From Hymenoscyphus infarciens (taxonomy: Eukaryota; Ascomycota; Leotiomycetes; Helotiales; Helotiaceae): a DNA stretch of 64,000 nt. The notes under the pieces are model-generated. The model saw nothing but the letters and a program-made list of their open reading frames with translations. It made no database searches and was not told the origin of the DNA. The stretch covers positions 62,001 through 126,000 of the forward strand of contig LLCB01000054.1 of assembly GCA_001414345.1 (NCBI GenBank), given 5' to 3'. Both the position numbers and the translations under genes were made by a program. Positions 1-64,000 of this stretch are shown piece by piece. Every line of letters starts with the position of its first letter. The stretch's first letter is position 1.

Positions 1-477
1 CCCTAGGACTCTTCGATACCGCCGGACAAGAAGATTACGATCGTCTACGACCTTTATCATACCCCCAAACCGATGTCTTCCTCGTCTGCTTCTCCGTCAC
101 CTCGCCCGCATCCTTTGAAAACGTTCGCGAGAAATGGTTCCCGGAAGTTCATCACCACTGCCCAGGTGTTCCCTGCTTGATTGTCGGCACGCAGACGGAT
201 TTAAGAGATGACCAGAGTGTAAAGGAGAAATTGGGAAAGCAAAAGATGTCACCGGTCAAGAAGGAAGATGGGGAGAGAATGGCCAAGGAGTTGGGTGCGG
301 TCAAATACGTGGAATGCAGTGCTTTGACACAATACAAATTGAAGGACGTTTTCGATGAGGTAAGTTTTATCCACCCCCTGGTCTGACTGACCAAATACTC
401 ACATCGTACAGGCAATCGTAGCAGCGTTGGAGCCACCAAAGCCCATGAAGAAGCCACACAGATGCTTAATACTTTGA
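1..477 (+). CDS. cdc42: Cdc42-type Rho GTPase, 3' part only
   Basis: Partial gene; the window starts inside it. Frame opens at base 3. Exon 3-359, intron 360-411 (GTAAGT..ACAG), exon 412-477. The G3 motif DTAGQ is at the very start, the G4-type motif is TQTDL, the G5-type motif is SAL, and the tail KKPHRCLIL is a CAAX box ending in Leu, which predicts geranylgeranylation. The stretches [11 protein letters not shown] and [13 protein letters not shown] match Cdc42 better than Rac or Rho. Cdc42 is the plasma-membrane switch for polarised growth, working with a GEF, GAPs and PAK kinases. The P-loop and switch I lie upstream of the window. Rac1 is the main alternative. Confidence 0.93.
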
Positions 478-1833
478 TCGTACTTTGCAAACCGAAATCA
501 AAATCAAAAATTATACCACCACCCTATACAATAGCACCTCCTCTATACATCTTTCGTCTTTGAGCCATTCCATGACCAGCGGGTTGTACAATATCTGCAT
601 GGGAAATGGGAAATGCAATTCTCCTACCCTCGAGGATGTAGACTTTGGATGGAAAAAAGAAGATTCCCCCTAGCATAAACACTTCCCCCTTCACCTCTTC
701 CGGCGAAGAAGGTCAATTCCACCGGCATATGTATTTTGAGGATGGATAGAAAGCATCGCGTTGCCGAAGGATAATTGCCTTTTTTATTTTGGGCTTTGAC
801 CTGTTTCCAGGGATGCGTTCTTGCTTGCTGCGAGGCATATTTGTTTTCTTTGTTTTTCTTCTCTTTTTTCTTAGCGCCCTGCAATTTGTGACGATGTTCC
901 GTCCCAGTTCTATTTTTTCTAGCGAGATTCTCAATGAAAGACCAATTGAGTAGCCCTGTTCCATCTGTCCAGTCTACTGTGCATATTTTCTACTGCCTGC
1001 TGTTTGTGAATGCATTCGGGTGTACGTCTGATTTTGTGGCGGAGTCAATTTGGGTTCCTTCCTTTTTTTCATGGATGGGGGGGCATTGAGGCATTGAGGC
1101 GTGACTTTGAATTTTCTGTAGAAAGGGGAAACTTAATTGCAGACATTACCAACGAGTGATGGATTTGTTGCTGGTGGGTGGTATACCCTGAATTTCTTGG
1201 TTCTTCCCAAAGAGCCCTCTATTTTCCTATACGCCTCGATTTCTTTATTTCAAGCGTTTTGGGGTTCTATCTCTTGTGACCGGTGAGCAGATGGGAGCAG
1301 AACTGAGTGATAATTGCTTCTAAATGGTTACACGGATGCAATGGTATGCTGGAAATTCAAATTCTTCGATGGCCTTTTTCTAGCTGCTATGGAGATTTGT
1401 GTTGTTGAATGTGTCTGGTGTCGCGCTGGATTACAGGTTTGTGTATGCAAATCGCGGGGTAGCAACCCTCCATCTTCACACCCACCAAAGTCGTTCATCT
1501 GCATGCCGGCAAAAGATGAAAAATCTCATGGTTTGCTTGGCCTGAGAGTCGGAGGGTAATTTAGAATTGGTTGGAGGGGGGGGTTAATATAGTTCTGGGG
1601 TTTTTCCATGGGGGAGGGGTTCGGGGGATATTTGTTTTTTATTTAATCTACGAGGATCACCTTGGTTCTGTTTATTTATCTTTATCATTGTTTGGGATTG
1701 TCGAGATTTTGATTAACAGAGAGGAAGGGACCTGTTTTTATGTCGTTGGTGGGGTACTTTGTGACACTGGTGGAGGGGCTTAATTTTGCTCATGAGGGTG
1801 TACGACTTAGCGACGAAGAAGTTCAGGGACGGG
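478..1833. other. Intergenic, no gene seen
   Basis: 3' flank of cdc42 followed by T- and G-rich low-complexity sequence (runs of G near 1080, 1575 and 1610). Short open frames here are not supported by composition or recognisable protein. It leads into the relic oxidoreductase. Confidence 0.6.
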
Positions 1834-4067
1834 ATGAGATTGGGTTTGGTTTTTTTTTCCCTCCAAAGCTGGAATTTAATGGGTTTGAATGTCGTCCCTT
1901 TCCCTGGGGATGTCGATTGGCCGAGTCAAAGTCAGTGGGCGGAGTTGAATACTACGCTTGGTGGACATCTTCTTGGGCCTGAGCCGCTGGCGCAGGCTTG
2001 GGTATGTTATCAGGGGTTTTATGACGAGGGGAGATGTGCGGTTGTTGGGTAAATCTTCTTCGCCTTCTCATCTTCTTCTATGTTTTCTTTCTCAGTTCCC
2101 CCCCCCCCTGCTTACTCCGCTACTCTTCTTATAAATTTGTCTTAATAATTGGGAATGGAAATACTGACGTCCCAAACCTTCCTCAGTGCGACCCCTGCGA
2201 TTACCACTTTTTATACTAGTGCTCCGAGTGTCATTTCTCGGTAGGAGGGGGGGGGAAGTGCCTGTTTGGTTCCGGTGGGGGTTGGGGCACAGAGGGTGTA
2301 AGAGTGTAAGAGGGGAGAGATACTAGAGTATGTTGTTAGTATAGGGAGAGTTAGGGATATACAGGTTGGGATTTATTTGGGCGAGAAATAGGGGGGTGAG
2401 TGAGGTTGGTTGTTAAGTGAGTTCTTCTTCTTCTTCTTGTTTGGCAGATGATGGGACAAGCCCAAGAGGAAGGGACCGGCCTTTTAGAGGAGTTCTCGGG
2501 TTTGGGTTTTGTTGGTCTGGTCGCGCGAGTAAGAGACTATGGCAGGTTCTAGGATGTTGGGTTGGCTCAGGGGGGTAACGAGTTTCTATCTCTTGTCTTG
2601 GGAATCCCTTCTTTTGGCTTCAATGGTGGTACTGGGAGATTCGGAGGAGGTATCTACTGGCCTCTTGGAAGCTAAAATCGCACTTTGCTCCATTCTTTGA
2701 CAGTCACAGAAACACAGGTCAGGTCACGATTTCATGGGGATGTCTCAAGGTGCGGGCTCTTTTGGCATGTGGATGCTTAATCTTAAAGGCGTGGAATGTA
2801 TTCCTGAATATACTGTGGGCTGTTACACCGGACGAGCAGCACGTATTGCGGCTGGTATTCGGACTTTCGAACTCGCTCGAGCTGCAGTATCTTTTGGAAT
2901 CACGATCCTTGGACTGGGAGGCTCGACGGTTGGGGTGACAGGTAGATATCCTCACGGAGGAGGACATTCTATTTTTACTAGTTTGTATGGGCTAGCTGCT
3001 GATCGGGTACTTTCTCTTCAAATCGTTACGGCAGAAGGGCGGTTTGTTACTGCTAGTTCGGAGGGAAGCCAGGATTTGTTTTGTGCTGTAAGAGGAGGCG
3101 GTAGTGGTTTGTCTCTTCAAGCCCAATTTACATTAATGGAAGAGTGCTAATAAGCGAAGGAACTTGGGGAGTCGGAACCTCCATCCTCGTCCGAGGGATG
3201 ACTGCGGCGGGTGTTGGGGGATAGGCTCTCACCTTCACAAACAACCCCGCGTCTCCAATGGCGTCAACGATACAACATTCTGGAAAGCAGTCCAAGCATA
3301 TTGGCCTTTCTCGCCTGAAATCTGCGATAATGGGGGGATAGGCTAGAACTTCATCCGACACTGCGCAACAAACGCCCGCCTCAACCCTTACTCCAACCAC
3401 TAACATGGAAATGGCGAACCTCACATCCGCACAAACGAGGACTTTTGCTGCGCCTCTTTCGAGGTGTTGAGGGGCTTGGGTGTTAATGTTATTGTTCCCA
3501 GTCCGACGGTTTTAGATCCTAGTGTGGTATCGAGAGCTGGACTAGGGGAGTTGGATATCGGTACCGCACGAACAGCAACACGTCTTCTTCCTCGAGCGAA
3601 TTTCGAAGACCCGGAGTTACTTGCTAAAACTAGTGTAGTGGTAAAATCCTAGGTGGAAGGGGGTTATTACTTCCACGGAATCCAACATTGTCCCGCCCTC
3701 TTCCTCTCTCAATACCCGTTTTTGACAAACAAACTGTCCTTGAAGTTTTTCGTGAGACGGCTATGCATTCCGAAGAATACGAGTCCACCCCCGACACCGG
3801 TTCTTCTATCGAGATTCAGTGCTTTCAGGGGATTGTGGGTGTTTGTCCGGACGCGGGGAGTTATATGAAGGAAGCTGTGTTGAGGTACCGAACTAGCAAG
3901 TGGCTTTTTAGGGGGAGAATTATGGGAGGTTGAGGGCTATAAAGGAACGGTATGATCCTTGGGGTTGTTTTGGGCTGTTACGGGGGGTGGGGAGTGAGGG
4001 GTGGAGATTTAGGAGTCCTGGGGGACTTCCCACGGGGGATGGGAGGTTGTGTAGGGTTGGGAGTTGA
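1834..4067 (+). pseudogene. Relic FAD-linked oxidoreductase (BBE/PCMH type)
   Basis: Pieces of one secreted FAD-binding oxidoreductase can be read in order but in different frames. About 1834-2052 holds a signal-like start and PSQSQWAELNTTLGG, typical of the N-terminus of fungal BBE-like enzymes. 2734-3150 holds the FAD domain (GRYPHGGGHS, SLYGLAADRVL, DLFCAVRGGGSG). 3152-3217 has EGTWGVGTSILV, 3239-3346 has NDTTFWKAVQAYWPF, and 3464-3652 has LLPRANFEDPELL. 3929-4067 holds the family's C-terminus (YGRLRAIKERYDPWG, ending DGRLCRVGS and TGA). Frame changes, stops and a roughly 650 bp unreadable stretch at 2053-2700 show it is dead. The usual bicovalent-flavin Cys region reads LGLGGSTVG, without Cys. 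Live relatives oxidise sugars, alkaloids or secondary-metabolite intermediates; the substrate cannot be told. Confidence 0.85.
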
Positions 4068-6890
4068 GGTTATGGCAAGTGGCTTCTGTGGTGAATTTTA
4101 GCACAAGTAGTAGGATGAAGGAAGATTGGGGGATCTAGCCTTATCTTTCAACGTCAGATTGAATTTAATAGTCACTCGCTACAGGGATCAAATTAGCTCG
4201 GAGAAAACGTGGGAAGACCGGCAAGTGCTCCATATAAGGAAGTAGTCTGCAAGTGCTTTGGGAAGCATCAACGCATTAGAAAATCTCTTCTTCCATGGTT
4301 CGTTGGGCTCTCGGCTTGGTGCCTCACTTCATCTTTTTTCGCTCTTTCTAAACTACTAGTCATGGAAAGCTATACTTTTCAAGACCCACAGGTTCAATTT
4401 AATGTGGTCTCACGCTTAGTCTCTTCTTTTGATCCACGACTAGTGTCAATATAATCTTAACTGACGTTTTTTTTTACTAACTGTCGGATGAGATTCTACA
4501 TTTGGATGAAAAGCCGAAGCATATATGTGGATAACTTCACTATTTTTGAATCATTCTGCTAAGAAACAGACAATCTTTCATGTCGAAGTTTGGGAACGCC
4601 TTCTTTTCTAGATTCTCCTAGGACGGCTCTGTTACACGTTTCTGCTTTCCTGGTTTCCAGTTATTTCAGACTAGAAGACTTCTTTTATACTTTAACTTTT
4701 GGGGAATCGACATTCAATGGCGCTTTTCGGATCATGTTTGTCCACTAGTACCATCTAGAACACTGATTTATTACCGTCAATTTACTATTGTCCAAGTCAA
4801 TTTAGAAGTTGAAACACTTAAAACTCGGATGTGGGAGCTTACTTCGTAGCATAAGGGAAAGTAATTTTGAGTAGCTCAGTTTCATAGGAGTCCCTATATA
4901 TTCTAGTGGAAGTTCTTAAGTGATGATCGAACTTGGATTCGGCAATTACCAAAGTCCCCACCTATACACCATACAATGGCTCGTGATATCCAAGTGCTTA
5001 GCACGTTGACTTCCGGCCCTTGGCTTTCTAGGCTCGAAACAAAATTCGCTTATAACTCTTGATAACCCCGTATTGAAGCTAGAGAACCTTTATCAAAATG
5101 AGAGTTTGCTAGGATTCGACAGTGAAAGTAAGATAGACAGTAGCAGCGTTTGTCGAGAGTTGGACAAGAAGTCTTACTCATTTTGTTTTTTTATATGCTC
5201 CCGTTTAGGGGAAGTGATCCCATGGAATGATTTTGATCTCAAGAGCAATTAATTCTTTACTTGATTTTCTTTGCGAAAACGCCACGCTCTTAGGTTGTTT
5301 TTTATTCTCTGGTCATGTTCAACCTCTTAGTGCGAGTGAATAAGTCAAGAAATCGTACTATTGGAAAGTGATAACTATAGTGTTCTCTCAAAAAGCGGTA
5401 GGATAAACAAGAGAGGTTGATAAAAACGCCTACAATCAGAGAATCAATATCCTAGCTTCAAGCCCAATTAAGCATGGTACTTATTTTCGACACTAGACCG
5501 CAAACTTCTTTCGCCTAAAATCCACGACAAGATTATTTACCCCACCTCATAGTTCTTCTATGCTACAGTTACACCTTTCTATACTTTCTACTCTAGTAAA
5601 CCAGTCTTCGTGTTAGTAAATATCTTCAAATTATTTGTGAAAATGGAAATAACGAAATAATAGTTGAATGTGAAAGCTCTAGTAAGAAAGCCAAGTTGGC
5701 GGGTATGCCTACGTAGGGTGTCTCAAATGAATAACACTACCAAGCCAGGCGATAATATGAAGACGCCTGGATCGTTTGCATCTCAGCCATTTCCCTACTG
5801 GACCTTAGCTCGTGGTTACTTTTTATTTCTGTACAGCCACACCATGAAAGCATTACAGTGTATTATTTTTGGTACTGAGTGTGTGATAAGAAGGACCTCC
5901 CTGGAACATAGCCCTTGAAGATCTAATAATAGACATTGGACAGCCAGAGGTAAAGGGAGAATCTGAAGTTAACCTTTACAAATCCTTTTGCAGATGTTCA
6001 AAGACGGCCCAAAAAGGTGGGTGGGTATTGACAGGGAAGACGTAAGCGACAACAGCAATTCATTCAGAAAAAAATTCTTTCATCCAAGCAAACTTATTAC
6101 AACTAAATCGCTTTCCCAATATCAAAGGGAGCATGACATCTTTCTGAAAAGATGCTGAGAGCTTCGATGATTTTAAAATATTGTAAAGTTAAAACTCCCT
6201 TATATTCAACACCTCATCACTTCAGGGAAGTTGAAATGTGATACTATTAGCTTAGTCATTGGTCCTCGTGGTTACATTTTTTCCCCTTCAAATATAAGCA
6301 AGCACCAAAGCACGTACCCCGACAACGAACGGCAAAAGCCTTGCAGAACGAATGGGTACTGTCCTGTGCTGAGGGCAGCTAAGGTGCTCGACAGCCGGTC
6401 AGAACCTCTACGCCAAAAGAATCAGTCATGAAAACTTTCGGGGTTACGACTTCATACCCCCAACTCCAAAGGTGTAAATAATCAAATAAAAGCTAAATGT
6501 CTAAGAATATTTCGACAATAAGTTCGAAATCGAGGGCAAAGGTCTTCCCAAATTCCTATTTACATGTATAAGAGTTTGCGCCTACCCGAGCTGAGAGGGT
6601 AAAACAAGAAGAAACTTGAGTCATATTTTGGTACCTTCGGGATCTTTTAACATGGCCAGAATGGTAAGTAATGTAAAGTACACGCCGAGCAATGTTATTT
6701 TATGAAAGCAGCACAGTATTAAATCTCACAATCATTGATCAAACTCTCTATTTCTCAGCCAGAGATCAGCAAAGCTACCTGTACACAGCAAATAGCAAAA
6801 AGGCATGCTAAAATGTCACAAAAAGCCCAGTCCCATATCAAGGTAGAACTTCGTAACACCCCCATCTCCCCCACCCAATCTTTATTACAA
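4068..6890. other. Intergenic, 2.8 kb, no gene seen
   Basis: Moderately A+T-rich sequence with no recognisable protein, no clear coding bias and no RNA gene. CA and TG dinucleotides are common, so it does not look like the RIP-type islands elsewhere in the window. It could be old, fully decayed DNA. The last part is the 3' flank of the ligase gene. Confidence 0.55.
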
Positions 6891-9848
6891 TCAATACTCA
6901 AAGTCATCATCAACAGCCGGACCCTTATTCTTAGAAACACTTTCCTGCTTCTGATACATCTCAGCAACCTGTCTCGAACTCGTCGCCTCATCCGGCTTCT
7001 TATCATCACGAATCTTAATGAATCTCGGAAAGCGCAAACTGATTCCCTTCTCACCACCCGAACCAGAAATACCTTCTTTGCAACCAGCCTTGTATCTAGG
7101 ACTGAGTGTCAAATCGGCGGTCTTGACCTCCCATACGAATCTTGGCTCGAACCAGACGTCGGGTTGATGTTGGTTTCCTGAGGAGTGGGAATAGAAGGGT
7201 TTAGGTCGGTCGATGACGATATCTTTGAGTTGGGAATGAAGTTCTTCGAGGACGGCTTCTGAGAATCCTGTGCCGATGTTGCAGATGGTTTCGTAGGTTT
7301 CTGTGCCGGGGTTGTAGCAGGCGAGGAGGAAAGCACCGTATACTGATGTTCGTTTTCCTTTTCCATAATAGGCACCCAAGACGACAAGATCGAGAGAGTC
7401 GCCAATTCCTGACAAGTAATCTTTCTTGATCTGGAAAGAAGTTAGCTTTAGTCAATGATTTGTAAGAATGGGACATACCTTGAGCCAATTGCGACTTCGC
7501 TTGCTGGGTTCATAGCCACTTTCAGCGCCATCCAACATCTTGACCATAAGCCCCTCGCACGATGCCTTGACACTCTCGTCCAAGAACTGCTGAATCTCAT
7601 CGATTTCCCGTCCATTCATACTAGTAGCAAAACCAAATTCTCCCTCGACGGGATTGAATGAATTATGAAGAAGCTCCCTTCTCTCTCGGAGTGGCTTTTC
7701 GACCACGGCTTCCCCATTTAGAAATAACAAATCAAAAGCAAACACACAAACTTTGACCTTGACATCTTCGACTTTGACATCCTTCTTTTTTCGTGTCATG
7801 AGCTGTTGGAATGGCATGACCTTCTTCTCTTCCATATCCCAAGCAACGGTCTCACAATCAAGCACAAAACTCTTAGTATCTTCCTTCACCCACGTGCCTA
7901 GTTTTGACAAAATATCGGGGTATTTCTTGGAAAGATCTTCGGAGTTTCGGGAGAAGATAGCTGCAAGTCCACGATCTGAGCTCTTGGCTGCAGCTGGACC
8001 CTTGTATTGTTGCTTCGAGTCTTTTGCCACGTAATGAATTTGTGCTCGTTCCCCATCATACTTGTATTCGCAAGTAAATGTTTGGTTTTCGAATCGATCC
8101 AGAACTTCCGTAATCGCCTTTGTTGGTTTAGCCAACATGGGTTTTAGCGGAACACCTGGCTGCAACTTGCAATTATCTGCCAGATTGAAGATCCCATGGT
8201 CCAACATTGCCGGGATAATCACATCGTAACTAGGAAGATTGCTGTGGCTTGTTAACGAAACGATAGCCGAACTCCGAAAAAAGGAAAAACATACCTAAAG
8301 ACTTGCTTCAAAACCTGCTCACCCTTTGCAAGTTGCTCCGTACTTGGAATTTTCCCCTCCCCCTTGGCTTCAATCTCATGGCATACCATAGCCTGGCCAA
8401 GCGAAACAAGAACGGTCTTCTCTGCCAATCCGAGCCGTAACTTCCCTTCAAGGAAGCGAACAATAAACTTTGCCTCACTGGAGCCGCCTTTATCTACAGT
8501 AATATCGACCTTGCCAGATTTGTGACCATCAGCTGCAGCGAGCATTTTCTTGATACCATCGACCTTTCGACCTTGGGAACCAGAACCAGTGATGGTAGCA
8601 ATGCCGATGAGACCCTTGTGAACGCCTCTGATAGTCAAAGGTTTTGGCTTAAACATGGTAGGCTGTTTTGATCGACTCTTGACTGCCACCAACCCAAGGT
8701 CTCCGATTTCTCTTTGGTCATTTTTGATAACCTCCAAACTTCGACCCGTGGTTTCGCCAATTGCTTTCATGATTAAGGACTCGCCAATCCCCAATTCGAT
8801 ACCAGCATAGTCTGCAGCCAGCTTGTTAATCATAAGTAAAACAGTTGGGAGCATATCATCGGGGGTTAGACGTAATACTTGTCGAAGGAATAGTGCGCAA
8901 TGTGCTTGAATGACAAGTCTTTTGGTGGTCATCTCAATCAAGGAAAATGTCGTACAGAGAGCTGCATATGGGACTGGCTCTCCGGGCTTCCAATCCGGAT
9001 ATGGATCTTTTGCCTTGGATTTCAACGTAGTTTGGACCTTTTCCCGAGCCTTTGCCACAATTTCTGGTTTCTCGTCCTCGGATTCGTCGTCCTCTTCCTC
9101 GTCCTTCTCAATCTCTGAAGCAGATGCGCTTGAATTTCTTCTCTCCAGCTCTTTCTTGGATGACGAGCTGACTTCTTCGGGCTCTTCTTCCTTTATAGCT
9201 CCCTTCTTGGCCTTCTTTGGAGGGGATGCCATTGATTTTGAGTCCTTGGTTTTCGCAGCGGCCTTGGGTTTTGGTTTCGACACCACTGGTTCATCGTCTT
9301 CGTCATCCTCCTCGATTTTGGCAACTCGGCGAGGTCGTTTGACAATAGGTTCATCATCATCATCCTCCTCGATTTCAATTACTTCCTCCTTGACTGGTTT
9401 GGACTTTACTTCGGATTTAGGTGTAGATCGCGATCGTTTCTTGGTTTCTGCAATGATATCAGTATCGAGTCTCGAACCTGTAATGCGCGGGCAGACTTAC
9501 CCTTTCCCGGCTTGATGTTCTCCTTGATTTCGGCTTTCTTTTTATCTTCCTTATCTTCGCCATCCAACTCATCCTTCATCTCAACATCTTCACTTGTAGG
9601 CGAACTTGGTGGGGCATTATTTGCACTTGAGCTGGGTGCGCCGTTCGACTTGGAGGAAAATGCGAGTTTGGTTTGCTTCGGGGCTTCTTTCGGGGCGCTG
9701 CCACTGGGGCTCTTGAAGAACTTGCTGTAGGAGAATATGCATGTTAGCCAGTATTTCAGACACGTTTTCCCCGATTGCAGGATCTAACACACCCCAAGGT
9801 GGTCTGGGAACCTTTCACATACCCCAACGTAGCTTGCTTTGGCGGCAT
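6891..9848 (-). CDS. cdc9: DNA ligase I (ATP-dependent)
   Basis: Five exons: 9848-9823, 9724-9501, 9447-8295, 8241-7479, 7430-6891; introns of 48-98 bp; 901 residues, the usual length for fungal Cdc9/LIG1. Residues 5-12 (QATLGKFF) form a PCNA-binding PIP box; residues ~13-200 are an acidic and basic low-complexity tail. An alpha-helical DNA-binding domain follows, then the adenylation domain with EYKYDGERAQ (catalytic Lys ~528), and the OB-fold with GISLRFPRFIKIRDDKKP near the C-terminus. It seals Okazaki fragments and repair nicks in the nucleus and probably mitochondria. It is divergent from the asparaginyl-tRNA synthetase with 506 bp between the two starts. The start is set by the PIP box. 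DNA ligase IV or III would have BRCT domains, which are absent. Confidence 0.97.
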
Positions 9849-10354
9849 CTTGCAGAATGCTCTACTGTGTCGTTCTGAAATTCGCGTTATGTGCACCAAG
9901 GCCGTGAGGATCTTCTGAGACGCCAGAACTAGTATCGCAGGATTCAGTTTGAGGTTCCAATGCGGATACTCTGTTGGGTCAATGAGATGGTCTTAGGCGG
10001 ACGGGTAGAATCGAGATATCGTGGGAAGGCAACAGGAAGTCTGTAGGGATGGCAGTGGGAGGAAATTTGAGATTCTGCTTCAGATCGAACACCAATTTTT
10101 ATGAGGGCACTGTGAGATCCTGGATGTATTCAGGAAAGGCGCATAGATTGAAGTCGAAAAATCCCGGATCCACAAGCTCGTCGCGTCCTCTTTCTCCGGG
10201 TCGCGTTTCCCCGTGTAAATTGATTCTCTATTCACACCCCTGTAGATTGATATCACCGCACCCTCTGAGTCAAAGCGGTGAGTCGACCTTAAACCCCGCC
10301 AGCCCACCAAAATAATTCCAGTTGATCAATTGAAGATAACAACAACACCACAGC
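9849..10354. promoter_or_regulatory. Divergent promoter region, ligase I / AsnRS
   Basis: 506 bp between two divergent starts, so both promoters must lie here. I see no convincing TATA box. The bases just before the AsnRS start are A/C-rich (ACAACACCACAGC), a favourable start context. Confidence 0.6.
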
Positions 10355-12191
10355 ATGGCCGCAGTACAAGAACTCGCAGACCGAAACAAGATGGATACAA
10401 TCTACGTTGACACCGATACGGGAGCAGACGACGAGTCCGCCACCGGCACCGAAAGCAAACCATACAAGTCACTGGCCTACGCATACATCCAGCAAGGTGG
10501 CAGTGAGGGGAAAACATATCAATCGCGTGCCTCCACAACAGGTCCGGTCAGCGCAGATGGAGACCCAGCAGAGAGATTGGTATGGAGGGATCCTGCAAAG
10601 GCTGCAACCAAGAAGGCACAAAATGCATTGGATGCACACAAGAAGAAGGCATTGAAGCAACAACAACAAGCCGCACAGGAAGAGGAGAAGGAAAAGGCCA
10701 GGTTAAAGACCCTCGAAGATGCGAAGAAAATCGTCCTCACCGAAGATACCTCCCTACCTAAAGCCACCAAGATCACAATTGGCGACAAGACAGTTCAATT
10801 AGGAAAAGAGGGCACCAAGGGGGCTCGTGTCAAGGTTTCAGGTCGCATCCACAGATTAAGACAACAGAAGCAGGCTACATTCATTACCCTGATTGACGGA
10901 TATGGACATTTACAATGTGTTCTTTCTGGGGATCTTACAAAAACATACGATGCTCTCACATTCGCTCAAGGCACGTCCTTGACCCTCTATGGAGAGATGC
11001 GCGAGGTCCTTTCCGGTCAACAAGCTCCAGATAGCCGGGAACTTCACGTTGATTTCTACAAAGTCCTTGGTGCAAGTCCTTCCGATGCCGACGCTATCAC
11101 CAACAGAGTTTCCGCTCAACAAGATCAATGGGAATCTGCCATGTTGGATAGTCGTCATTTGGTTCTACGAGGTGATACTGCCTCTTCGGTGATGAAAGTT
11201 CGATCCGCGGTAGAGTGGGCATTCGCAAAGGCATATCGAGAGATGCACTTCACCAAGATCAGTCCTCCAGCTTTCGTCCAAACCCAAGTCGAAGGTGGAT
11301 CCACTCTTTTCGAACTGGATTACTACGGAGAAAAGACATATCTGACCCAATCTTCCCAACTCTACCTCGAAACTGGACTCCCAAGTTTGGGCAACGTCTA
11401 CTGCATCGAAAAGTCATTCCGTGCCGAAAAATCTCTCACTCGTCGTCACTTATCTGAATACACCCATGTCGAAGCCGAGTTGGATTTCATTGACTTTGAG
11501 GATCTACTTGACCATTTGGAAGAAATCATCAGCAAGGTCATCACCACACTCATGGATGATAAGGAAATTGCTGGTTACATCAAGGAGCTCAACCCCGAGT
11601 TTACTCCCCCCACGAGACCATTCAAGCGTATGAGATACTCTGATGCCATTGACTGGTTGAACGCCCAAGACCCCCCTATCCTCAACGAAGAAGGCAACCC
11701 TCATGTTTTCGGTGACGATATTGCTGAGGCTGCTGAGCGAAGAATGACGGATATCATCAACTTACCTATTCTTTTGACACATTTCCCAGTGGAAATCAAG
11801 GCTTTCTACATGAAGAAGGAGGATGCCGATCGACGTGTAACTGAGAGTGTTGATGTCCTGATGCCTGGTGTTGGAGAGATTGTGGGTGGTTCGATGAGAA
11901 TGGAGGGTTATGAGGAGTTGATGGAGGCCTATGCTCGTGAAGGAATTTCTCCCAAGGAATACTATTGGTACACGGAACAACGAAAGTAAGTTTTTCTTTG
12001 TGTTACTCTTTTCCCTTTTTCACCCCGGAAGCACGGGATCGATTGGGTTACTGACTAAATGTAGGTACGGCACATCACCTCACGGTGGATACGGACTTGG
12101 ATTGGAGCGATTCATTGCATGGATCTGCAAGCAACATTCTGTTCGTACTTGTTGCTTGTATCCTAGATTCATGGGACGATGCAAGCCTTGA
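10355..12191 (+). CDS. ded81: Asparaginyl-tRNA synthetase, cytoplasmic
   Basis: Exons 10355-11985 and 12065-12191, intron of 79 bp, 585 residues. The N-terminal extension (IYVDTDTGADDESATGTESKPYK) is the AsnRS-specific domain, which separates it from AspRS. A charged linker (~70-125) is followed by an OB-fold anticodon-binding domain and a class II catalytic core. Visible core motifs are TQVEGGSTLFELDYYGE, TQSSQLYLE, motif 2 FRAEKSLTRRHLSEYTHVEAE (~354-374) and motif 3 GGYGLGLERF (551-560). It charges tRNA-Asn in the cytosol. The intron falls inside the codon for K544, just before the motif 3 region. Confidence 0.96.
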
Positions 12192-12661
12192 GAACCTTTT
12201 TGTGCAGCATTGGTTTCCGTTGGCAGCAGAAAGGATGGGATGGCTTGTGAATGTGGGTTGGTGAAACTTGGAGCCTACGATGTATTAGATGTTTCATGAT
12301 CATCTTCCTTTTTTTCGCGTTTACTTAGAGTGGATAGGAAGTGATGACACATGATAAAAATTCCCTCGAAACCGTTTTTGACTTGCCGAGTGAGTCTCAA
12401 CTATTGACTGGGAGTGTGTCAAACTTGAGAGCTTCTTATTGTGGTGTGAGTGTGTTTGAGCGAGAAGGAGGAAGTTTAAAATAACCTGAAATGAACTATA
12501 TGATCCGAGGTACGAAGGTACTGGCATATCCATACTGGCAGTGCCTGGGAATGTTTCCGCCTGTCTAGACGGTTCGTGTGGTAATTTTGTATCGGAGTCT
12601 TCGTGTTACAGCGCTCTTTAAAGTCTGGCCCTCCGGGGAGATGATTGGATAATTCGGGTAA

Positions 12662-12813
12662 CATTTCGAAAGGTTTGTATCCTTCGTCTTCCCTGTTGCC
12701 ATGGAATTGTAAACTGCCAAGTACATCTACTTCGTGTGTCATTTCGAAGGTTTGTATAATTCGTCTTCCCTGTTGCCATGGAATTGTAAACTGCCAAGTA
12801 CATCTACTTCGTG
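12662..12813. repeat. Tandem duplication, unit ~75-78 bp, two copies
   Basis: Copies 12662-12736 and 12740-12813 are nearly identical. Both contain TCGTCTTCCCTGTTGCCATG and end in CATCTACTTCGTG. Differences are a few bases near GTTTGTATCC versus GTTTGTATAA. Confidence 0.95.
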
Positions 12814-13041
12814 ACCTGATTCAGCTGGAGGGCATCAAGACCATCTCAACTTTCGATTGCTGCAAAGGTAAATCTTGATATCGCGTCTAGATAGGGGATT
12901 TGGAAAAAGGATTTCTAGGGTTATGTGGCAAGATCTTTATACACCTCTGAACACTGGAAAATGAGGCTAGCGAGAGGTGTCTCGCGATAGGCGATGAAAG
13001 CAGACAGTTTCTTTCGATCGCTCCTGCCTCCTGGATATAAT

Positions 13042-13153
13042 TGACCCAGAGATTTCGCAGACTGAAATCGGATTGTTCCGACTATCTGGGTTCATAGCTT
13101 GGATTTGCCAAGAATTCTAGAATAATGAGAGAGTTTATTTACTGACGCTTTTG
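13042..13153. repeat. Dispersed hairpin repeat, copy A
   Basis: Contains GATTGTTCCGACTATCTGGG at 13071-13090 and TTTACTGACGCTTTTG at 13138-13153, in the same order and near the same spacing as in ABC intron 2. The arms GACCCAGA (from 13043) and TCTGGGTTC can pair. Confidence 0.65.
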
Positions 13154-15397
13154 ATGCCGATGGAGCGGAGCGAGACTGTCATAAAACGGGTTGTGCTAGG
13201 ACCCTTTTTATTGTGGATTCGACAAGTGATGGATTTCGTTCGGTTCGCGGCACAACAAAAACGTCAAACTGGAAAATGGGGACCACGAGCCTCGTTTTCC
13301 CCTTGTCAAGGCCAGCTCCGAGATTCAGGTCGCGTTCGTGTGGGCAGAAAGTGCCCTGGGCGGAGGGATTTTGAAACGCGTTTATCGTGAGGTGGTGGAG
13401 GGGTTGCGTGATGGTTTTATGCACACATGGCGGTCTGGGATGGGTGAGTATTCGAGACGGGGTTTAATTTTGTAGAGGGGACTTTTTTATATTGTGGGAG
13501 ATTTCGTGAAGGAAGGAAGGATGGATTTTACTCATTTGTTGGTGGATTATTCCGGTATGCATTTGAGGATAATTCGCGGGAGAGATTAGGTTAAGGCCTC
13601 CGGAGAGATAAATTGCTGATTCGTGATACGACTTATCGTAAATCTACGAGTCGAGAATCGCATAATGGTGGTGACTCGAGGGGTGTTTGGCAGCCGTTGC
13701 TAAGAAGAGAGAAGGGCTTCTCTAACGTTGTCGTTGTCTCAATGACTTCAGATGATTCTGAAGCGGTGAACGATAAAGTCATCTTCAGATCACAAACGTC
13801 TCGTCTACTCCGGATGGTTTTGCGTGTCTCGTTCCTAATTCAGATGGTTCCGAGATGGCTGGGTGAACGTTGTTTGAGTGAAGGGCTGATGAGACCACCT
13901 ATGTCATTATTTGGGTGGGATGGGAGTGGTTCTTCAGATGGGCTCCTCTGTTTTGCGGACGGAGAAAGCTGTCGTCTGGTCTGGTTTGGTCTTTGGTGTT
14001 GAGTTCGGATCGCAACGCCACGCATAGAAAACGTGTCGTCGACACATCTGATCAATGCATGGGATGTGAAGATCTGAGACGGAAAAAGGGTGTTTGTGTT
14101 TGCTAGAGGTTGGGATGAGATGGAGAGATTAAGTTGAGGCCACACATTTGGGAAGATTGAATTTTGAATTTGTGATGAGGTCGGGAGATTATCATGCTAA
14201 TTCTTGCTCAGTGTTTGCGAGGGGTTGATGCAGATGATGCTGGGTGCACTAGAATGAGGGCATCCGTAGTAGGAAAAAGATGAATGTTTGCTCCCAAGTT
14301 CCAACTCTTGGGGAGAACTCGGCATTTTGTAAAGGAGAGGATCATCAGTATCCAATGTATATCTTCATTAATATGGGAGCATGATATATCCTCAGGTGAT
14401 AAGACGCCTCCCCCTATTCCTCCATTCTTCCATTCTTCCCATTGGCTTGTTCCAGTCTCCGACTCCGTTTCTGAGCATCTGAGCGGCTGTCAAGCCTGTC
14501 TGCCTACAACAGGCTACTTCCCCACCCCCCCTGAGATGACTAGGCCCTACCAGGACTAGCGCTCTTTTTTTCTGGCAAATGAGGTTCCCGTTTGGGTCGG
14601 GGCTACCAAATGCTTCGTTTCCCAAATCTTATTCAAGTCAACCTCTCCCACCCCCGATTCTGCCACTTCCCTTCCTCCTTTCCTCCTCTCTCTCCTATTC
14701 CAATCTCAATCTTTTTTGCTTCCTTCGTTGGTTCCCTTCACTCTCTCTTCGGGACTTCCCACATTCATTGTCATTGTCAGCTCGACCCGTAAAATAACAT
14801 TCTTTGCTGTTCTCTTTATGCCTTGAGCTTTTCGCCTTCTTCTTAACCAATTTACTACTTACCCTACACACTTTATTCAAGACCCGCGACGCCCAATCTT
14901 CTCCCCCAGCCCCCCCGTCCGCCCACATCTACTTCAAACCAATTCTTTGTTCTTGAATATTATTATCGCCACCCTCGAATCAATTGCTTCGAGCTCGTCT
15001 CCACTGTGTTGACGAACGCCCCCAATCCTACATTCATTACTCCACCTGACAGCTCGCTGTCTCCGACCGCCAGTTTCGAATCCTTCCTGCGAGCTTCGAA
15101 TTCCCCGAAAGACTTGTATTGAACAGCAAGTAATTCATGCAAGCATCGTGTATTCCTCCTTCCCGACAACAACAAACACACTTCGAATAGTTAATACTTC
15201 CGAACAACTTCATTCGCGATCTGCCCCTTCCGCAGACCGCCCAGCGTTCATATTTCCCGACTCTCGGTTGCTCCAATTGAGCGTCACTTTTAGATCTTCA
15301 TCTACGTGCCTCCCCAAGGCACCGTCAATCCGTCAAAACGGCTGTATTATCATCACTTGTGCGGGACAGCTTTGTCCTGCCACCTCATCTCCTCGGG

Positions 15398-17899
15398 ATG
15401 CAGGAAACACAGTCTGCAAACCAGCAAAATGGCTCCGGAGCTGCCACTGCGAGTCGGTTCCCGGGCCATGCCTCGAAGCCTTCCAACAGCGATACCGGAT
15501 TCTCCCACGGAGCATACTCTTCGAATCAGTTCTCAATGGGTGGATATGGTGATAGACATCCGCGAAGAGCAAACATTCCTTCCATCAACACACAGCCCAT
15601 AGGACAACAAGGTCAGGCGGCTGACATGGCAACACCTGGAACTGGCTTTGATATGCAGTTCACCCCCTTGCTGCCATCGCAGTTGCTCCTCGGTTCTCCT
15701 TTCCAACCAGGTACGCCCGGTGCTTTTGCCAGTCCCCAATTTCAGAATTACGCCACGTTCCAGCAACAACAGCAAAACAATCAGAACCAGGGCATGAGCA
15801 GTCCAATTCAGCAAATTTCTCCCCAGATTTACCAATCTTTGGTCTCCCCCTCCACCTATGGCGCACCTCAATTCTACAACCCAACGTCACCAACTTCGGG
15901 TTCGTTCTCTTCCATGAGCAACCAGATGCAGCAGATGTCGATTCAGCCATCTTCTCCTGTGCACATGTCCCCTGGTCTTGTCTCGGGTACTAGCAGAACC
16001 GTCTACCTCGGAAACATCCCTCCAGAGACATCTGCTGAAGAAATTCTGGGACACGTCAGAAGTGGTCAAATTGAGTCTGTTCGTCTTTTGCCAGATAAGA
16101 ACTGTGCTTTCATTTCTTTCTTGGATGGAAGTTCTGCCACTCATTTCCATTCCGATGCTATTTTGAAGAAGCTTTCAATTAGGGGCCAGGATATCAAGGT
16201 TGGATGGGGAAAACCATCGCAGGTTCCAACATCGGTTGCCCTGGCTGTTCAACAGTCAGGTGCTTCGCGAAATGTGTACTTGGGTAACCTTGAGGAGAAT
16301 GTGTCCGAGGAGGAGCTTCGTGAGGATTTGACCAAGTTTGGTCCTATCGATACCGTCAAAATTGTCCGTGAAAAGGCAATTGGTTTCGTACACTTCCTCT
16401 CCATCGGTAACGCCATCAAGGCCGTCTCCCAACTCCCTCAAGAGCCGAAATACCAATCGCCCCGCCGAGTTTACTATGGAAAGGATCGATGCGCATATGT
16501 CTCCAAGACCCAACAGCAGAACGCTGCTCAATACCTTGGTATCGCTCCCGGATATGCCCATGTCCTCAATGGAGCCGATCGCGACTTGATCTCGAACGCT
16601 TTGGCTCAACAATCTGTCGCAGCTGCCGCCGTTGCCACCACTGCTGGAGGGATCAACAACCTTGGCAACCGAACCGTTTACTTGGGAAACATTCATCCCG
16701 AAACTACCATTGAAGAAATTTGTAATGTTGTCAGAGGTGGACTTTTACACCACATTCGATATATACCCGACAAGCACATCTGCTTCGTCACATTTATTGA
16801 CCCGACTTCGGCGGCTTCTTTCTATGCTTTGAGCAATTTACAAGGTTTAATGATTCACAACAGAAGACTGAAGATTGGATGGGGTAAACATTCCGGAGCA
16901 CTTCCTGCTGCCATTGCTCTTGCTGTCAGCGGAGGAGCTTCCCGAAATGTTTATGTTGGAAACTTGGATGAATCTTTCAGCGAGGAGAGATTAAGACAGG
17001 ACTTTTCCGAGTATGGTGAGATTGAGCTTGTCAACACTCTTCGAGAGAAGAGTTGTGCATTCATCAACTTCACCAACATTGCCAACGCTATCAAGGCAAT
17101 TGAAGCTATACGTGGTAAGGAGGAGTACCGTCGATTCAAGGTCAACTTTGGCAAGGATCGTTGTGGAAACCCACCTCGTCAAGTTCAAGGAGGACAGGCA
17201 ACTGCCACATCCCCTCGTGGAGATGGTGTCAACTCTCCACCACCAAACAGTGGTGGACTCCAGCCAAGCCAAAACGGCTCATCTCCAACTGGATCTGTAG
17301 CCCCAGGCTCAGCAAACGGACAACAGTCCTTCCAACCTGCTCCAACACCATCTACCATCCTTAACGCTGGTAGCAACAACCCTCTCACCATGTACCTCAA
17401 CCAGGTCTCACAACAAGCCCAGCAACAGCAGCAACAGAACCTCGATCCTTTCTCTGTTGCCCAACTCCAGCAACAGCAACAACAGGTTCTTGCCGCTCAA
17501 CAGGCAGCACTCTACGGTACCAGCACATCCCCATCCAGTATCGATGCACACGATCTCCCACAACAACAGAGTCAAATGGGTCACCAACAGAGTGCTAGCA
17601 TCAGCGGGATGAATGGATTCCAAGCTCCCACCTCGAGCGGTGCACCTACCATGAATGGACTTCTTGCTCCAGCTCGTGGTCAACATAACAGAGCTGCCAG
17701 CTTACCTGTCTTTGCACAACCACAACAGAATGGTGCTTTCCAGGAGGGATCGAATGGAAGCGCCAATGCTGAGTCGAGACGTGGTCATCAATACCAGTCT
17801 TCGTTCTCGGGTGGGATGGGTAATGGATTTGGAAATGGTTATGGGGAGATGAGCAATGGGTTGAATGGATGGGCTGAGGAGGAGATTGTTGGAAATTGA
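15398..17899 (+). CDS. nrd1: Nrd1-like RNA-binding protein, four RRMs
   Basis: Single exon, 833 residues, first ATG at 15398 (MQETQSANQQ); the open frame extends a few codons upstream without another ATG. Four RNA-recognition motifs with clear RNP2 and RNP1: RRM1 ~199-272 (RTVYLGNIP, CAFISFLD), RRM2 ~290-365 (RNVYLGNLE, IGFVHFLS), RRM3 ~425-498 (RTVYLGNIH, ICFVTFID), RRM4 ~515-590 (RNVYVGNLD, CAFINFTN). Long Q/N/S-rich tails lie on both sides, with poly-Gln near 670-700. The architecture matches fission-yeast Nrd1/Msa2, an mRNA-binding repressor of sexual differentiation that affects stability of its targets. RRM1/RRM3 and RRM2/RRM4 resemble each other, so the protein probably arose by duplication of a two-RRM block. 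Confidence 0.9.
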   Translation: MQETQSANQQNGSGAATASRFPGHASKPSNSDTGFSHGAYSSNQFSMGGYGDRHPRRANIPSINTQPIGQQGQAADMATPGTGFDMQFTPLLPSQLLLGSPFQPGTPGAFASPQFQNYATFQQQQQNNQNQGMSSPIQQISPQIYQSLVSPSTYGAPQFYNPTSPTSGSFSSMSNQMQQMSIQPSSPVHMSPGLVSGTSRTVYLGNIPPETSAEEILGHVRSGQIESVRLLPDKNCAFISFLDGSSATHFHSDAILKKLSIRGQDIKVGWGKPSQVPTSVALAVQQSGASRNVYLGNLEENVSEEELREDLTKFGPIDTVKIVREKAIGFVHFLSIGNAIKAVSQLPQEPKYQSPRRVYYGKDRCAYVSKTQQQNAAQYLGIAPGYAHVLNGADRDLISNALAQQSVAAAAVATTAGGINNLGNRTVYLGNIHPETTIEEICNVVRGGLLHHIRYIPDKHICFVTFIDPTSAASFYALSNLQGLMIHNRRLKIGWGKHSGALPAAIALAVSGGASRNVYVGNLDESFSEERLRQDFSEYGEIELVNTLREKSCAFINFTNIANAIKAIEAIRGKEEYRRFKVNFGKDRCGNPPRQVQGGQATATSPRGDGVNSPPPNSGGLQPSQNGSSPTGSVAPGSANGQQSFQPAPTPSTILNAGSNNPLTMYLNQVSQQAQQQQQQNLDPFSVAQLQQQQQQVLAAQQAALYGTSTSPSSIDAHDLPQQQSQMGHQQSASISGMNGFQAPTSSGAPTMNGLLAPARGQHNRAASLPVFAQPQQNGAFQEGSNGSANAESRRGHQYQSSFSGGMGNGFGNGYGEMSNGLNGWAEEEIVGN

Positions 17900-18690
17900 G
17901 TTGTGGAATCTTTTGAAGGAGTGTCTCTTTTTTTGAAAGTTTGTTTGTTTTTTGGGAGGCGCTCTTGGATACTGATACTGTTTTACTTTTACCTACCTAC
18001 ATGCATGGATATTGTGTTGTAATAACTCTTTTTGAAAACTTGCTCCTCTTACCTCTACTCTTGATAATTTTTTTCAAATTCTCCCCTTGTGTTTGATTAT
18101 TTATTCTTCACTACTTTTAAATCTGTATTCTGGTGCCTCCCTTGTTTATGTTGTTTTGTGGGTCCTTTGAGGTTCTAGCGTGCAGGAATGAGATGTGAAA
18201 AGCGGATTAGGTGGAGTCATACGAAGGGAAAGAGCGTTGGAGGGCGAGTAGATAGATGATGGGATAGGATCAGGTGGCCGTGTTAATGTCAAGATATTCG
18301 AGAGTTGAGCTTGTGTCTCTGTTTCATGCCGAGTGAGTGAGTGATGCGCGTGACTGAGAGCGATCCTGCTAGGCTTCGTTCTACGAACATTCGCTATCTT
18401 CTCATACTTAGTCTCATATTACTGGGCTTGGGTACCTATATAATAAATAAATAAATAAAGGGCAAAGAACATCCTCCGTTTCCTCAGCAATAAGATTTAG
18501 ACGCTGTATCACAATGGCTAATATACCTCCGAGCTTGTCGTCCTCGGGAGGAAGGTAGGTAGATCATTCCTAGGGGCTCCTCTCTCTCTCTCTCTGCCTG
18601 CCGGGACGGAGAAAAAAAACCAAAAACGTCCCATTCTTAAACTCGCAAATCGGTCTTCGAGACTTGGTGGTTAGTTCTACGTTGTAATAA
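17900..18690. other. Intergenic, 3' flank of RRM gene
   Basis: T-rich 3' flank, then ordinary intergenic DNA. It has a short AAAT/ATAA microsatellite at about 18440-18460 and a CT run near 18580. No gene seen. Confidence 0.6.
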
Positions 18691-18734
18691 TGTAATCAGT
18701 GTGAGAAATGATTAGATTAGATTAGATCAATAAC

Positions 18735-18755
18735 CTATGATTAATCTAATCATAG
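18735..18755. repeat. Palindrome at island edge
   Basis: 9-base arms CTATGATTA and TAATCATAG around ATC, directly after GATTAGATTAGATTAG. Confidence 0.85.
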
Positions 18756-21700
18756 ATTAATAAGGTCCTAATCATTGATCAGATTATTAATTGATTAATT
18801 GATTAATATAGTACGTGACCGGCCCAGAGGTATAGGAGGCCGGGCCGTGTCCCGGGATAGCATCGGAGTAGCGCTCTGGCACTGCTAAGAGCTTAAGCGA
18901 GACCTCCTAAACTTTTTTATTTCAAGTCTTAATAAATTAGCTATTAATTATTTAGTAATATATATAAATAGTAAGTTTAAGCTTTATAGGTATTATAAAT
19001 TATTAGAGACTACTTGATTTCTAATTAAATTCTATTCTATACTTCTACTCTCTCTTCTTTAAGTTAGTCGAAAGAGAATAGATATAACTCTTCTAATTTG
19101 TCTATTAGCTAGGAAGTTATCTATAAGATCTAGCTATATTAACTCTAAGCGAGAGACTGTTTAGTTAAGCTGTTTTAGCTATTATAAAGCAACGTAAGAG
19201 ACTCTCTAGAGCGGCTTTTAGAGCTATTACTAGCTTAAAGAGCTAGGGGTTATATATAGAGAAGGAGATAGAGAAAGAGGAAGAAGGAGCCTAAGTTTAA
19301 GAATAATTACTTTATTCTTATTTAGTATATATACTATATAGAGTATATTAATTATATTAATCAATTAATTAATAATTGAAATAGATTAATTAATCTCATT
19401 TTATTAACACACGTGCTAATTATTAATCAGAGTAATCTAGAGTTATTAATTAGATTATTAATTAATTAATTAATTAATTTATACTTACACTGAATGTAAT
19501 TATGTTTAATTACTATACTCGAGAACTTCTACAAGTTTTGTTAATAAGTCTCCTTTACTTCTCTCTACTTTTTTTCTTCTTTTTTTTTCTTATAGATTTT
19601 TCTAAGTTACGAGGAGGAGGGAAAGCTATGCAGTGTAGTTAGTGTCTAGAGTAGGAAAACAGACGAGGTTTTATATTCTAGAAGAGCCTCGTCTCTTTTC
19701 TTACCTTTTTTTTAGAAAATACCTAAGTTTAAGTTAGAAGAGAGATTAGAGAGAGAGTTTTTACTATCGAGAGTTAACTTTTTTAAGAGTATTAGTAGAT
19801 ATTAGTTTATTACTTATATTTATAACTATCTTCTAAGCTATTTCTCTAGCTCTAGCTCTAGCTCTAGCTCTGGTCCTAGCCCTAGCCTTAGAGATAGAAA
19901 AGCTAAAACTTAACTTCTTAGCCTAAGAGACGTGCGATTATTAAAGATATAACTATGTATATATATAAATAAATCTGACTTTGACTTTAACTTAAGAAAT
20001 AGTTAGAGGTTAAGTAAAGAAGAGAAGAAAAAGAAAGAATAAATAGAGGATTTGGAATTTGGAATTTTTTCTTCTTTTAGTAGAGTAGTTAAGTTATTAT
20101 AGAGTTAATTTTGTTTTTTATCTTTTTAGAGTTTTAAGCTATAGAAGGTTATAGTATTCTAAATCTATAAAAGTCTAAAAACAACTAAAGCGCAAAATCT
20201 TACTTTCTATAAGTAAAAAAGAGAATAATTAAAATCCCTCTCTCTCTTTCTTCTCTCTCCTCTCTCTCTCTCTCTCTCTATAATAAGACTAGATAGTCTT
20301 AACTATAGTAACTAGCTAATTAAAGAATAGAGAGAGATAACAAGTATTACGTATATAGTAGTAATGTCCTTACTATTAGATCTTTACTTTTTAATACCTA
20401 ACACTTATAAGATCTTCTTTCTATTATTTCTAGAGAAAAAAGAGAGAGAGAGAGAGAGAATTGTTTGCTATTTTAGCTAAACTTCTCTTATCTATACTAG
20501 GAAAAACTTTCTCTTGAAATTTTACTTACTCTCTTACTCTCTTATCTCTTCTCTTCTCTTCTATACTCTTATCTATCTTCTTATCTATACTCTCTTAGTA
20601 TACGTAATATATAAAAGAATAGAATAAGAAGTAAGAAAGTAAGTAGATAATATAATATAATTTTTAGCTTTAGCTCTTAGAGGCCTTAGTTAATCTAGCT
20701 AACTTTTACGATTTACGATTTGCGATTTAGTTGTTTTTAGACTTTTATACTTTTAGAACGCTTTATATTTATAGTTTTTAGAATTATAGAGAAGAAAGAG
20801 AGAGAAAGAGAGAGATATTTTTCTTTTTTCGAGTTCTTTAATAATAGGTTTTTAATAGACGAGTGTTTTATTATTAGAGTATAGTTTTAAATTTAGTTAC
20901 TTATATATATATATATTAAGAGAATATTTTTTAGATTTACTAGTTTAGTAGAGCTAGCTAGAATTTTAGTCTATTAAGTTTCTTTTCAGAAGAGTAATAT
21001 TAAAATTTAGATTTTCTATTTACTACTTATTAAATAATTTAGTTACCTTCGACGATTATAGAATAGATAATATTTTAATTATAAATTCTTAAATATCTTA
21101 AAAGATATATTCTTTCTAGCGACGCTTTTTATATACTTTTCTTTCTCACTTTCTAGTTAACTATTTACTTTTTCTTACTTTCTAAAGTACGTCTTCCTAG
21201 CTACTTCTATCTCTTTCTTACCTAGTACTCTCTTAAAAAAAATATATAATAAAAAAGAAGAGAATAAAAGAGAAAAAGCCGAGAGTTAGAATTAAGGTTA
21301 TAATAGAATCTCGTGATTACTATATCTCTTTTAGCGTTTTATATAACCTTTCTATACTCTTCTAAGAAAAACGCCTAGATTAGATATAAACGCTTTATAT
21401 AATCTCCTACTTTTATTTTTATAAATACGATTACTTTCTCTTCTTTTTTAATTCTCGACTTTTAGAATAGAAGCGCGAGAGTAAAGTTCTTAGGAAGGAA
21501 AAAGAGAAGTAAAGTAAGAAGTATAGAAGCTAAGAGCGAATAAATTAGAATAAACAGCGCTATTAAAATCACTACTATAGCGAAGTAAGAGTTAAGTTTA
21601 GTATTAGTTATTCTTTCTATATCTTTAGATAAATAGAGTTTATTTAAACCTAATTACTATTCTCTTCGCTCTTTACTACTAGGTAGAGACAAGAGAATAA

Positions 21701-22349
21701 GGCTATCTAGGATTAGAAAGAAAAGAATTAATTAAAACTTATATAAGATATAATAAGATAGAATAGCTATAAAAATAAAAAAAGTAAGAAAAGACATAGA
21801 TAGACGCGTTAAAGAGGCATAGGCGTACTAAACTAGCTAAGAAACCTTAAATACTATCTATATAACTCTAATATACTAGAAAATAATAAAGTCTAGTTTC
21901 TATTTAGAAGAGGCTATAAGCTTCTAAAGAAGTAGCTAGTTATTAAAAGTAGACAAAGACAGAGAATATTATAATAAAGTAAAGTAGATTCTAGCTAATC
22001 TTAAGCCTACTGTCAAAAATCCTTCTCTGTCTAGGTTTTCAATTTTTAGAAGAGAGTTTCTATCGTTGCTAAATGTTTTTCGTTTGAAAACCGAGCTATT
22101 CTAGCTAAATAATAAACGTCTTCTATAGTTACTAGAATAGCTATACTCTTACTTAATACAAAAGCGTATTAACTTCGGGTCAGGTTCCGAGAGAAGTTAC
22201 GAACTCTGCTTTAACTTCTCGTTAATAAACTAGATATATATACTAGTTTTCTATTTAGTCTTAGTATATATAAAAAAGAATAGAGAGTCTTATTACCTCT
22301 AATAATATCTTTTTTATTTAATAAAATAGTATTAAGATATAAGATATAA

Positions 22350-23135
22350 ATCTAACTACTAGTTAGCTTTAGAGATATATATATTAAGCTTTTATAAGTG
22401 AAGTAAGTTAAAGTAGAGGATTTAATAAGCTAATTATATAATTAAGTAAAAGTCTAATTAAATTATTTTTTTAAGATTCTCTACTAACTCGTTATATAAG
22501 TTAGTCGCAGCGACTCTAAAAGCGTACTAACTCTAAAATTAGTATCTTATACTCTTAAATATATAATAAATCAACTACTAAGCCTAATTAGGTAATTTTT
22601 ATATATATAGATAGTATTATATTAACTTAATAAAAGTCTTCGTAATATCTAAATTATTAAAGATAATCTATATACTATTTTATAATAAATTAGGTTACGA
22701 TTATAAGCTTTTAGAGAGAGCTTTAGCGAGTCTTAGTAAGCTACCCCGCCGTCGGCGACAAATTAGCGCCGAAGCGCTATATATAAGCTAAGAAGCTATA
22801 TATAGCTACTCTTTAGAATTTATTACTTCTTAATACACGCTTTAAATACTTATTCTATTATGAATATAGCTCTTTACTAGTATATCTTTAATTATATCTA
22901 ATAATTACTATTTTCCAACTATTAGTTATTAAGTAATTAATTATTTAGACTATATCTTTAGAGTCGCTACGTTTTAAGGTCGCTATAACTAACTTATATA
23001 GCGAGTTAGTAGAGGATCTTAATTAATTTAATTAGACTTTTATTTAATTATATTCTTAGTTACTCTCTTTACTTACTTTACTTAATAAATCCTAAATATA
23101 TAAATCTCTAAAGCTAACTAGTATACTATATAAAT
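22350..23135. repeat. Large imperfect inverted repeat inside AT island 1
   Basis: Left arm about 22350-22545 and right arm about 22960-23135 are reverse complements with substitutions. Matching blocks include CTCTACTAACTCGTTATATA on the left against CTCTACTAACTCGCTATATA read on the minus strand of the right arm, plus the CTAATTAAATT and CTTTAGAGATATATA blocks. The ~420 bp between the arms has a small GC-rich patch at 22741-22785. This looks like the ends of a mutated inverted-repeat transposon or two elements head to head. Confidence 0.7.
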
Positions 23136-23850
23136 AAACTTTACTAATCATATTTTACTTTTAAACACTTATCTTACTCTATAAATTTCCACTATATAAC
23201 TCTTCTAGTTTTTTCAAGATATATATAGATATATAGACTAGAGATAAGTATTTCTTAGGCTTAGATAGTGCGCTTCTTAGCTTATATCTCTTTTATTTCT
23301 CTTTTTACTTTACTTATAAAAGAGTTTAGGTACTCTTTAGTATTATTTTCTCTTTTCTCTTTTCTCTTTTTACTTTTTATTCTTTTCTCTTTTTTGTTCT
23401 TTATTCTTTTCTCTTTGATTTAAACTATATAAACATATTCTTTTCTCTTTGATTTAAAGATATATAAATATATTAATAATAAAAGAAAAATTAGAAGAAG
23501 GAAATGTTATATAAAGCTTTGTTAGCTAGCGATTCTATCTAGACATTTTCTTGTTTTTTATTTTTAAAAACAAAGCAAAAACAAATATTTTATTTCTCGT
23601 TTTTTTTAAAAATACAGAAATGTCTCTAGAATAGTTGTCGTATATAGAGTAGTCTAAATATAAAGCCAAAAAATAAATCACTATTTTATTTAACTTTCTA
23701 AAATTCTAAACTTAATTCTTTTGGAATTGTAGAGAGCTACTTAAGCGTCTCGAGAAGTTTCTATCAACACAAGAGAAGCTAACGACCTCTACATTCCTAG
23801 TCAAAATTTACAGATAAAACATATTCATTACAGCTATAAAGCAAAGATAT

Positions 23851-24161
23851 AAATACCTGCACTCTAATTATGTTTCCCTAAGATATACCACTCTGGAAGA
23901 CTATAGATTAACCAATAATAGATTTTTCGCTCCCAATCTTCATCTAGACCAAAAACCTACATGCCCGACTCCCAAGCCTAAACGCCCATACAAAACCTGA
24001 GGAAAAAAATCTATAATCGCTATCATACACAAGTCGAGAAGAAAAGACAAAGGAAACATTATTGCAAAGGAGCGCGCTATTGTAAATCTGTACCCCTTCC
24101 ACCATGCACACATATTACCCAACTCTTCTAATCAATCCCCTACCAAAGAAAGTAAACCACT
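23851..24161. other. Intergenic between AT island and ABC gene
   Basis: Short 3' flank of the ABC transporter with normal dinucleotide use. The island ends within roughly 300 bp of the ABC stop codon. No gene seen. Confidence 0.55.
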
Positions 24162-27100
24162 CTACTCAGCAGTCTTACTCCTCTTAGTCCTCAACTTCAT
24201 CAACAGATACACCATGGCATAACTGCTGATGACAAAGATGACACAGATCCCGGCGTCTCTCCATCCGTAAGTATATTCGAGCAGATTGACAGTCTTGAGA
24301 TAATCCGCACCAGTTCTGTACTGGCACACCTTACATCCAGTCGTGGCATCAGGATTCGTAAGATTCGAGAGAGATCCCGCACCATGCATATAATCGGCAA
24401 GATATTGAACACAAGTCTGTCCAGAAGGAGGATCGAAGATGGCAAATTCGGACAGCTTGCAGATGACAGGTGCATCGTGGACAGTAAACACCAACAGAGA
24501 ACCCATGAGGTAATTGAAGGGGTTAAGGTAATACAACCAGTATCTCCAGAACGGCGTGATGGCAACTATCTCGCAGTCAGTATTGCCCTTTCTAAAAGTA
24601 TGTTTGAGGAAAATGAAGCGGAGATAATGATATGATAGGGGAAGGTGTAGTGTCCGAGGAAATGGTGTCTCAATCCTCCCGAAACAACCTGAAAGAGGGA
24701 AAAAGAACTCAGAGATTACCCACCATATGGAACGAGGACACCGCAGAAGGATACAAGGACTCCGATGAGGAGAGGGTTGATGAGGGCGGCGAAGAGGGCG
24801 TTAGGTGCGTAGGCGGCAACAAACTGCCCGATACCTGTATACATGAACTCGTACATAAGCATGACGAAGAACACTGCGCCAGCTTTGCTCGAGTCGCTAG
24901 GAGCTCCTATGGTGTAGTACCAGCATACGAAATAAAGGACCGCACAGACGGCGAGGTATGGAAGTTCGGAAACGATGAGGCCTGTGACGAAGGAGACCCA
25001 GCTGTACATCTTGCTCTTTTTCTCTCTCGCTTCGTAAATGTCTCGACGATCGATAAAGACGGGCTGGAGTTGAGCAATGACACCGGGGGCGACGAAGATG
25101 AAGTTGAAGACTGTGAAAAGGCGAAGTTGAAGGTCGGCAATGCTATTGCCAATCATCCAGAATGAGAATCCATTGAACAGAGCAGAAAAGATGTGCAGTG
25201 CTGCTTTGTTGTTGATGTAATCTGTGTTACGCCAAATCGAAATGCTCATTCGTTGGGTGACAATTTTGATTTGACTGATCTCGGAGTTAGTATGGCCATC
25301 TTGCAAAGGTATGTATCACCAGGAGGGAGGGGGGAACAGGAGGGGGAAAGGGTTGTCTGGAAGGGGAATCTGGGCCTCGACCCTCCTAAAACAACCCGAG
25401 GGGGCAAAAGAACTTGGAGAACACCCACCTCCACATTGGCATGGAAAATTCAAAGCCATCATCCTTAGTCCCTGGTTCTTTGGCAGCTGCTTCGGTGATA
25501 ATTTGGTCCAATTCTTTGGTCATACTGTCGTGTTCAGGGGAGTTGAGCCAAACTTGGTTCCAATCCTTATGTCTGGAAAGCGGACCAGTAACCACATCTA
25601 TCATGTGCTCGGCAGGGTTGGCTTCGACGGGACAGGGTGCGTCGTTTCGTGCAAAGTAATCCTTGAGAATAGAGGAATTTTCGCCAATATCGCCGAAATA
25701 GACTGTCTTGCCTCCCTTGGCGAGAAGTAATAGACTGTCAAATTGTTGGAAGAGTACAGCAGATGGTTGATGAATCTATGACACATTAGCTTGTGTTTTG
25801 CTTGAGACTCCCTCACAGAGCGTGCTGGAATTCGTGACTGGTCAACAGCAGAATATTTCTGCTCTACCCCTTCCATGGTTCAACCGAGATTCGATAAATC
25901 AGTTCAATTATCCCAAAGTGTTGGGATAATCAAGTTTATGTTTTCGTTATTGTTTCGGAGATTTGGGACAGGGCTAGTGGGCTGAAGCACAAGCAAGAAA
26001 TCCTGCAGCCCTTGGTGCCCTCAGGACCAGGGACTTGTAGGGGAAAAGAAAACAAAGGATTACTCACTGTAACCAAAACTGCTTGGCCTACGTCAGCGAG
26101 TTTCCTCAAGAATCGTACAATGTTGAAAGCAGCTTGTCCATCAAGGCCAGAAGTTGGTTCATCGAGGAAAATAAGAATAGATGGCTTGGAAACAAGTTCG
26201 ACGCCAATAGTGACACGCTTTCTTTGTTCAACTGATAAACCAGCACCAGGAGTTCCAATGAGAGTGTTCTCAATATCGTGCATTTCTAGCAAATCAACGA
26301 TCGTGTCCACATATCGGAGTTTCTCGTCCTCGGGTGTAGTTCTTGGTTGGCGGAGGAGAGCTGAGAACTCAAGAGCTTCCCTTACAGTGGATAGAGGTTC
26401 GTGGACCTGCAGCAAATTAGCATTGGTATTTTGTGTGAGATGAAACGGCTGGGCGTGGAAAAGCATGCTCAGGATAGACACAAAAACTTGACAGTAAATA
26501 CGTCAGGTTGGTACCTGCCTAATTAACTCTCCTTTTAACTTTATCGGGCAATTCCAGCAGATCATCCTAAATGCTTAGGACGATTTAAGATTAACCTAGA
26601 CAGTTAGAACAATCAATTTCAATTGTCCCAAACTATCTAGGTCAAAAGTTTTGGATCTTCCAGAGAGTTTGAAGTGGCATCTTTTTACTGCCGCTTTTAA
26701 TGTTCACCGCGAGGCAGGTTCAAGAGCTATTGCCCGGCAAAACCAAGGATAAAAGAGAAAAAAACTCACATCAAGCTGCTCGCAGTAACCAGCGGATCGC
26801 TGGAAACTGACAGTGAGAGGCCGGCCATCAACCTGGATTGAACCTTTGACAGTACCATCAGTCTTGCGTTGAGCTAGCACATCCAATAGTGTGGTCTTTC
26901 CAGCTCCCGAGGAACCCATCAAGGCACCGAGTTGACCTGGTCTGACCCAACCTTGGACATCGTCCAGCAAGATACGAGGCCCAGATGGTGTTTGAACTGT
27001 GTAAGTGAGATTCTTCCAAGTGAATACAGAAGTGTTTTTGACCAGTGCCTCCTTGTTGACGTTAGTAAGCGTGTCTTCAGATGTTGAGCCGCCGCTTGAT

Positions 27101-29680
27101 CTAACGACAGGTCGTTCGTTCGTTGGCTGGGATTCCTCATCGGCTGGAACTGGTTTGTAGTGTTTCTGCTTCTCACGTGGAATCAAGAGAAACCCACTTT
27201 TACCACCGAGGGCGTCCCAGTTACAGGTGAAGTAAATAGTGATTGCAACATAGAATGCCCACCAAGCCCAGATGATTCCGAAATTTCGCCACAAGTTGTC
27301 ATAACTGTAGGAAAGAGAGGCGATATATTGATCTCCAGTGACAGATGTTGCTCCAGGTAAGGCTCCCCCAATTCCAGCACAGGCCTGGTGGACAAGGTCG
27401 GTATACTGAGGACCACTGGGAACAAGGTTTTGTGTGACACATGGAATGACTTTGTTGTGAAACTCGTTGGCCATGAGAGATTCGAACCCATAGGACATGG
27501 GATCAATCCAGTAAATCCAGACGAACCAAGGGTGCATTGCTGGTTTTGGGATCATGTAGCCGTTATACATGATAAATGCACTCACTATGAATCCAGAGAC
27601 CTTTGAAGCAGCATCGAAGGTCGGGAAAGCTGCACCAACTGCTCGGAAACATGCTGTCATTGCCATTGAGGTTGCGAAAAGAAAGATCCAGAACGTGAAG
27701 AAGGCTCCGGCTGTCTCTTTCAAGCCAACCATGAAGTATTCAACGAGGGCGAAATGACTAATTTGGAAAATGATGACGGGTATATCGGATGCGATCTGTG
27801 CTATACAGAAAGCCGCTGGATGATACAACGCGAACTGCTTGTGTTTGGCGAGAATGGGTCGACCATAGAAAGAATCAGTGACTAGAAATTGTTAGCAAGA
27901 ATAAAACGATAAACGAAATGTGCATTGCTCTCCGCCACCTTTACTCTTGAGTCTGCAAAGTAGTCTGAAACAACTGAGAAAATATTGTCCGAGAAAGTTT
28001 AGAAGAATTAGAAACTTGGTTTCTCGATTGTCCTGAACCTTCTCGGATAGTATATTCGATTGTTCCAAATGTCTCGTATAATCTTTGGTTTAAGTTGGTG
28101 CCGGAGATTTGGGGCTGGGTATGTTACGTACCTTCGGACATGGCGAGTAAACTGTTAAACAGCAATGATAAGAACAAAGCACCGCCTTTGAGAAATAGAC
28201 CCGCTGAAGTGTCAGGGGCGTTATAAAAGAGCGACCCAGATACCAAAGCCTGGACCAAAACCGAAACTTGCTTAATGATAAAGCTGCTTTTATCGCCCCA
28301 AATAACTTGATATTGGCGGGTCACACAGGTTTTGACTTGGGTAGTGAAGCTGACAGTCATTGGGGAGCTCGCAGGGAGGCTCTTGTGTTGTTCCTCACGA
28401 ACTCCGGCTCGGAAGTCTTCAGTTCGGGCGGTTGCCTCGCCTGTGTGGGGATAGTCGTACTCCGCCTCCATTTTGATCCTAATGTCTGATTGTTCGTAGG
28501 CCGATCTAATCTCGCGGGCTGTTTTTGGGAAACTGGATTCAAAGCCGGGTCGAATCTTTCTCTCCGAGGGTACAGTAACGCCGGTCAAAAAATCTGCCAC
28601 GTTGGCTCCGTCATCGCAGTGAAATCCGAGACCCTCCATAAAAGGCCTTGCTTGGTCCTGTGGTCCATAGTAAATCTGTTTTCCCTCATCGATAACCAAA
28701 ACCTTATCGAAGAGGTTGTAGATACCGTTCCCGGCTTGGTACAAAGTAAGAATCGAAGTTAAGCCAAAGATATCGGTCAATGCTCTGACTGCCTTGGCGT
28801 ACTCCAGTGCTGTGCTGGCGTCGAGACCTCGTGTGCTGTTGTCCCAACAAAATATACTTGCTCGGGTCGCAAGAGTCTCAATGATGCTGACTCTCTTTCT
28901 TTCTCCACCGGAAACACCTCGAACAAATTCATCTCCAACTTTGGTCTCGTGTGTGTGAGAGATGCCCATTGATTTCAAGAGGAATTTCCGGCTTTCCTGT
29001 TGAAAGTCCTTCGCGTTTGTCGAGTCTGATGGAAGGTTGAACGGCACCTTTAGCCTCGTTGCAAAATCGATCGTCTCTGCGACGGTGAGTGTGGAGTAGA
29101 AGATTTCGTCCTCTGTATTCATGACGATTTGTCCTCGGTATCGCGCTGCTTCTTTTGGATTCATGGACCCAAATGAAACATCTCCAGTGACTTCGGCATA
29201 TCCACCTCGCCTATTGGCGAGCATTTTGAGCAGCGTTGTGCAGCCAGCTCCAGGTCTTCCGAGTACCAAAAGCATCTCTCCTGGCTTCACACATCCATGG
29301 CTCTTGTCGATTATGGTCCTCATGGGTATCTTTTCTTTCCGATCACGCACGCCATTCATGAAGTTGAATTGCGATCCCACGTTCTCATTGATGGCAGCAT
29401 CGGCTCCAACTCCCAACACGGTCAAGTTGGTCCAGGTAACACCAAGTTTACGCCCCTTGACACCGTCCTTCTCGTCCTGGGCTTGACGGACCTTCAACTC
29501 TGGCATCATTCGCCAATCGCTGCCCATGTCTTCCCTCTCGTTCTCATCGTCTTCGTCATCGTGGGCTCGACTTTTCTTTCGTTCCGAAAAGTAGGAGGAA
29601 TTTGTGAGAACTCGTGTGATGATGTTTTCGCGAGGAGAGTGAACTACCGACTCGAAGCCCTCAGGCTCTTGGGCCGCCAT
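24162..29680 (-). CDS. PDR-type ABC transporter (ABCG, full size)
   Basis: Six exons: 29680-28132, 27881-26770, 26406-26068, 25775-25429, 25274-24724, 24565-24162; 1433 residues, standard for fungal PDR pumps in the order NBD-TMD-NBD-TMD. NBD1 has Walker [10 protein letters not shown] (~140; Cys for Lys, normal in this family), signature VSGGERKR and Walker [19 protein letters not shown]2 has Walker [10 protein letters not shown] (~838), the divergent signature LSVEQRKR, Walker [13 protein letters not shown] and H-loop IHQPSA (~1001). PDR signatures such as VTDSFYGRP and [16 protein letters not shown] loops are present. It is a plasma-membrane ATP-driven exporter of hydrophobic compounds such as fungicides or plant defence chemicals; the substrate is not predictable. 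All five introns are long (250, 363, 292, 154, 158 bp); see findings. The start is [11 protein letters not shown]; the frame extends upstream without need. Confidence 0.95.
24566..24723 (-). repeat. ABC intron 5, introner-like
   Basis: 158 bp intron. It shares with intron 4 the 5' block GTGGGT..TCTC..AGTTCTTTT, an inner block GGTTGTTT followed by GGAGG, and the 3' end ATACTGACTGCGAGATAG (intron 4: ATACTAACTCCGAGATCAG). Confidence 0.75.
25275..25428 (-). repeat. ABC intron 4, introner-like
   Basis: 154 bp intron resembling intron 5 along its 5' ~60 bases and its last ~19 bases. The acceptor used here is ATCAG at 25275, which restores the family sequence [11 protein letters not shown]; a TACTAAC branch point lies just upstream. 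Confidence 0.75.
25776..26067 (-). repeat. ABC intron 3 with dispersed repeat, copy D
   Basis: 292 bp intron. Reading the minus strand it holds CCCAAATCTCCG, then GATTATCCCAACACTTTGGG with the perfect hairpin ATTATCCCAA..TTGGGATAAT, and GTCACGAATTCCAGC, the last shared with the 45.8 kb copy. The first ~25 bases (GTGAGTAATC, then TTCTTTTCCC) also resemble introns 4 and 5. Confidence 0.7.
26407..26769 (-). repeat. ABC intron 2 with dispersed repeat, copy B
   Basis: 363 bp intron. Minus-strand order: AAAAGCGGCAGTAAA, GATAGTTTGGGACAATTGAA, GATTGTTCTAACTGTCTAGG, AAATCGTCCTAAGCATTTA, GGCAGGTACCAACCTG. The middle pair can fold into a hairpin of about 20 bp. The same blocks recur at 42.6-43.0 kb. 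Confidence 0.8.
27882..28131 (-). repeat. ABC intron 1 with dispersed repeat, copy C
   Basis: 250 bp intron with CCCAAATCTCCG and GATTATACGAGACATTTGG then AACAATCGAA on the minus strand, matching intron 3 in order and spacing. It also has paired GAGAAA..TTTCTCGG arms. Confidence 0.7.
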
Positions 29681-32600
29681 TGTGTTTGTCGAGGCTCCTG
29701 ATATATTAGATAGAAAAAGACGGAGACGATTGAAATTATGAGAGAAGAGCTGCCTAACACCAAACCCATAGAGAAGGGGGGGGAAACATATAATAAAGGA
29801 AAATGCAAAAAATATACAGACCAGCGCCGGATGACGCAAAATTAGAGATAAGCGGGGCAGCACGGTGCGTATCTCGCTGAGCGGGCAGTTAACGTGTCCG
29901 ACGCCCTGGAGATTATCCACATGGACTTTTCAGCAGGCGTGTTGTACTCGGTTTTGGCAGTTGCTGTGTCTCCCAAACCAGGGGGAAGTGCTTGGGAGAT
30001 CTTTCCGCTTCCGACTGTGGCGCCCATCGCGAGTATCCACCTAGTCTCCATACAAGGTGTTGTATCCACCTTAAATTGGGTCTACAGGGATAGGGGTTCG
30101 GGAGGTGGGTCAGGGCAGCTTGTAGCCAGCTAAGGTAGTGCGAGAGCTTAACCCCTGTGTGTGCTTGAATTCCAAAGTCCCTTGTTACCTACGGTAGGGG
30201 CGTTGGCGTTGGTGGTAAGTACGTGTAGAAACCCGACGGTAAAAACGACCCTGTCTTCAATGGTCACGTGCACCTTCTCAAACGGACAACAGCGTCGGGA
30301 CACACCTCACTTGCTGCCAAACCGAGTAGCAACTAGCCAGTCTTTGAGCCTCGAACTGTGGTGGGTCATAGAGTTGAAGGGATCGGCTTTGTGTGTAAGA
30401 CCGAAGTAGCGAAGGATGTTAAAAATAGGGGGCGGAGACCAATGAGGACAAGGCATTGGCTTATCATCTGGTGCAAATCAAAGGCCGCGTTTGTGGTTCT
30501 CAACGTTGAGTGACTGAGTTGCAAGATGTCTTGACGGCACCTCTTGACGGACAATTAAAAACACCGGATACCGCGTGCGCCTGAGGCACTCCAACCACCA
30601 CAGACCGTCGGGGCCGATAGCCGTTAACGGGGCCGATGTTAGTTCAAGGGACTACTCCACTTCTATTGGGCACATTAGATTGGTGGGATTAACGTGATTA
30701 AACTCCTTTCGTTAGTGTTGTTACTTTTCTCTTCTCCCTGGAAGCCTGGATTGGAGAATCATCAGTCTGGAGAAAACGACTCTCCGATTATTCGGCGCCG
30801 GCACCGACTTCGGCTAGCCCATCTACTTCTAGTCTTAGGTGCACCAGGCCACGACGCTTTCACTTAAACGGAAGTTCCCGGTTGATCTGGCCCTATCAAC
30901 GCTGGAGATCAGTTAGTTCTTTGCTAGTCTACATCCTAGGTTTGAAAACTATAGTAAATGGGATGATATACAGCACCATATTCACAAGACAGCCTCCCTA
31001 CGTCACCAGCTTGGACAAACGCATTCCATAAGCATAGTTTCACTCAACAGACTATTTCATATGAGCTGGCAGTGCGATGAACTTTGGATTTTCTACTTAT
31101 AAGGCGTATAAATAATAGATGCGGCTTCCGACAGGGGTATCGGCGCTTCGCACAATCAGGATCCCGATGACCTGGTTCTTCGTCAAGACAACCTCACCTA
31201 TACGCGCGGATTCGCTATGGATTCATAATCAAAGAACAGTCAAATCTAAAAAGGAAGGAACAACTGTCAAACTCTAGCGAATTAGGCAAATGTTAATTTC
31301 AAAAAGACGAACGAGGGGGGATACTTTGCGCTAAGTCTCTCTTTTAAGCGACCTACGCATTGAATGCTTTAACACAGGTGGCATATCAATCACTTTATCG
31401 CCAACTCACCGCTTTTCAGACCAAAGGACTCGCCATAGCAAGAGAAGTGAAAACGGAAGCAACAGAAATCGAAGCAGAAGTTCTTCAAGTGGGTGTCTTA
31501 TATCGATCCCTACCGAGTTTTGTTTTGTTCATCCGAAATAACATCGAGATCCAGGCCGGTCGGTGAAGACAAAAGTCCGGAGCTAGAGGTCTATCCACAT
31601 CGACAGATGTTTACCCTCAATCTCGAGGTACAGCAGTCGATAGCGCTAGCAGGGGTCCCGACTTTTAACTCCCCGCATCACAACAACAACGCAATTAAGA
31701 TTTGTAACAAAAACAAACTAAAACAAATGAGAAGGTTGTAGATAACTATCTACTGATGATTCTACAGTACTTTTGGAGAAAGGAAGTCTTCTGGATGCGC
31801 TTTGTGGATGCAACAGAGAGTTGAAATATCGTGTGACGGTCGACAGTATCGCCGTATTTTGATCTGAAAGGCTACTTCAGCCAATCTCCGAGGCTTGCAG
31901 GTCACATTTGCCAAATTTGTGCTGAAGGTTGTTGAGAGTGGGAACGCAAATTGCCTTTGATAGTGCGTTTTTATTGCCTTTTGGGGGCCAGCGATCTAAC
32001 AGAGCATATGAAACTCGCTGTTTCAAACAGCGAGTTACGTTGAATCTATGTTCTTATTACTATGAATGTTTTCGTTTTGCTATTTCCATTTTCATTTTCA
32101 TTTGCTATTTCCATTTTCATTTTTCATTTTCCGTCTTGCATCTCTGACTTGCATTGCGGGCTCGCAAAGTTACAATGTGTATGGGGAAATTTACGGAATA
32201 ACAATTGATATCACTTGTATCACTCGGATCATAGAGAGGCGTCAAGGCATGATATTGCAGGAGTCTCTAGTCTTGTTCTAGTCGTGACTGCATCACCATT
32301 CCAAGTTCTGCTAACAAGCCTCATGTGATTTCAAACTCTGAATCATGTGAAACAAGTTTCTTTGTTTCTGTTTTTAACATTTAGCATGTCGACTTTAATT
32401 GGGGCATACTTCTTTTTTACAAGAACTTGGAATTTCCCTGCCATAGTAGAGCACTAGAAGTGAAGCTATTCCCACTCTGCGATACGCCGACTCTGCTTTA
32501 TATAAACACATAGTCAAAACCAACAAGTAGCACTTGCTCTCCAAAGTAGAACGCAAGTAATTTGAGAACCAAACTGCAAAGATCCTTAGCCGTCATGATT

Positions 32601-33652
32601 TTCTTCCCACATGTCCCTCCGGTCTTACGCAAGCTCTACAAATAGCCACCCCCCAGTGTTATATTACTTTTCTCTTTCCTAGGCGGGTGTTGTGAGGCAT
32701 CTCTAAAAAATAAATTAACCGGTGTCATACCTGCATGTGATTTTTCCTCTGCTGCTATCGCCGAGTCAGCGATAATTGGGAAGAGCTTCGTAATCGCGAG
32801 GGCAGATGGTTGCGGGTGGTTGCAATTAAGATTAACATTTATATACATTGTCTCATTTTTGTCGACCTCGTGACTTGACAGGTTTTCACATGTCATCCAT
32901 ATGACCAGCTATTAGTCTGCGTAATACACAAGGTAACTCATTGCGCCATAGGGACCATAACGCAAAGGTTCACCCAAAATGACTACCGAACGGTATCCTT
33001 TTGACTAATAGCGCGTATATAGAACGGACGCTGTATATATCAGCCAGTCACGTGGCCCTGATATCACACACTGCATATGTTACCTGCGCGTGAGTAAGCC
33101 GTTAATTATTTTGCGAGTACGCTATCACCTATTTGCCAGTAAACTATAGCATACTCACGATATTTTTAGACTCACGTCGAGAGGTTGACTCACTCACATA
33201 TTGACAACTTACTCGATGCATTTATAGGTCACTTTTTAATAGGGCAAGTTCGGCGCTCCTGCTAAATCGCAACGAACTTAGTTTAGACTCATTTGCATGG
33301 TAATTTTCTATATCACAAGATACAACTCAATATGAATAGACGGTAGAACGATGCTATTCTTCATTGCGCGTGATTTTGGCGAAACCAAGACTTCCGTCGC
33401 TTCTTCTCTCGATATCATGTTAGTTTCCCTCTGAGGAGACTCAAGGAAATTTCCTCTCATTCGAAACTACCGGGTCCTGTTTTTACAGCTTTTTTTTCTC
33501 TTACTTCATCCACTAAAATCATCCAAAAGGCTGAAACGGTGTTCCCAGAGCATCGGCCCCTCCAGCTTGAGTTTTCAAACCGACCCGTTACAACTTTTCG
33601 ATAACACCTCGATTTTCACATGAGACCAGTAAAACCCGGCAGTTCCAAGTTC
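29681..33652. other. Intergenic, ~4 kb; ABC promoter and gene-poor DNA
   Basis: The first kilobase is the upstream region of the ABC transporter and is GC-richer, with no recognisable gene. The rest is ordinary-composition DNA with no protein I can identify. It holds the perfect palindrome at 32012-32036 and a T-rich tandem tract (TTTCCATTTTCA-type) at about 32080-32130. Several TGACTC/GAGTCA-like sites occur near 33060-33220, of unknown meaning. Confidence 0.5.
32012..32036. repeat. Perfect 12-bp-arm palindrome
   Basis: Arms AACTCGCTGTTT and AAACAGCGAGTT separated by a single C. Confidence 0.95.
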
Positions 33653-33864
33653 TACTATCCCCCCCCCTTAAGTATATGTAATCCCCACTTTGCGGGTCCT
33701 GTGTAATGTCAAAGCGCTGAGCCAATAAGCAGAGTCAAAGTCAAAAAATAGAATGGTAAAGAAGCTTCTATTGGCTAAACACCCTGACCTTACCAGGACT
33801 TTACACAGCCTCCCCCAGTCTCCACTCGACCCACTTTACAAATACTTAAGGGGGGGGGATAGTA
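33653..33864. mobile_element. MITE-like element with 23 bp perfect terminal inverted repeats
   Basis: The left end (33653-33675) and right end (33842-33864) are exact reverse complements: TACTAT, nine C, TTAAGTAT. If the outer TA is the target duplication, the element is 208 bp with termini CTATCCCC, as in Tc1/mariner-type MITEs. Inner symmetry continues imperfectly, for example GAGCCAATAAG on the left against CTATTGGCT on the right and GGTCCTGTG against CAGGAC. There is no coding capacity. Confidence 0.8.
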
Positions 33865-34854
33865 TTTAGCTTTCCTATTTCCAATCTTCCTCGATCCTTT
33901 AGAGAAAAGAGTTGTTACGATGTCCACCCAGAAAGGCCCAAAGGAACGATCCTTCCACTTTTCAGTCGAACCAACCACTCACAACTCTCGCATTTCACAT
34001 TACATAGAACAAGACTTTTTCCTCCCCCCGTAAACACTCACGACTCCAAAACCATCCGATGATGATTTTGAGGGCCCTTGACGCTCGAAAGCATAAGCAT
34101 ACATATTCTTGGTTTCAACGCTAGTCAGTATTTTGCCACTGCGTTGTTGACTTTTGCCTTTTAGCTTGTTGTTTCAAAACTGGTTAATAGTTTCGCAAGG
34201 CTTCCTTCTGGACTGCGATAGGAAGGATCAAGTACACGGAGGGAGCGAGGCTCGGGTCTGTTTACTTATTCAGGTTGCTGGGTGCGAGGTCATGTATTGT
34301 GACCTGTGGGTTTATCTGGCTCTCATTCATTTTTTGGCAAGGACAGAAGCTCCATATTTCCAAAGTGTAGTAGTATTGACATCTTCAGCGGTCACACTCT
34401 TATACTGAGACTAGTAACTATTAACCCTCGTTACTCAGGGACGAATACCATTTTGATTCGTTATTTTCTTGCTAGTTCAAAGATGTATGTATGTTGAAGT
34501 TAAGCTTACTCTTCAATGTATCGCCGATGGCAACGTTATCAATACTTCTCTTTTCAACGTGGAGACCATTTCCCGAATAAATGAATCTTTTTAATATTTT
34601 TTATTTTATTTTTATAAGCACATAGTTCACTATGCTTATCTATCGTTACAATTTCTACCCAAATATAAAAGAGTAAAAACACCAAAACTACGTGGGCAAG
34701 TATGATCGTATTATGTTCAAAACGCAGCATTAACACGATCGTTCGTCCTTCCGTTCTCCCCAGCCAACCATAAACCCCCCAAGCACCATTTTAAACAATC
34801 CAGAATCCAAAAGAGTAAACCTAAATCCACAAAAAGACATTACAGTATATCAAA
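33865..34854. other. Intergenic, 1 kb
   Basis: 3' flank of the secreted-protein gene, A+T-rich near 34560-34730. No gene recognised. Confidence 0.5.
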
Positions 34855-35421
34855 TCATTCCTCGTCATCCTCGAGATCTTCAAGTTCATCGGCAGCATCT
34901 TCGGCAGAAATTTCTCTCTTCTCGGTCTTGGTTCCGCCAGCAGCTGATCCGCCTGGCTTGACACTGATACCAACACCGGATCCGCCTTCGCCTGTACCGA
35001 GTTGGACTTCAGGACCAGTCGTCAAAGCGCCTGTAGCAAAACTCAGCGCTGCATTAAACCCGGCGAGATCACGCTTTGTAACAGGGACGGCAGCACCAAC
35101 CTCAACCTCATCCTCACGGGGCTTCACAGTGCGACCAATGCCGGCGCCATCTGCGAGTGCTGGAGCGGCGGACGCGATTCCGGCTTCTGCTGGAGTGGTT
35201 CGGGTGGCAGACTCGAGGCCCTTGGCGGCACCGGGACCTGATGCGGTAGCACCACTGAGAGTCTCCATCAATGCATTCGCCCCTTCTCCTCCGTTTCCGA
35301 ATGAGATCTCTCCATCACCGACTACCAACGCTGGGGAGTAGGCGCCAAGGTTGATGTTAAGAGGAAGGGCAACGACGGCCGTGGCGGAAAGAAGAGCGGC
35401 AAGGGCGAAGGAGTATTGCAT
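34855..35421 (-). CDS. Small secreted Ala/Gly-rich protein
   Basis: Single exon, 188 residues. An N-terminal signal peptide is clear (MQYSFALAALLSATAVVALP, cleavage near residue 19). The mature part is rich in Ala, Gly, Glu and Thr, has no Cys, and ends in an acidic tail (AADELEDLEDDEE). Dibasic sites PVTKR and TEKR could be cut by a Kex2-type protease in the Golgi. Two segments resemble each other (PALVVGDGEISFGNGGEG and GALTTGPEVQLGTGEGG), so there may be an internal duplication. The family is not recognised; a secreted or wall-associated role is inferred from the signal peptide only. It is divergent from the dioxygenase gene. Confidence 0.8.
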   Translation of the reverse strand: MQYSFALAALLSATAVVALPLNINLGAYSPALVVGDGEISFGNGGEGANALMETLSGATASGPGAAKGLESATRTTPAEAGIASAAPALADGAGIGRTVKPREDEVEVGAAVPVTKRDLAGFNAALSFATGALTTGPEVQLGTGEGGSGVGISVKPGGSAAGGTKTEKREISAEDAADELEDLEDDEE

Positions 35422-36585
35422 CTTGGCGATATGTATGGAGGTGGGGTTTGTTTGAGTTGTTGATTTGATATGTTTTTGTGGATAGAGACTTTGATTGGGT
35501 AGAAAAGATTGAAGCTGGCGTGGGTATTTGGGGAAGGATTATGTGATTAAAGTTTGGATTGGCCGGAAAATAGGAAGACTTGCTTTCTTGGTATGGGGTA
35601 GAGAAATGAATGTGAGCGCAGCTGGGGAAAAAAAGAGGAGAAGCTGGGGCGATTGACAGATTACTTATAGGGACCCGTGGACCCAGGACAGACAAGCAAG
35701 CCAAGCATCTCAAGACTTCGGACGACTGGCCATTGTTGACATGTTCCAGAGAAAATGGCGACCAAGCAGGGCTCTGAGGGCACTTCACTTCCAAGAGCTC
35801 CTCCGCATATGAGCCAAGTTCAGCCAGGAAGAGCGAGCAAATTGAAGATTTGGGGGTTGTTGAAACAGCAAACCTATCAAGGTCTATCGGGCCAGACTCT
35901 CACCGGGTGGGATTTACCTTGGCGGTGGTAGGAAGGGGGACTTTTTCTTCTTCAGAGGGGGGAGTTGGACATAAAGGCCAAGAGGCTCTTGAGGTATAAG
36001 TCAAAGCTTATGAGACAGCTGGGCGGGATGTTGTTGGATTTTGCTGCACTCTGAGCCTCCCCGCTGGAACTGTGACACGTGCCAATGCTGGGCGCCGGTC
36101 TGATGATCATAGAGTTCTTCTAAATGCGTTCAGACGAGACGCGTAGCATAACCGCCAAGCGCGATGACAGGAACAAGCGAGTTTTGAGAAACTTCCACAA
36201 AGGTACGTAGGTAGGCTTTATCCTGAGGACGAGACTTGTATTGGGAAGGGGGAATGGAGTCATAGTATAGGTGGTGAGGCTAAATTATTTGGTAGGGAAT
36301 TCTCTTGTCGAGTTGAGAGAGAGGTAATATGCCGCTCTGCAGAGAGGAAACCGCCAAAATACGGAGAATTAGTCGGTCCGTATTCAGGGGTAAGCGATAT
36401 TCAACTCTCATTGGCCTGCCATGCGGCTCTCGGACAATTCTTCGATCACGTGCGTCATCTGCAAACCATATCTGCGCCTTATAGGTGACCCACAAGTCCC
36501 CCTTATGAAACACCAGACTCTCAGATGCAACGTCAATAGTCGAATCGCACCTCCAACACCCAACTACACAGCCAAGCACAATACC
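35422..36585. promoter_or_regulatory. Divergent intergenic region
   Basis: 1.16 kb between the divergent secreted-protein and dioxygenase genes, so it contains both promoters. A GACACGTGCC site lies near 36070. No gene is recognised. Confidence 0.5.
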
Positions 36586-37840
36586 ATGGTCAATCTGTCC
36601 CAATTGGGTTACCTCGCGGCCATTATCCCCCTTTACGTGCTGATCTGGGTGCCTCTGCAAAATCTACTTTTCGGTTCTGCAGCTCCACGACCCTCAGACC
36701 CCTCTGCCGCCATTTTCAACAGTTCTTTCATCGCTTCAGATGACCCGGTAGAATGCCCTCCTCATGCCTACAACACCTTTACTCTCTCGCATGAACCTCT
36801 GATCATCTATGTGGAGGATTTCCTTAGTGAAAAAGAATCAGAGCATCTTCTCCAGATCAGGTAGGGATTTCTCTCTTGTTCTTGCCATTTCTCAAGCCAT
36901 GTTCAAAGAGTGGATTAGATGATAATCAAAACGCTTGGGTTGGAAGCTTCTTCTTGTCTTTGACCAGATCTATCTGAGGGATGCGTGGGAAATCTGGAGA
37001 GACGCCCTCCCTGTTGCCTCATCGAAGCTTCTTTTGTTTTGTGGATTCTGGGATTTTCTGCCCAGCTGCCCAGCGATATCCCCAGTTTCTCCAGATTCTT
37101 GTCAAGATATTCCATCTGTACGGTACAGCTGTGGATTCTACCAAGACACTAAGAGCTGGAAAAGCAAAGTCAAGCAATTCCAAGGCTTTCCCGAAATTGA
37201 AATGTCCTGACTCTCTAACCTGGGGAATTCCCCAACAAATCTTCTTGTCCGAGACTTCCAAGATGCCACCGGCTGACCAGGAGAAAAATCATCTAGTGAA
37301 GACAAATATGCACCCTCAACAGTATCCACGGGAGCAGAAACCGCAATCCAAAAGGATATTCGGTTCAGCGAAGTTGCTCTCATCGACCGAGATGACACTG
37401 TTCGATGCATTGAACAACGTGCTCGTGCTTTCCAAGGCTGGCGACCAGATTTACACATCGAGCGGCTGAGAACGCAACGCTATGGCGTAGGTGGACATTA
37501 TAAAAACCATTTCGACTGGAGTGGTGCGAGTCGAGCAGCCGATCGAGTAAGTACATTTATGGTTTACGTGGATGCGAATTGCACTGGTGGCGGTACCAAT
37601 TTTCCACGGGTCGCTATGCCAAGCGTGGAGAAAGGGAGATGGTGCGATTTCTTAGAATGTGAGGATGGGTCAGATTGGGGAATTACCTTTAAACCCATCA
37701 AACGGAATGCCATATTTTGGATGAATCTAGCTCCCGATGGCAGGGGATACGAGGAGACCATCCATGCGGGATTACCTATATTGACGGGAACGAAGGTTGG
37801 ATTGAATATTTGGAGTTGGGGACCTGCCAGGAGGACGTAG
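36586..37840 (+). CDS. Prolyl-4-hydroxylase-type 2OG-Fe(II) dioxygenase, membrane-anchored
   Basis: Exons 36586-36860 and 37297-37840, 272 residues. The 436 bp intron was placed because its junction gives Q-I-S-E-D-K-Y and keeps frame; a GGCTGAC branch point lies upstream of CATCTAG. Residues ~6-28 form one membrane anchor (type II, as in ER prolyl hydroxylases). The P4Hc domain follows: RYGVGGHYKNHFDW gives iron ligands H163 and D165, IHAGLPILTGTKVGLNIW gives H248 and the 2-oxoglutarate-binding K258. VSTFMVYVDANCTGGGTNFP is a family block; the GTAAGT inside it is coding, not a donor. It probably hydroxylates a prolyl or similar residue in the secretory pathway; the substrate is unknown. Confidence 0.88.
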
Positions 37841-38877
37841 TCTGCAAGTCATGGTTAGATTCTGGTAATGATCCAAGAGTTCTGTGGGTTTCAGGTCAAG
37901 TTGATATATTTCTACCATCTCCCCTCAACGCCGCAAAAATTAGTAACAACCAAAGATTAGAAAGGGCGCACACCATAATTGACAGAGAGCTTGGGTGTTA
38001 AGAGATTAGAGAATCAACATTCCATGAGCATTTGCTTAGAGAACCACTGCCCCTGAAGATGATATTTAGCCGTACTCTTTGACCCAAGTCACATGTGCGT
38101 CTCCTTTTCTTGCGAGCCTCTCTTAGTCCTGCCAACTCAGTCCTTCATTTGGAAAATCGAACTCCCACCCTCGCTTCAAACACAGAGAACTGTCCACCCA
38201 TGTGGGAGGGGACCCAAGGGGCTGGGTTGGGTTAGGGGTGTCTTTTTCGCTATCGCTTTATATGAGGGACGAGGTCAGGAAGGAACGACCTAGGTAGGCA
38301 TCCGACCATGGTCGCAATGTCTCTCACCTTCTGACTTTACCAATTTCAACATTTCTTTTTCACGGCTTTCTCTTAACGTCACTATTTGCACGTCCAAGCT
38401 CAATCAAATTACGCTCTCTCTGCAGTTACCCGAAGCACGCTTCATCAAAAAATGTAAGTTCCAGAATCTTGACGGAAAGTATTTCCCAATCATATATCTG
38501 CTAGTCATTGCCAAGGAGCAAGGAAGTATCAATATATAAGAGATTTAGATTTGTGGGCAATGGTGGGGCCAGGCTGGCATACCGTGCTTCACAATGGAAA
38601 GGTTGCGGTTGTTTGGATATGTGATATTCAAAGTATGCAGAAGTAAAGCCATTAAGCGAGTGAATCACGCAGAGACCAAAGATCACCTGGCAACGTGTTT
38701 GTTCCTCGCGTCTCACCAAATACAAACGCGACTCTCTCCATCTCAACCCCAAATTACCCTGAGTGTGTGGTCAAACACAAAGATCCATTGTTTCCACATC
38801 AACGTCAAAACCAACCGCACCTCCCGCTTCCTCAGTCTTCATCCCCCACCGAACATACCTACAACCCAAATCCCAAA
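37841..38877. other. Intergenic, 1 kb
   Basis: 3' flank of the dioxygenase and upstream region of the next gene. Nothing else recognised. Confidence 0.5.
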
Positions 38878-40047
38878 ATGTCAACAACGCCAACATCGCT
38901 CCTCTTCTCGCCCTCCACTCCTCCGGCATCCACTCGACCTCCATCCGCCCCAGAAGACACGCCATATCCGCGACCTCGTTCCTTCAGCAACCCAGGAAGC
39001 TCACCACGAAGAAAGCTCACACTCACCCGTCGCAGATCGCAAAATAATTCCACGCGTCGAAGGGAAAATGGAAGCGCTCTCCTCTACACTTCACCCCCAA
39101 TGGAAACGCGTTCACGAGCCTGCTCCTCGGAAACTGTCATCCATCATTCGATCTCGCCGTCGCCTTCTGTTCCCCACTCTCCAAAGCCAAATGATAATTC
39201 ATCGAAACCAGACCAACCAATCAGCCTTGCCAACAAACCAGAAGTAACGCGCCGACAATCACTTCCTCTCCTCAACACTACAAACTTCCCACATCTGTCA
39301 TCGAACCGCCCCCCAACCATCATAACGCCAGTCGCGCCACAAGAAAAGGATCGTCTTGAATTAGTCTACAACCTTCTCACCTCCACCTTTCGATTCGAAT
39401 GGCGCTCCAAACTCCTCCCCGACACGCCTCTCTCACCTGTCAAGCAATTTCCATTCCCAGGAAGCCTGAAAGGGTCCAGCATTCAAAGCCAAAACGGTAA
39501 ACCCACTAGTCGAAAATTACAAAAACGAGCCTCCGTGAACCTAATGAGCTCACCACAACAACCCCTCCTTCGAAAGCCAAAGTCCACTGGTAATTTGCTC
39601 TCAACATACAACTCCAACTCTGTCCGAGGAACATCATCAATCCAATCCCAGATTGCACAAAACTCCCCTCAAGTACAGGGCGCGCAACAAGCACAAACAC
39701 AATCACCCCAAGCACCACTTCTCCAAATGGATCACCGTACCCCACCACTCCTTGTCGACGGTCGCAGAACCATCATCCCGATTCCCAAGTTCCAGCGAAC
39801 ATTGAAGATTTACTGGCGTAGAGGCTTGGATAAGAGAGCGTTACCCACTCATACTTTTCCCTCGCAGAATGTTAAAGGTACTACGACTTGTGGAACTGTT
39901 CCTACTTCAAATTCGAAATCGCATGATAGATTGGGGCCACGTGGGGAGACGGAGGTTTTAGTTAGGAGGGTTAAGATTCCGGGGAAGATTTGGTTTGAGA
40001 GGAACTTTATGGGGCGATGGGGGGAGTGTTGGGTTGAGAGATGTTGA
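38878..40047 (+). CDS. Unknown Ser/Pro-rich basic protein
   Basis: Single exon, 389 residues from the first ATG (MSTTPTSLLFSP). The frame is open further upstream but without a better start. The N-terminal two thirds is disordered and rich in Ser, Pro, Thr, Arg and Gln, with SP/TP sites (TPPAST, SPSPSVPHSP). A possibly folded patch is EKDRLELVYNLLTSTFRFEWRSKLLPD (~155-185), and the C-terminal ~70 residues look structured (IPKFQRTLKIYWRRGLDKRA, ending WFERNFMGRWGECWVERC). No family is recognised and function is unknown. Coding status rests on the 1.17 kb open frame and the ordered C-terminus. Confidence 0.65.
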   Translation: MSTTPTSLLFSPSTPPASTRPPSAPEDTPYPRPRSFSNPGSSPRRKLTLTRRRSQNNSTRRRENGSALLYTSPPMETRSRACSSETVIHHSISPSPSVPHSPKPNDNSSKPDQPISLANKPEVTRRQSLPLLNTTNFPHLSSNRPPTIITPVAPQEKDRLELVYNLLTSTFRFEWRSKLLPDTPLSPVKQFPFPGSLKGSSIQSQNGKPTSRKLQKRASVNLMSSPQQPLLRKPKSTGNLLSTYNSNSVRGTSSIQSQIAQNSPQVQGAQQAQTQSPQAPLLQMDHRTPPLLVDGRRTIIPIPKFQRTLKIYWRRGLDKRALPTHTFPSQNVKGTTTCGTVPTSNSKSHDRLGPRGETEVLVRRVKIPGKIWFERNFMGRWGECWVERC

Positions 40048-40925
40048 AGTAATCTCTACTTCTTCGTGTTTTTGAGCGTATCGTGCATGGCAGGGGATTT
40101 GAAAATCAGACGTTTAGACTCCTAAAACGAACTTCAAAAGGGCTAGGAGTATTTGTAGGAGGAGGTGTTTGAGTTTGAGGAGGAAAGAATGTGGGAGATT
40201 TTTGCAACAAGCATGAGAGCTTTTATATGTGTTGATATACCCTTTTCCTTTCTTCTATCAGGATTTTGCCTCTACCTGTTTGCTTAAGTCAGAGTGGCAA
40301 AATGGTCACTAGGAACTCCAACCTCGAAAAATTGTATGGAGATATAAAGTAGCTTCAAATTTACAGACAAAATCGACGATAAAGTTGGTGCTATGATGGA
40401 TACTAATTGCATGGAAAGAAAAGCAATCAGAGTAAGAAATATTTGGAGACCACGGGCAGCTGCGCTATAACGCCATGTAAAACTGCCTGGTTCGCTTTCA
40501 GCCGCGCAAGAGACGTTGAAACCTCGAAAAACAGGGTCAGCGAGGCTGTAGAGCATCTGAACTCTCAATTTTTGGGTGTATAGTAAGAAACAAAAGATAA
40601 TTCACACTGGGTTTTAGACAGTGAGGGTAACGATTTAGTTACTACTTACGCTCGAAATACATCGATTGTAAAACAACATCACAATCACGTAAACTGCATT
40701 TAAAAAGTCGTTGATCTCAGAATAGCTACTTCCTAAAAAATTCCCCCACTCGTACCTTCTTACGTCTGTCTTGTGTTACATACTCCGCAGCTCTCGAGAA
40801 TCGTTAGGTACACGTTGTCAGGAAGAACCTCACAATCTTGAGATTGTGAGATGGCTGTTTCCCAAATTCTCTTCAAGCCCATCGACAGCAAGGCTACCTA
40901 TTTTGTTCTCCTTTCAGGGTCCTTT
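40048..40925. other. Intergenic, with possible remnant of a small membrane-protein gene (- strand)
   Basis: On the minus strand, 40556-40284 encodes a 90-residue frame with hydrophobic segments (LQIFLTLIAFLSMQLVSIIA), preceded by AG at 40557. A possible upstream exon near 40740-40650 reads EINDFLNAVYVIVMLFYNRC before a GTAAGT. A complete gene cannot be built because no start is found. It may be a fragment of a small multi-pass protein. A short palindrome (CTCACAATCT, TG, AGATTGTGAG) lies at 40832-40853. Confidence 0.3.
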
Positions 40926-41601
40926 TCAGCGACTAAAGCCAGAGATTAGAGAAACCATGAATCAACAACCAAAGAAAACATACCTATGCGCATTACTCCT
41001 CACAGCTGTCAGGTTCATTCTGGCAGGAATAACCTTTCCCCGAACTCCAAACCCAGCAAGCAGACCATAAACTCCAGTACCACGCTCCAAACCTAGTAAC
41101 CGAATCCATTCATTCGCCTGTCTGATATACAGAGTGGACCCACAACCATGAAAGGCCTCTGACCTAGACTTCGCTTCTTGAGGATCCATTTGAAGATGGT
41201 CATTGTACACGTTTAGAAGCCATTCACGGCACTCTGCATTGGTCCAGAGCCCTAGAACATGGGGTAGTCAGTGGTTGCTTATCAAGGAGTGTCGGGATTC
41301 GTCACAGAATAATACGGGTGTGCAGGAATGATCGAGGAATGATTCAAGAGTGCTCCAGGTGGAAAGGGAAAGGGAAAGTGGGAGAAGAGTGTCCCCGTTA
41401 CCTACATTGGGGTGGGTTTGTGGCTTTGATTGCTCGTTTCTTAAAGAGGTAGTTTCGAAGTCCTTTTGGGGATTTGACTGGTTTTTCATCAAGAGTGGGT
41501 TTGGAGGTGGCCTTTGAATCATGAGTTAGATCGTATGAAGGGGGGACGTCGTTTCTTGGCTGTCCACTGCATCGCTTGAGCCAATCGCGAAGGAATCCCA
41601 T
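40926..41601 (-). CDS. Small unknown protein, paralogue of the 63 kb relic
   Basis: Proposed exons 41601-41406, 41251-40984 and 40932-40926, 156 residues. Alternatively, if the last intron (40983-40933) is retained, the protein ends at 40962 with 161 residues. It starts MGFLRDWLKRCSG. A possibly helical, SAM-like region reads LWTNAECREWLLNVYNDHL, then HGCGSTLYIRQANEWIRLLG and GVYGLLAGFG. The first intron (154 bp, GTAGGT..TTCTAG) is missing in the 63 kb copy at exactly this point. The gene stops soon after the position where the 63 kb copy has a longer C-terminal exon, so it may be truncated. Function unknown. Confidence 0.55.
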
Positions 41602-41774
41602 GGTTTTCTGTATTCTGGCTTTGGTTTTCGAAAATATACCTATTACGGCCAGGGGAGGTCGAAGAAACGTAGGATTAATTGAGACGCGAGTTCGATTTGG
41701 AATACTGGTGAACAAATCGAGGAAGACTCGAAGTCAGAACTGCCGGAGAGATAAGTGAGCTCCTAAGCTACTAC

Positions 41775-41865
41775 TTGCAACGGCTCTAGACGATAGTTCA
41801 GAATGGAGGTGCTAAAAGTGTCGCTTCTGGAGCTAGACCACACTACACTCGGCAGTTGAAGAACC
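41775..41865 (+). repeat. Fragment related to 63855-63945
   Basis: Both carry GTGTCGCTTCTGGAGCT / ATGTCGCTTCTGGAGCT, then CCACACTA and CGGCAGTTGA, preceded by AATGGMGGTGCT. At 63 kb this marks the end of the paralogue's last exon. Here only the end remains, in the orientation opposite to the neighbouring gene. Confidence 0.85.
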
Positions 41866-42624
41866 GGTCATCACCTCGGTGAAATGCTTGCTAATTGACT
41901 ACTATTCCCTAGACCCTCTATGTTCTACACGTGAGGTCGTAATAGGCGCCGTTAGTCAGAGTACTTTAAACAGACAGAGAAACTAGAACACTGACGAATA
42001 AGGAGAACAATTAGAATAGTACGCGTTTGGACAGGACCAATTGAAGACGTCAAATATTGAATACACGCCTCACTTGAGCGTGCTTGATACTAAACAAACA
42101 AAAGAAAAACCATAGCAACCCTTTCACCTCAACTCCTTCTGTGTCCACGCCCAACTGGTGAAATCTGGCATCTAGCACTAGGATCGCTGTAGGAAAAAAA
42201 AACAAAAAAATAGCAAAAAAGTCTACTCAGTAAGGGGTCAAAATCGCTCCACCAGCACGGCTCAGAAGTTGCTCCCTCCCTTCTTTAGTACCAAGGCAAC
42301 CTAGAAGACACTATTTTCTCCTCGTTGCTTCCTTTCAAGATTTCGACCAGGAGCCTGAGACCCAATGGCGCTAGCCAAAAGGAAGGGGCATTTTTATTTT
42401 CCTTAGTTGGTTCCGCAAAATTCTCCCCCCAAGATTTGACATCACTCCAACTTACTTACTCGTAGCGTAATTTTGGGCTCAGACTATTTCAATAGGCCTC
42501 AAGTATTCTTTCTTGAACTTGTTCTCGCGAAGAGAGTAGTTTCTGACGTAGTAGACAGCAAAAGCGACATTGGGTCATCTCTGCCTACTTAGTTTGTTGT
42601 TCTACCTTTTTAGAGCAATTGAAG

Positions 42625-43026
42625 GCCATTGATTTAAATGCTTGGGACAATTTTGAATATTAATCCAATTGGATCAGAACAATGAAGGTACATTGCTCTG
42701 AAGATTTAGGAAAGTGCGAGAAGTTTGACATAATAAACTATTTACTGCCGCTTTTGAAAAGTGCTTGTGAATTCAATATTGTGTTTGATTTGTCCATCTA
42801 AAAACATTGAAATTGGTTACAAGCAATTGAAGCAAACTCACAACAGCGCTGGAAGGTTTGTGGTGTACAATGGATTACTCACATCTTGTTTTGCAAACTT
42901 CCTTCCTTATATAAGATTAAATCTATTCTTATTTGGAATATTACTTGTAAATTTTTCTGTTTATTTTACAGTCTTAATAGACAGCAGAAATAGCATTGAT
43001 TACTTCAGGTTCGTACCTGCCTATCT
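42625..43026. repeat. Dispersed hairpin repeat, copy E (possibly split)
   Basis: 42636-42758 has AAATGCTTGGGACAATTTTG, TTAATCCAATTGGATCAGAA and TTTACTGCCGCTTTTG in the order seen in ABC intron 2. The CAGGTTCGTACCTGCCTA block lies ~250 bp further on at 43009-43026, whereas in intron 2 it sits on the other side. Confidence 0.7.
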
Positions 43027-43299
43027 TATTCATTGTTCTAGCTTTCTAGGGTAATTTAAGTGAATTCTCCTACCTAGTACAAAGTTGGAACAATGAACTT
43101 CAGAGGTATGGAGAGGCATGGGTCTGTCCATGCAAGGCTGAGACAAGGATGGTCACCTGTTTCCGCACTGATTCCGTGACATCCTCAAAGCCGGTATTTA
43201 GCCAAACGCGCTCACCCGCAACTGATAAGACATCACATCTCACTTTGCCTGCCTCCTTCCCACCAACATCCCACCAAAGACAAACCACCACCATGCACC

Positions 43300-45510
43300 A
43301 TGCCGCCTATGCAGAGAACCTTCCAGCTAGTGCCGGAAACGGTGGCCAAGCCGATATCCAGACCTCCTATGACCAGTAAAGCAGCGAAAAAAGCCTACCT
43401 CAAAGCGAACCAGGGCGGCCCAAAAGTGTCCAGAGCGGAACAACGCCGAATAGACAGGGAGGCAGTGGAGAGACTGAATAGGGAACATGAGAGAGAGAGA
43501 GCATCTGCTAAAGCAAAGGCTGCCAGGGAGAAGAAAGCTGCAAAGGCAAATGCTGAGAAGGAGGAGAGGAAGCGGAAGGGGATACCAGAGCCTAGTCGGT
43601 TTGTGAGGGCCAGTCAACCTACAATATCGCGATTTGTAAGGCCTGGGAATAAGAGGACATTGCAGGAGATGGAGGATGTGGAGGAGGAGGAAGATACACC
43701 GGCAGATGATACAATTGCAGAGGATACAATGGCAGGAGAGGTGGCTTTTGAGCCATCCGTGGAGGGGTTAGTAGATGATGCTGTGGTTGGGAAACCTATC
43801 ACAAAAACAGCCAACACGGAACCTCCTGCGAAGAAGATAGCGATGGACATGTCATCTGACGATGAGTTTGGAGACTTTCCATCATTGTCACAAAGCGATA
43901 TACTCCAGAAAATGGACAGCCCAATGCCTTCTTTCCAGGACCAAAAGGTGGTTTCAAAGCCAGCCCAGAAGGAACCATCAGACCCTGGATCAGACGACTT
44001 TCCCACCCTCTCACAATGCGAACTTTTAGAGAAGGGCAATCTACCCCCAGGAGCGATCACCATATCACGCAGTTGTACCCCGATTCCTCAGCGACCCTCA
44101 ACCAAATCTCCTCCGCCAGGGAAAGAATTACAGGAGCCTAAGCCAAAAGGTGATGGTTTTCGATTCACTGAGTCTCAATTACTAGCTGATATGGGAGGAA
44201 GTCATCCCCTCTCAGAGACTGCAGAGGCCAACAAAATATACGATGGATTGGACGTTGCCCAAACTGCCTCGAACCTGGCTACTGTTGCTGTCGCGCGGAA
44301 TACCGTAGTTAGCCAGACATCGCATACAACTCCTCGAACCATTAATTCTCCAAAACGACCATCGGCTTCTCGTACAGTCAACATGCCACCTCATAGGTCT
44401 ATGCCGTCTAGATATCCACTCCACGGACGCTCGGCCAACACCATGCCTCCGCCCGCGTTACCAAAAACACATAGGGCCACATCTTTCCCTCCAATAACTA
44501 GATCTTTGGTCCAGCAGACACCAGTCAGACAGTGGAAGAAGCCAGCACAGAATTCAGCACCAACTCCCACCCAAGCATTCATAGAAAACAATTTGGATGA
44601 TTTCTTTCCCAGCCCCAGCCAAGAAATACGCGAGTTGCTCGATGACATAGATGACATGCCATCCAATACACAGATTGCCAAAGAGCTGAGTCCCGTAAAG
44701 CAAAGACCAAAAGATATTAATGATCCATTGAAAGATTTATTTCCTACGCCGGACTTCGCAATTTCTTCTCAAGATATGCTAGAGATGGGCACCCCGAGTC
44801 GACCACCAAATCAGCCAGCTGGAAGGGATAATAGAACTGTCCATCAACCACTTCCTCGGAGCTCGCTCGGGAAAGAAACTATCATGAAACCTCCACAAAT
44901 ACTCCGTCAGACATCGAAAGGAAGAGATTTGGCACGGAGCAGCTCATTCAACAAGAGACATAAACTATCACCTCTTGAGCCACCTCTCCTTGAAAACGCG
45001 ACGAGGCCGCCGCCAAAGACTAACTTCACAGGGCCTCGGAGTAGAAATGAACCCCCGAAGGCTTATCTACCCCCTCATCAACTGATCCATCAGAAGAACA
45101 CCCATCCGAGATCCCAATCTGAATCCTGGTCCCCAAAACCACCTCCAATTCCGCCTAAGACTCCCCTCTCTCCACTACCAAAGAGGCGATTTTTCGTAGA
45201 AAAACCAGAAGACCAGCTCCATGCTGCTCTCTGGGAAAGCAAATTGGAAGCCAAAGCAGCGGAAAAGGCACGCCAGCAAGCTCAAGCCCAGGAAAAAGCA
45301 CGCCAACAGGCGGACGCCCAGGCAAAGGCGAAAGAAGAAGCTCAAGAATTGGCACGACGACAAGCTCAGATGGAGGCAAAGGCGAAGGTGTTGGTAAAAG
45401 AATCACCATCTGGAAACAAGAGGACCCTTCAAAGAGCACAAAGCTCTGTGACAGATTACGGGGATGATGAGCTTAGTGGGTGCTCCCAGGAGTTGCTTGC
45501 TTTATGTTGA
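43300..45510 (+). CDS. Unknown protein with repeated SQ-x-x-L motifs and a C-terminal coiled coil
   Basis: Single exon, 736 residues. A basic, Lys/Arg/Glu-rich helix-forming N-terminus (~25-110) is followed by a long disordered middle. At least five acidic or hydrophobic short motifs recur: DFPSLSQSDILQKM, DDFPTLSQCELLEKG, RFTESQLLADMG, FFPSPSQEIRELLDD, AISSQDMLEMG, plus SGCSQELLAL at the very end. A Glu/Gln/Ala-rich coiled coil lies at ~645-705. Many SP/TP sites are present. No named family is recognised. Basic stretches suggest a nuclear protein, and the repeated SQ motifs could be docking or kinase sites; both are inference. Confidence 0.8.
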   Translation: MPPMQRTFQLVPETVAKPISRPPMTSKAAKKAYLKANQGGPKVSRAEQRRIDREAVERLNREHERERASAKAKAAREKKAAKANAEKEERKRKGIPEPSRFVRASQPTISRFVRPGNKRTLQEMEDVEEEEDTPADDTIAEDTMAGEVAFEPSVEGLVDDAVVGKPITKTANTEPPAKKIAMDMSSDDEFGDFPSLSQSDILQKMDSPMPSFQDQKVVSKPAQKEPSDPGSDDFPTLSQCELLEKGNLPPGAITISRSCTPIPQRPSTKSPPPGKELQEPKPKGDGFRFTESQLLADMGGSHPLSETAEANKIYDGLDVAQTASNLATVAVARNTVVSQTSHTTPRTINSPKRPSASRTVNMPPHRSMPSRYPLHGRSANTMPPPALPKTHRATSFPPITRSLVQQTPVRQWKKPAQNSAPTPTQAFIENNLDDFFPSPSQEIRELLDDIDDMPSNTQIAKELSPVKQRPKDINDPLKDLFPTPDFAISSQDMLEMGTPSRPPNQPAGRDNRTVHQPLPRSSLGKETIMKPPQILRQTSKGRDLARSSSFNKRHKLSPLEPPLLENATRPPPKTNFTGPRSRNEPPKAYLPPHQLIHQKNTHPRSQSESWSPKPPPIPPKTPLSPLPKRRFFVEKPEDQLHAALWESKLEAKAAEKARQQAQAQEKARQQADAQAKAKEEAQELARRQAQMEAKAKVLVKESPSGNKRTLQRAQSSVTDYGDDELSGCSQELLALC

Positions 45511-46259
45511 GAAAGGGGAGGGGTTTACTTCTTTGTTACAAATTCCTTTTCTGTTATCTTTCTTATTTGATTTTGGCGCAATGTATAGCATAGGATACTA
45601 GGGAGGTGGCATTTTATTGGAGTATGGGCATAAACCTCCATTGGTATGGTAGGGGATGGGATGGGAATGGAATAAGATACCCCAAGCATGTTAGGATAGC
45701 ATTATGAGACAGCATGAAATTTGATCACGAACTAGAATCCACATTTTACACGACTCACCAGCAATTCGTGACTGAAAAGGAAGAGCCTTCTTTCTGAATG
45801 TTCAAGCAAAATTTGGAAAACTGATTCGATTGTCCTAAATGAGTAGAATAATGAGATGAATGTCAGCCCGTAGCCTCTCTTAGAGAAATCTCTAAGCGAA
45901 AAAAGTAGTATATGAGATCCTATTTAGGAAGCATGGACTTTTGTGCTCTGACAACAGCACATGTGTTTTGAGGAATTTTGAAATCCCACTTTGTTTTTTA
46001 GGCTTCTTCAGGACGCAGTCTTGTGGATCTCAAGATAAATAAACGCGCTTGTTCCAACCTTAGGCGTTAATAAGGCAGCAACAAAACGCGCTAGTGATCC
46101 CTGCCAAAGTTCATCTCAAATCCGTTTTTTTTTTTCTCCCACCGACCCCGCCGGAAAATCACAACTTTTTTCTTTTTCCTCCTTCCTTTCCAAACAAAGC
46201 ACACACAACATCTTGATACTTGTCTTCGCGTGCTCGAGAGCGCGTACCGAGTACCAAAG
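45511..46259. other. Intergenic, promoter of the importin gene
   Basis: Contains copy F of the dispersed repeat (45760-45850). A T/C-rich stretch precedes the importin start from about 46120. No other gene seen. Confidence 0.5.
45760..45850. repeat. Dispersed hairpin repeat, copy F
   Basis: AATTCGTGACTG (45763) followed ~60 bp later by GATTCGATTGTCCTAAATGA, the order seen in ABC intron 3 (25829 and about 25906). Confidence 0.6.
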
Positions 46260-49200
46260 ATGAGCCAAGAACGCCTTGTTGAGCTTTTGCAAAGCATCCA
46301 AGTTCGTATGTTTACAATCCATCCATTTTGGTGCTCGTCGCCTTGCTAACCTCCAATCTCTAGCTGACACCGAGCAACTCAAGGCTACGACAGCTGCTCT
46401 CCGAAAGGATTTTTACCCTCACCCGCAAACCCTCCTCTGGCTCTTGCACATCCTCACCTCCCATGACGACTCCAAAACTCGCCAGACGGCAGCCGTCGAG
46501 GCCCTTAGATTAATCGAGCCTCATTGGGCTGCCCAACCTGCAGACCAAAAGCCAGCGATCCGACAGAAGCTCCTCGAGGCAACTCTTGCTGAACAGCAGT
46601 CTCTCGTCCGACACTCCTCCTCGCGCGTCATTGCCGCTATCGCCAAGATCGATCTTGAAGATGGCGAGTGGGGAACCCTTCCAGGTCTTCTCGCGCAAGC
46701 CTCTACTTCCGCCGTCGTCTCCCAACGCGAGGTTGGAATCTATATTCTCTTCAGTCTGCTTGAAGTAGCTGGTGATGCCTTTGAAGACAAGCTTCCAAGT
46801 CTTTTCAGTCTCTTTGCTACCACCCTCGAGGACGCCGAGAGTGCAGAAGTCCGAACCAATACCCTTCTTTGCCTCAGCAGAGTCGCCATGTTGATTCAAC
46901 CAGACGAAGACCCAGAAAACCTTGCTCGGTTCGTCGCATTGTTCCCCGGCATGGTCAAGGTCTTGAAGTCTGCTATTGACGAGGACAACGAGGACCGAGT
47001 CATGCAAGCATTCGAGGTTTTCCAAACACTCCTCGGCTGCGAGACTGCTTTGCTGAACGCCCATTTCAAGGATCTCATGACCTTCATGATCGATATTGCC
47101 TCCAACACCGATATCTCTGATGATTCACGAAATCAAGCTCTGTCCTTTTTGATGCAAGCTGCTCGTTTCCGCAAGATGAAGATTCAAGGAACCAAGGATT
47201 TAGGCGAGACCCTCACTCTCAAGGCCATGCAAATTGCCACTGAGATTGACGATGATGATGACGAGGACGATGAAGTCAACCCACACCGATCTGCTCTTGG
47301 TCTCTTGGATCTTCTCGCTAGCAGTCTTCCCCCAAGACAGGTCATTGTTCCTCTTTTGGCAGCACTCCCTTCATATGTCAACAACGAGTCTCCACAATAT
47401 CGTCAAGCTGGTATTCTATCCCTTGGTATGTGTGTTGAGGGTGCTCCAGACTTCATCGGCACGCAATTGGACTCTTTAATTCCAGTTGTTCTCAAGCTCT
47501 TGAATGATCCTGTCGTTGGTGTCCGAAATGCTGCTCTCAACGGAGTAGCTAGACTTGCCGATGATCTATCTGAGGACTTGGCCCGACACCATGCTGAACT
47601 AATCCCATCTTTACTTAAAAACCTGGATTCCGCCAGTGTTCAAGCATCAAGCGAATCAGAGCAAAACAAGAACCTCGAAATTCTCAAAGCTGCCGGTGGT
47701 GCCTTGGACTCCGTTACCGAAGGTCTCGACAAGGAAACCATGACAGCATACCTCCCAGAGCTCATTCCTCGACTTGGAAGACTGCTCAGCCACTCCGATC
47801 TCACTGTCAAAGCAAGTGCTGCAGGCGCAATGGGATCAATTGCTGGTTCAGCCGAGGAGGCTTTCCTGCCATACTTTGAGCCAACTATGAAGGCTCTCTC
47901 TGAATATGCTACTATCAAGGACTCGGCAGATGAGCTCGACCTTCGCGCCACTGCATGTGATGCTATGGGAAGCATGGCAGCCGCTGTTGGTGGTGAAGCC
48001 TTCCAGCCATATGTTCAGCCACTCATGCAAGCAAGTGAGGAGGCTCTTCACTTGGGACACCCACGCCTGCGAGAGACAAGCTATATTCTGTGGAGTACTC
48101 TTGCCAAGGTCTACGAGGAGGAATTCACACCTTTCCTTGCTGGTGTGGTAAAGGGACTCATGGAAAGTTTAGAGCAAGAGGAGTCCGATTTGGATGTCGA
48201 GCTTGGAGAGGAGGCCAAAGACCTGATTGGTCAAGAGGTTACCATTGCCGGTCAGAAGGTTAAGGTCGTTGCGGCAACCGATGAGCCAGAGGATCTTGAT
48301 GGTATGGAAGGTGGTGACGACGACGATGCCTGGGATGATATAGGTGGTGTTTCCGCAGTTGCGTTTGAGAAGGAAATTGCCATTGAAGTCCTCGGCGATG
48401 TCCTCTCACACACTCGCAAGAACTTTGTTCCATACTTCGAGAAGACAATCGAGACCGTTATGGGCTTGGTTGAACATCATTACGAGGGTGTACGAAAGAC
48501 AGCAATTGCAACCTTATGGCGAGCATACGCTTGTTTATGGGCTCTGATGGAGGATCACACCGGCGAGAAGTGGACCCCTGGATTGCCCTCGAACACTCAA
48601 CCATCCGGGGAAGTCCTCAAGTTGGGCGAAGTTGTTACTGTTGCTACCCTGTCCTTGTGGGAAGACGAAGTCGATAGGTAAGCCCGTTCCTCTTTTAATT
48701 TGTTTCCTGGAAATGATGAACAACATGACGTTATCCCAGCTCACTCAGATGCACAAGTTGCAATTGCTGAGAAAACGTATCAACATTCTGATCCATTTCA
48801 ATCATATTGCTCTATACTCTTCACATTAGAAAGTTGTAAATGCTAACGTTGGAAATTAACAGAGCCGTTGTCACTGACATCAACCGAAATGTGGCCGCAA
48901 CCTTGAAGCTATGCGGTCCTGCTATCCTAGAGCAGAGCCACTTTGCCGAGCGGACCATGTCCATCTTGGCTGCGATCATCACCAAATCACACCCTTGTCA
49001 ACAAGACATTGGTGACGATGATGATCGTGAAGCTTTGGATGACGAGGAGTCCTCCGAGTATGACTGGTTGGTGATCGATACTGCTTTGGATGTCATCATT
49101 GGATTATCTGCTGCCCTCGGTAGCCAGTTCTCTGAGCCATGGAAGATCTTCCAAAAGCCAGTGATGAAGTTTGCATCATCCCAGACCAACTTCGAGCGTT

Positions 49201-49793
49201 CTACAGCCATTGGAGTCATCGCTGAATGCACGTCAAGCATGGGTGCTGGTGTTACCGAGTTCACTGAGCCTCTCCTCAAGCTGCTCCTGCACCGCTTGAC
49301 GGACGAAGATAACGAGACCAAGTCCAACGCTGCCTATGCGATCGGACTTCTCATTTTCCACTCCACAGACTCCGCAACTTACCTCCCTGCCTACAAGCAA
49401 ATCCTGACCAAGTTGGAGCCCCTTCTTCACACTCAAACTGCCAGGACTTTGGATAATGCCTCCGGATGTGTCTGCCGAATGATCATGGCTCACCAGGATC
49501 AAGTGCCTGTCGCTGACATCCTACCCGTTCTTGTTGATCTACTTCCATTGAAGGAGGATTACGAGGAGAACAAGCCCATCTACGAGTGTATTACTGGCCT
49601 CTATGAGCACCAAGACGCAACAATCATGGCTTTGACCCCTAAGCTCCTCCCAGTCTTTGCCTCCGTTCTGGACGAGCCAACCGAGCAACTGGAGCCCGAG
49701 ACACGCAACCGAATTGTGGCAGTTGTCAAATTCATCCACGGAAAAGACGCTAGTTTGATCCAAGGAAACCCAGTCTTGATGAAGTGCATCTAA
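46260..49793 (+). CDS. kap123: Importin beta, Kap123/importin-4 type
   Basis: Exons 46260-46305, 46364-48677 and 48863-49793 (introns 58 and 185 bp), 1096 residues, the normal karyopherin length. The first junction gives MSQERLVELLQSIQVPDTEQLKATT, typical for the family N-terminus. HEAT-type helices run throughout (for example PVVGVRNAALNGVARLADDL and DLTVKASAAGAMGSIAGSA). Acidic loops EIDDDDDEDDEVN and GGDDDDAWDDIGG are conserved features used in cargo release. It carries ribosomal proteins and histones H3/H4 into the nucleus with RanGTP. Start ATG 46260 is chosen because the longer in-frame reading passes through the intron. It is convergent with the coiled-coil gene downstream. Confidence 0.95.
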
Positions 49794-50752
49794 TGGATGA
49801 GCGAGACGAATGTTTACGACTTTGATGAAAGGAAAGGGAAAAAATAATGTGCATGGATGGATTGGGTGTCAAATTTGGGAGGGGATAAATAAGGGATTTG
49901 ACTTGATTCTTTTACGAATTATTCTCAAGGATGGAGGACTCGTTCAATTTTTTTTTTCAACATACCCCCTTGCTGATCTGTAGATGGGTCGGCAATTCGT
50001 TTCTCGTGGTGGTTTGGAATTGCTTTTTTCCTTCATCCGTTCGTTGTTTACTCCGCTGGGGCCTGGATGGATGGACAGGCTCTTCGATTTTATACTGTTT
50101 GTAGTTAGTGTAGTTGGGATACCCCAAGACCGCGTGAACATAGTGTTGCTTGACTAGAATCTCGACACCTCCTACCCATCAAGTTCACGTGATCTCGCGC
50201 CGCCTTTGCTCAGGCTGGCTCAGGTCCCTTGCCTCTCGGAAGAAGGATGGAGGTTGCTATTGAATGATGACCACCTCGAGCGGTCGGAAAAACAAGGCAG
50301 ACAGCCGAGAACTCGAAGCGCAAACGGATTGCGTACCAGCACGAGGAGGACGCTATAACCATCACCGGCGTTTTTAACGAGGCGCTAAGCTTGTCGTTTC
50401 CTCTTTATCGGATTTCTTTTGGGGGTCTAGGAGGTTTCCACCACTCGCTACACTGCCTAGAGCTTGTCTGCTATTCTCATTGATCGGATTTGCGCATTTT
50501 TCTCGAGCATGTAATATTTGCAATTTGATTGGATTCACGCGGTATTCCTTTCTCTGATTCTCGTCAACCATATTCCTTCCCCCATTCACAATATCAATGG
50601 TTTCGCCAAGTGGCTACCAAAAGAAACAATAAATCCCACCTCCGCCAGAGTCGCAGTAGACTCTTGCTAACTACTCAACTCTCTCGGCCTCTTCCCCCAA
50701 CCTATCTCTCGTACTCTGTTTTACTTCCTTCATCCATGGCGCCCCCAATCTC
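49794..50752. other. Intergenic between convergent genes
   Basis: About 0.96 kb with the 3' flanks of two convergent genes. Nothing else recognised. Confidence 0.5.
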
Positions 50753-52744
50753 CTATTGTGCACTCGGACTGTGTGGTCCTGTTGTCGAACTTCCTCTTGA
50801 CGCCCTCCTTCCATGTCCCGAAACACGCCTGCTCGCCTCTTTCCTCGCAGTTGCTATTGCTTCGTTGATATAGTTTTCTCTCTCCTCCTGGTCGACTTTC
50901 CCGCGCACTACCAACGACGACCACTCTGGGAGTCCTGCTCCAGGATGAATTACGGTCGGCTCCGAGTTTGGCCAGCTGCCAGGCGGGAGCTTGTCTTGGA
51001 TCCGAGCCGAAACCCGAGGGAAAAGGGTGAACACTCGGGGGTAGGTATTTGATACCAGGTCTGGATCTGGTCCATCTCCGTCAAATGGCAATGATGGATC
51101 AAACTGCTGAGACCGCCACTCTTCGCGGTGTGCACGATCGAGCAGCGGATCTATAATTATTTTCAAGCCGCCAGCTTGAGCATTATTCCAAACTTCAGCT
51201 GACGAGTTCACAACTGCGTAGAGATCCGTTCGAAGCGTCTCGGTTTGAGACGAACTGACCAGCGGGGAGAGGATAAAAAAAACCTTGGAGATGACACTAT
51301 CGGCTCTGGTAGAACCTGTGGAGGGAAGTTTCTTGGATTCGAGAACAGGTGAGGCCACTGTGTCATCCTGTAACGATTGAAGAGCTCGCGTCGTGAGAGC
51401 TGCCCAGACGTTGGCTATGCGTCCGTCCTGGCTAGATCTGTCGAGAGTGTCCGATATCTTGCTGAGCCAACTGCTGAATTCGGGGTGTAGTAAGGTAAGC
51501 TCGGAGCTGAAGGGTTTCCAGATGTCTTCGCATATAGCGTTGGAGATAATGCGTTGAGCATGAACAGTACGTAGGTCACGGGATTCGTCAGAATCGTCAA
51601 TAGGAACGGGCCTGAAGCATGGATCTACAGTAGCGAGTTCCTCGTGAATCTTTTCCAAGTTCTAACACATGGTAAGAAAATATGCGTGGTGGGTGGGAGG
51701 AAGCATTCTTACCTTTTCTTCTATATCGTGGAAGTATTTCAGAGAAATATCTCCAATCTGATCATATATTTCTGCGAATTTGTGCTGACTAACTTTCGTT
51801 AGCCTCTTCTTGTAACTGTTCCAAGATACATACAAGTACGCTGCAGGTTTGGTGTTTAATGCAAAGTCCTTCTTCATCGTTCCGAGCTCTCTTTCCAGGA
51901 TTTGCTTCTCGCTTCTGAGTGAATCTTTTGCTCTGTTGAGGACGTCATTGTGATCCTTCAGTTGTTCCAACTCGGATGCTTGTGCGTTGATGGTCTTCTG
52001 CTGTTGTTTTGTTGTGGTCAAAAGTCGTCCCTTCTCAGCCTCTAGGGCAGTCGCTTTCGCGCTGTTCTCTTGGCTTTTTCGAGCGGACTCAACTTCCAGC
52101 TCTTTCATCCGCGTCTCATGGCTGTCCTGTTTTGATATACGCTCATCGAAATCGCGGTTCATGCGGTGCCTCTCTTCTGCCGTTGCCACGGCGATTCTTG
52201 TCTCTAGTTTCGCTTTTTCTTGATCCAACTCACCTCGGTCCGCAACGAGCTGTGCAAGTTGTGACTTGATCTCGGCCTTTGACTTTTGGTCCATGCTAGT
52301 CAAAGTGCGGATTGTATTTTCCTGCCTTCGTAGCTCCTCGTCCTTTTCCCTAACCTCTACCTCTGCCTGGTCTAGCCTTTTCCGAATCTCATCCATCATA
52401 CCTAGATCATTCATATGAGTGGTGAACATTCCCTGTAATTTATTAATTGCTCGTTGGGCTGCGTCCATTTCTTGAACAGCCTCGCCCACGGCTTGTGTCC
52501 AGGGTACAAGGGTGGCTTTGTGCTTTGGGTGCGGTGGACTGGCTCTTTTGCCCTCACGAGATCGTCCACCGCCGTTTCGATTATCTGTCTGCCCATTGTC
52601 ATTGTTTTCTCCGCGCTCGTCGACTTCTGCGGCAGTAGGGAGTTCAAGGACCCTGTGGTTACCAGAAGCGTTCGTGTCGCTCTCGTCTGTTGCACTGGCG
52701 TACCAATCTTCACTACTTTGCTTTCGACTCTTTTTCTTACCCAT
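50753..52744 (-). CDS. Unknown coiled-coil protein
   Basis: Exons 52744-51713 and 51661-50753, intron of 51 bp, 646 residues. It starts MGKKKSRKQSSEDWY. Residues ~1-85 are disordered and charged; ~90-300 form a long coiled coil (EVREKDEELRRQENTIRTL, LEAEKGRLLTTTKQQQKTI). After the intron comes a helical domain (IHEELATVDPCFRPVPIDD, SSELTLLHPEFSSWLSKISD, EWRSQQFDPSLPFDG), and the tail is Ser/Arg-rich. The pattern (basic N-terminus, coiled coil, C-terminal helical domain with a PHLP-like loop region) is seen in uncharacterised proteins of filamentous fungi. No function can be assigned. Confidence 0.8.
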
Positions 52745-53560
52745 TTCCGCTAGGGGTTCCTACGTAACTCTTCTTAGCTATCATTCTTATCCACAGTCTT
52801 CTATTGCATCGCAAATTGTGAGAGGATCGCTTACGGATACTCGTAGTGGGTTTGGACACGCTCTGGCCACCTGCTTCTTCCTTCCGAGTGGATCACTCAA
52901 CCGTCGACGGATCGATCCGACCCGCGCTTCAAATGGTGAAAGCTCACGGTTCTTCTTGACTGAGAATGTAAGGTTTGACATTCGGGTCGTCAAGAGTTCA
53001 GTAGCAGTACTCTTCTGGATCTCGCGATTGTACACAAAGACTTCGAATCGGCACACTTCCTACATGGTGGTATAAGTAGGGGAATCACCATTCTCTGTCC
53101 TACCCTACTTCACTCCGCGATACGGAAATGCACATCACGGCGGCATAATTCTATATTGCGCCACCAACAAACTCAAGGATTTGAGGCGGCTTTAGAGGGT
53201 AATGGTAGGTACTGTTATTTGGTGAGCTTCGGGTACTGTATGCGTAGCTCATTGGCAGATTGAGAGAGTTGCATGTGGGCTTCCTCTCTCGAGCTTCGGA
53301 TAGCGGAAGGCAGATGCCAGCCGCAGTATCGTAAATCGAGCTAATCATGTCAAGCCAAGCAATCAATACTCCACTGTGCCTTCGTCGCAAATCATTTCTC
53401 GCCTGCCGTGGTAAGCCTATCGATAATCGTGCCTCATGAAAGAAGTACATATGCATATGCACTGTGTCAAACGAAAACAGCCAGTCGCACGGTGACACGT
53501 TGTGGTAGGAGGGAGTGGAGTGACAATAAATGTGCGTTTTCAGGCTGTTCTGGTTTAGAA
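52745..53560. other. Intergenic, upstream of coiled-coil gene
   Basis: 0.8 kb of normal composition up to the edge of AT island 2. No gene recognised. Confidence 0.5.
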
Positions 53561-56500
53561 TCAGAGGACGTCCTATTCTAGTTGTTTATCCCAGCCTCGT
53601 ATTTTCTCCCGCTGGCCTAGTGTATCCTAACCTAGGAATAGCCTCACGTTTTAGCCTTCTCGCAGCTAGATGATTACTTTTCTTGCTCTTCTTATTCAAT
53701 TCTTTAAGAGGTTTTCAGTCTTCCTAGGCCTAGAGTAGTAGCTAGCTAAGTAAGATATTTATTCTATAGAGTATAATATAGTACTTTTAGTAGCTTTAAT
53801 AACTAGTCGTAGAGTATATAAATTAAAAGACTATAGTAATAGATTAATTAGTTAGTAAATATACTCTTTAATGTCTCTGTTATAGATATATAATATAAGA
53901 GACTTATAATATATTATTTCTTATAGTATAAATACTTATAAATACTTTTATTTTCTATTTAATAACTCTATTAGAGCTAACTTATTTAGTTCTACTCTAA
54001 AATTTTATCTATACTTACTATTAATAATTTATAGTATATTATTAAGAGTTAATAATAATAGTAGCTTTAAATCTACTTTTATAATTTTTAAAAAACTTCT
54101 ACTTTTCTAGAGAAATTAATATAAGTATTCTAAAAAGCTTAGAATACTATTATAAGCTTAGATCCTATTACTATATATTATATATTATTATATTAGATAT
54201 TTACTTTTAACTAGATTAGAATTTACTTACTCTTAGAGAATTTATACTTTCTTTATTATAGTAGTAAATATCTAATTCTCTATCTTATAATATTAAATAC
54301 TAATACTACTTCTTCTAATCTTATATTTAGAATATTATATAATTCTTAAAAGCTTTTAAAAGAAGATATTATATTAGTTAAATACTTAAGCTAATAATTT
54401 AATCTATACTATTAAGTCTTAGTATTTTTAAAATTAAATAATACTTTATATAATCTTCTTATTTAAGCTCTATTTAAGTATATAATATAGCTACTATTAC
54501 TTAGTCTATAGAAATAACTAAATATACTCTTTTTCTATTATATTATTAACTACTAAGTTATACTAATATATAGTATAAAAAAGAGCTAATAATATAAATA
54601 CTTAAAGCTTAATAAACTAGATATAAGTTTTATTATAAGCTTTGATATTTAAAGAATTATTTAAATAAAATATATATAATATAATAAAGAAAAAATAACT
54701 ATATATTAAGTAAATAAGTAGTTCTTAGAAAGATCTTTATCTATTAAAAAGAAAGCGTAAAAAATCTTTTACTATCTACTAGTAATATATAAAAGATCTT
54801 AGATTATAATAGTCTCTAAAAGCTAAAAAATATAATTAATAAATAATTCTTATCTTTTAATTTCTAGACTTTATTTAATTATTTAATATTAATAGAAATA
54901 GTATTTTATTCTATTAAAAAGAGTTAAAAGAACTATTTAGTAAATAAGATTATACTCTAATCTTTTATCTCTTATTATCTCGTCTTCTAATATCTAATTA
55001 CTTATAGTATATTATAAAAGAGATATAGTTAGAAGTTTAAAAGTTTAGTTTTATATATTTATTAAATACTTAATATTATATTTTAGTAAAACTTTTTATA
55101 AAGTATTATAATTTATTACTTATATACTCTTTTTATAAACTTACTTTTATAACTTTTTAGAAGAGTGTTTTTAAAGCTATTTTAATAAAATTATTATATT
55201 ATATTTAGCTAAATTTTAGAGTTACTCTAGAGATCTATCTAAGTATATTTTATCTTTTTTATTTTATTAAAATATTTTATTAAAATATTTTATTATATAC
55301 TTTTTATATAGTTATAATCTAATTAACTTATAAGAAAATATCTTATAAATATAAATAAAATAAAGAGTATAGATATAAAAAGATTTAAAAGAGTAGTTTT
55401 TAATAAAGACTAGAAACTACGTAGTTAAAAGATACTTTAGATCTATTTCTAAGCTTATTCTAAAGATTAGAAAAATAACTATTATAGTAGTTATAGCTTC
55501 TAAGTCTTAAGAAAGCTAAAGAAAGATAAACCTAGTTTATTTTTATAAGAGTAGTTTTATAAATAATAAAAACGATTCTAAGAAGCTTTCTAAGTTCTTT
55601 ATTTAGTAAATTATATATAATATAAGCTACTTTACTAAAAAGAGAAAATAGAAGCTAAAATTAGATAGAAATTTATAAGTTATAGCTATAAAGACTCTTT
55701 TTTAAATTAAACTTTTATAGTATATCTTTCTTAATATAATATTAATCTAGTTAAAACTAGAAAAGTTAAATTAGTATTAGTAAACTAAGAATAATAATAA
55801 TATAAAAACTAAGATAATAAAAAGATATTTAAATAAGTAGTTCTTTAAAATATATCTAGAATAAAAATAATATTCTTATTAAACTTTTTATTTAGAAACT
55901 ATAAAAGAGATATAGAAAAAGTTAAAAAAGAGAAAGAAAGTATAAAATAAGTATTTAACTAGTCTTTTTTAAATAAAGAAAACTCTAAAAGAGATAATAT
56001 AAGTTAAAAAGAGATAGAGATCTATAAAACAAAAGATATTTTTGAAAGTATTTCTAAGAAAGAGAAGATTTAAAAGAGAGAATAAAAGTAAAAGAGAGAT
56101 AGACTAGTATTAGTTATAAAAGAGATATCTTAAGTCTAGAGTTTTTACTTAGTATAAGAAGTTAAAAATAAGAAAAATAAAAAAGATACTATACTTAGCT
56201 ATAGAGAATACTTCTTATACTTATAAAGTTACTAAAATAGTATTTAAATACTTTTTTATAAAAAAGCTCTTTTACTCTACTTTGTTTTCTAAACTTAACT
56301 CTATTAAGTAGATCTAGAGTTATATAAGAAAGAGATTTTATAAAAGACTTATTCTTTCTAGAAATAAGAAGAAGTTTAAAATAGACTTAGATTAAGAAGT
56401 AGAACTAGATTCTTTAAATAAAATAAAATATTATTAAGATCTATATTATTAAAAACTTTTATATACTAGTAGAATAGTCTAATATAAGCTATACTAGCTA

Positions 56501-57060
56501 TATAGAGTATAGATTACTAAAGTAATAATAAAATAGCTTTAGTACTAAGTATACTAAAATCTACTTACTATCTAAGTTCTAATACTAAAAGTACTAAAGC
56601 TAGTTTATTATCTAAGTTCTAGAATTATACGATTATATAACTAGCTTTCTACTTCTTTATATACTATCTAGTTATATAGAACTATAATATATTAAAAAAG
56701 TAAGTAATAAAATCTATACTTAAGTAAAAAGATAGTTAGTAGAGAGTTTCTTATATATATAAAGTATATAAATAAGCGTAGATAGAAATTATATATCTAT
56801 AATATATATATACTACGTATTTACTTATAGTATACTTAATATACTCTATACTAAGTATAATAGCTATTATCTATAGTATAGATCTATAATTAAGATAAAA
56901 ATATAATAAATATATTAGAAGTAATACATAGTATAATTTCTTATTATATCTATTATCTCGTAGTTTTTCGTAATATACTAAAGTATTTTCTAAATACTCT
57001 TCTTTCGGATCTATTCTCGGAAAAATCCTAGGAGAAATAGGAAGACCTTTAGGCTTATAC
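53561..57060. repeat. RIP-like AT island 2 (~3.5 kb)
   Basis: Same character as island 1: nearly all A+T, CA/TG almost absent, TA, AG and CT steps dominant, no surviving frame. Edges are sharp, with CCTAGG near both ends (about 53629 and 57028). I could not identify a transposon class. Normal base composition resumes within about 100 bp on each side. Confidence 0.85.
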
Positions 57061-57230
57061 GCTATAAGATGTGCTCTGAATCTGCACTTTGACCTGCCAG
57101 CTGAATCTCAGTGGCTGCCTCTCTAAAGGCCCGCTCTATGCTTCTTCTTTAGAGTGTGTCAGCGCCGCGATGGACAACAACAGTGTGGTTTGTCTAGAGT
57201 ATGGAATTTTCTTACGAATCTAGAAAGATT

Positions 57231-57275
57231 TGAACCATTAATTTAATTATCCTAACTATCTGAGACAATACATTG
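57231..57275. repeat. Dispersed hairpin repeat, copy G
   Basis: ATTAATTTAATTATCCTAAC followed by TATCTGAG; read on the minus strand it is GATAGTTAGGATAATTAAAT, close to the intron 2 core GATAGTTTGGGACAATTGAA. Confidence 0.6.
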
Positions 57276-57976
57276 GATGATTTACCACCCTACTTAATAC
57301 CAAAATTCTTCAACTTGCGCGAGTGCAGGGTTGACCCACCTCACCAGTTCGTCGTCTTGATATCGCAGTCTGTTTGTTATCAGCAGCACAGGTCCAGTCA
57401 GGGCCGAGTCAAGAGTGCGAGGGAAAGAGCGACTTCACATCGTGAGGATTGAGTTCAAAGTCATTCCTTCCTCCAATGTTCGACCTTAACACGGAGTAGA
57501 GTCTAGACAAGTCCAAGGCCCACTGAGCCCCTATCGTGCTATTGGGAAAGGAAAAAATGACCCCAAACACGTTCGTCCTCTCATTAATACGAATTAATGT
57601 CATCGAGAAATGGTCGCGACGGAGGGGGGTGTCTTCACACACTTAAGGTCGTCGAGCTTTTACTCTCCATCGAAAGGCATCTAGTAGGATTGACAGCCAG
57701 CCAGAAGGCTTCAGGGCATTTTACAACACACTGCCCTGTAGTCCCAAAAGTTCTCCTCCACATCCACCAAAGTATCGTGCCGACTCTTCTAGGGCAAATG
57801 AAAAAAGTTGTTCAGAATGAATTAGAGGAATTGGATACTGAATGCTTTAGTTGCTCTGAACTATACTGAAAGTTTTCTTGCTATTGAAATAAGATATGAG
57901 TGTTCAGCACATTTGTGTCATCGCTTGAATAGCACTGGACAAAGTTGTTAATCTTAGAAAGACTGCGAAATTACCT

Positions 57977-58000
57977 AAGATATTGTCCCAAGAGCTTCGA
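57977..58000. repeat. Dispersed repeat core, copy H
   Basis: TAAGATATTGTCCCAAGAGC carries only the core ATTGTCCCAA. Confidence 0.4.
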
Positions 58001-58247
58001 AGCTCCTGGTTTTCAAGTGTATATCTGGAGACTTTTGTAAATCTTGACTTCTGTGATATTCTTCTAGGCTTTAAAAAGCAGCCCTAGCTTTACTCTCATT
58101 TATCTAATGCCATGCCATGCCATGCCATTTTCAACGCCCCAAAAACCAAAACCTTTGAACGCCCGCTCCCAAAAAATCAACTGCCTAACCAATAGAAAGA
58201 GGGGTATCTCGGAAATCAAAAACCAAAAACCAAAAAACTCAAGCCTC

Positions 58248-60305
58248 TCACAAAGCAAGAGCTACAAAAAATACAGTCAAAAGACCAGCACCACTCCACC
58301 AAAGACTTCCCGCGAGATCTCTCGACGAATTAGCACCACTGCTATTGCTACCTTTAGTAGCAGTCGCAGTCCCGTTATTCCCACCCTTGCCGACCTCTGC
58401 AAAGTTACCACCGGTAGCACCTGGTAGAACAGCGGTGGAAGTCACAGGCACAGTAGGCTTCACAAACTGAGTCTTCTTAGCATCGAAACTTAAGCACGAA
58501 TTTGATAAGCTGAATGTTGTGGCTGCGAGTTCAGTCGACACCTTGGTTCCTGGGTCGAAGTTTCCTGGGAAGTTGAGTGTGGCTTCGGCTTGTACGCCGA
58601 CATCCAAGATAACGAGGAATTCCACGAGAACCAGACTAGGGAACTTGAAAGGCATGATGGCGGTTGCGGAGTTGAGCGAGGTGAGGTTCGTGACGACGGG
58701 TTTGCAGTCCTGGTCGAAGTTTGTGCCTGTTGAGATTGTGAGTTGCAGTTTTGGGATGTCGAAGAAAGCCCCGATATCTGCTTTTCCTTGGCCGTTGAAG
58801 AAGGACAGACCGAAGGAGAGATCGGCTCTGATTCCTGCTGTGAGGGAGAGGGTGACAGAGGGGGAGGTGGCTTGGAATGGGAGGGTGGAGACTTTGGTGT
58901 TTTGAAACCCCGTCAAGGTGGAGTTTACGATCTTTGCGACTCCTAAGGTGATGGTCGAGTTATCTGGGACTTTGATCTCGAAACCGGTTGAGAATGATAG
59001 GTCGCCTGTGAGTTCGATGGAACTTGTGAAGACTGGACGGAAGGTTGGTCCAACGGTCACAATGCCGGGGATTTGGAATCCTGGGATTCCGACTTCAATG
59101 AGTGTCTTTTCGAATTCCTTCTTTGAGGCCAACTTGAGGCTTGCTTCCAGAGCGATGTGCGCGGTCATGTTGTTTACTACGGCTCTGATAAAACCATCAT
59201 TGTAGAAATCAATTGCCTCTGAAATGACATTGTTTTCATCACTGACTGTGAATTCTCCGTCGACGATATCAATCGTACCTCCAATGGAGCAGTCTTTGCA
59301 AGCAATTTTAAGCGACTCAGTACCTCCAGTCTGTCTAAGCCGAAGTTAGTATTATTTCCGAATGATATTGATGATATTCTTACGTGAAGTCATTTTCGAA
59401 AAGGACTTGGTTGGGATCGAATCTGTCAGTTGCATTTAGACCCTTGGCGATATCGGCATGAACCATAAAGTTTGGTTTTTGTGAAGCAGTTGGCTGTGCT
59501 GAAGAGGAAACTTTGGTGGCTGTCAAAGACGCGGACCTTGAGGAAGATAGAGATGCTGCTCTTGTCGAAGATACAACTCCAGTTGATGAAGCCGAACGAA
59601 TGACACTTGAGAAGCCAACAACTTGTCTTTTTCGGAGACCTTCGTGAGTTCGGAAGGCACTTGCTGGGTATTGACCAAATTGAGCACCAAACTTGACGGT
59701 CATAGTCTTGTAGGCATCTTTGAAAGTGACCGGTTGGACGGCGAACTCGGCTGTTTCTTTCTCGAGGTCGTAGTGAATACCCGAAACCAAGTATGGTGCT
59801 CTCTCGCCATCGGCATTGCAACCGGGATGGGAAGAGATAATGAAGAAGGCCCCAAGATAATCCCAGCTTGGTCGAATGGCATCAAGTGTCTGTCGGTCCG
59901 GGAATTGTAGAGTGATGGACGAGTCGGTGCAGTCGATACCCCCAACTACCATCTCAATATCTTCGAGGACCAGCGCTGGAAGCTTGTACTTGGTGTGCGT
60001 CTTCACGAAGCGTGATCGTCCTCCACTAAGCGAGGGCTTGTCTGGAAAAAATACGTTAGTACTGCTGATATGCTGGGGACTCTTCTCTAAAGTGGCATAC
60101 CTTCTGCGTAATGATGGATACATTCCACCTTTGGAATAAAAGCCTCCTCTCGAGATTGAAGGTGTGATCGTACTGTGATTGCCGAGAGCTTGGGGTGAGA
60201 GACAGGCGCGCTCCTTAGCAAAACAGAGCTGTCGAAGTCGAAAGCATTAACCAGCGATGCGAGAGTGAGTACAGGAACTACGAGACTAGAGATAAATGAA
60301 ACCAT
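58248..60305 (-). CDS. GPI-anchored surface protein (DUF7029/DUF7223-like)
   Basis: Exons 60305-60101, 60041-59384 and 59334-58248 (introns 58 and 49 bp), 649 residues. A signal peptide (MVSFISSLVVPVLTLASLVNA) starts the protein. An N-terminal beta-rich domain (CIHHYAEDKPSLSGG to APYLVSGIHYDLEKET) resembles fungal DUF7029. A Ser/Thr-rich linker (~225-270) is followed by a second domain (KIACKDCSIGGTIDIVDGEF to CLSFDAKKTQF) resembling DUF7223; family names are from memory. The end (SNSSGANSSRDLAGSLWW then a hydrophobic tail) is a GPI-attachment signal. It is probably displayed on the cell wall or membrane; function unknown. Confidence 0.87.
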
Positions 60306-61930
60306 GACTTCGAAGGGGGATTGCACAAAAGGTGCTTTGGAAAGTCTCAAAACTCGATGACAGAATGAACTGGTGGATAACTAGAGGTATGGAAAGATAA
60401 AAAGAGAGTCTGCGTAGAGAGTTGGAAGTGTTTGAGATGGATTGTATATTGACTAAATGAAACTGGGGCACCGAACTTTATATCAAGCCGAACATTTCAA
60501 CGACACACCGAGTAATCTGCCCAGGGATAACAATAAGGCTGATCCTCCACTCTGTTAGCTAAGATGTGCTCGGTGCACGTAACTTGGAGGATCAAATTCT
60601 GGAGACCACTGCAAAATTCCGAATGCAGGAGAACCGAACCTTGACCACAGAGCCTCAGATGCGGCCCCTGTTGGTTTGTCAAGCTGTGCCTTCTCCATCC
60701 TTCACTCTTTTTGGCTCCTCTGTGCGATGGAATCCTTTGCGGGGGTCAAAAGATAGGAAGCTGTGTGATCTCTGCCTGCTTGTGCATGGGCAGTGTATTA
60801 TTTTGGTTTCAATGGCGTGGTTAGTACAAGGCTGTGTTGCGGGTGTCTGCAGGACCGGCAACTCGAGGAGGAGAAGGCCCCGCGGCCAGCAGCCTTAACC
60901 TGGGTGGGCGAGCACATGGCAGTTGTAACTCAGGGGGGAAAGTCACGGTATTTTTTCAGGGGTCGCGACGGACAGAGGAGCGCGGAGGCTGATTGACATA
61001 AAGACTAGCTTAAGACTTAGACTCTTCTATATTTGTCGACCTCGCCACTTCTTCGCATCTCACCCATCTCGAAATCGAGGCTCATTCCAATTACCATTTG
61101 GGTATACACCGCGACGAGTCTTGATGGAGATTGACGAAGAATTGTCTCTCTCTCAATTCATGAGTGAGAAAGAAGTGTTCTGACGATTAATTTAGCGTTG
61201 CCAAGTAAGTCCCCTGTGGTTTACTTTACCTGTTCGTGGACACCGAACGAACACTAAGCCAAGAACTACAAAGAAGGCCAAGTGTCCGAATGCAGTCAAA
61301 TTATAGACACGATTTCCAAAATCACACAGTTTTTATGCCGTGCTAGCGTCGCTAGCGTATAATAAATAAGCGAGCCATGTAACATCTCACCAACGTTTTT
61401 ATGAAACGCCTTGGCACGTGGGAACAGACCAAGCGATCATCTTGAATCAGATTCAGACGAACTCTGGAACAAATTCTGTCAGTTCACCATGAAATGATCA
61501 CCAATATCTAGGGGAACCGACTATTAACCAGAAGATAAAGCGTATGCATTCTTGACCTTGGTTCCCACTATCGTCCAATCTTTCGCCATTTCTCCTGACC
61601 ACAACCGCCTGCAAACATCTAGGAAACATCTTCCACGCATTTTTCGACCCCAAAATCCTCGCCGGGTCCAAGGTATTGCGATATCAACACACCACCAACA
61701 AACCCCACAAGGATATATTCAACTGTACGGAAGTAAACAGCCTTTCGGTGTACCTGAGGAGAAAACAATTGCGCAGAGGTCGGCGGTCGTGAAACCAATT
61801 GCCATTCGAGCCGTCTTCGAGAAGTTTCATCAGGCTTGACGACCTTCGGGACCGAAGATTGAAGGATGCATGTGTAACCCTCCTATTTCACCAACACAAC
61901 ACCAACAATATTCAGGTCCACTTAAACCTC
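60306..61930. other. Intergenic, 1.6 kb
   Basis: Promoter of the surface-protein gene and ordinary intergenic DNA. A frame continuing into the next entry is open from about 61552, but its protein is not convincing. Confidence 0.45.
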
Positions 61931-62367
61931 ATGATTCTTGGAGATAGCGCTGGGCTCAACTTCATCCGTAGCCGTGATGCACAATCCTTTCCAATGCGGT
62001 CGTTAGGATTTCAAACCCCAACTGACATGGTGGCACAGATTACCGGCGTCAGCGCAAATTACGCAAATGAACGTATTAATAATTGTTATAACCTTAACTG
62101 GAATGCCAGCGGTAGGTTTCACGTGTTGGTGTTTATGTGCGATTTATTTTTATTTTATTTACGTCAATTCGGATTGTACTGAACCGTTTCTATTTACAAG
62201 GCTATGTTTCAGATGTTTATCTGCTTGCATCTGCCTTGGTTGATCCTAGTAAGCTGGACCCTGAAAATTCTAGTGAGATTCCGGGGGGTTGGAAACTCAG
62301 TCACGGGAGGATTTTGAAAAATTCGTTATTTACTGCTTTAAGATATATCCGTATGTCAGCATTATGA
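61931..62367 (+). CDS. Possible small unknown gene, two exons
   Basis: Exons 61931-62111 and 62201-62367 (intron 89 bp, GTAGGT..TTACAAG with a CTGAAC branch point) give 115 residues in frame. The reading includes SLGFQTPTDMVAQITGVSA, NERINNCYNLNWNASG and YVSDVYLLASALVDPSKL, which looks like real protein, and the exon junction falls cleanly in a Gly codon. The true start may be further upstream. The second exon is partly repeated downstream. No family is recognised; it could be a truncated pseudogene. Confidence 0.35.
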
Positions 62368-62740
62368 GTTAAGCTTATGTAGGCCGTGTTTTTTATTCGA
62401 TTGGTTCGCAGTAGTCAAATTCTCACTGGTCAAATACCTCGTTTTGTTTTGGGCAGTGAGGATAATACTTGAGTTCCAAGTACATCATCAATGTCTGTGC
62501 CTCCATCTGCTTGCGGCTTTTATATATTTCAGTAAGCTGGACTCCATGTGAGATTCCGTGGGGTTGGTACTCAGTCACTGGAGGGGGGATTCTGAAGAAC
62601 CTCAAAGACATGTCAGCAATGGAATTTATGCTTACTTGCTCCATAAGGTGTTTTCATTTCAAGTGGCTCGTTTTGAACGAACGTGACTAGTCAGTTTCTT
62701 GTTTGGGGGTGGGGCTGTGAGGATAACGATTTGTTTACCA
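62220..62740 (+). repeat. Imperfect tandem duplication, period ~285 bp
   Basis: Unit 1 (from 62220) and unit 2 (from 62506) share TCTGCTTGC, AGTAAGCTGGAC (62248 and 62531), GTGAGATTCCG.GGGGTTGG, CTCAGTCAC.GGAGG and ATGTCAGCA (62353, 62609), and both end in GTGAGGATAA. Unit 2 repeats part of the second exon of the possible gene above. Confidence 0.8.
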
Positions 62741-63055
62741 CTTTTGGAACAATTCTTCAGCCAAGCAAACTGCGGAAGGAGTATTCTAAAAGTAGAGAAA
62801 CTCAAAATAGTTTGCTTTTTTTGAACATCTTCAATGCGAAGAGAATAATGAAGCTCCAACAATTTTCTAATTCTTGTGTAGATCTTGCTGACAAGGACCA
62901 CCTCTGGTATACCTTCAACCACGTGCCACGAAGATGTGGTTGCCTGGGTATAAATCACTTCGAGTTATTATATTTCCACAAGCGATATGATATAATTCAA
63001 AACTTTGTAGTAGACGGTCTATTTTATTCTTCTGGAACCAAGCAGTGAGAGAACC
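62741..63055. other. Intergenic before the 63 kb relic
   Basis: 315 bp with no recognised gene; the upstream flank of the decayed paralogue. Confidence 0.45.
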
Positions 63056-63895
63056 ATGGGTTTTCTCCGCGAATTGTTCACTCAAAATAGTGCACATCCA
63101 AGAACCGATCTCCCACCCCCATACAATCCAAACCAAGATTCAGAACCCACCGTCGATGAGAAGCTGGTCGAAATCCGCAAAGGCCCACGAAACCACGTCA
63201 AAATGCCAATCATCAAAGCTACAGAGCCTCCCCAATGGCCATGGAACACAGTTCATTCAATGTCGTGAATGGCTTCTAGACCTCTACACAAACCATCTCA
63301 AAATGGATCCTCAAGAAGCAGAAGCCAAGTCCAAGGCCTTCGATGGTTGTGGATCTACGCTGTGTATCGTAACTGGGCATAAATAGACTTAGATACTAGG
63401 TAGAAATACTAGCGCTAGGGTCTATGGGATGCTCTATGGGATGCTCTATGGGATGCTCTATGGGTTTAGATCTGCGGAAGGAGCTGTTCCTAAGGAGGTT
63501 AACTCAAAGGATATAAGGGGAATTTGAAAAGAGGCCTAGAGACTAGGAAGAGAAAAGGTATGTTTCTTTTATCGGTGTTGTTCATGCTTTTTCTAATCTC
63601 CGGTTTTAGATTTCGAAGGTCCATCTGTTAAGGTTTGGGGAGGCCGCGACAAACCACTTGTTGAAGAAACAAAGGACTTGTTTTAAGACGCCGACTCGAT
63701 TTAGAACGTCGGTGACAAAGTTGAGACTGGTTCGAACTCAGAAGATGCGAACATAAGTTCCAGTGGCTCGGTGACGAAACCGCCTCTCCCTAGCGATACT
63801 GATACCCCGAAACCAGAAGTGCCGGAATTAAGCGTGCAAGAATATAAGGCCCTAGACGAAACGGGTATGGAAGATGGTCAAAATGGCGGTGCTTA
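63056..63895 (+). pseudogene. Decayed paralogue of the 41 kb small gene
   Basis: It starts MGFLRELFTQNSAHPRTDLP and matches the 41 kb protein (MGFLRDWLKRCSG..DVPPSY; later QCREWLLDLYTNHLKMDPQEA and FDGCGSTL). It has no intron where the 41 kb gene has its 154 bp intron. About 4 extra bases there shift the frame, and TAG stops follow GHK. A 12-bp tandem repeat (63418-63463) sits at the position of GVYGLL. An intron near 63558-63609 (GTATGT..TTTTAG) is shared with the 41 kb gene. A further exon (63610-63895) reads FEGPSVKVWGGRD, has two in-frame stops, then continues to VPELSVQEYKALDETGMEDG and a final stop. Function unknown. Confidence 0.7.
63418..63463 (+). repeat. 12-bp minisatellite
   Basis: TCTATGGGATGC is repeated three times with a partial fourth copy (GTCTATGGGATGCTCTATGG start); 12 bp keeps frame, giving Y-G-M-L repeats. 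Confidence 0.95.
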
Positions 63896-64000
63896 AAATG
63901 TCGCTTCTGGAGCTGGGCCACACTAAATCCGGCAGTTGAGTAATGAATAACCACCTCATCAGACCAAGTTTTAGCGTCAAATTCAATTCTCATAAAAGAC

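What the first reader, a model, noticed from the sequence alone, without database searches (positions are those of the whole stretch)
24566..25428. ABC introns 4 and 5 are related to each other: introner-like elements
Seen directly: introns 4 (25275-25428, 154 bp) and 5 (24566-24723, 158 bp) of the same gene share the 5' pattern GTGGGT..TCTC..AGTTCTTTT, then GGTTGTTT and GGAGG, and the 3' ends ATACTAACTCCGAGATCAG and ATACTGACTGCGAGATAG. Unrelated introns normally share only donor, branch and acceptor. Intron 3 also starts in a similar way (GTGAGTAATC..TTCTTTTCCC). Known: introner-like elements, near-identical multi-copy introns, are described in several Dothideomycetes. Inference: these introns arose by copying of one intron.
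Basis: partly seen in the sequence, partly recalled or inferred. Interest (0 to 1): 0.82.

Follow-up and report, generated by a model that had tools for sequence, protein, structure and literature searches.

The report
Self-copying introns in a cup fungus
Two introns of one fungal transporter gene belong to a large family of look-alike introns that spread through unrelated genes of this genome, a known way in which new introns are born.

Summary
ABC introns 4 and 5 are homologous from donor to acceptor (score 318; maximum of 1000 shuffles 169-216 in three schemes). They belong to a genome-wide intron family: a 25-base 3' motif matches 146 places, its reversed control none. Of 98 near-full-length copies 94 begin GT or GC; splicing keeps the frame open more often than shifted splicing or retention. 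Similarity stops at the splice sites, without target-site duplication. Removing both introns leaves gap-free alignments with all 120 listed homologues. This is an introner-like element family. Corrections: the fungus is a Helotiales relative of Hymenoscyphus, not a Dothideomycete; introns 4 and 5 are separate, old insertions (65% identical; family mean 73%); intron 3 is not a member. Also found: a second, unrelated family (40 matches scored); a progenitor hairpin not maintained in resident copies; and insertions of both families in five HET genes within 3 nt of the same site. RNA-mediated spread is inferred, not shown; no RNA-seq was available.

The parts
24566..24723 (-). ABC intron 5, 158 nt: introner-like element, family A
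   Evidence: Profile score 144, E 4.3e-43; 40 further matches to it listed in the genome, 73-90% identity; gap-free protein after removal.
25275..25428 (-). ABC intron 4, 154 nt: introner-like element, family A, more decayed (27% from consensus)
   Evidence: Profile score 67.5, E 1.4e-19; as a DNA query 8 other matches; gap-free protein after removal.
24718..24723 (-). 5' splice site GTGGGT of intron 5
   Evidence: Sequence; GTGGGT is the donor of 61 of 98 copies.
25423..25428 (-). 5' splice site GTGGGT of intron 4
   Evidence: Sequence.
24576..24580 (-). branch-point-like CTGAC of intron 5
   Evidence: Conserved ATACTRAC in the family alignment; role inferred from fungal consensus, recalled.
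25286..25290 (-). branch-point-like CTAAC of intron 4
   Evidence: As above.
24566..24583 (-). 3' end ATACTGACTGCGAGATAG; about 7 nt shorter than the family consensus end GAGATCATCCRCAG
25275..25293 (-). 3' end ATACTAACTCCGAGATCAG; about 6 nt shorter than the family consensus end
24162..29680 (-). host gene: PDR-type (CDR/SNQ2-like, ABCG) ABC transporter, six exons, 1433 aa
   Evidence: Spliced model; Pfam ABC2_membrane, ABC_tran, PDR_CDR; one stretch 68-1418 to CDR1, 9iuk_A; 82% to HYFRA_00013222 over residues 1020-1433.
25776..26067 (-). ABC intron 3, 292 nt: not a family member; holds part of a different multi-copy repeat
26407..26769 (-). ABC intron 2, 363 nt: not a family member; holds part of another multi-copy repeat
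27882..28131 (-). ABC intron 1, 250 nt: not a family member; contains an imperfect palindrome of about 80 nt

Best explanation
Introns 4 and 5 of the ABC gene are two independently inserted, now decaying copies of an introner-like element (family A, consensus about 167 nt, at least 146 places by its 3' motif). Shown: the copies share sequence from GT to AG and not beyond, lie in unrelated genes, and removing them joins the reading frame without added or lost residues. Inferred: the element was a transcribed intron whose excised RNA, a long self-paired hairpin with its ends brought together, was put back into transcribed coding DNA or RNA by reverse splicing and copied into DNA, so each insertion is born as a working intron with both splice sites of its own. 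After insertion only splicing signals matter and the hairpin decays. My odds: introner-like element 0.97; spread through an intron RNA (reverse splicing or capture of intron RNA at a break) about 0.7; reverse splicing in particular about 0.45.
For: Homology against shuffles. 146 motif matches against 0 for the reversed control; 60 and 55 against 0 for two other motifs. 94 of 98 near-full-length copies start with GT (92) or GC (2); frame open >= 60 nt each side in 82 of 98 at the predicted acceptor, 67 and 62 with the acceptor shifted by 1 or 2 nt, 23 if the element is kept; >= 100 nt: 67, 43, 28, 10. The longer open frame is on the element's own strand in 76 of 94, on the other strand in 17. 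A Pfam domain runs across the junction in 6 of 10 selected spliced proteins. No target-site duplication at k = 2-8 in any of three comparisons, n = 94. Flanks of different copies are unrelated in DNA except where two copies share one gene. Both ABC junctions are gap-free within 14 columns in 120 of 120 listed homologues (of 2615 found). Two intact paralogues read through both sites. Consensus hairpin -46.2 kcal/mol, 0 of 1000 shuffles as stable in each of three schemes.
Against: No transcript data: splicing is inferred from frame and protein homology. 16 of 98 copies do not keep 60 nt open at the predicted acceptor. The hairpin shows no covariation among the 94 copies (81.96% of cells paired against 81.84% shuffled; 46 compensated cells against 44.4), so it is a property of the inferred progenitor only. 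The terminal 6-bp stem of family A alone is not rarer than chance allows (P 0.03-0.17). Phylogenetic recency is shown only against paralogues and proteins, not orthologous DNA.
Confidence: 0.85

Rival explanations
1. A small non-autonomous DNA transposon (MITE-like) with inverted-repeat ends that happens to carry both splice sites and moves by cut-and-paste, as proposed for algal introners.
For: The consensus is a long inverted repeat from its first base to 2 bases before its end. Most introner families outside ascomycetes show DNA-transposon marks (PMC9860276, Results read).
Against: No target-site duplication of 2-8 nt in 94 copies; both splice sites are carried by the element and the protein is left unchanged; copies lie mostly in sense (76 of 94), although selection could also remove antisense copies.
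Confidence: 0.15
2. Intron RNA is captured into DNA double-strand breaks during repair and copied, as proposed by Fekete and co-workers for symmetrical stwintrons, rather than reverse-spliced.
For: Seamless insertion, hairpin progenitor, no duplication; same features in PMC8469720 and PMC12403724 (discussions read).
Against: The exon flanks are not random: -3, -1 and to a lesser degree +1 are biased (p 1.6e-5, 2.6e-8, 0.0026), and insertions recur near one site in HET genes; both suggest a site preference, though splicing needs alone could select the donor-side bases.
Confidence: 0.25
3. Intron 4 and intron 5 arose from each other by duplication inside the ABC gene.
For: Same gene, same family.
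Against: 65% identical, less than the average pair; each is closer to many introns of other genes; the only flank match between them is the shared exon between the two introns.
Confidence: 0.02
4. Ordinary ancestral introns that resemble one another by chance or shared splice signals.
For: Donor, branch point and acceptor are of ordinary fungal type.
Against: paralogues lack them.
Confidence: 0.01

Closest known systems
Introner-like elements of Dothideomycetes (Fulvia fulva, Dothistroma septosporum, Zymoseptoria tritici; Collemare et al. 2015, PMC4457414; van der Burgt et al. 2012 known through it)
   Same: Full-length similar introns in unrelated genes, several families per genome, more than one in a gene, seamless insertion, hairpin-forming progenitor, decay into ordinary introns.
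   Different: Different class (Leotiomycetes); family A mostly old (mean pair 73%, best pair 95%) where active Fulvia and Zymoseptoria elements reach 98-99% (PMC4457414, introduction read). Site bias here is R-W-R / Y, not the AG/GY reported for Capnodiales (cited in PMC8469720).
Sister stwintrons and cropped sister introns of Hypoxylaceae and Xylariaceae (Fekete et al., PMC8469720, PMC12403724)
   Same: Inverted-repeat symmetry, seamless insertion without target-site duplication, near-terminal complementary ends, decay of symmetry in older copies.
   Different: The copies here look like single canonical introns; no [D1,2] twin structure was seen, though none was formally searched for. Exon borders are biased here, unbiased there.
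Introners of Micromonas, Aureococcus and other eukaryotes (Gozashti et al. 2022, PMC9860276)
   Same: Introns similar up to both splice sites, many copies in genes.
   Different: No target-site duplications; both splice sites carried by the element. That paper reports no TIRs or TSDs for ascomycete families; here the consensus does have inverted-repeat ends.

Membership tests
Introner-like element | Similar introns in many unrelated genes of one genome | tested here: met
   146 motif matches, control 0; flanks unrelated.
Introner-like element | Similarity reaches both splice sites and stops there | tested here: met
   Column composition drops to background outside GT...AG.
Introner-like element | Functions as a spliceosomal intron | tested here: met
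   By frame, Pfam and homologue alignment only; transcripts not available.
Introner-like element | Seamless insertion without target-site duplication (ascomycete type) | tested here: met
Introner-like element | Predicted stable secondary structure or inverted-repeat symmetry | tested here: met
   Consensus: 0 of 1000 shuffles as stable. Individual copies only mean z -1.37 and no covariation.
Introner-like element | Near-identical copies showing recent multiplication | tested here: not met
   Mean pair identity 72.8%, maximum 95.2% among 94 family A copies. Family B is 78.6% mean, 88.0% maximum among 15 copies. This concerns age, not kind.
Introner-like element | Newly gained positions, absent from orthologues | tested here: inconclusive
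   Two intact paralogues lack both introns; unspliced-looking metagenome proteins span both sites (that such calls ignore introns is recalled). No orthologous DNA was available.
DNA-transposon introner | Target-site duplication | tested here: not met
   n = 94, k = 2-8, three comparisons.
[D1,2] stwintron | Internal intron splitting the donor of an external intron | not tested
   No formal search; an internal CAG/GTTGTT at about position 35 of family A would leave an internal intron of about 35 nt, too short by inspection.

The most novel reading that the evidence does not exclude
A Helotiales genome holds at least two unrelated introner-like families, and where they land is set by the target rather than by the element: in five HET paralogues, family A (three) and family B (two) inserted 5, 5, 5, 6 and 7 nt upstream of the Arg codon of the R-x-W-x-x-Q-E motif, in all three phases, next to two further paralogues with other introns 4 and 7 nt upstream. 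Independent intron gain at one homologous site would then be common inside a single genome, and intron positions shared by paralogues or species could be parallel gains. A second pair of homologues (L047, L066) carries family A copies 4 nt apart.
Probability: 0.45. Interest if true: 0.75.

Novelty: new member of a known kind. Interest (0 to 1): 0.6.

Why it matters
[quoted passage not shown] My searches of the paper library for introners together with Leotiomycetes, Helotiales or Hymenoscyphus found no description in this class; the species tables of PMC9860276, which were not seen, could contain one. Two families in one genome, a hairpin that fits the progenitor but is not kept in resident copies, and repeated insertion near one codon of a large gene family make the question of target choice and of parallel intron gain testable with existing Hymenoscyphus genomes.

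Tried and rejected
Plasmid collection: no match. Rfam: no family in the window. tRNAs: none. RNAalifold on all 94 copies gives no structure (0.0), and pair counts show no covariation; so I do not claim a conserved RNA structure in resident copies. Test for slower-than-neutral hairpin loss: real copies 2.3 kcal/mol more stable on average than randomly mutated consensus, 56 of 94, p = 0.079: not accepted. Exon -1/+1 complementarity: 41 pairs against 47 expected: rejected. Near-terminal stem alone: P 0.03-0.17 for family A, 0.003-0.05 for family B: suggestive for B only. The HET intron of L161 looked by eye like a decayed family A copy, but the profile gives E 0.23 and it matches four other places only by bases 47-94: rejected. 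Intron 3 and intron 2 as members: rejected.

Selection and drops: the 98 copies are those of 143 profile hits with score >= 40, model start <= 4 and end >= 150, minus two that repeat another fetched stretch; four of them with other donors (L049, L057, L130, L139) were dropped to give 94. The 10 proteins were picked from 22 printed because they looked like known families. L160-L163 were fetched because their HET matches end at model positions 137-140, so an intron there was to be expected; that two of them are family B was not. One search lists only 100 of its 146 places.

Full report
1. Observation. Their alignment runs from the first to the last base, score 318, and none of 1000 shuffled pairs in each of three schemes came near (maxima 169, 189, 216).

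2. A genome-wide family. The window lies in contig C492 of a 65.6 Mb assembly of 742 contigs. Intron 5 as a DNA query gave 41 matches including itself (40 of 88 candidates were scored; two rows are one copy), most of them full length at 73-81%. Intron 4, more decayed, gave 9 including itself. Motifs from three parts of the element match 146, 60 and 55 places with up to 3 mismatches, and 0, 0 and 0 when read backwards. I fetched 124 of these places with flanks and built a profile of 167 positions, which gave 143 hits in the fetched stretches and the window.

3. They are introns. Of 98 near-full-length copies, 92 start with GT and 2 with GC. With the predicted acceptor, the frame is open for at least 60 nt on both sides in 82 of 98, against 67 and 62 with the acceptor moved by 1 or 2 nt and 23 with the element kept; for 100 nt the numbers are 67, 43, 28 and 10. 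In 94 copies the longer open frame lies on the element's strand in 76 and on the other in 17. In 6 of 10 selected spliced proteins a Pfam domain crosses the junction (HET twice, sugar transporter, GST, short-chain dehydrogenase, GH28); in one the best HET stretch ends before it and three have no family. For the ABC gene, the spliced protein aligns in one stretch to CDR1, and in the alignment with the 120 listed homologues (of 2615) no row has a gap within 14 columns of either junction.

4. Borders. Base composition falls to background directly outside GT...AG. There is no target-site duplication of 2 to 8 nt (n = 94, three comparisons). The exon flanks are biased at -3 (A or G, p = 1.6e-5), -1 (G or A, p = 2.6e-8) and weakly at +1 (T or C, p = 0.0026) and +2 (p = 0.013; 16 positions tested). 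The donor side may only reflect what splicing needs.

5. Two separate insertions. Introns 4 and 5 are 64.9% identical, the mean pair 72.8%; the other ABC intron ranks 56th and 90th of 93. Divergence from consensus is 27.0% and 17.8%, family mean 17.9%, range 6.3-28.9%. In the same genome, two intact paralogues at 37-39% identity read straight through both sites. Five more cover the intron 4 site without a break, though four of them contain stop codons. At the intron 5 site three partial paralogues are unbroken, and two have another intron 17 nt upstream, much like the near-coincident positions described for other species in PMC4457414 (abstract, introduction and first part of results read).

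6. Structure. The consensus folds end to end into a hairpin of -46.2 kcal/mol; 0 of 1000 shuffles are as stable in each of three schemes. The three subfamily consensuses also fold well. Resident copies do not keep the pairs: 81.96% of cells paired against 81.84% after shuffling, 46 compensated cells against 44.4, and stability falls with divergence (Spearman 0.43, p = 2e-5). I read this as a property of the copies that propagate, lost once they sit in a gene. The same reading is given for Hypoxylaceae introns in PMC8469720 (abstract and first part of discussion read).

7. A second family. The intron of HET gene L163 matched 19 places including itself end to end. A consensus of 15 copies gave 40 matches (40 of 74 candidates scored), 34 of 40 over all 127 bases, up to 93%. 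The copies share GTATGY...YAG. Of 15 copies the frame is open for 78 nt or more on both sides in 10, over all the flank available on the shorter side in 3 (53-62 nt), and not in 2 (L166, L168). Family A's profile does not find it. Its consensus hairpin is weaker (9 of 1000 shuffles as stable).

8. A shared target. Three family A copies lie in HET genes 6 (L033), 7 (L059) and 5 (L115) nt upstream of the Arg codon of R-x-W-x-x-Q-E, in phases 0, 2 and 1; two family B copies lie 5 nt upstream (L162, L163). L160 and L161 have other introns 7 and 4 nt upstream; L164 and L165 have none there, L165 carrying a family A copy elsewhere. The genome has 144 HET matches (150 of 165 candidates scored); the 11 best run unbroken over the site. 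L033 and L059 proteins are about 25% identical while their introns are 86% identical, and L162 and L163 are each closer to other family B copies than to each other, so these look like independent insertions. L047 and L066 are homologous genes with family A copies 4 nt apart. Of five homologous pairs found by BLASTP between different genes with alignable junctions, two coincide within 4 nt; pairs were found in regions centred on the junctions, which favours small offsets, so I give no p-value.

9. Organism. The asparaginyl-tRNA synthetase at 10355-11989 is 97% identical to Hymenoscyphus fraxineus, the next named hit 90%. So this is Helotiales, near Hymenoscyphus, and by the 82% probably neither of those two species.

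10. Mechanism and standing. Seamless, sense-oriented, duplication-free insertion of an element that brings both splice sites, with a self-paired progenitor, fits propagation through intron RNA; DNA transposition and capture at breaks remain possible. The kind is known; class, families and the HET coincidence are what is added. Gozashti et al. (PMC9860276, results read) report introners in Pezizomycotina without listing species in the text I saw.

Noticed in passing
L163 (C61:98061-98185) and 40 listed places: A second introner-like family (B), 127 nt consensus, donor GTATGC or GTATGT, unrelated to family A.
   Followed up: partly
L033, L059, L115, L162, L163 (HET genes): Insertions of both families 5-7 nt upstream of the Arg codon of the same HET motif, in three phases.
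   Followed up: partly
L047 and L066: Homologous genes with family A introns 4 nt apart; the protein motif resembles UstYa-like HxxHC from memory, not tested.
   Followed up: no
window 25776-26067, 26407-26769, 27882-28131: ABC introns 3 and 2 hold parts of other multi-copy repeats; intron 1 holds an imperfect 80-nt palindrome.
   Followed up: partly
L064 (C703), about 828-926: A family A copy split by a roughly 97-nt insert with inverted-repeat ends, MITE-like. L096 and L097 copies also carry unrelated inserts in the middle.
   Followed up: no
L032 (C732:114630-116006): One family A and one family B copy on the same strand about 0.5 kb apart, perhaps in one gene; C259 (L021/L129) has two clear family A copies and a weak third within about 1.3 kb.
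   Followed up: no
L059 (C156:18098 onward): A 126-nt family A copy without in-frame stop: retention would keep the HET frame open, so it could add 42 residues if not spliced.
   Followed up: no
window 20000-24000 and 54000-56000: AT-rich blocks (about 26% and 16% GC) between genes of 45-50% GC, as expected of RIP-affected repeats; not analysed.
   Followed up: no
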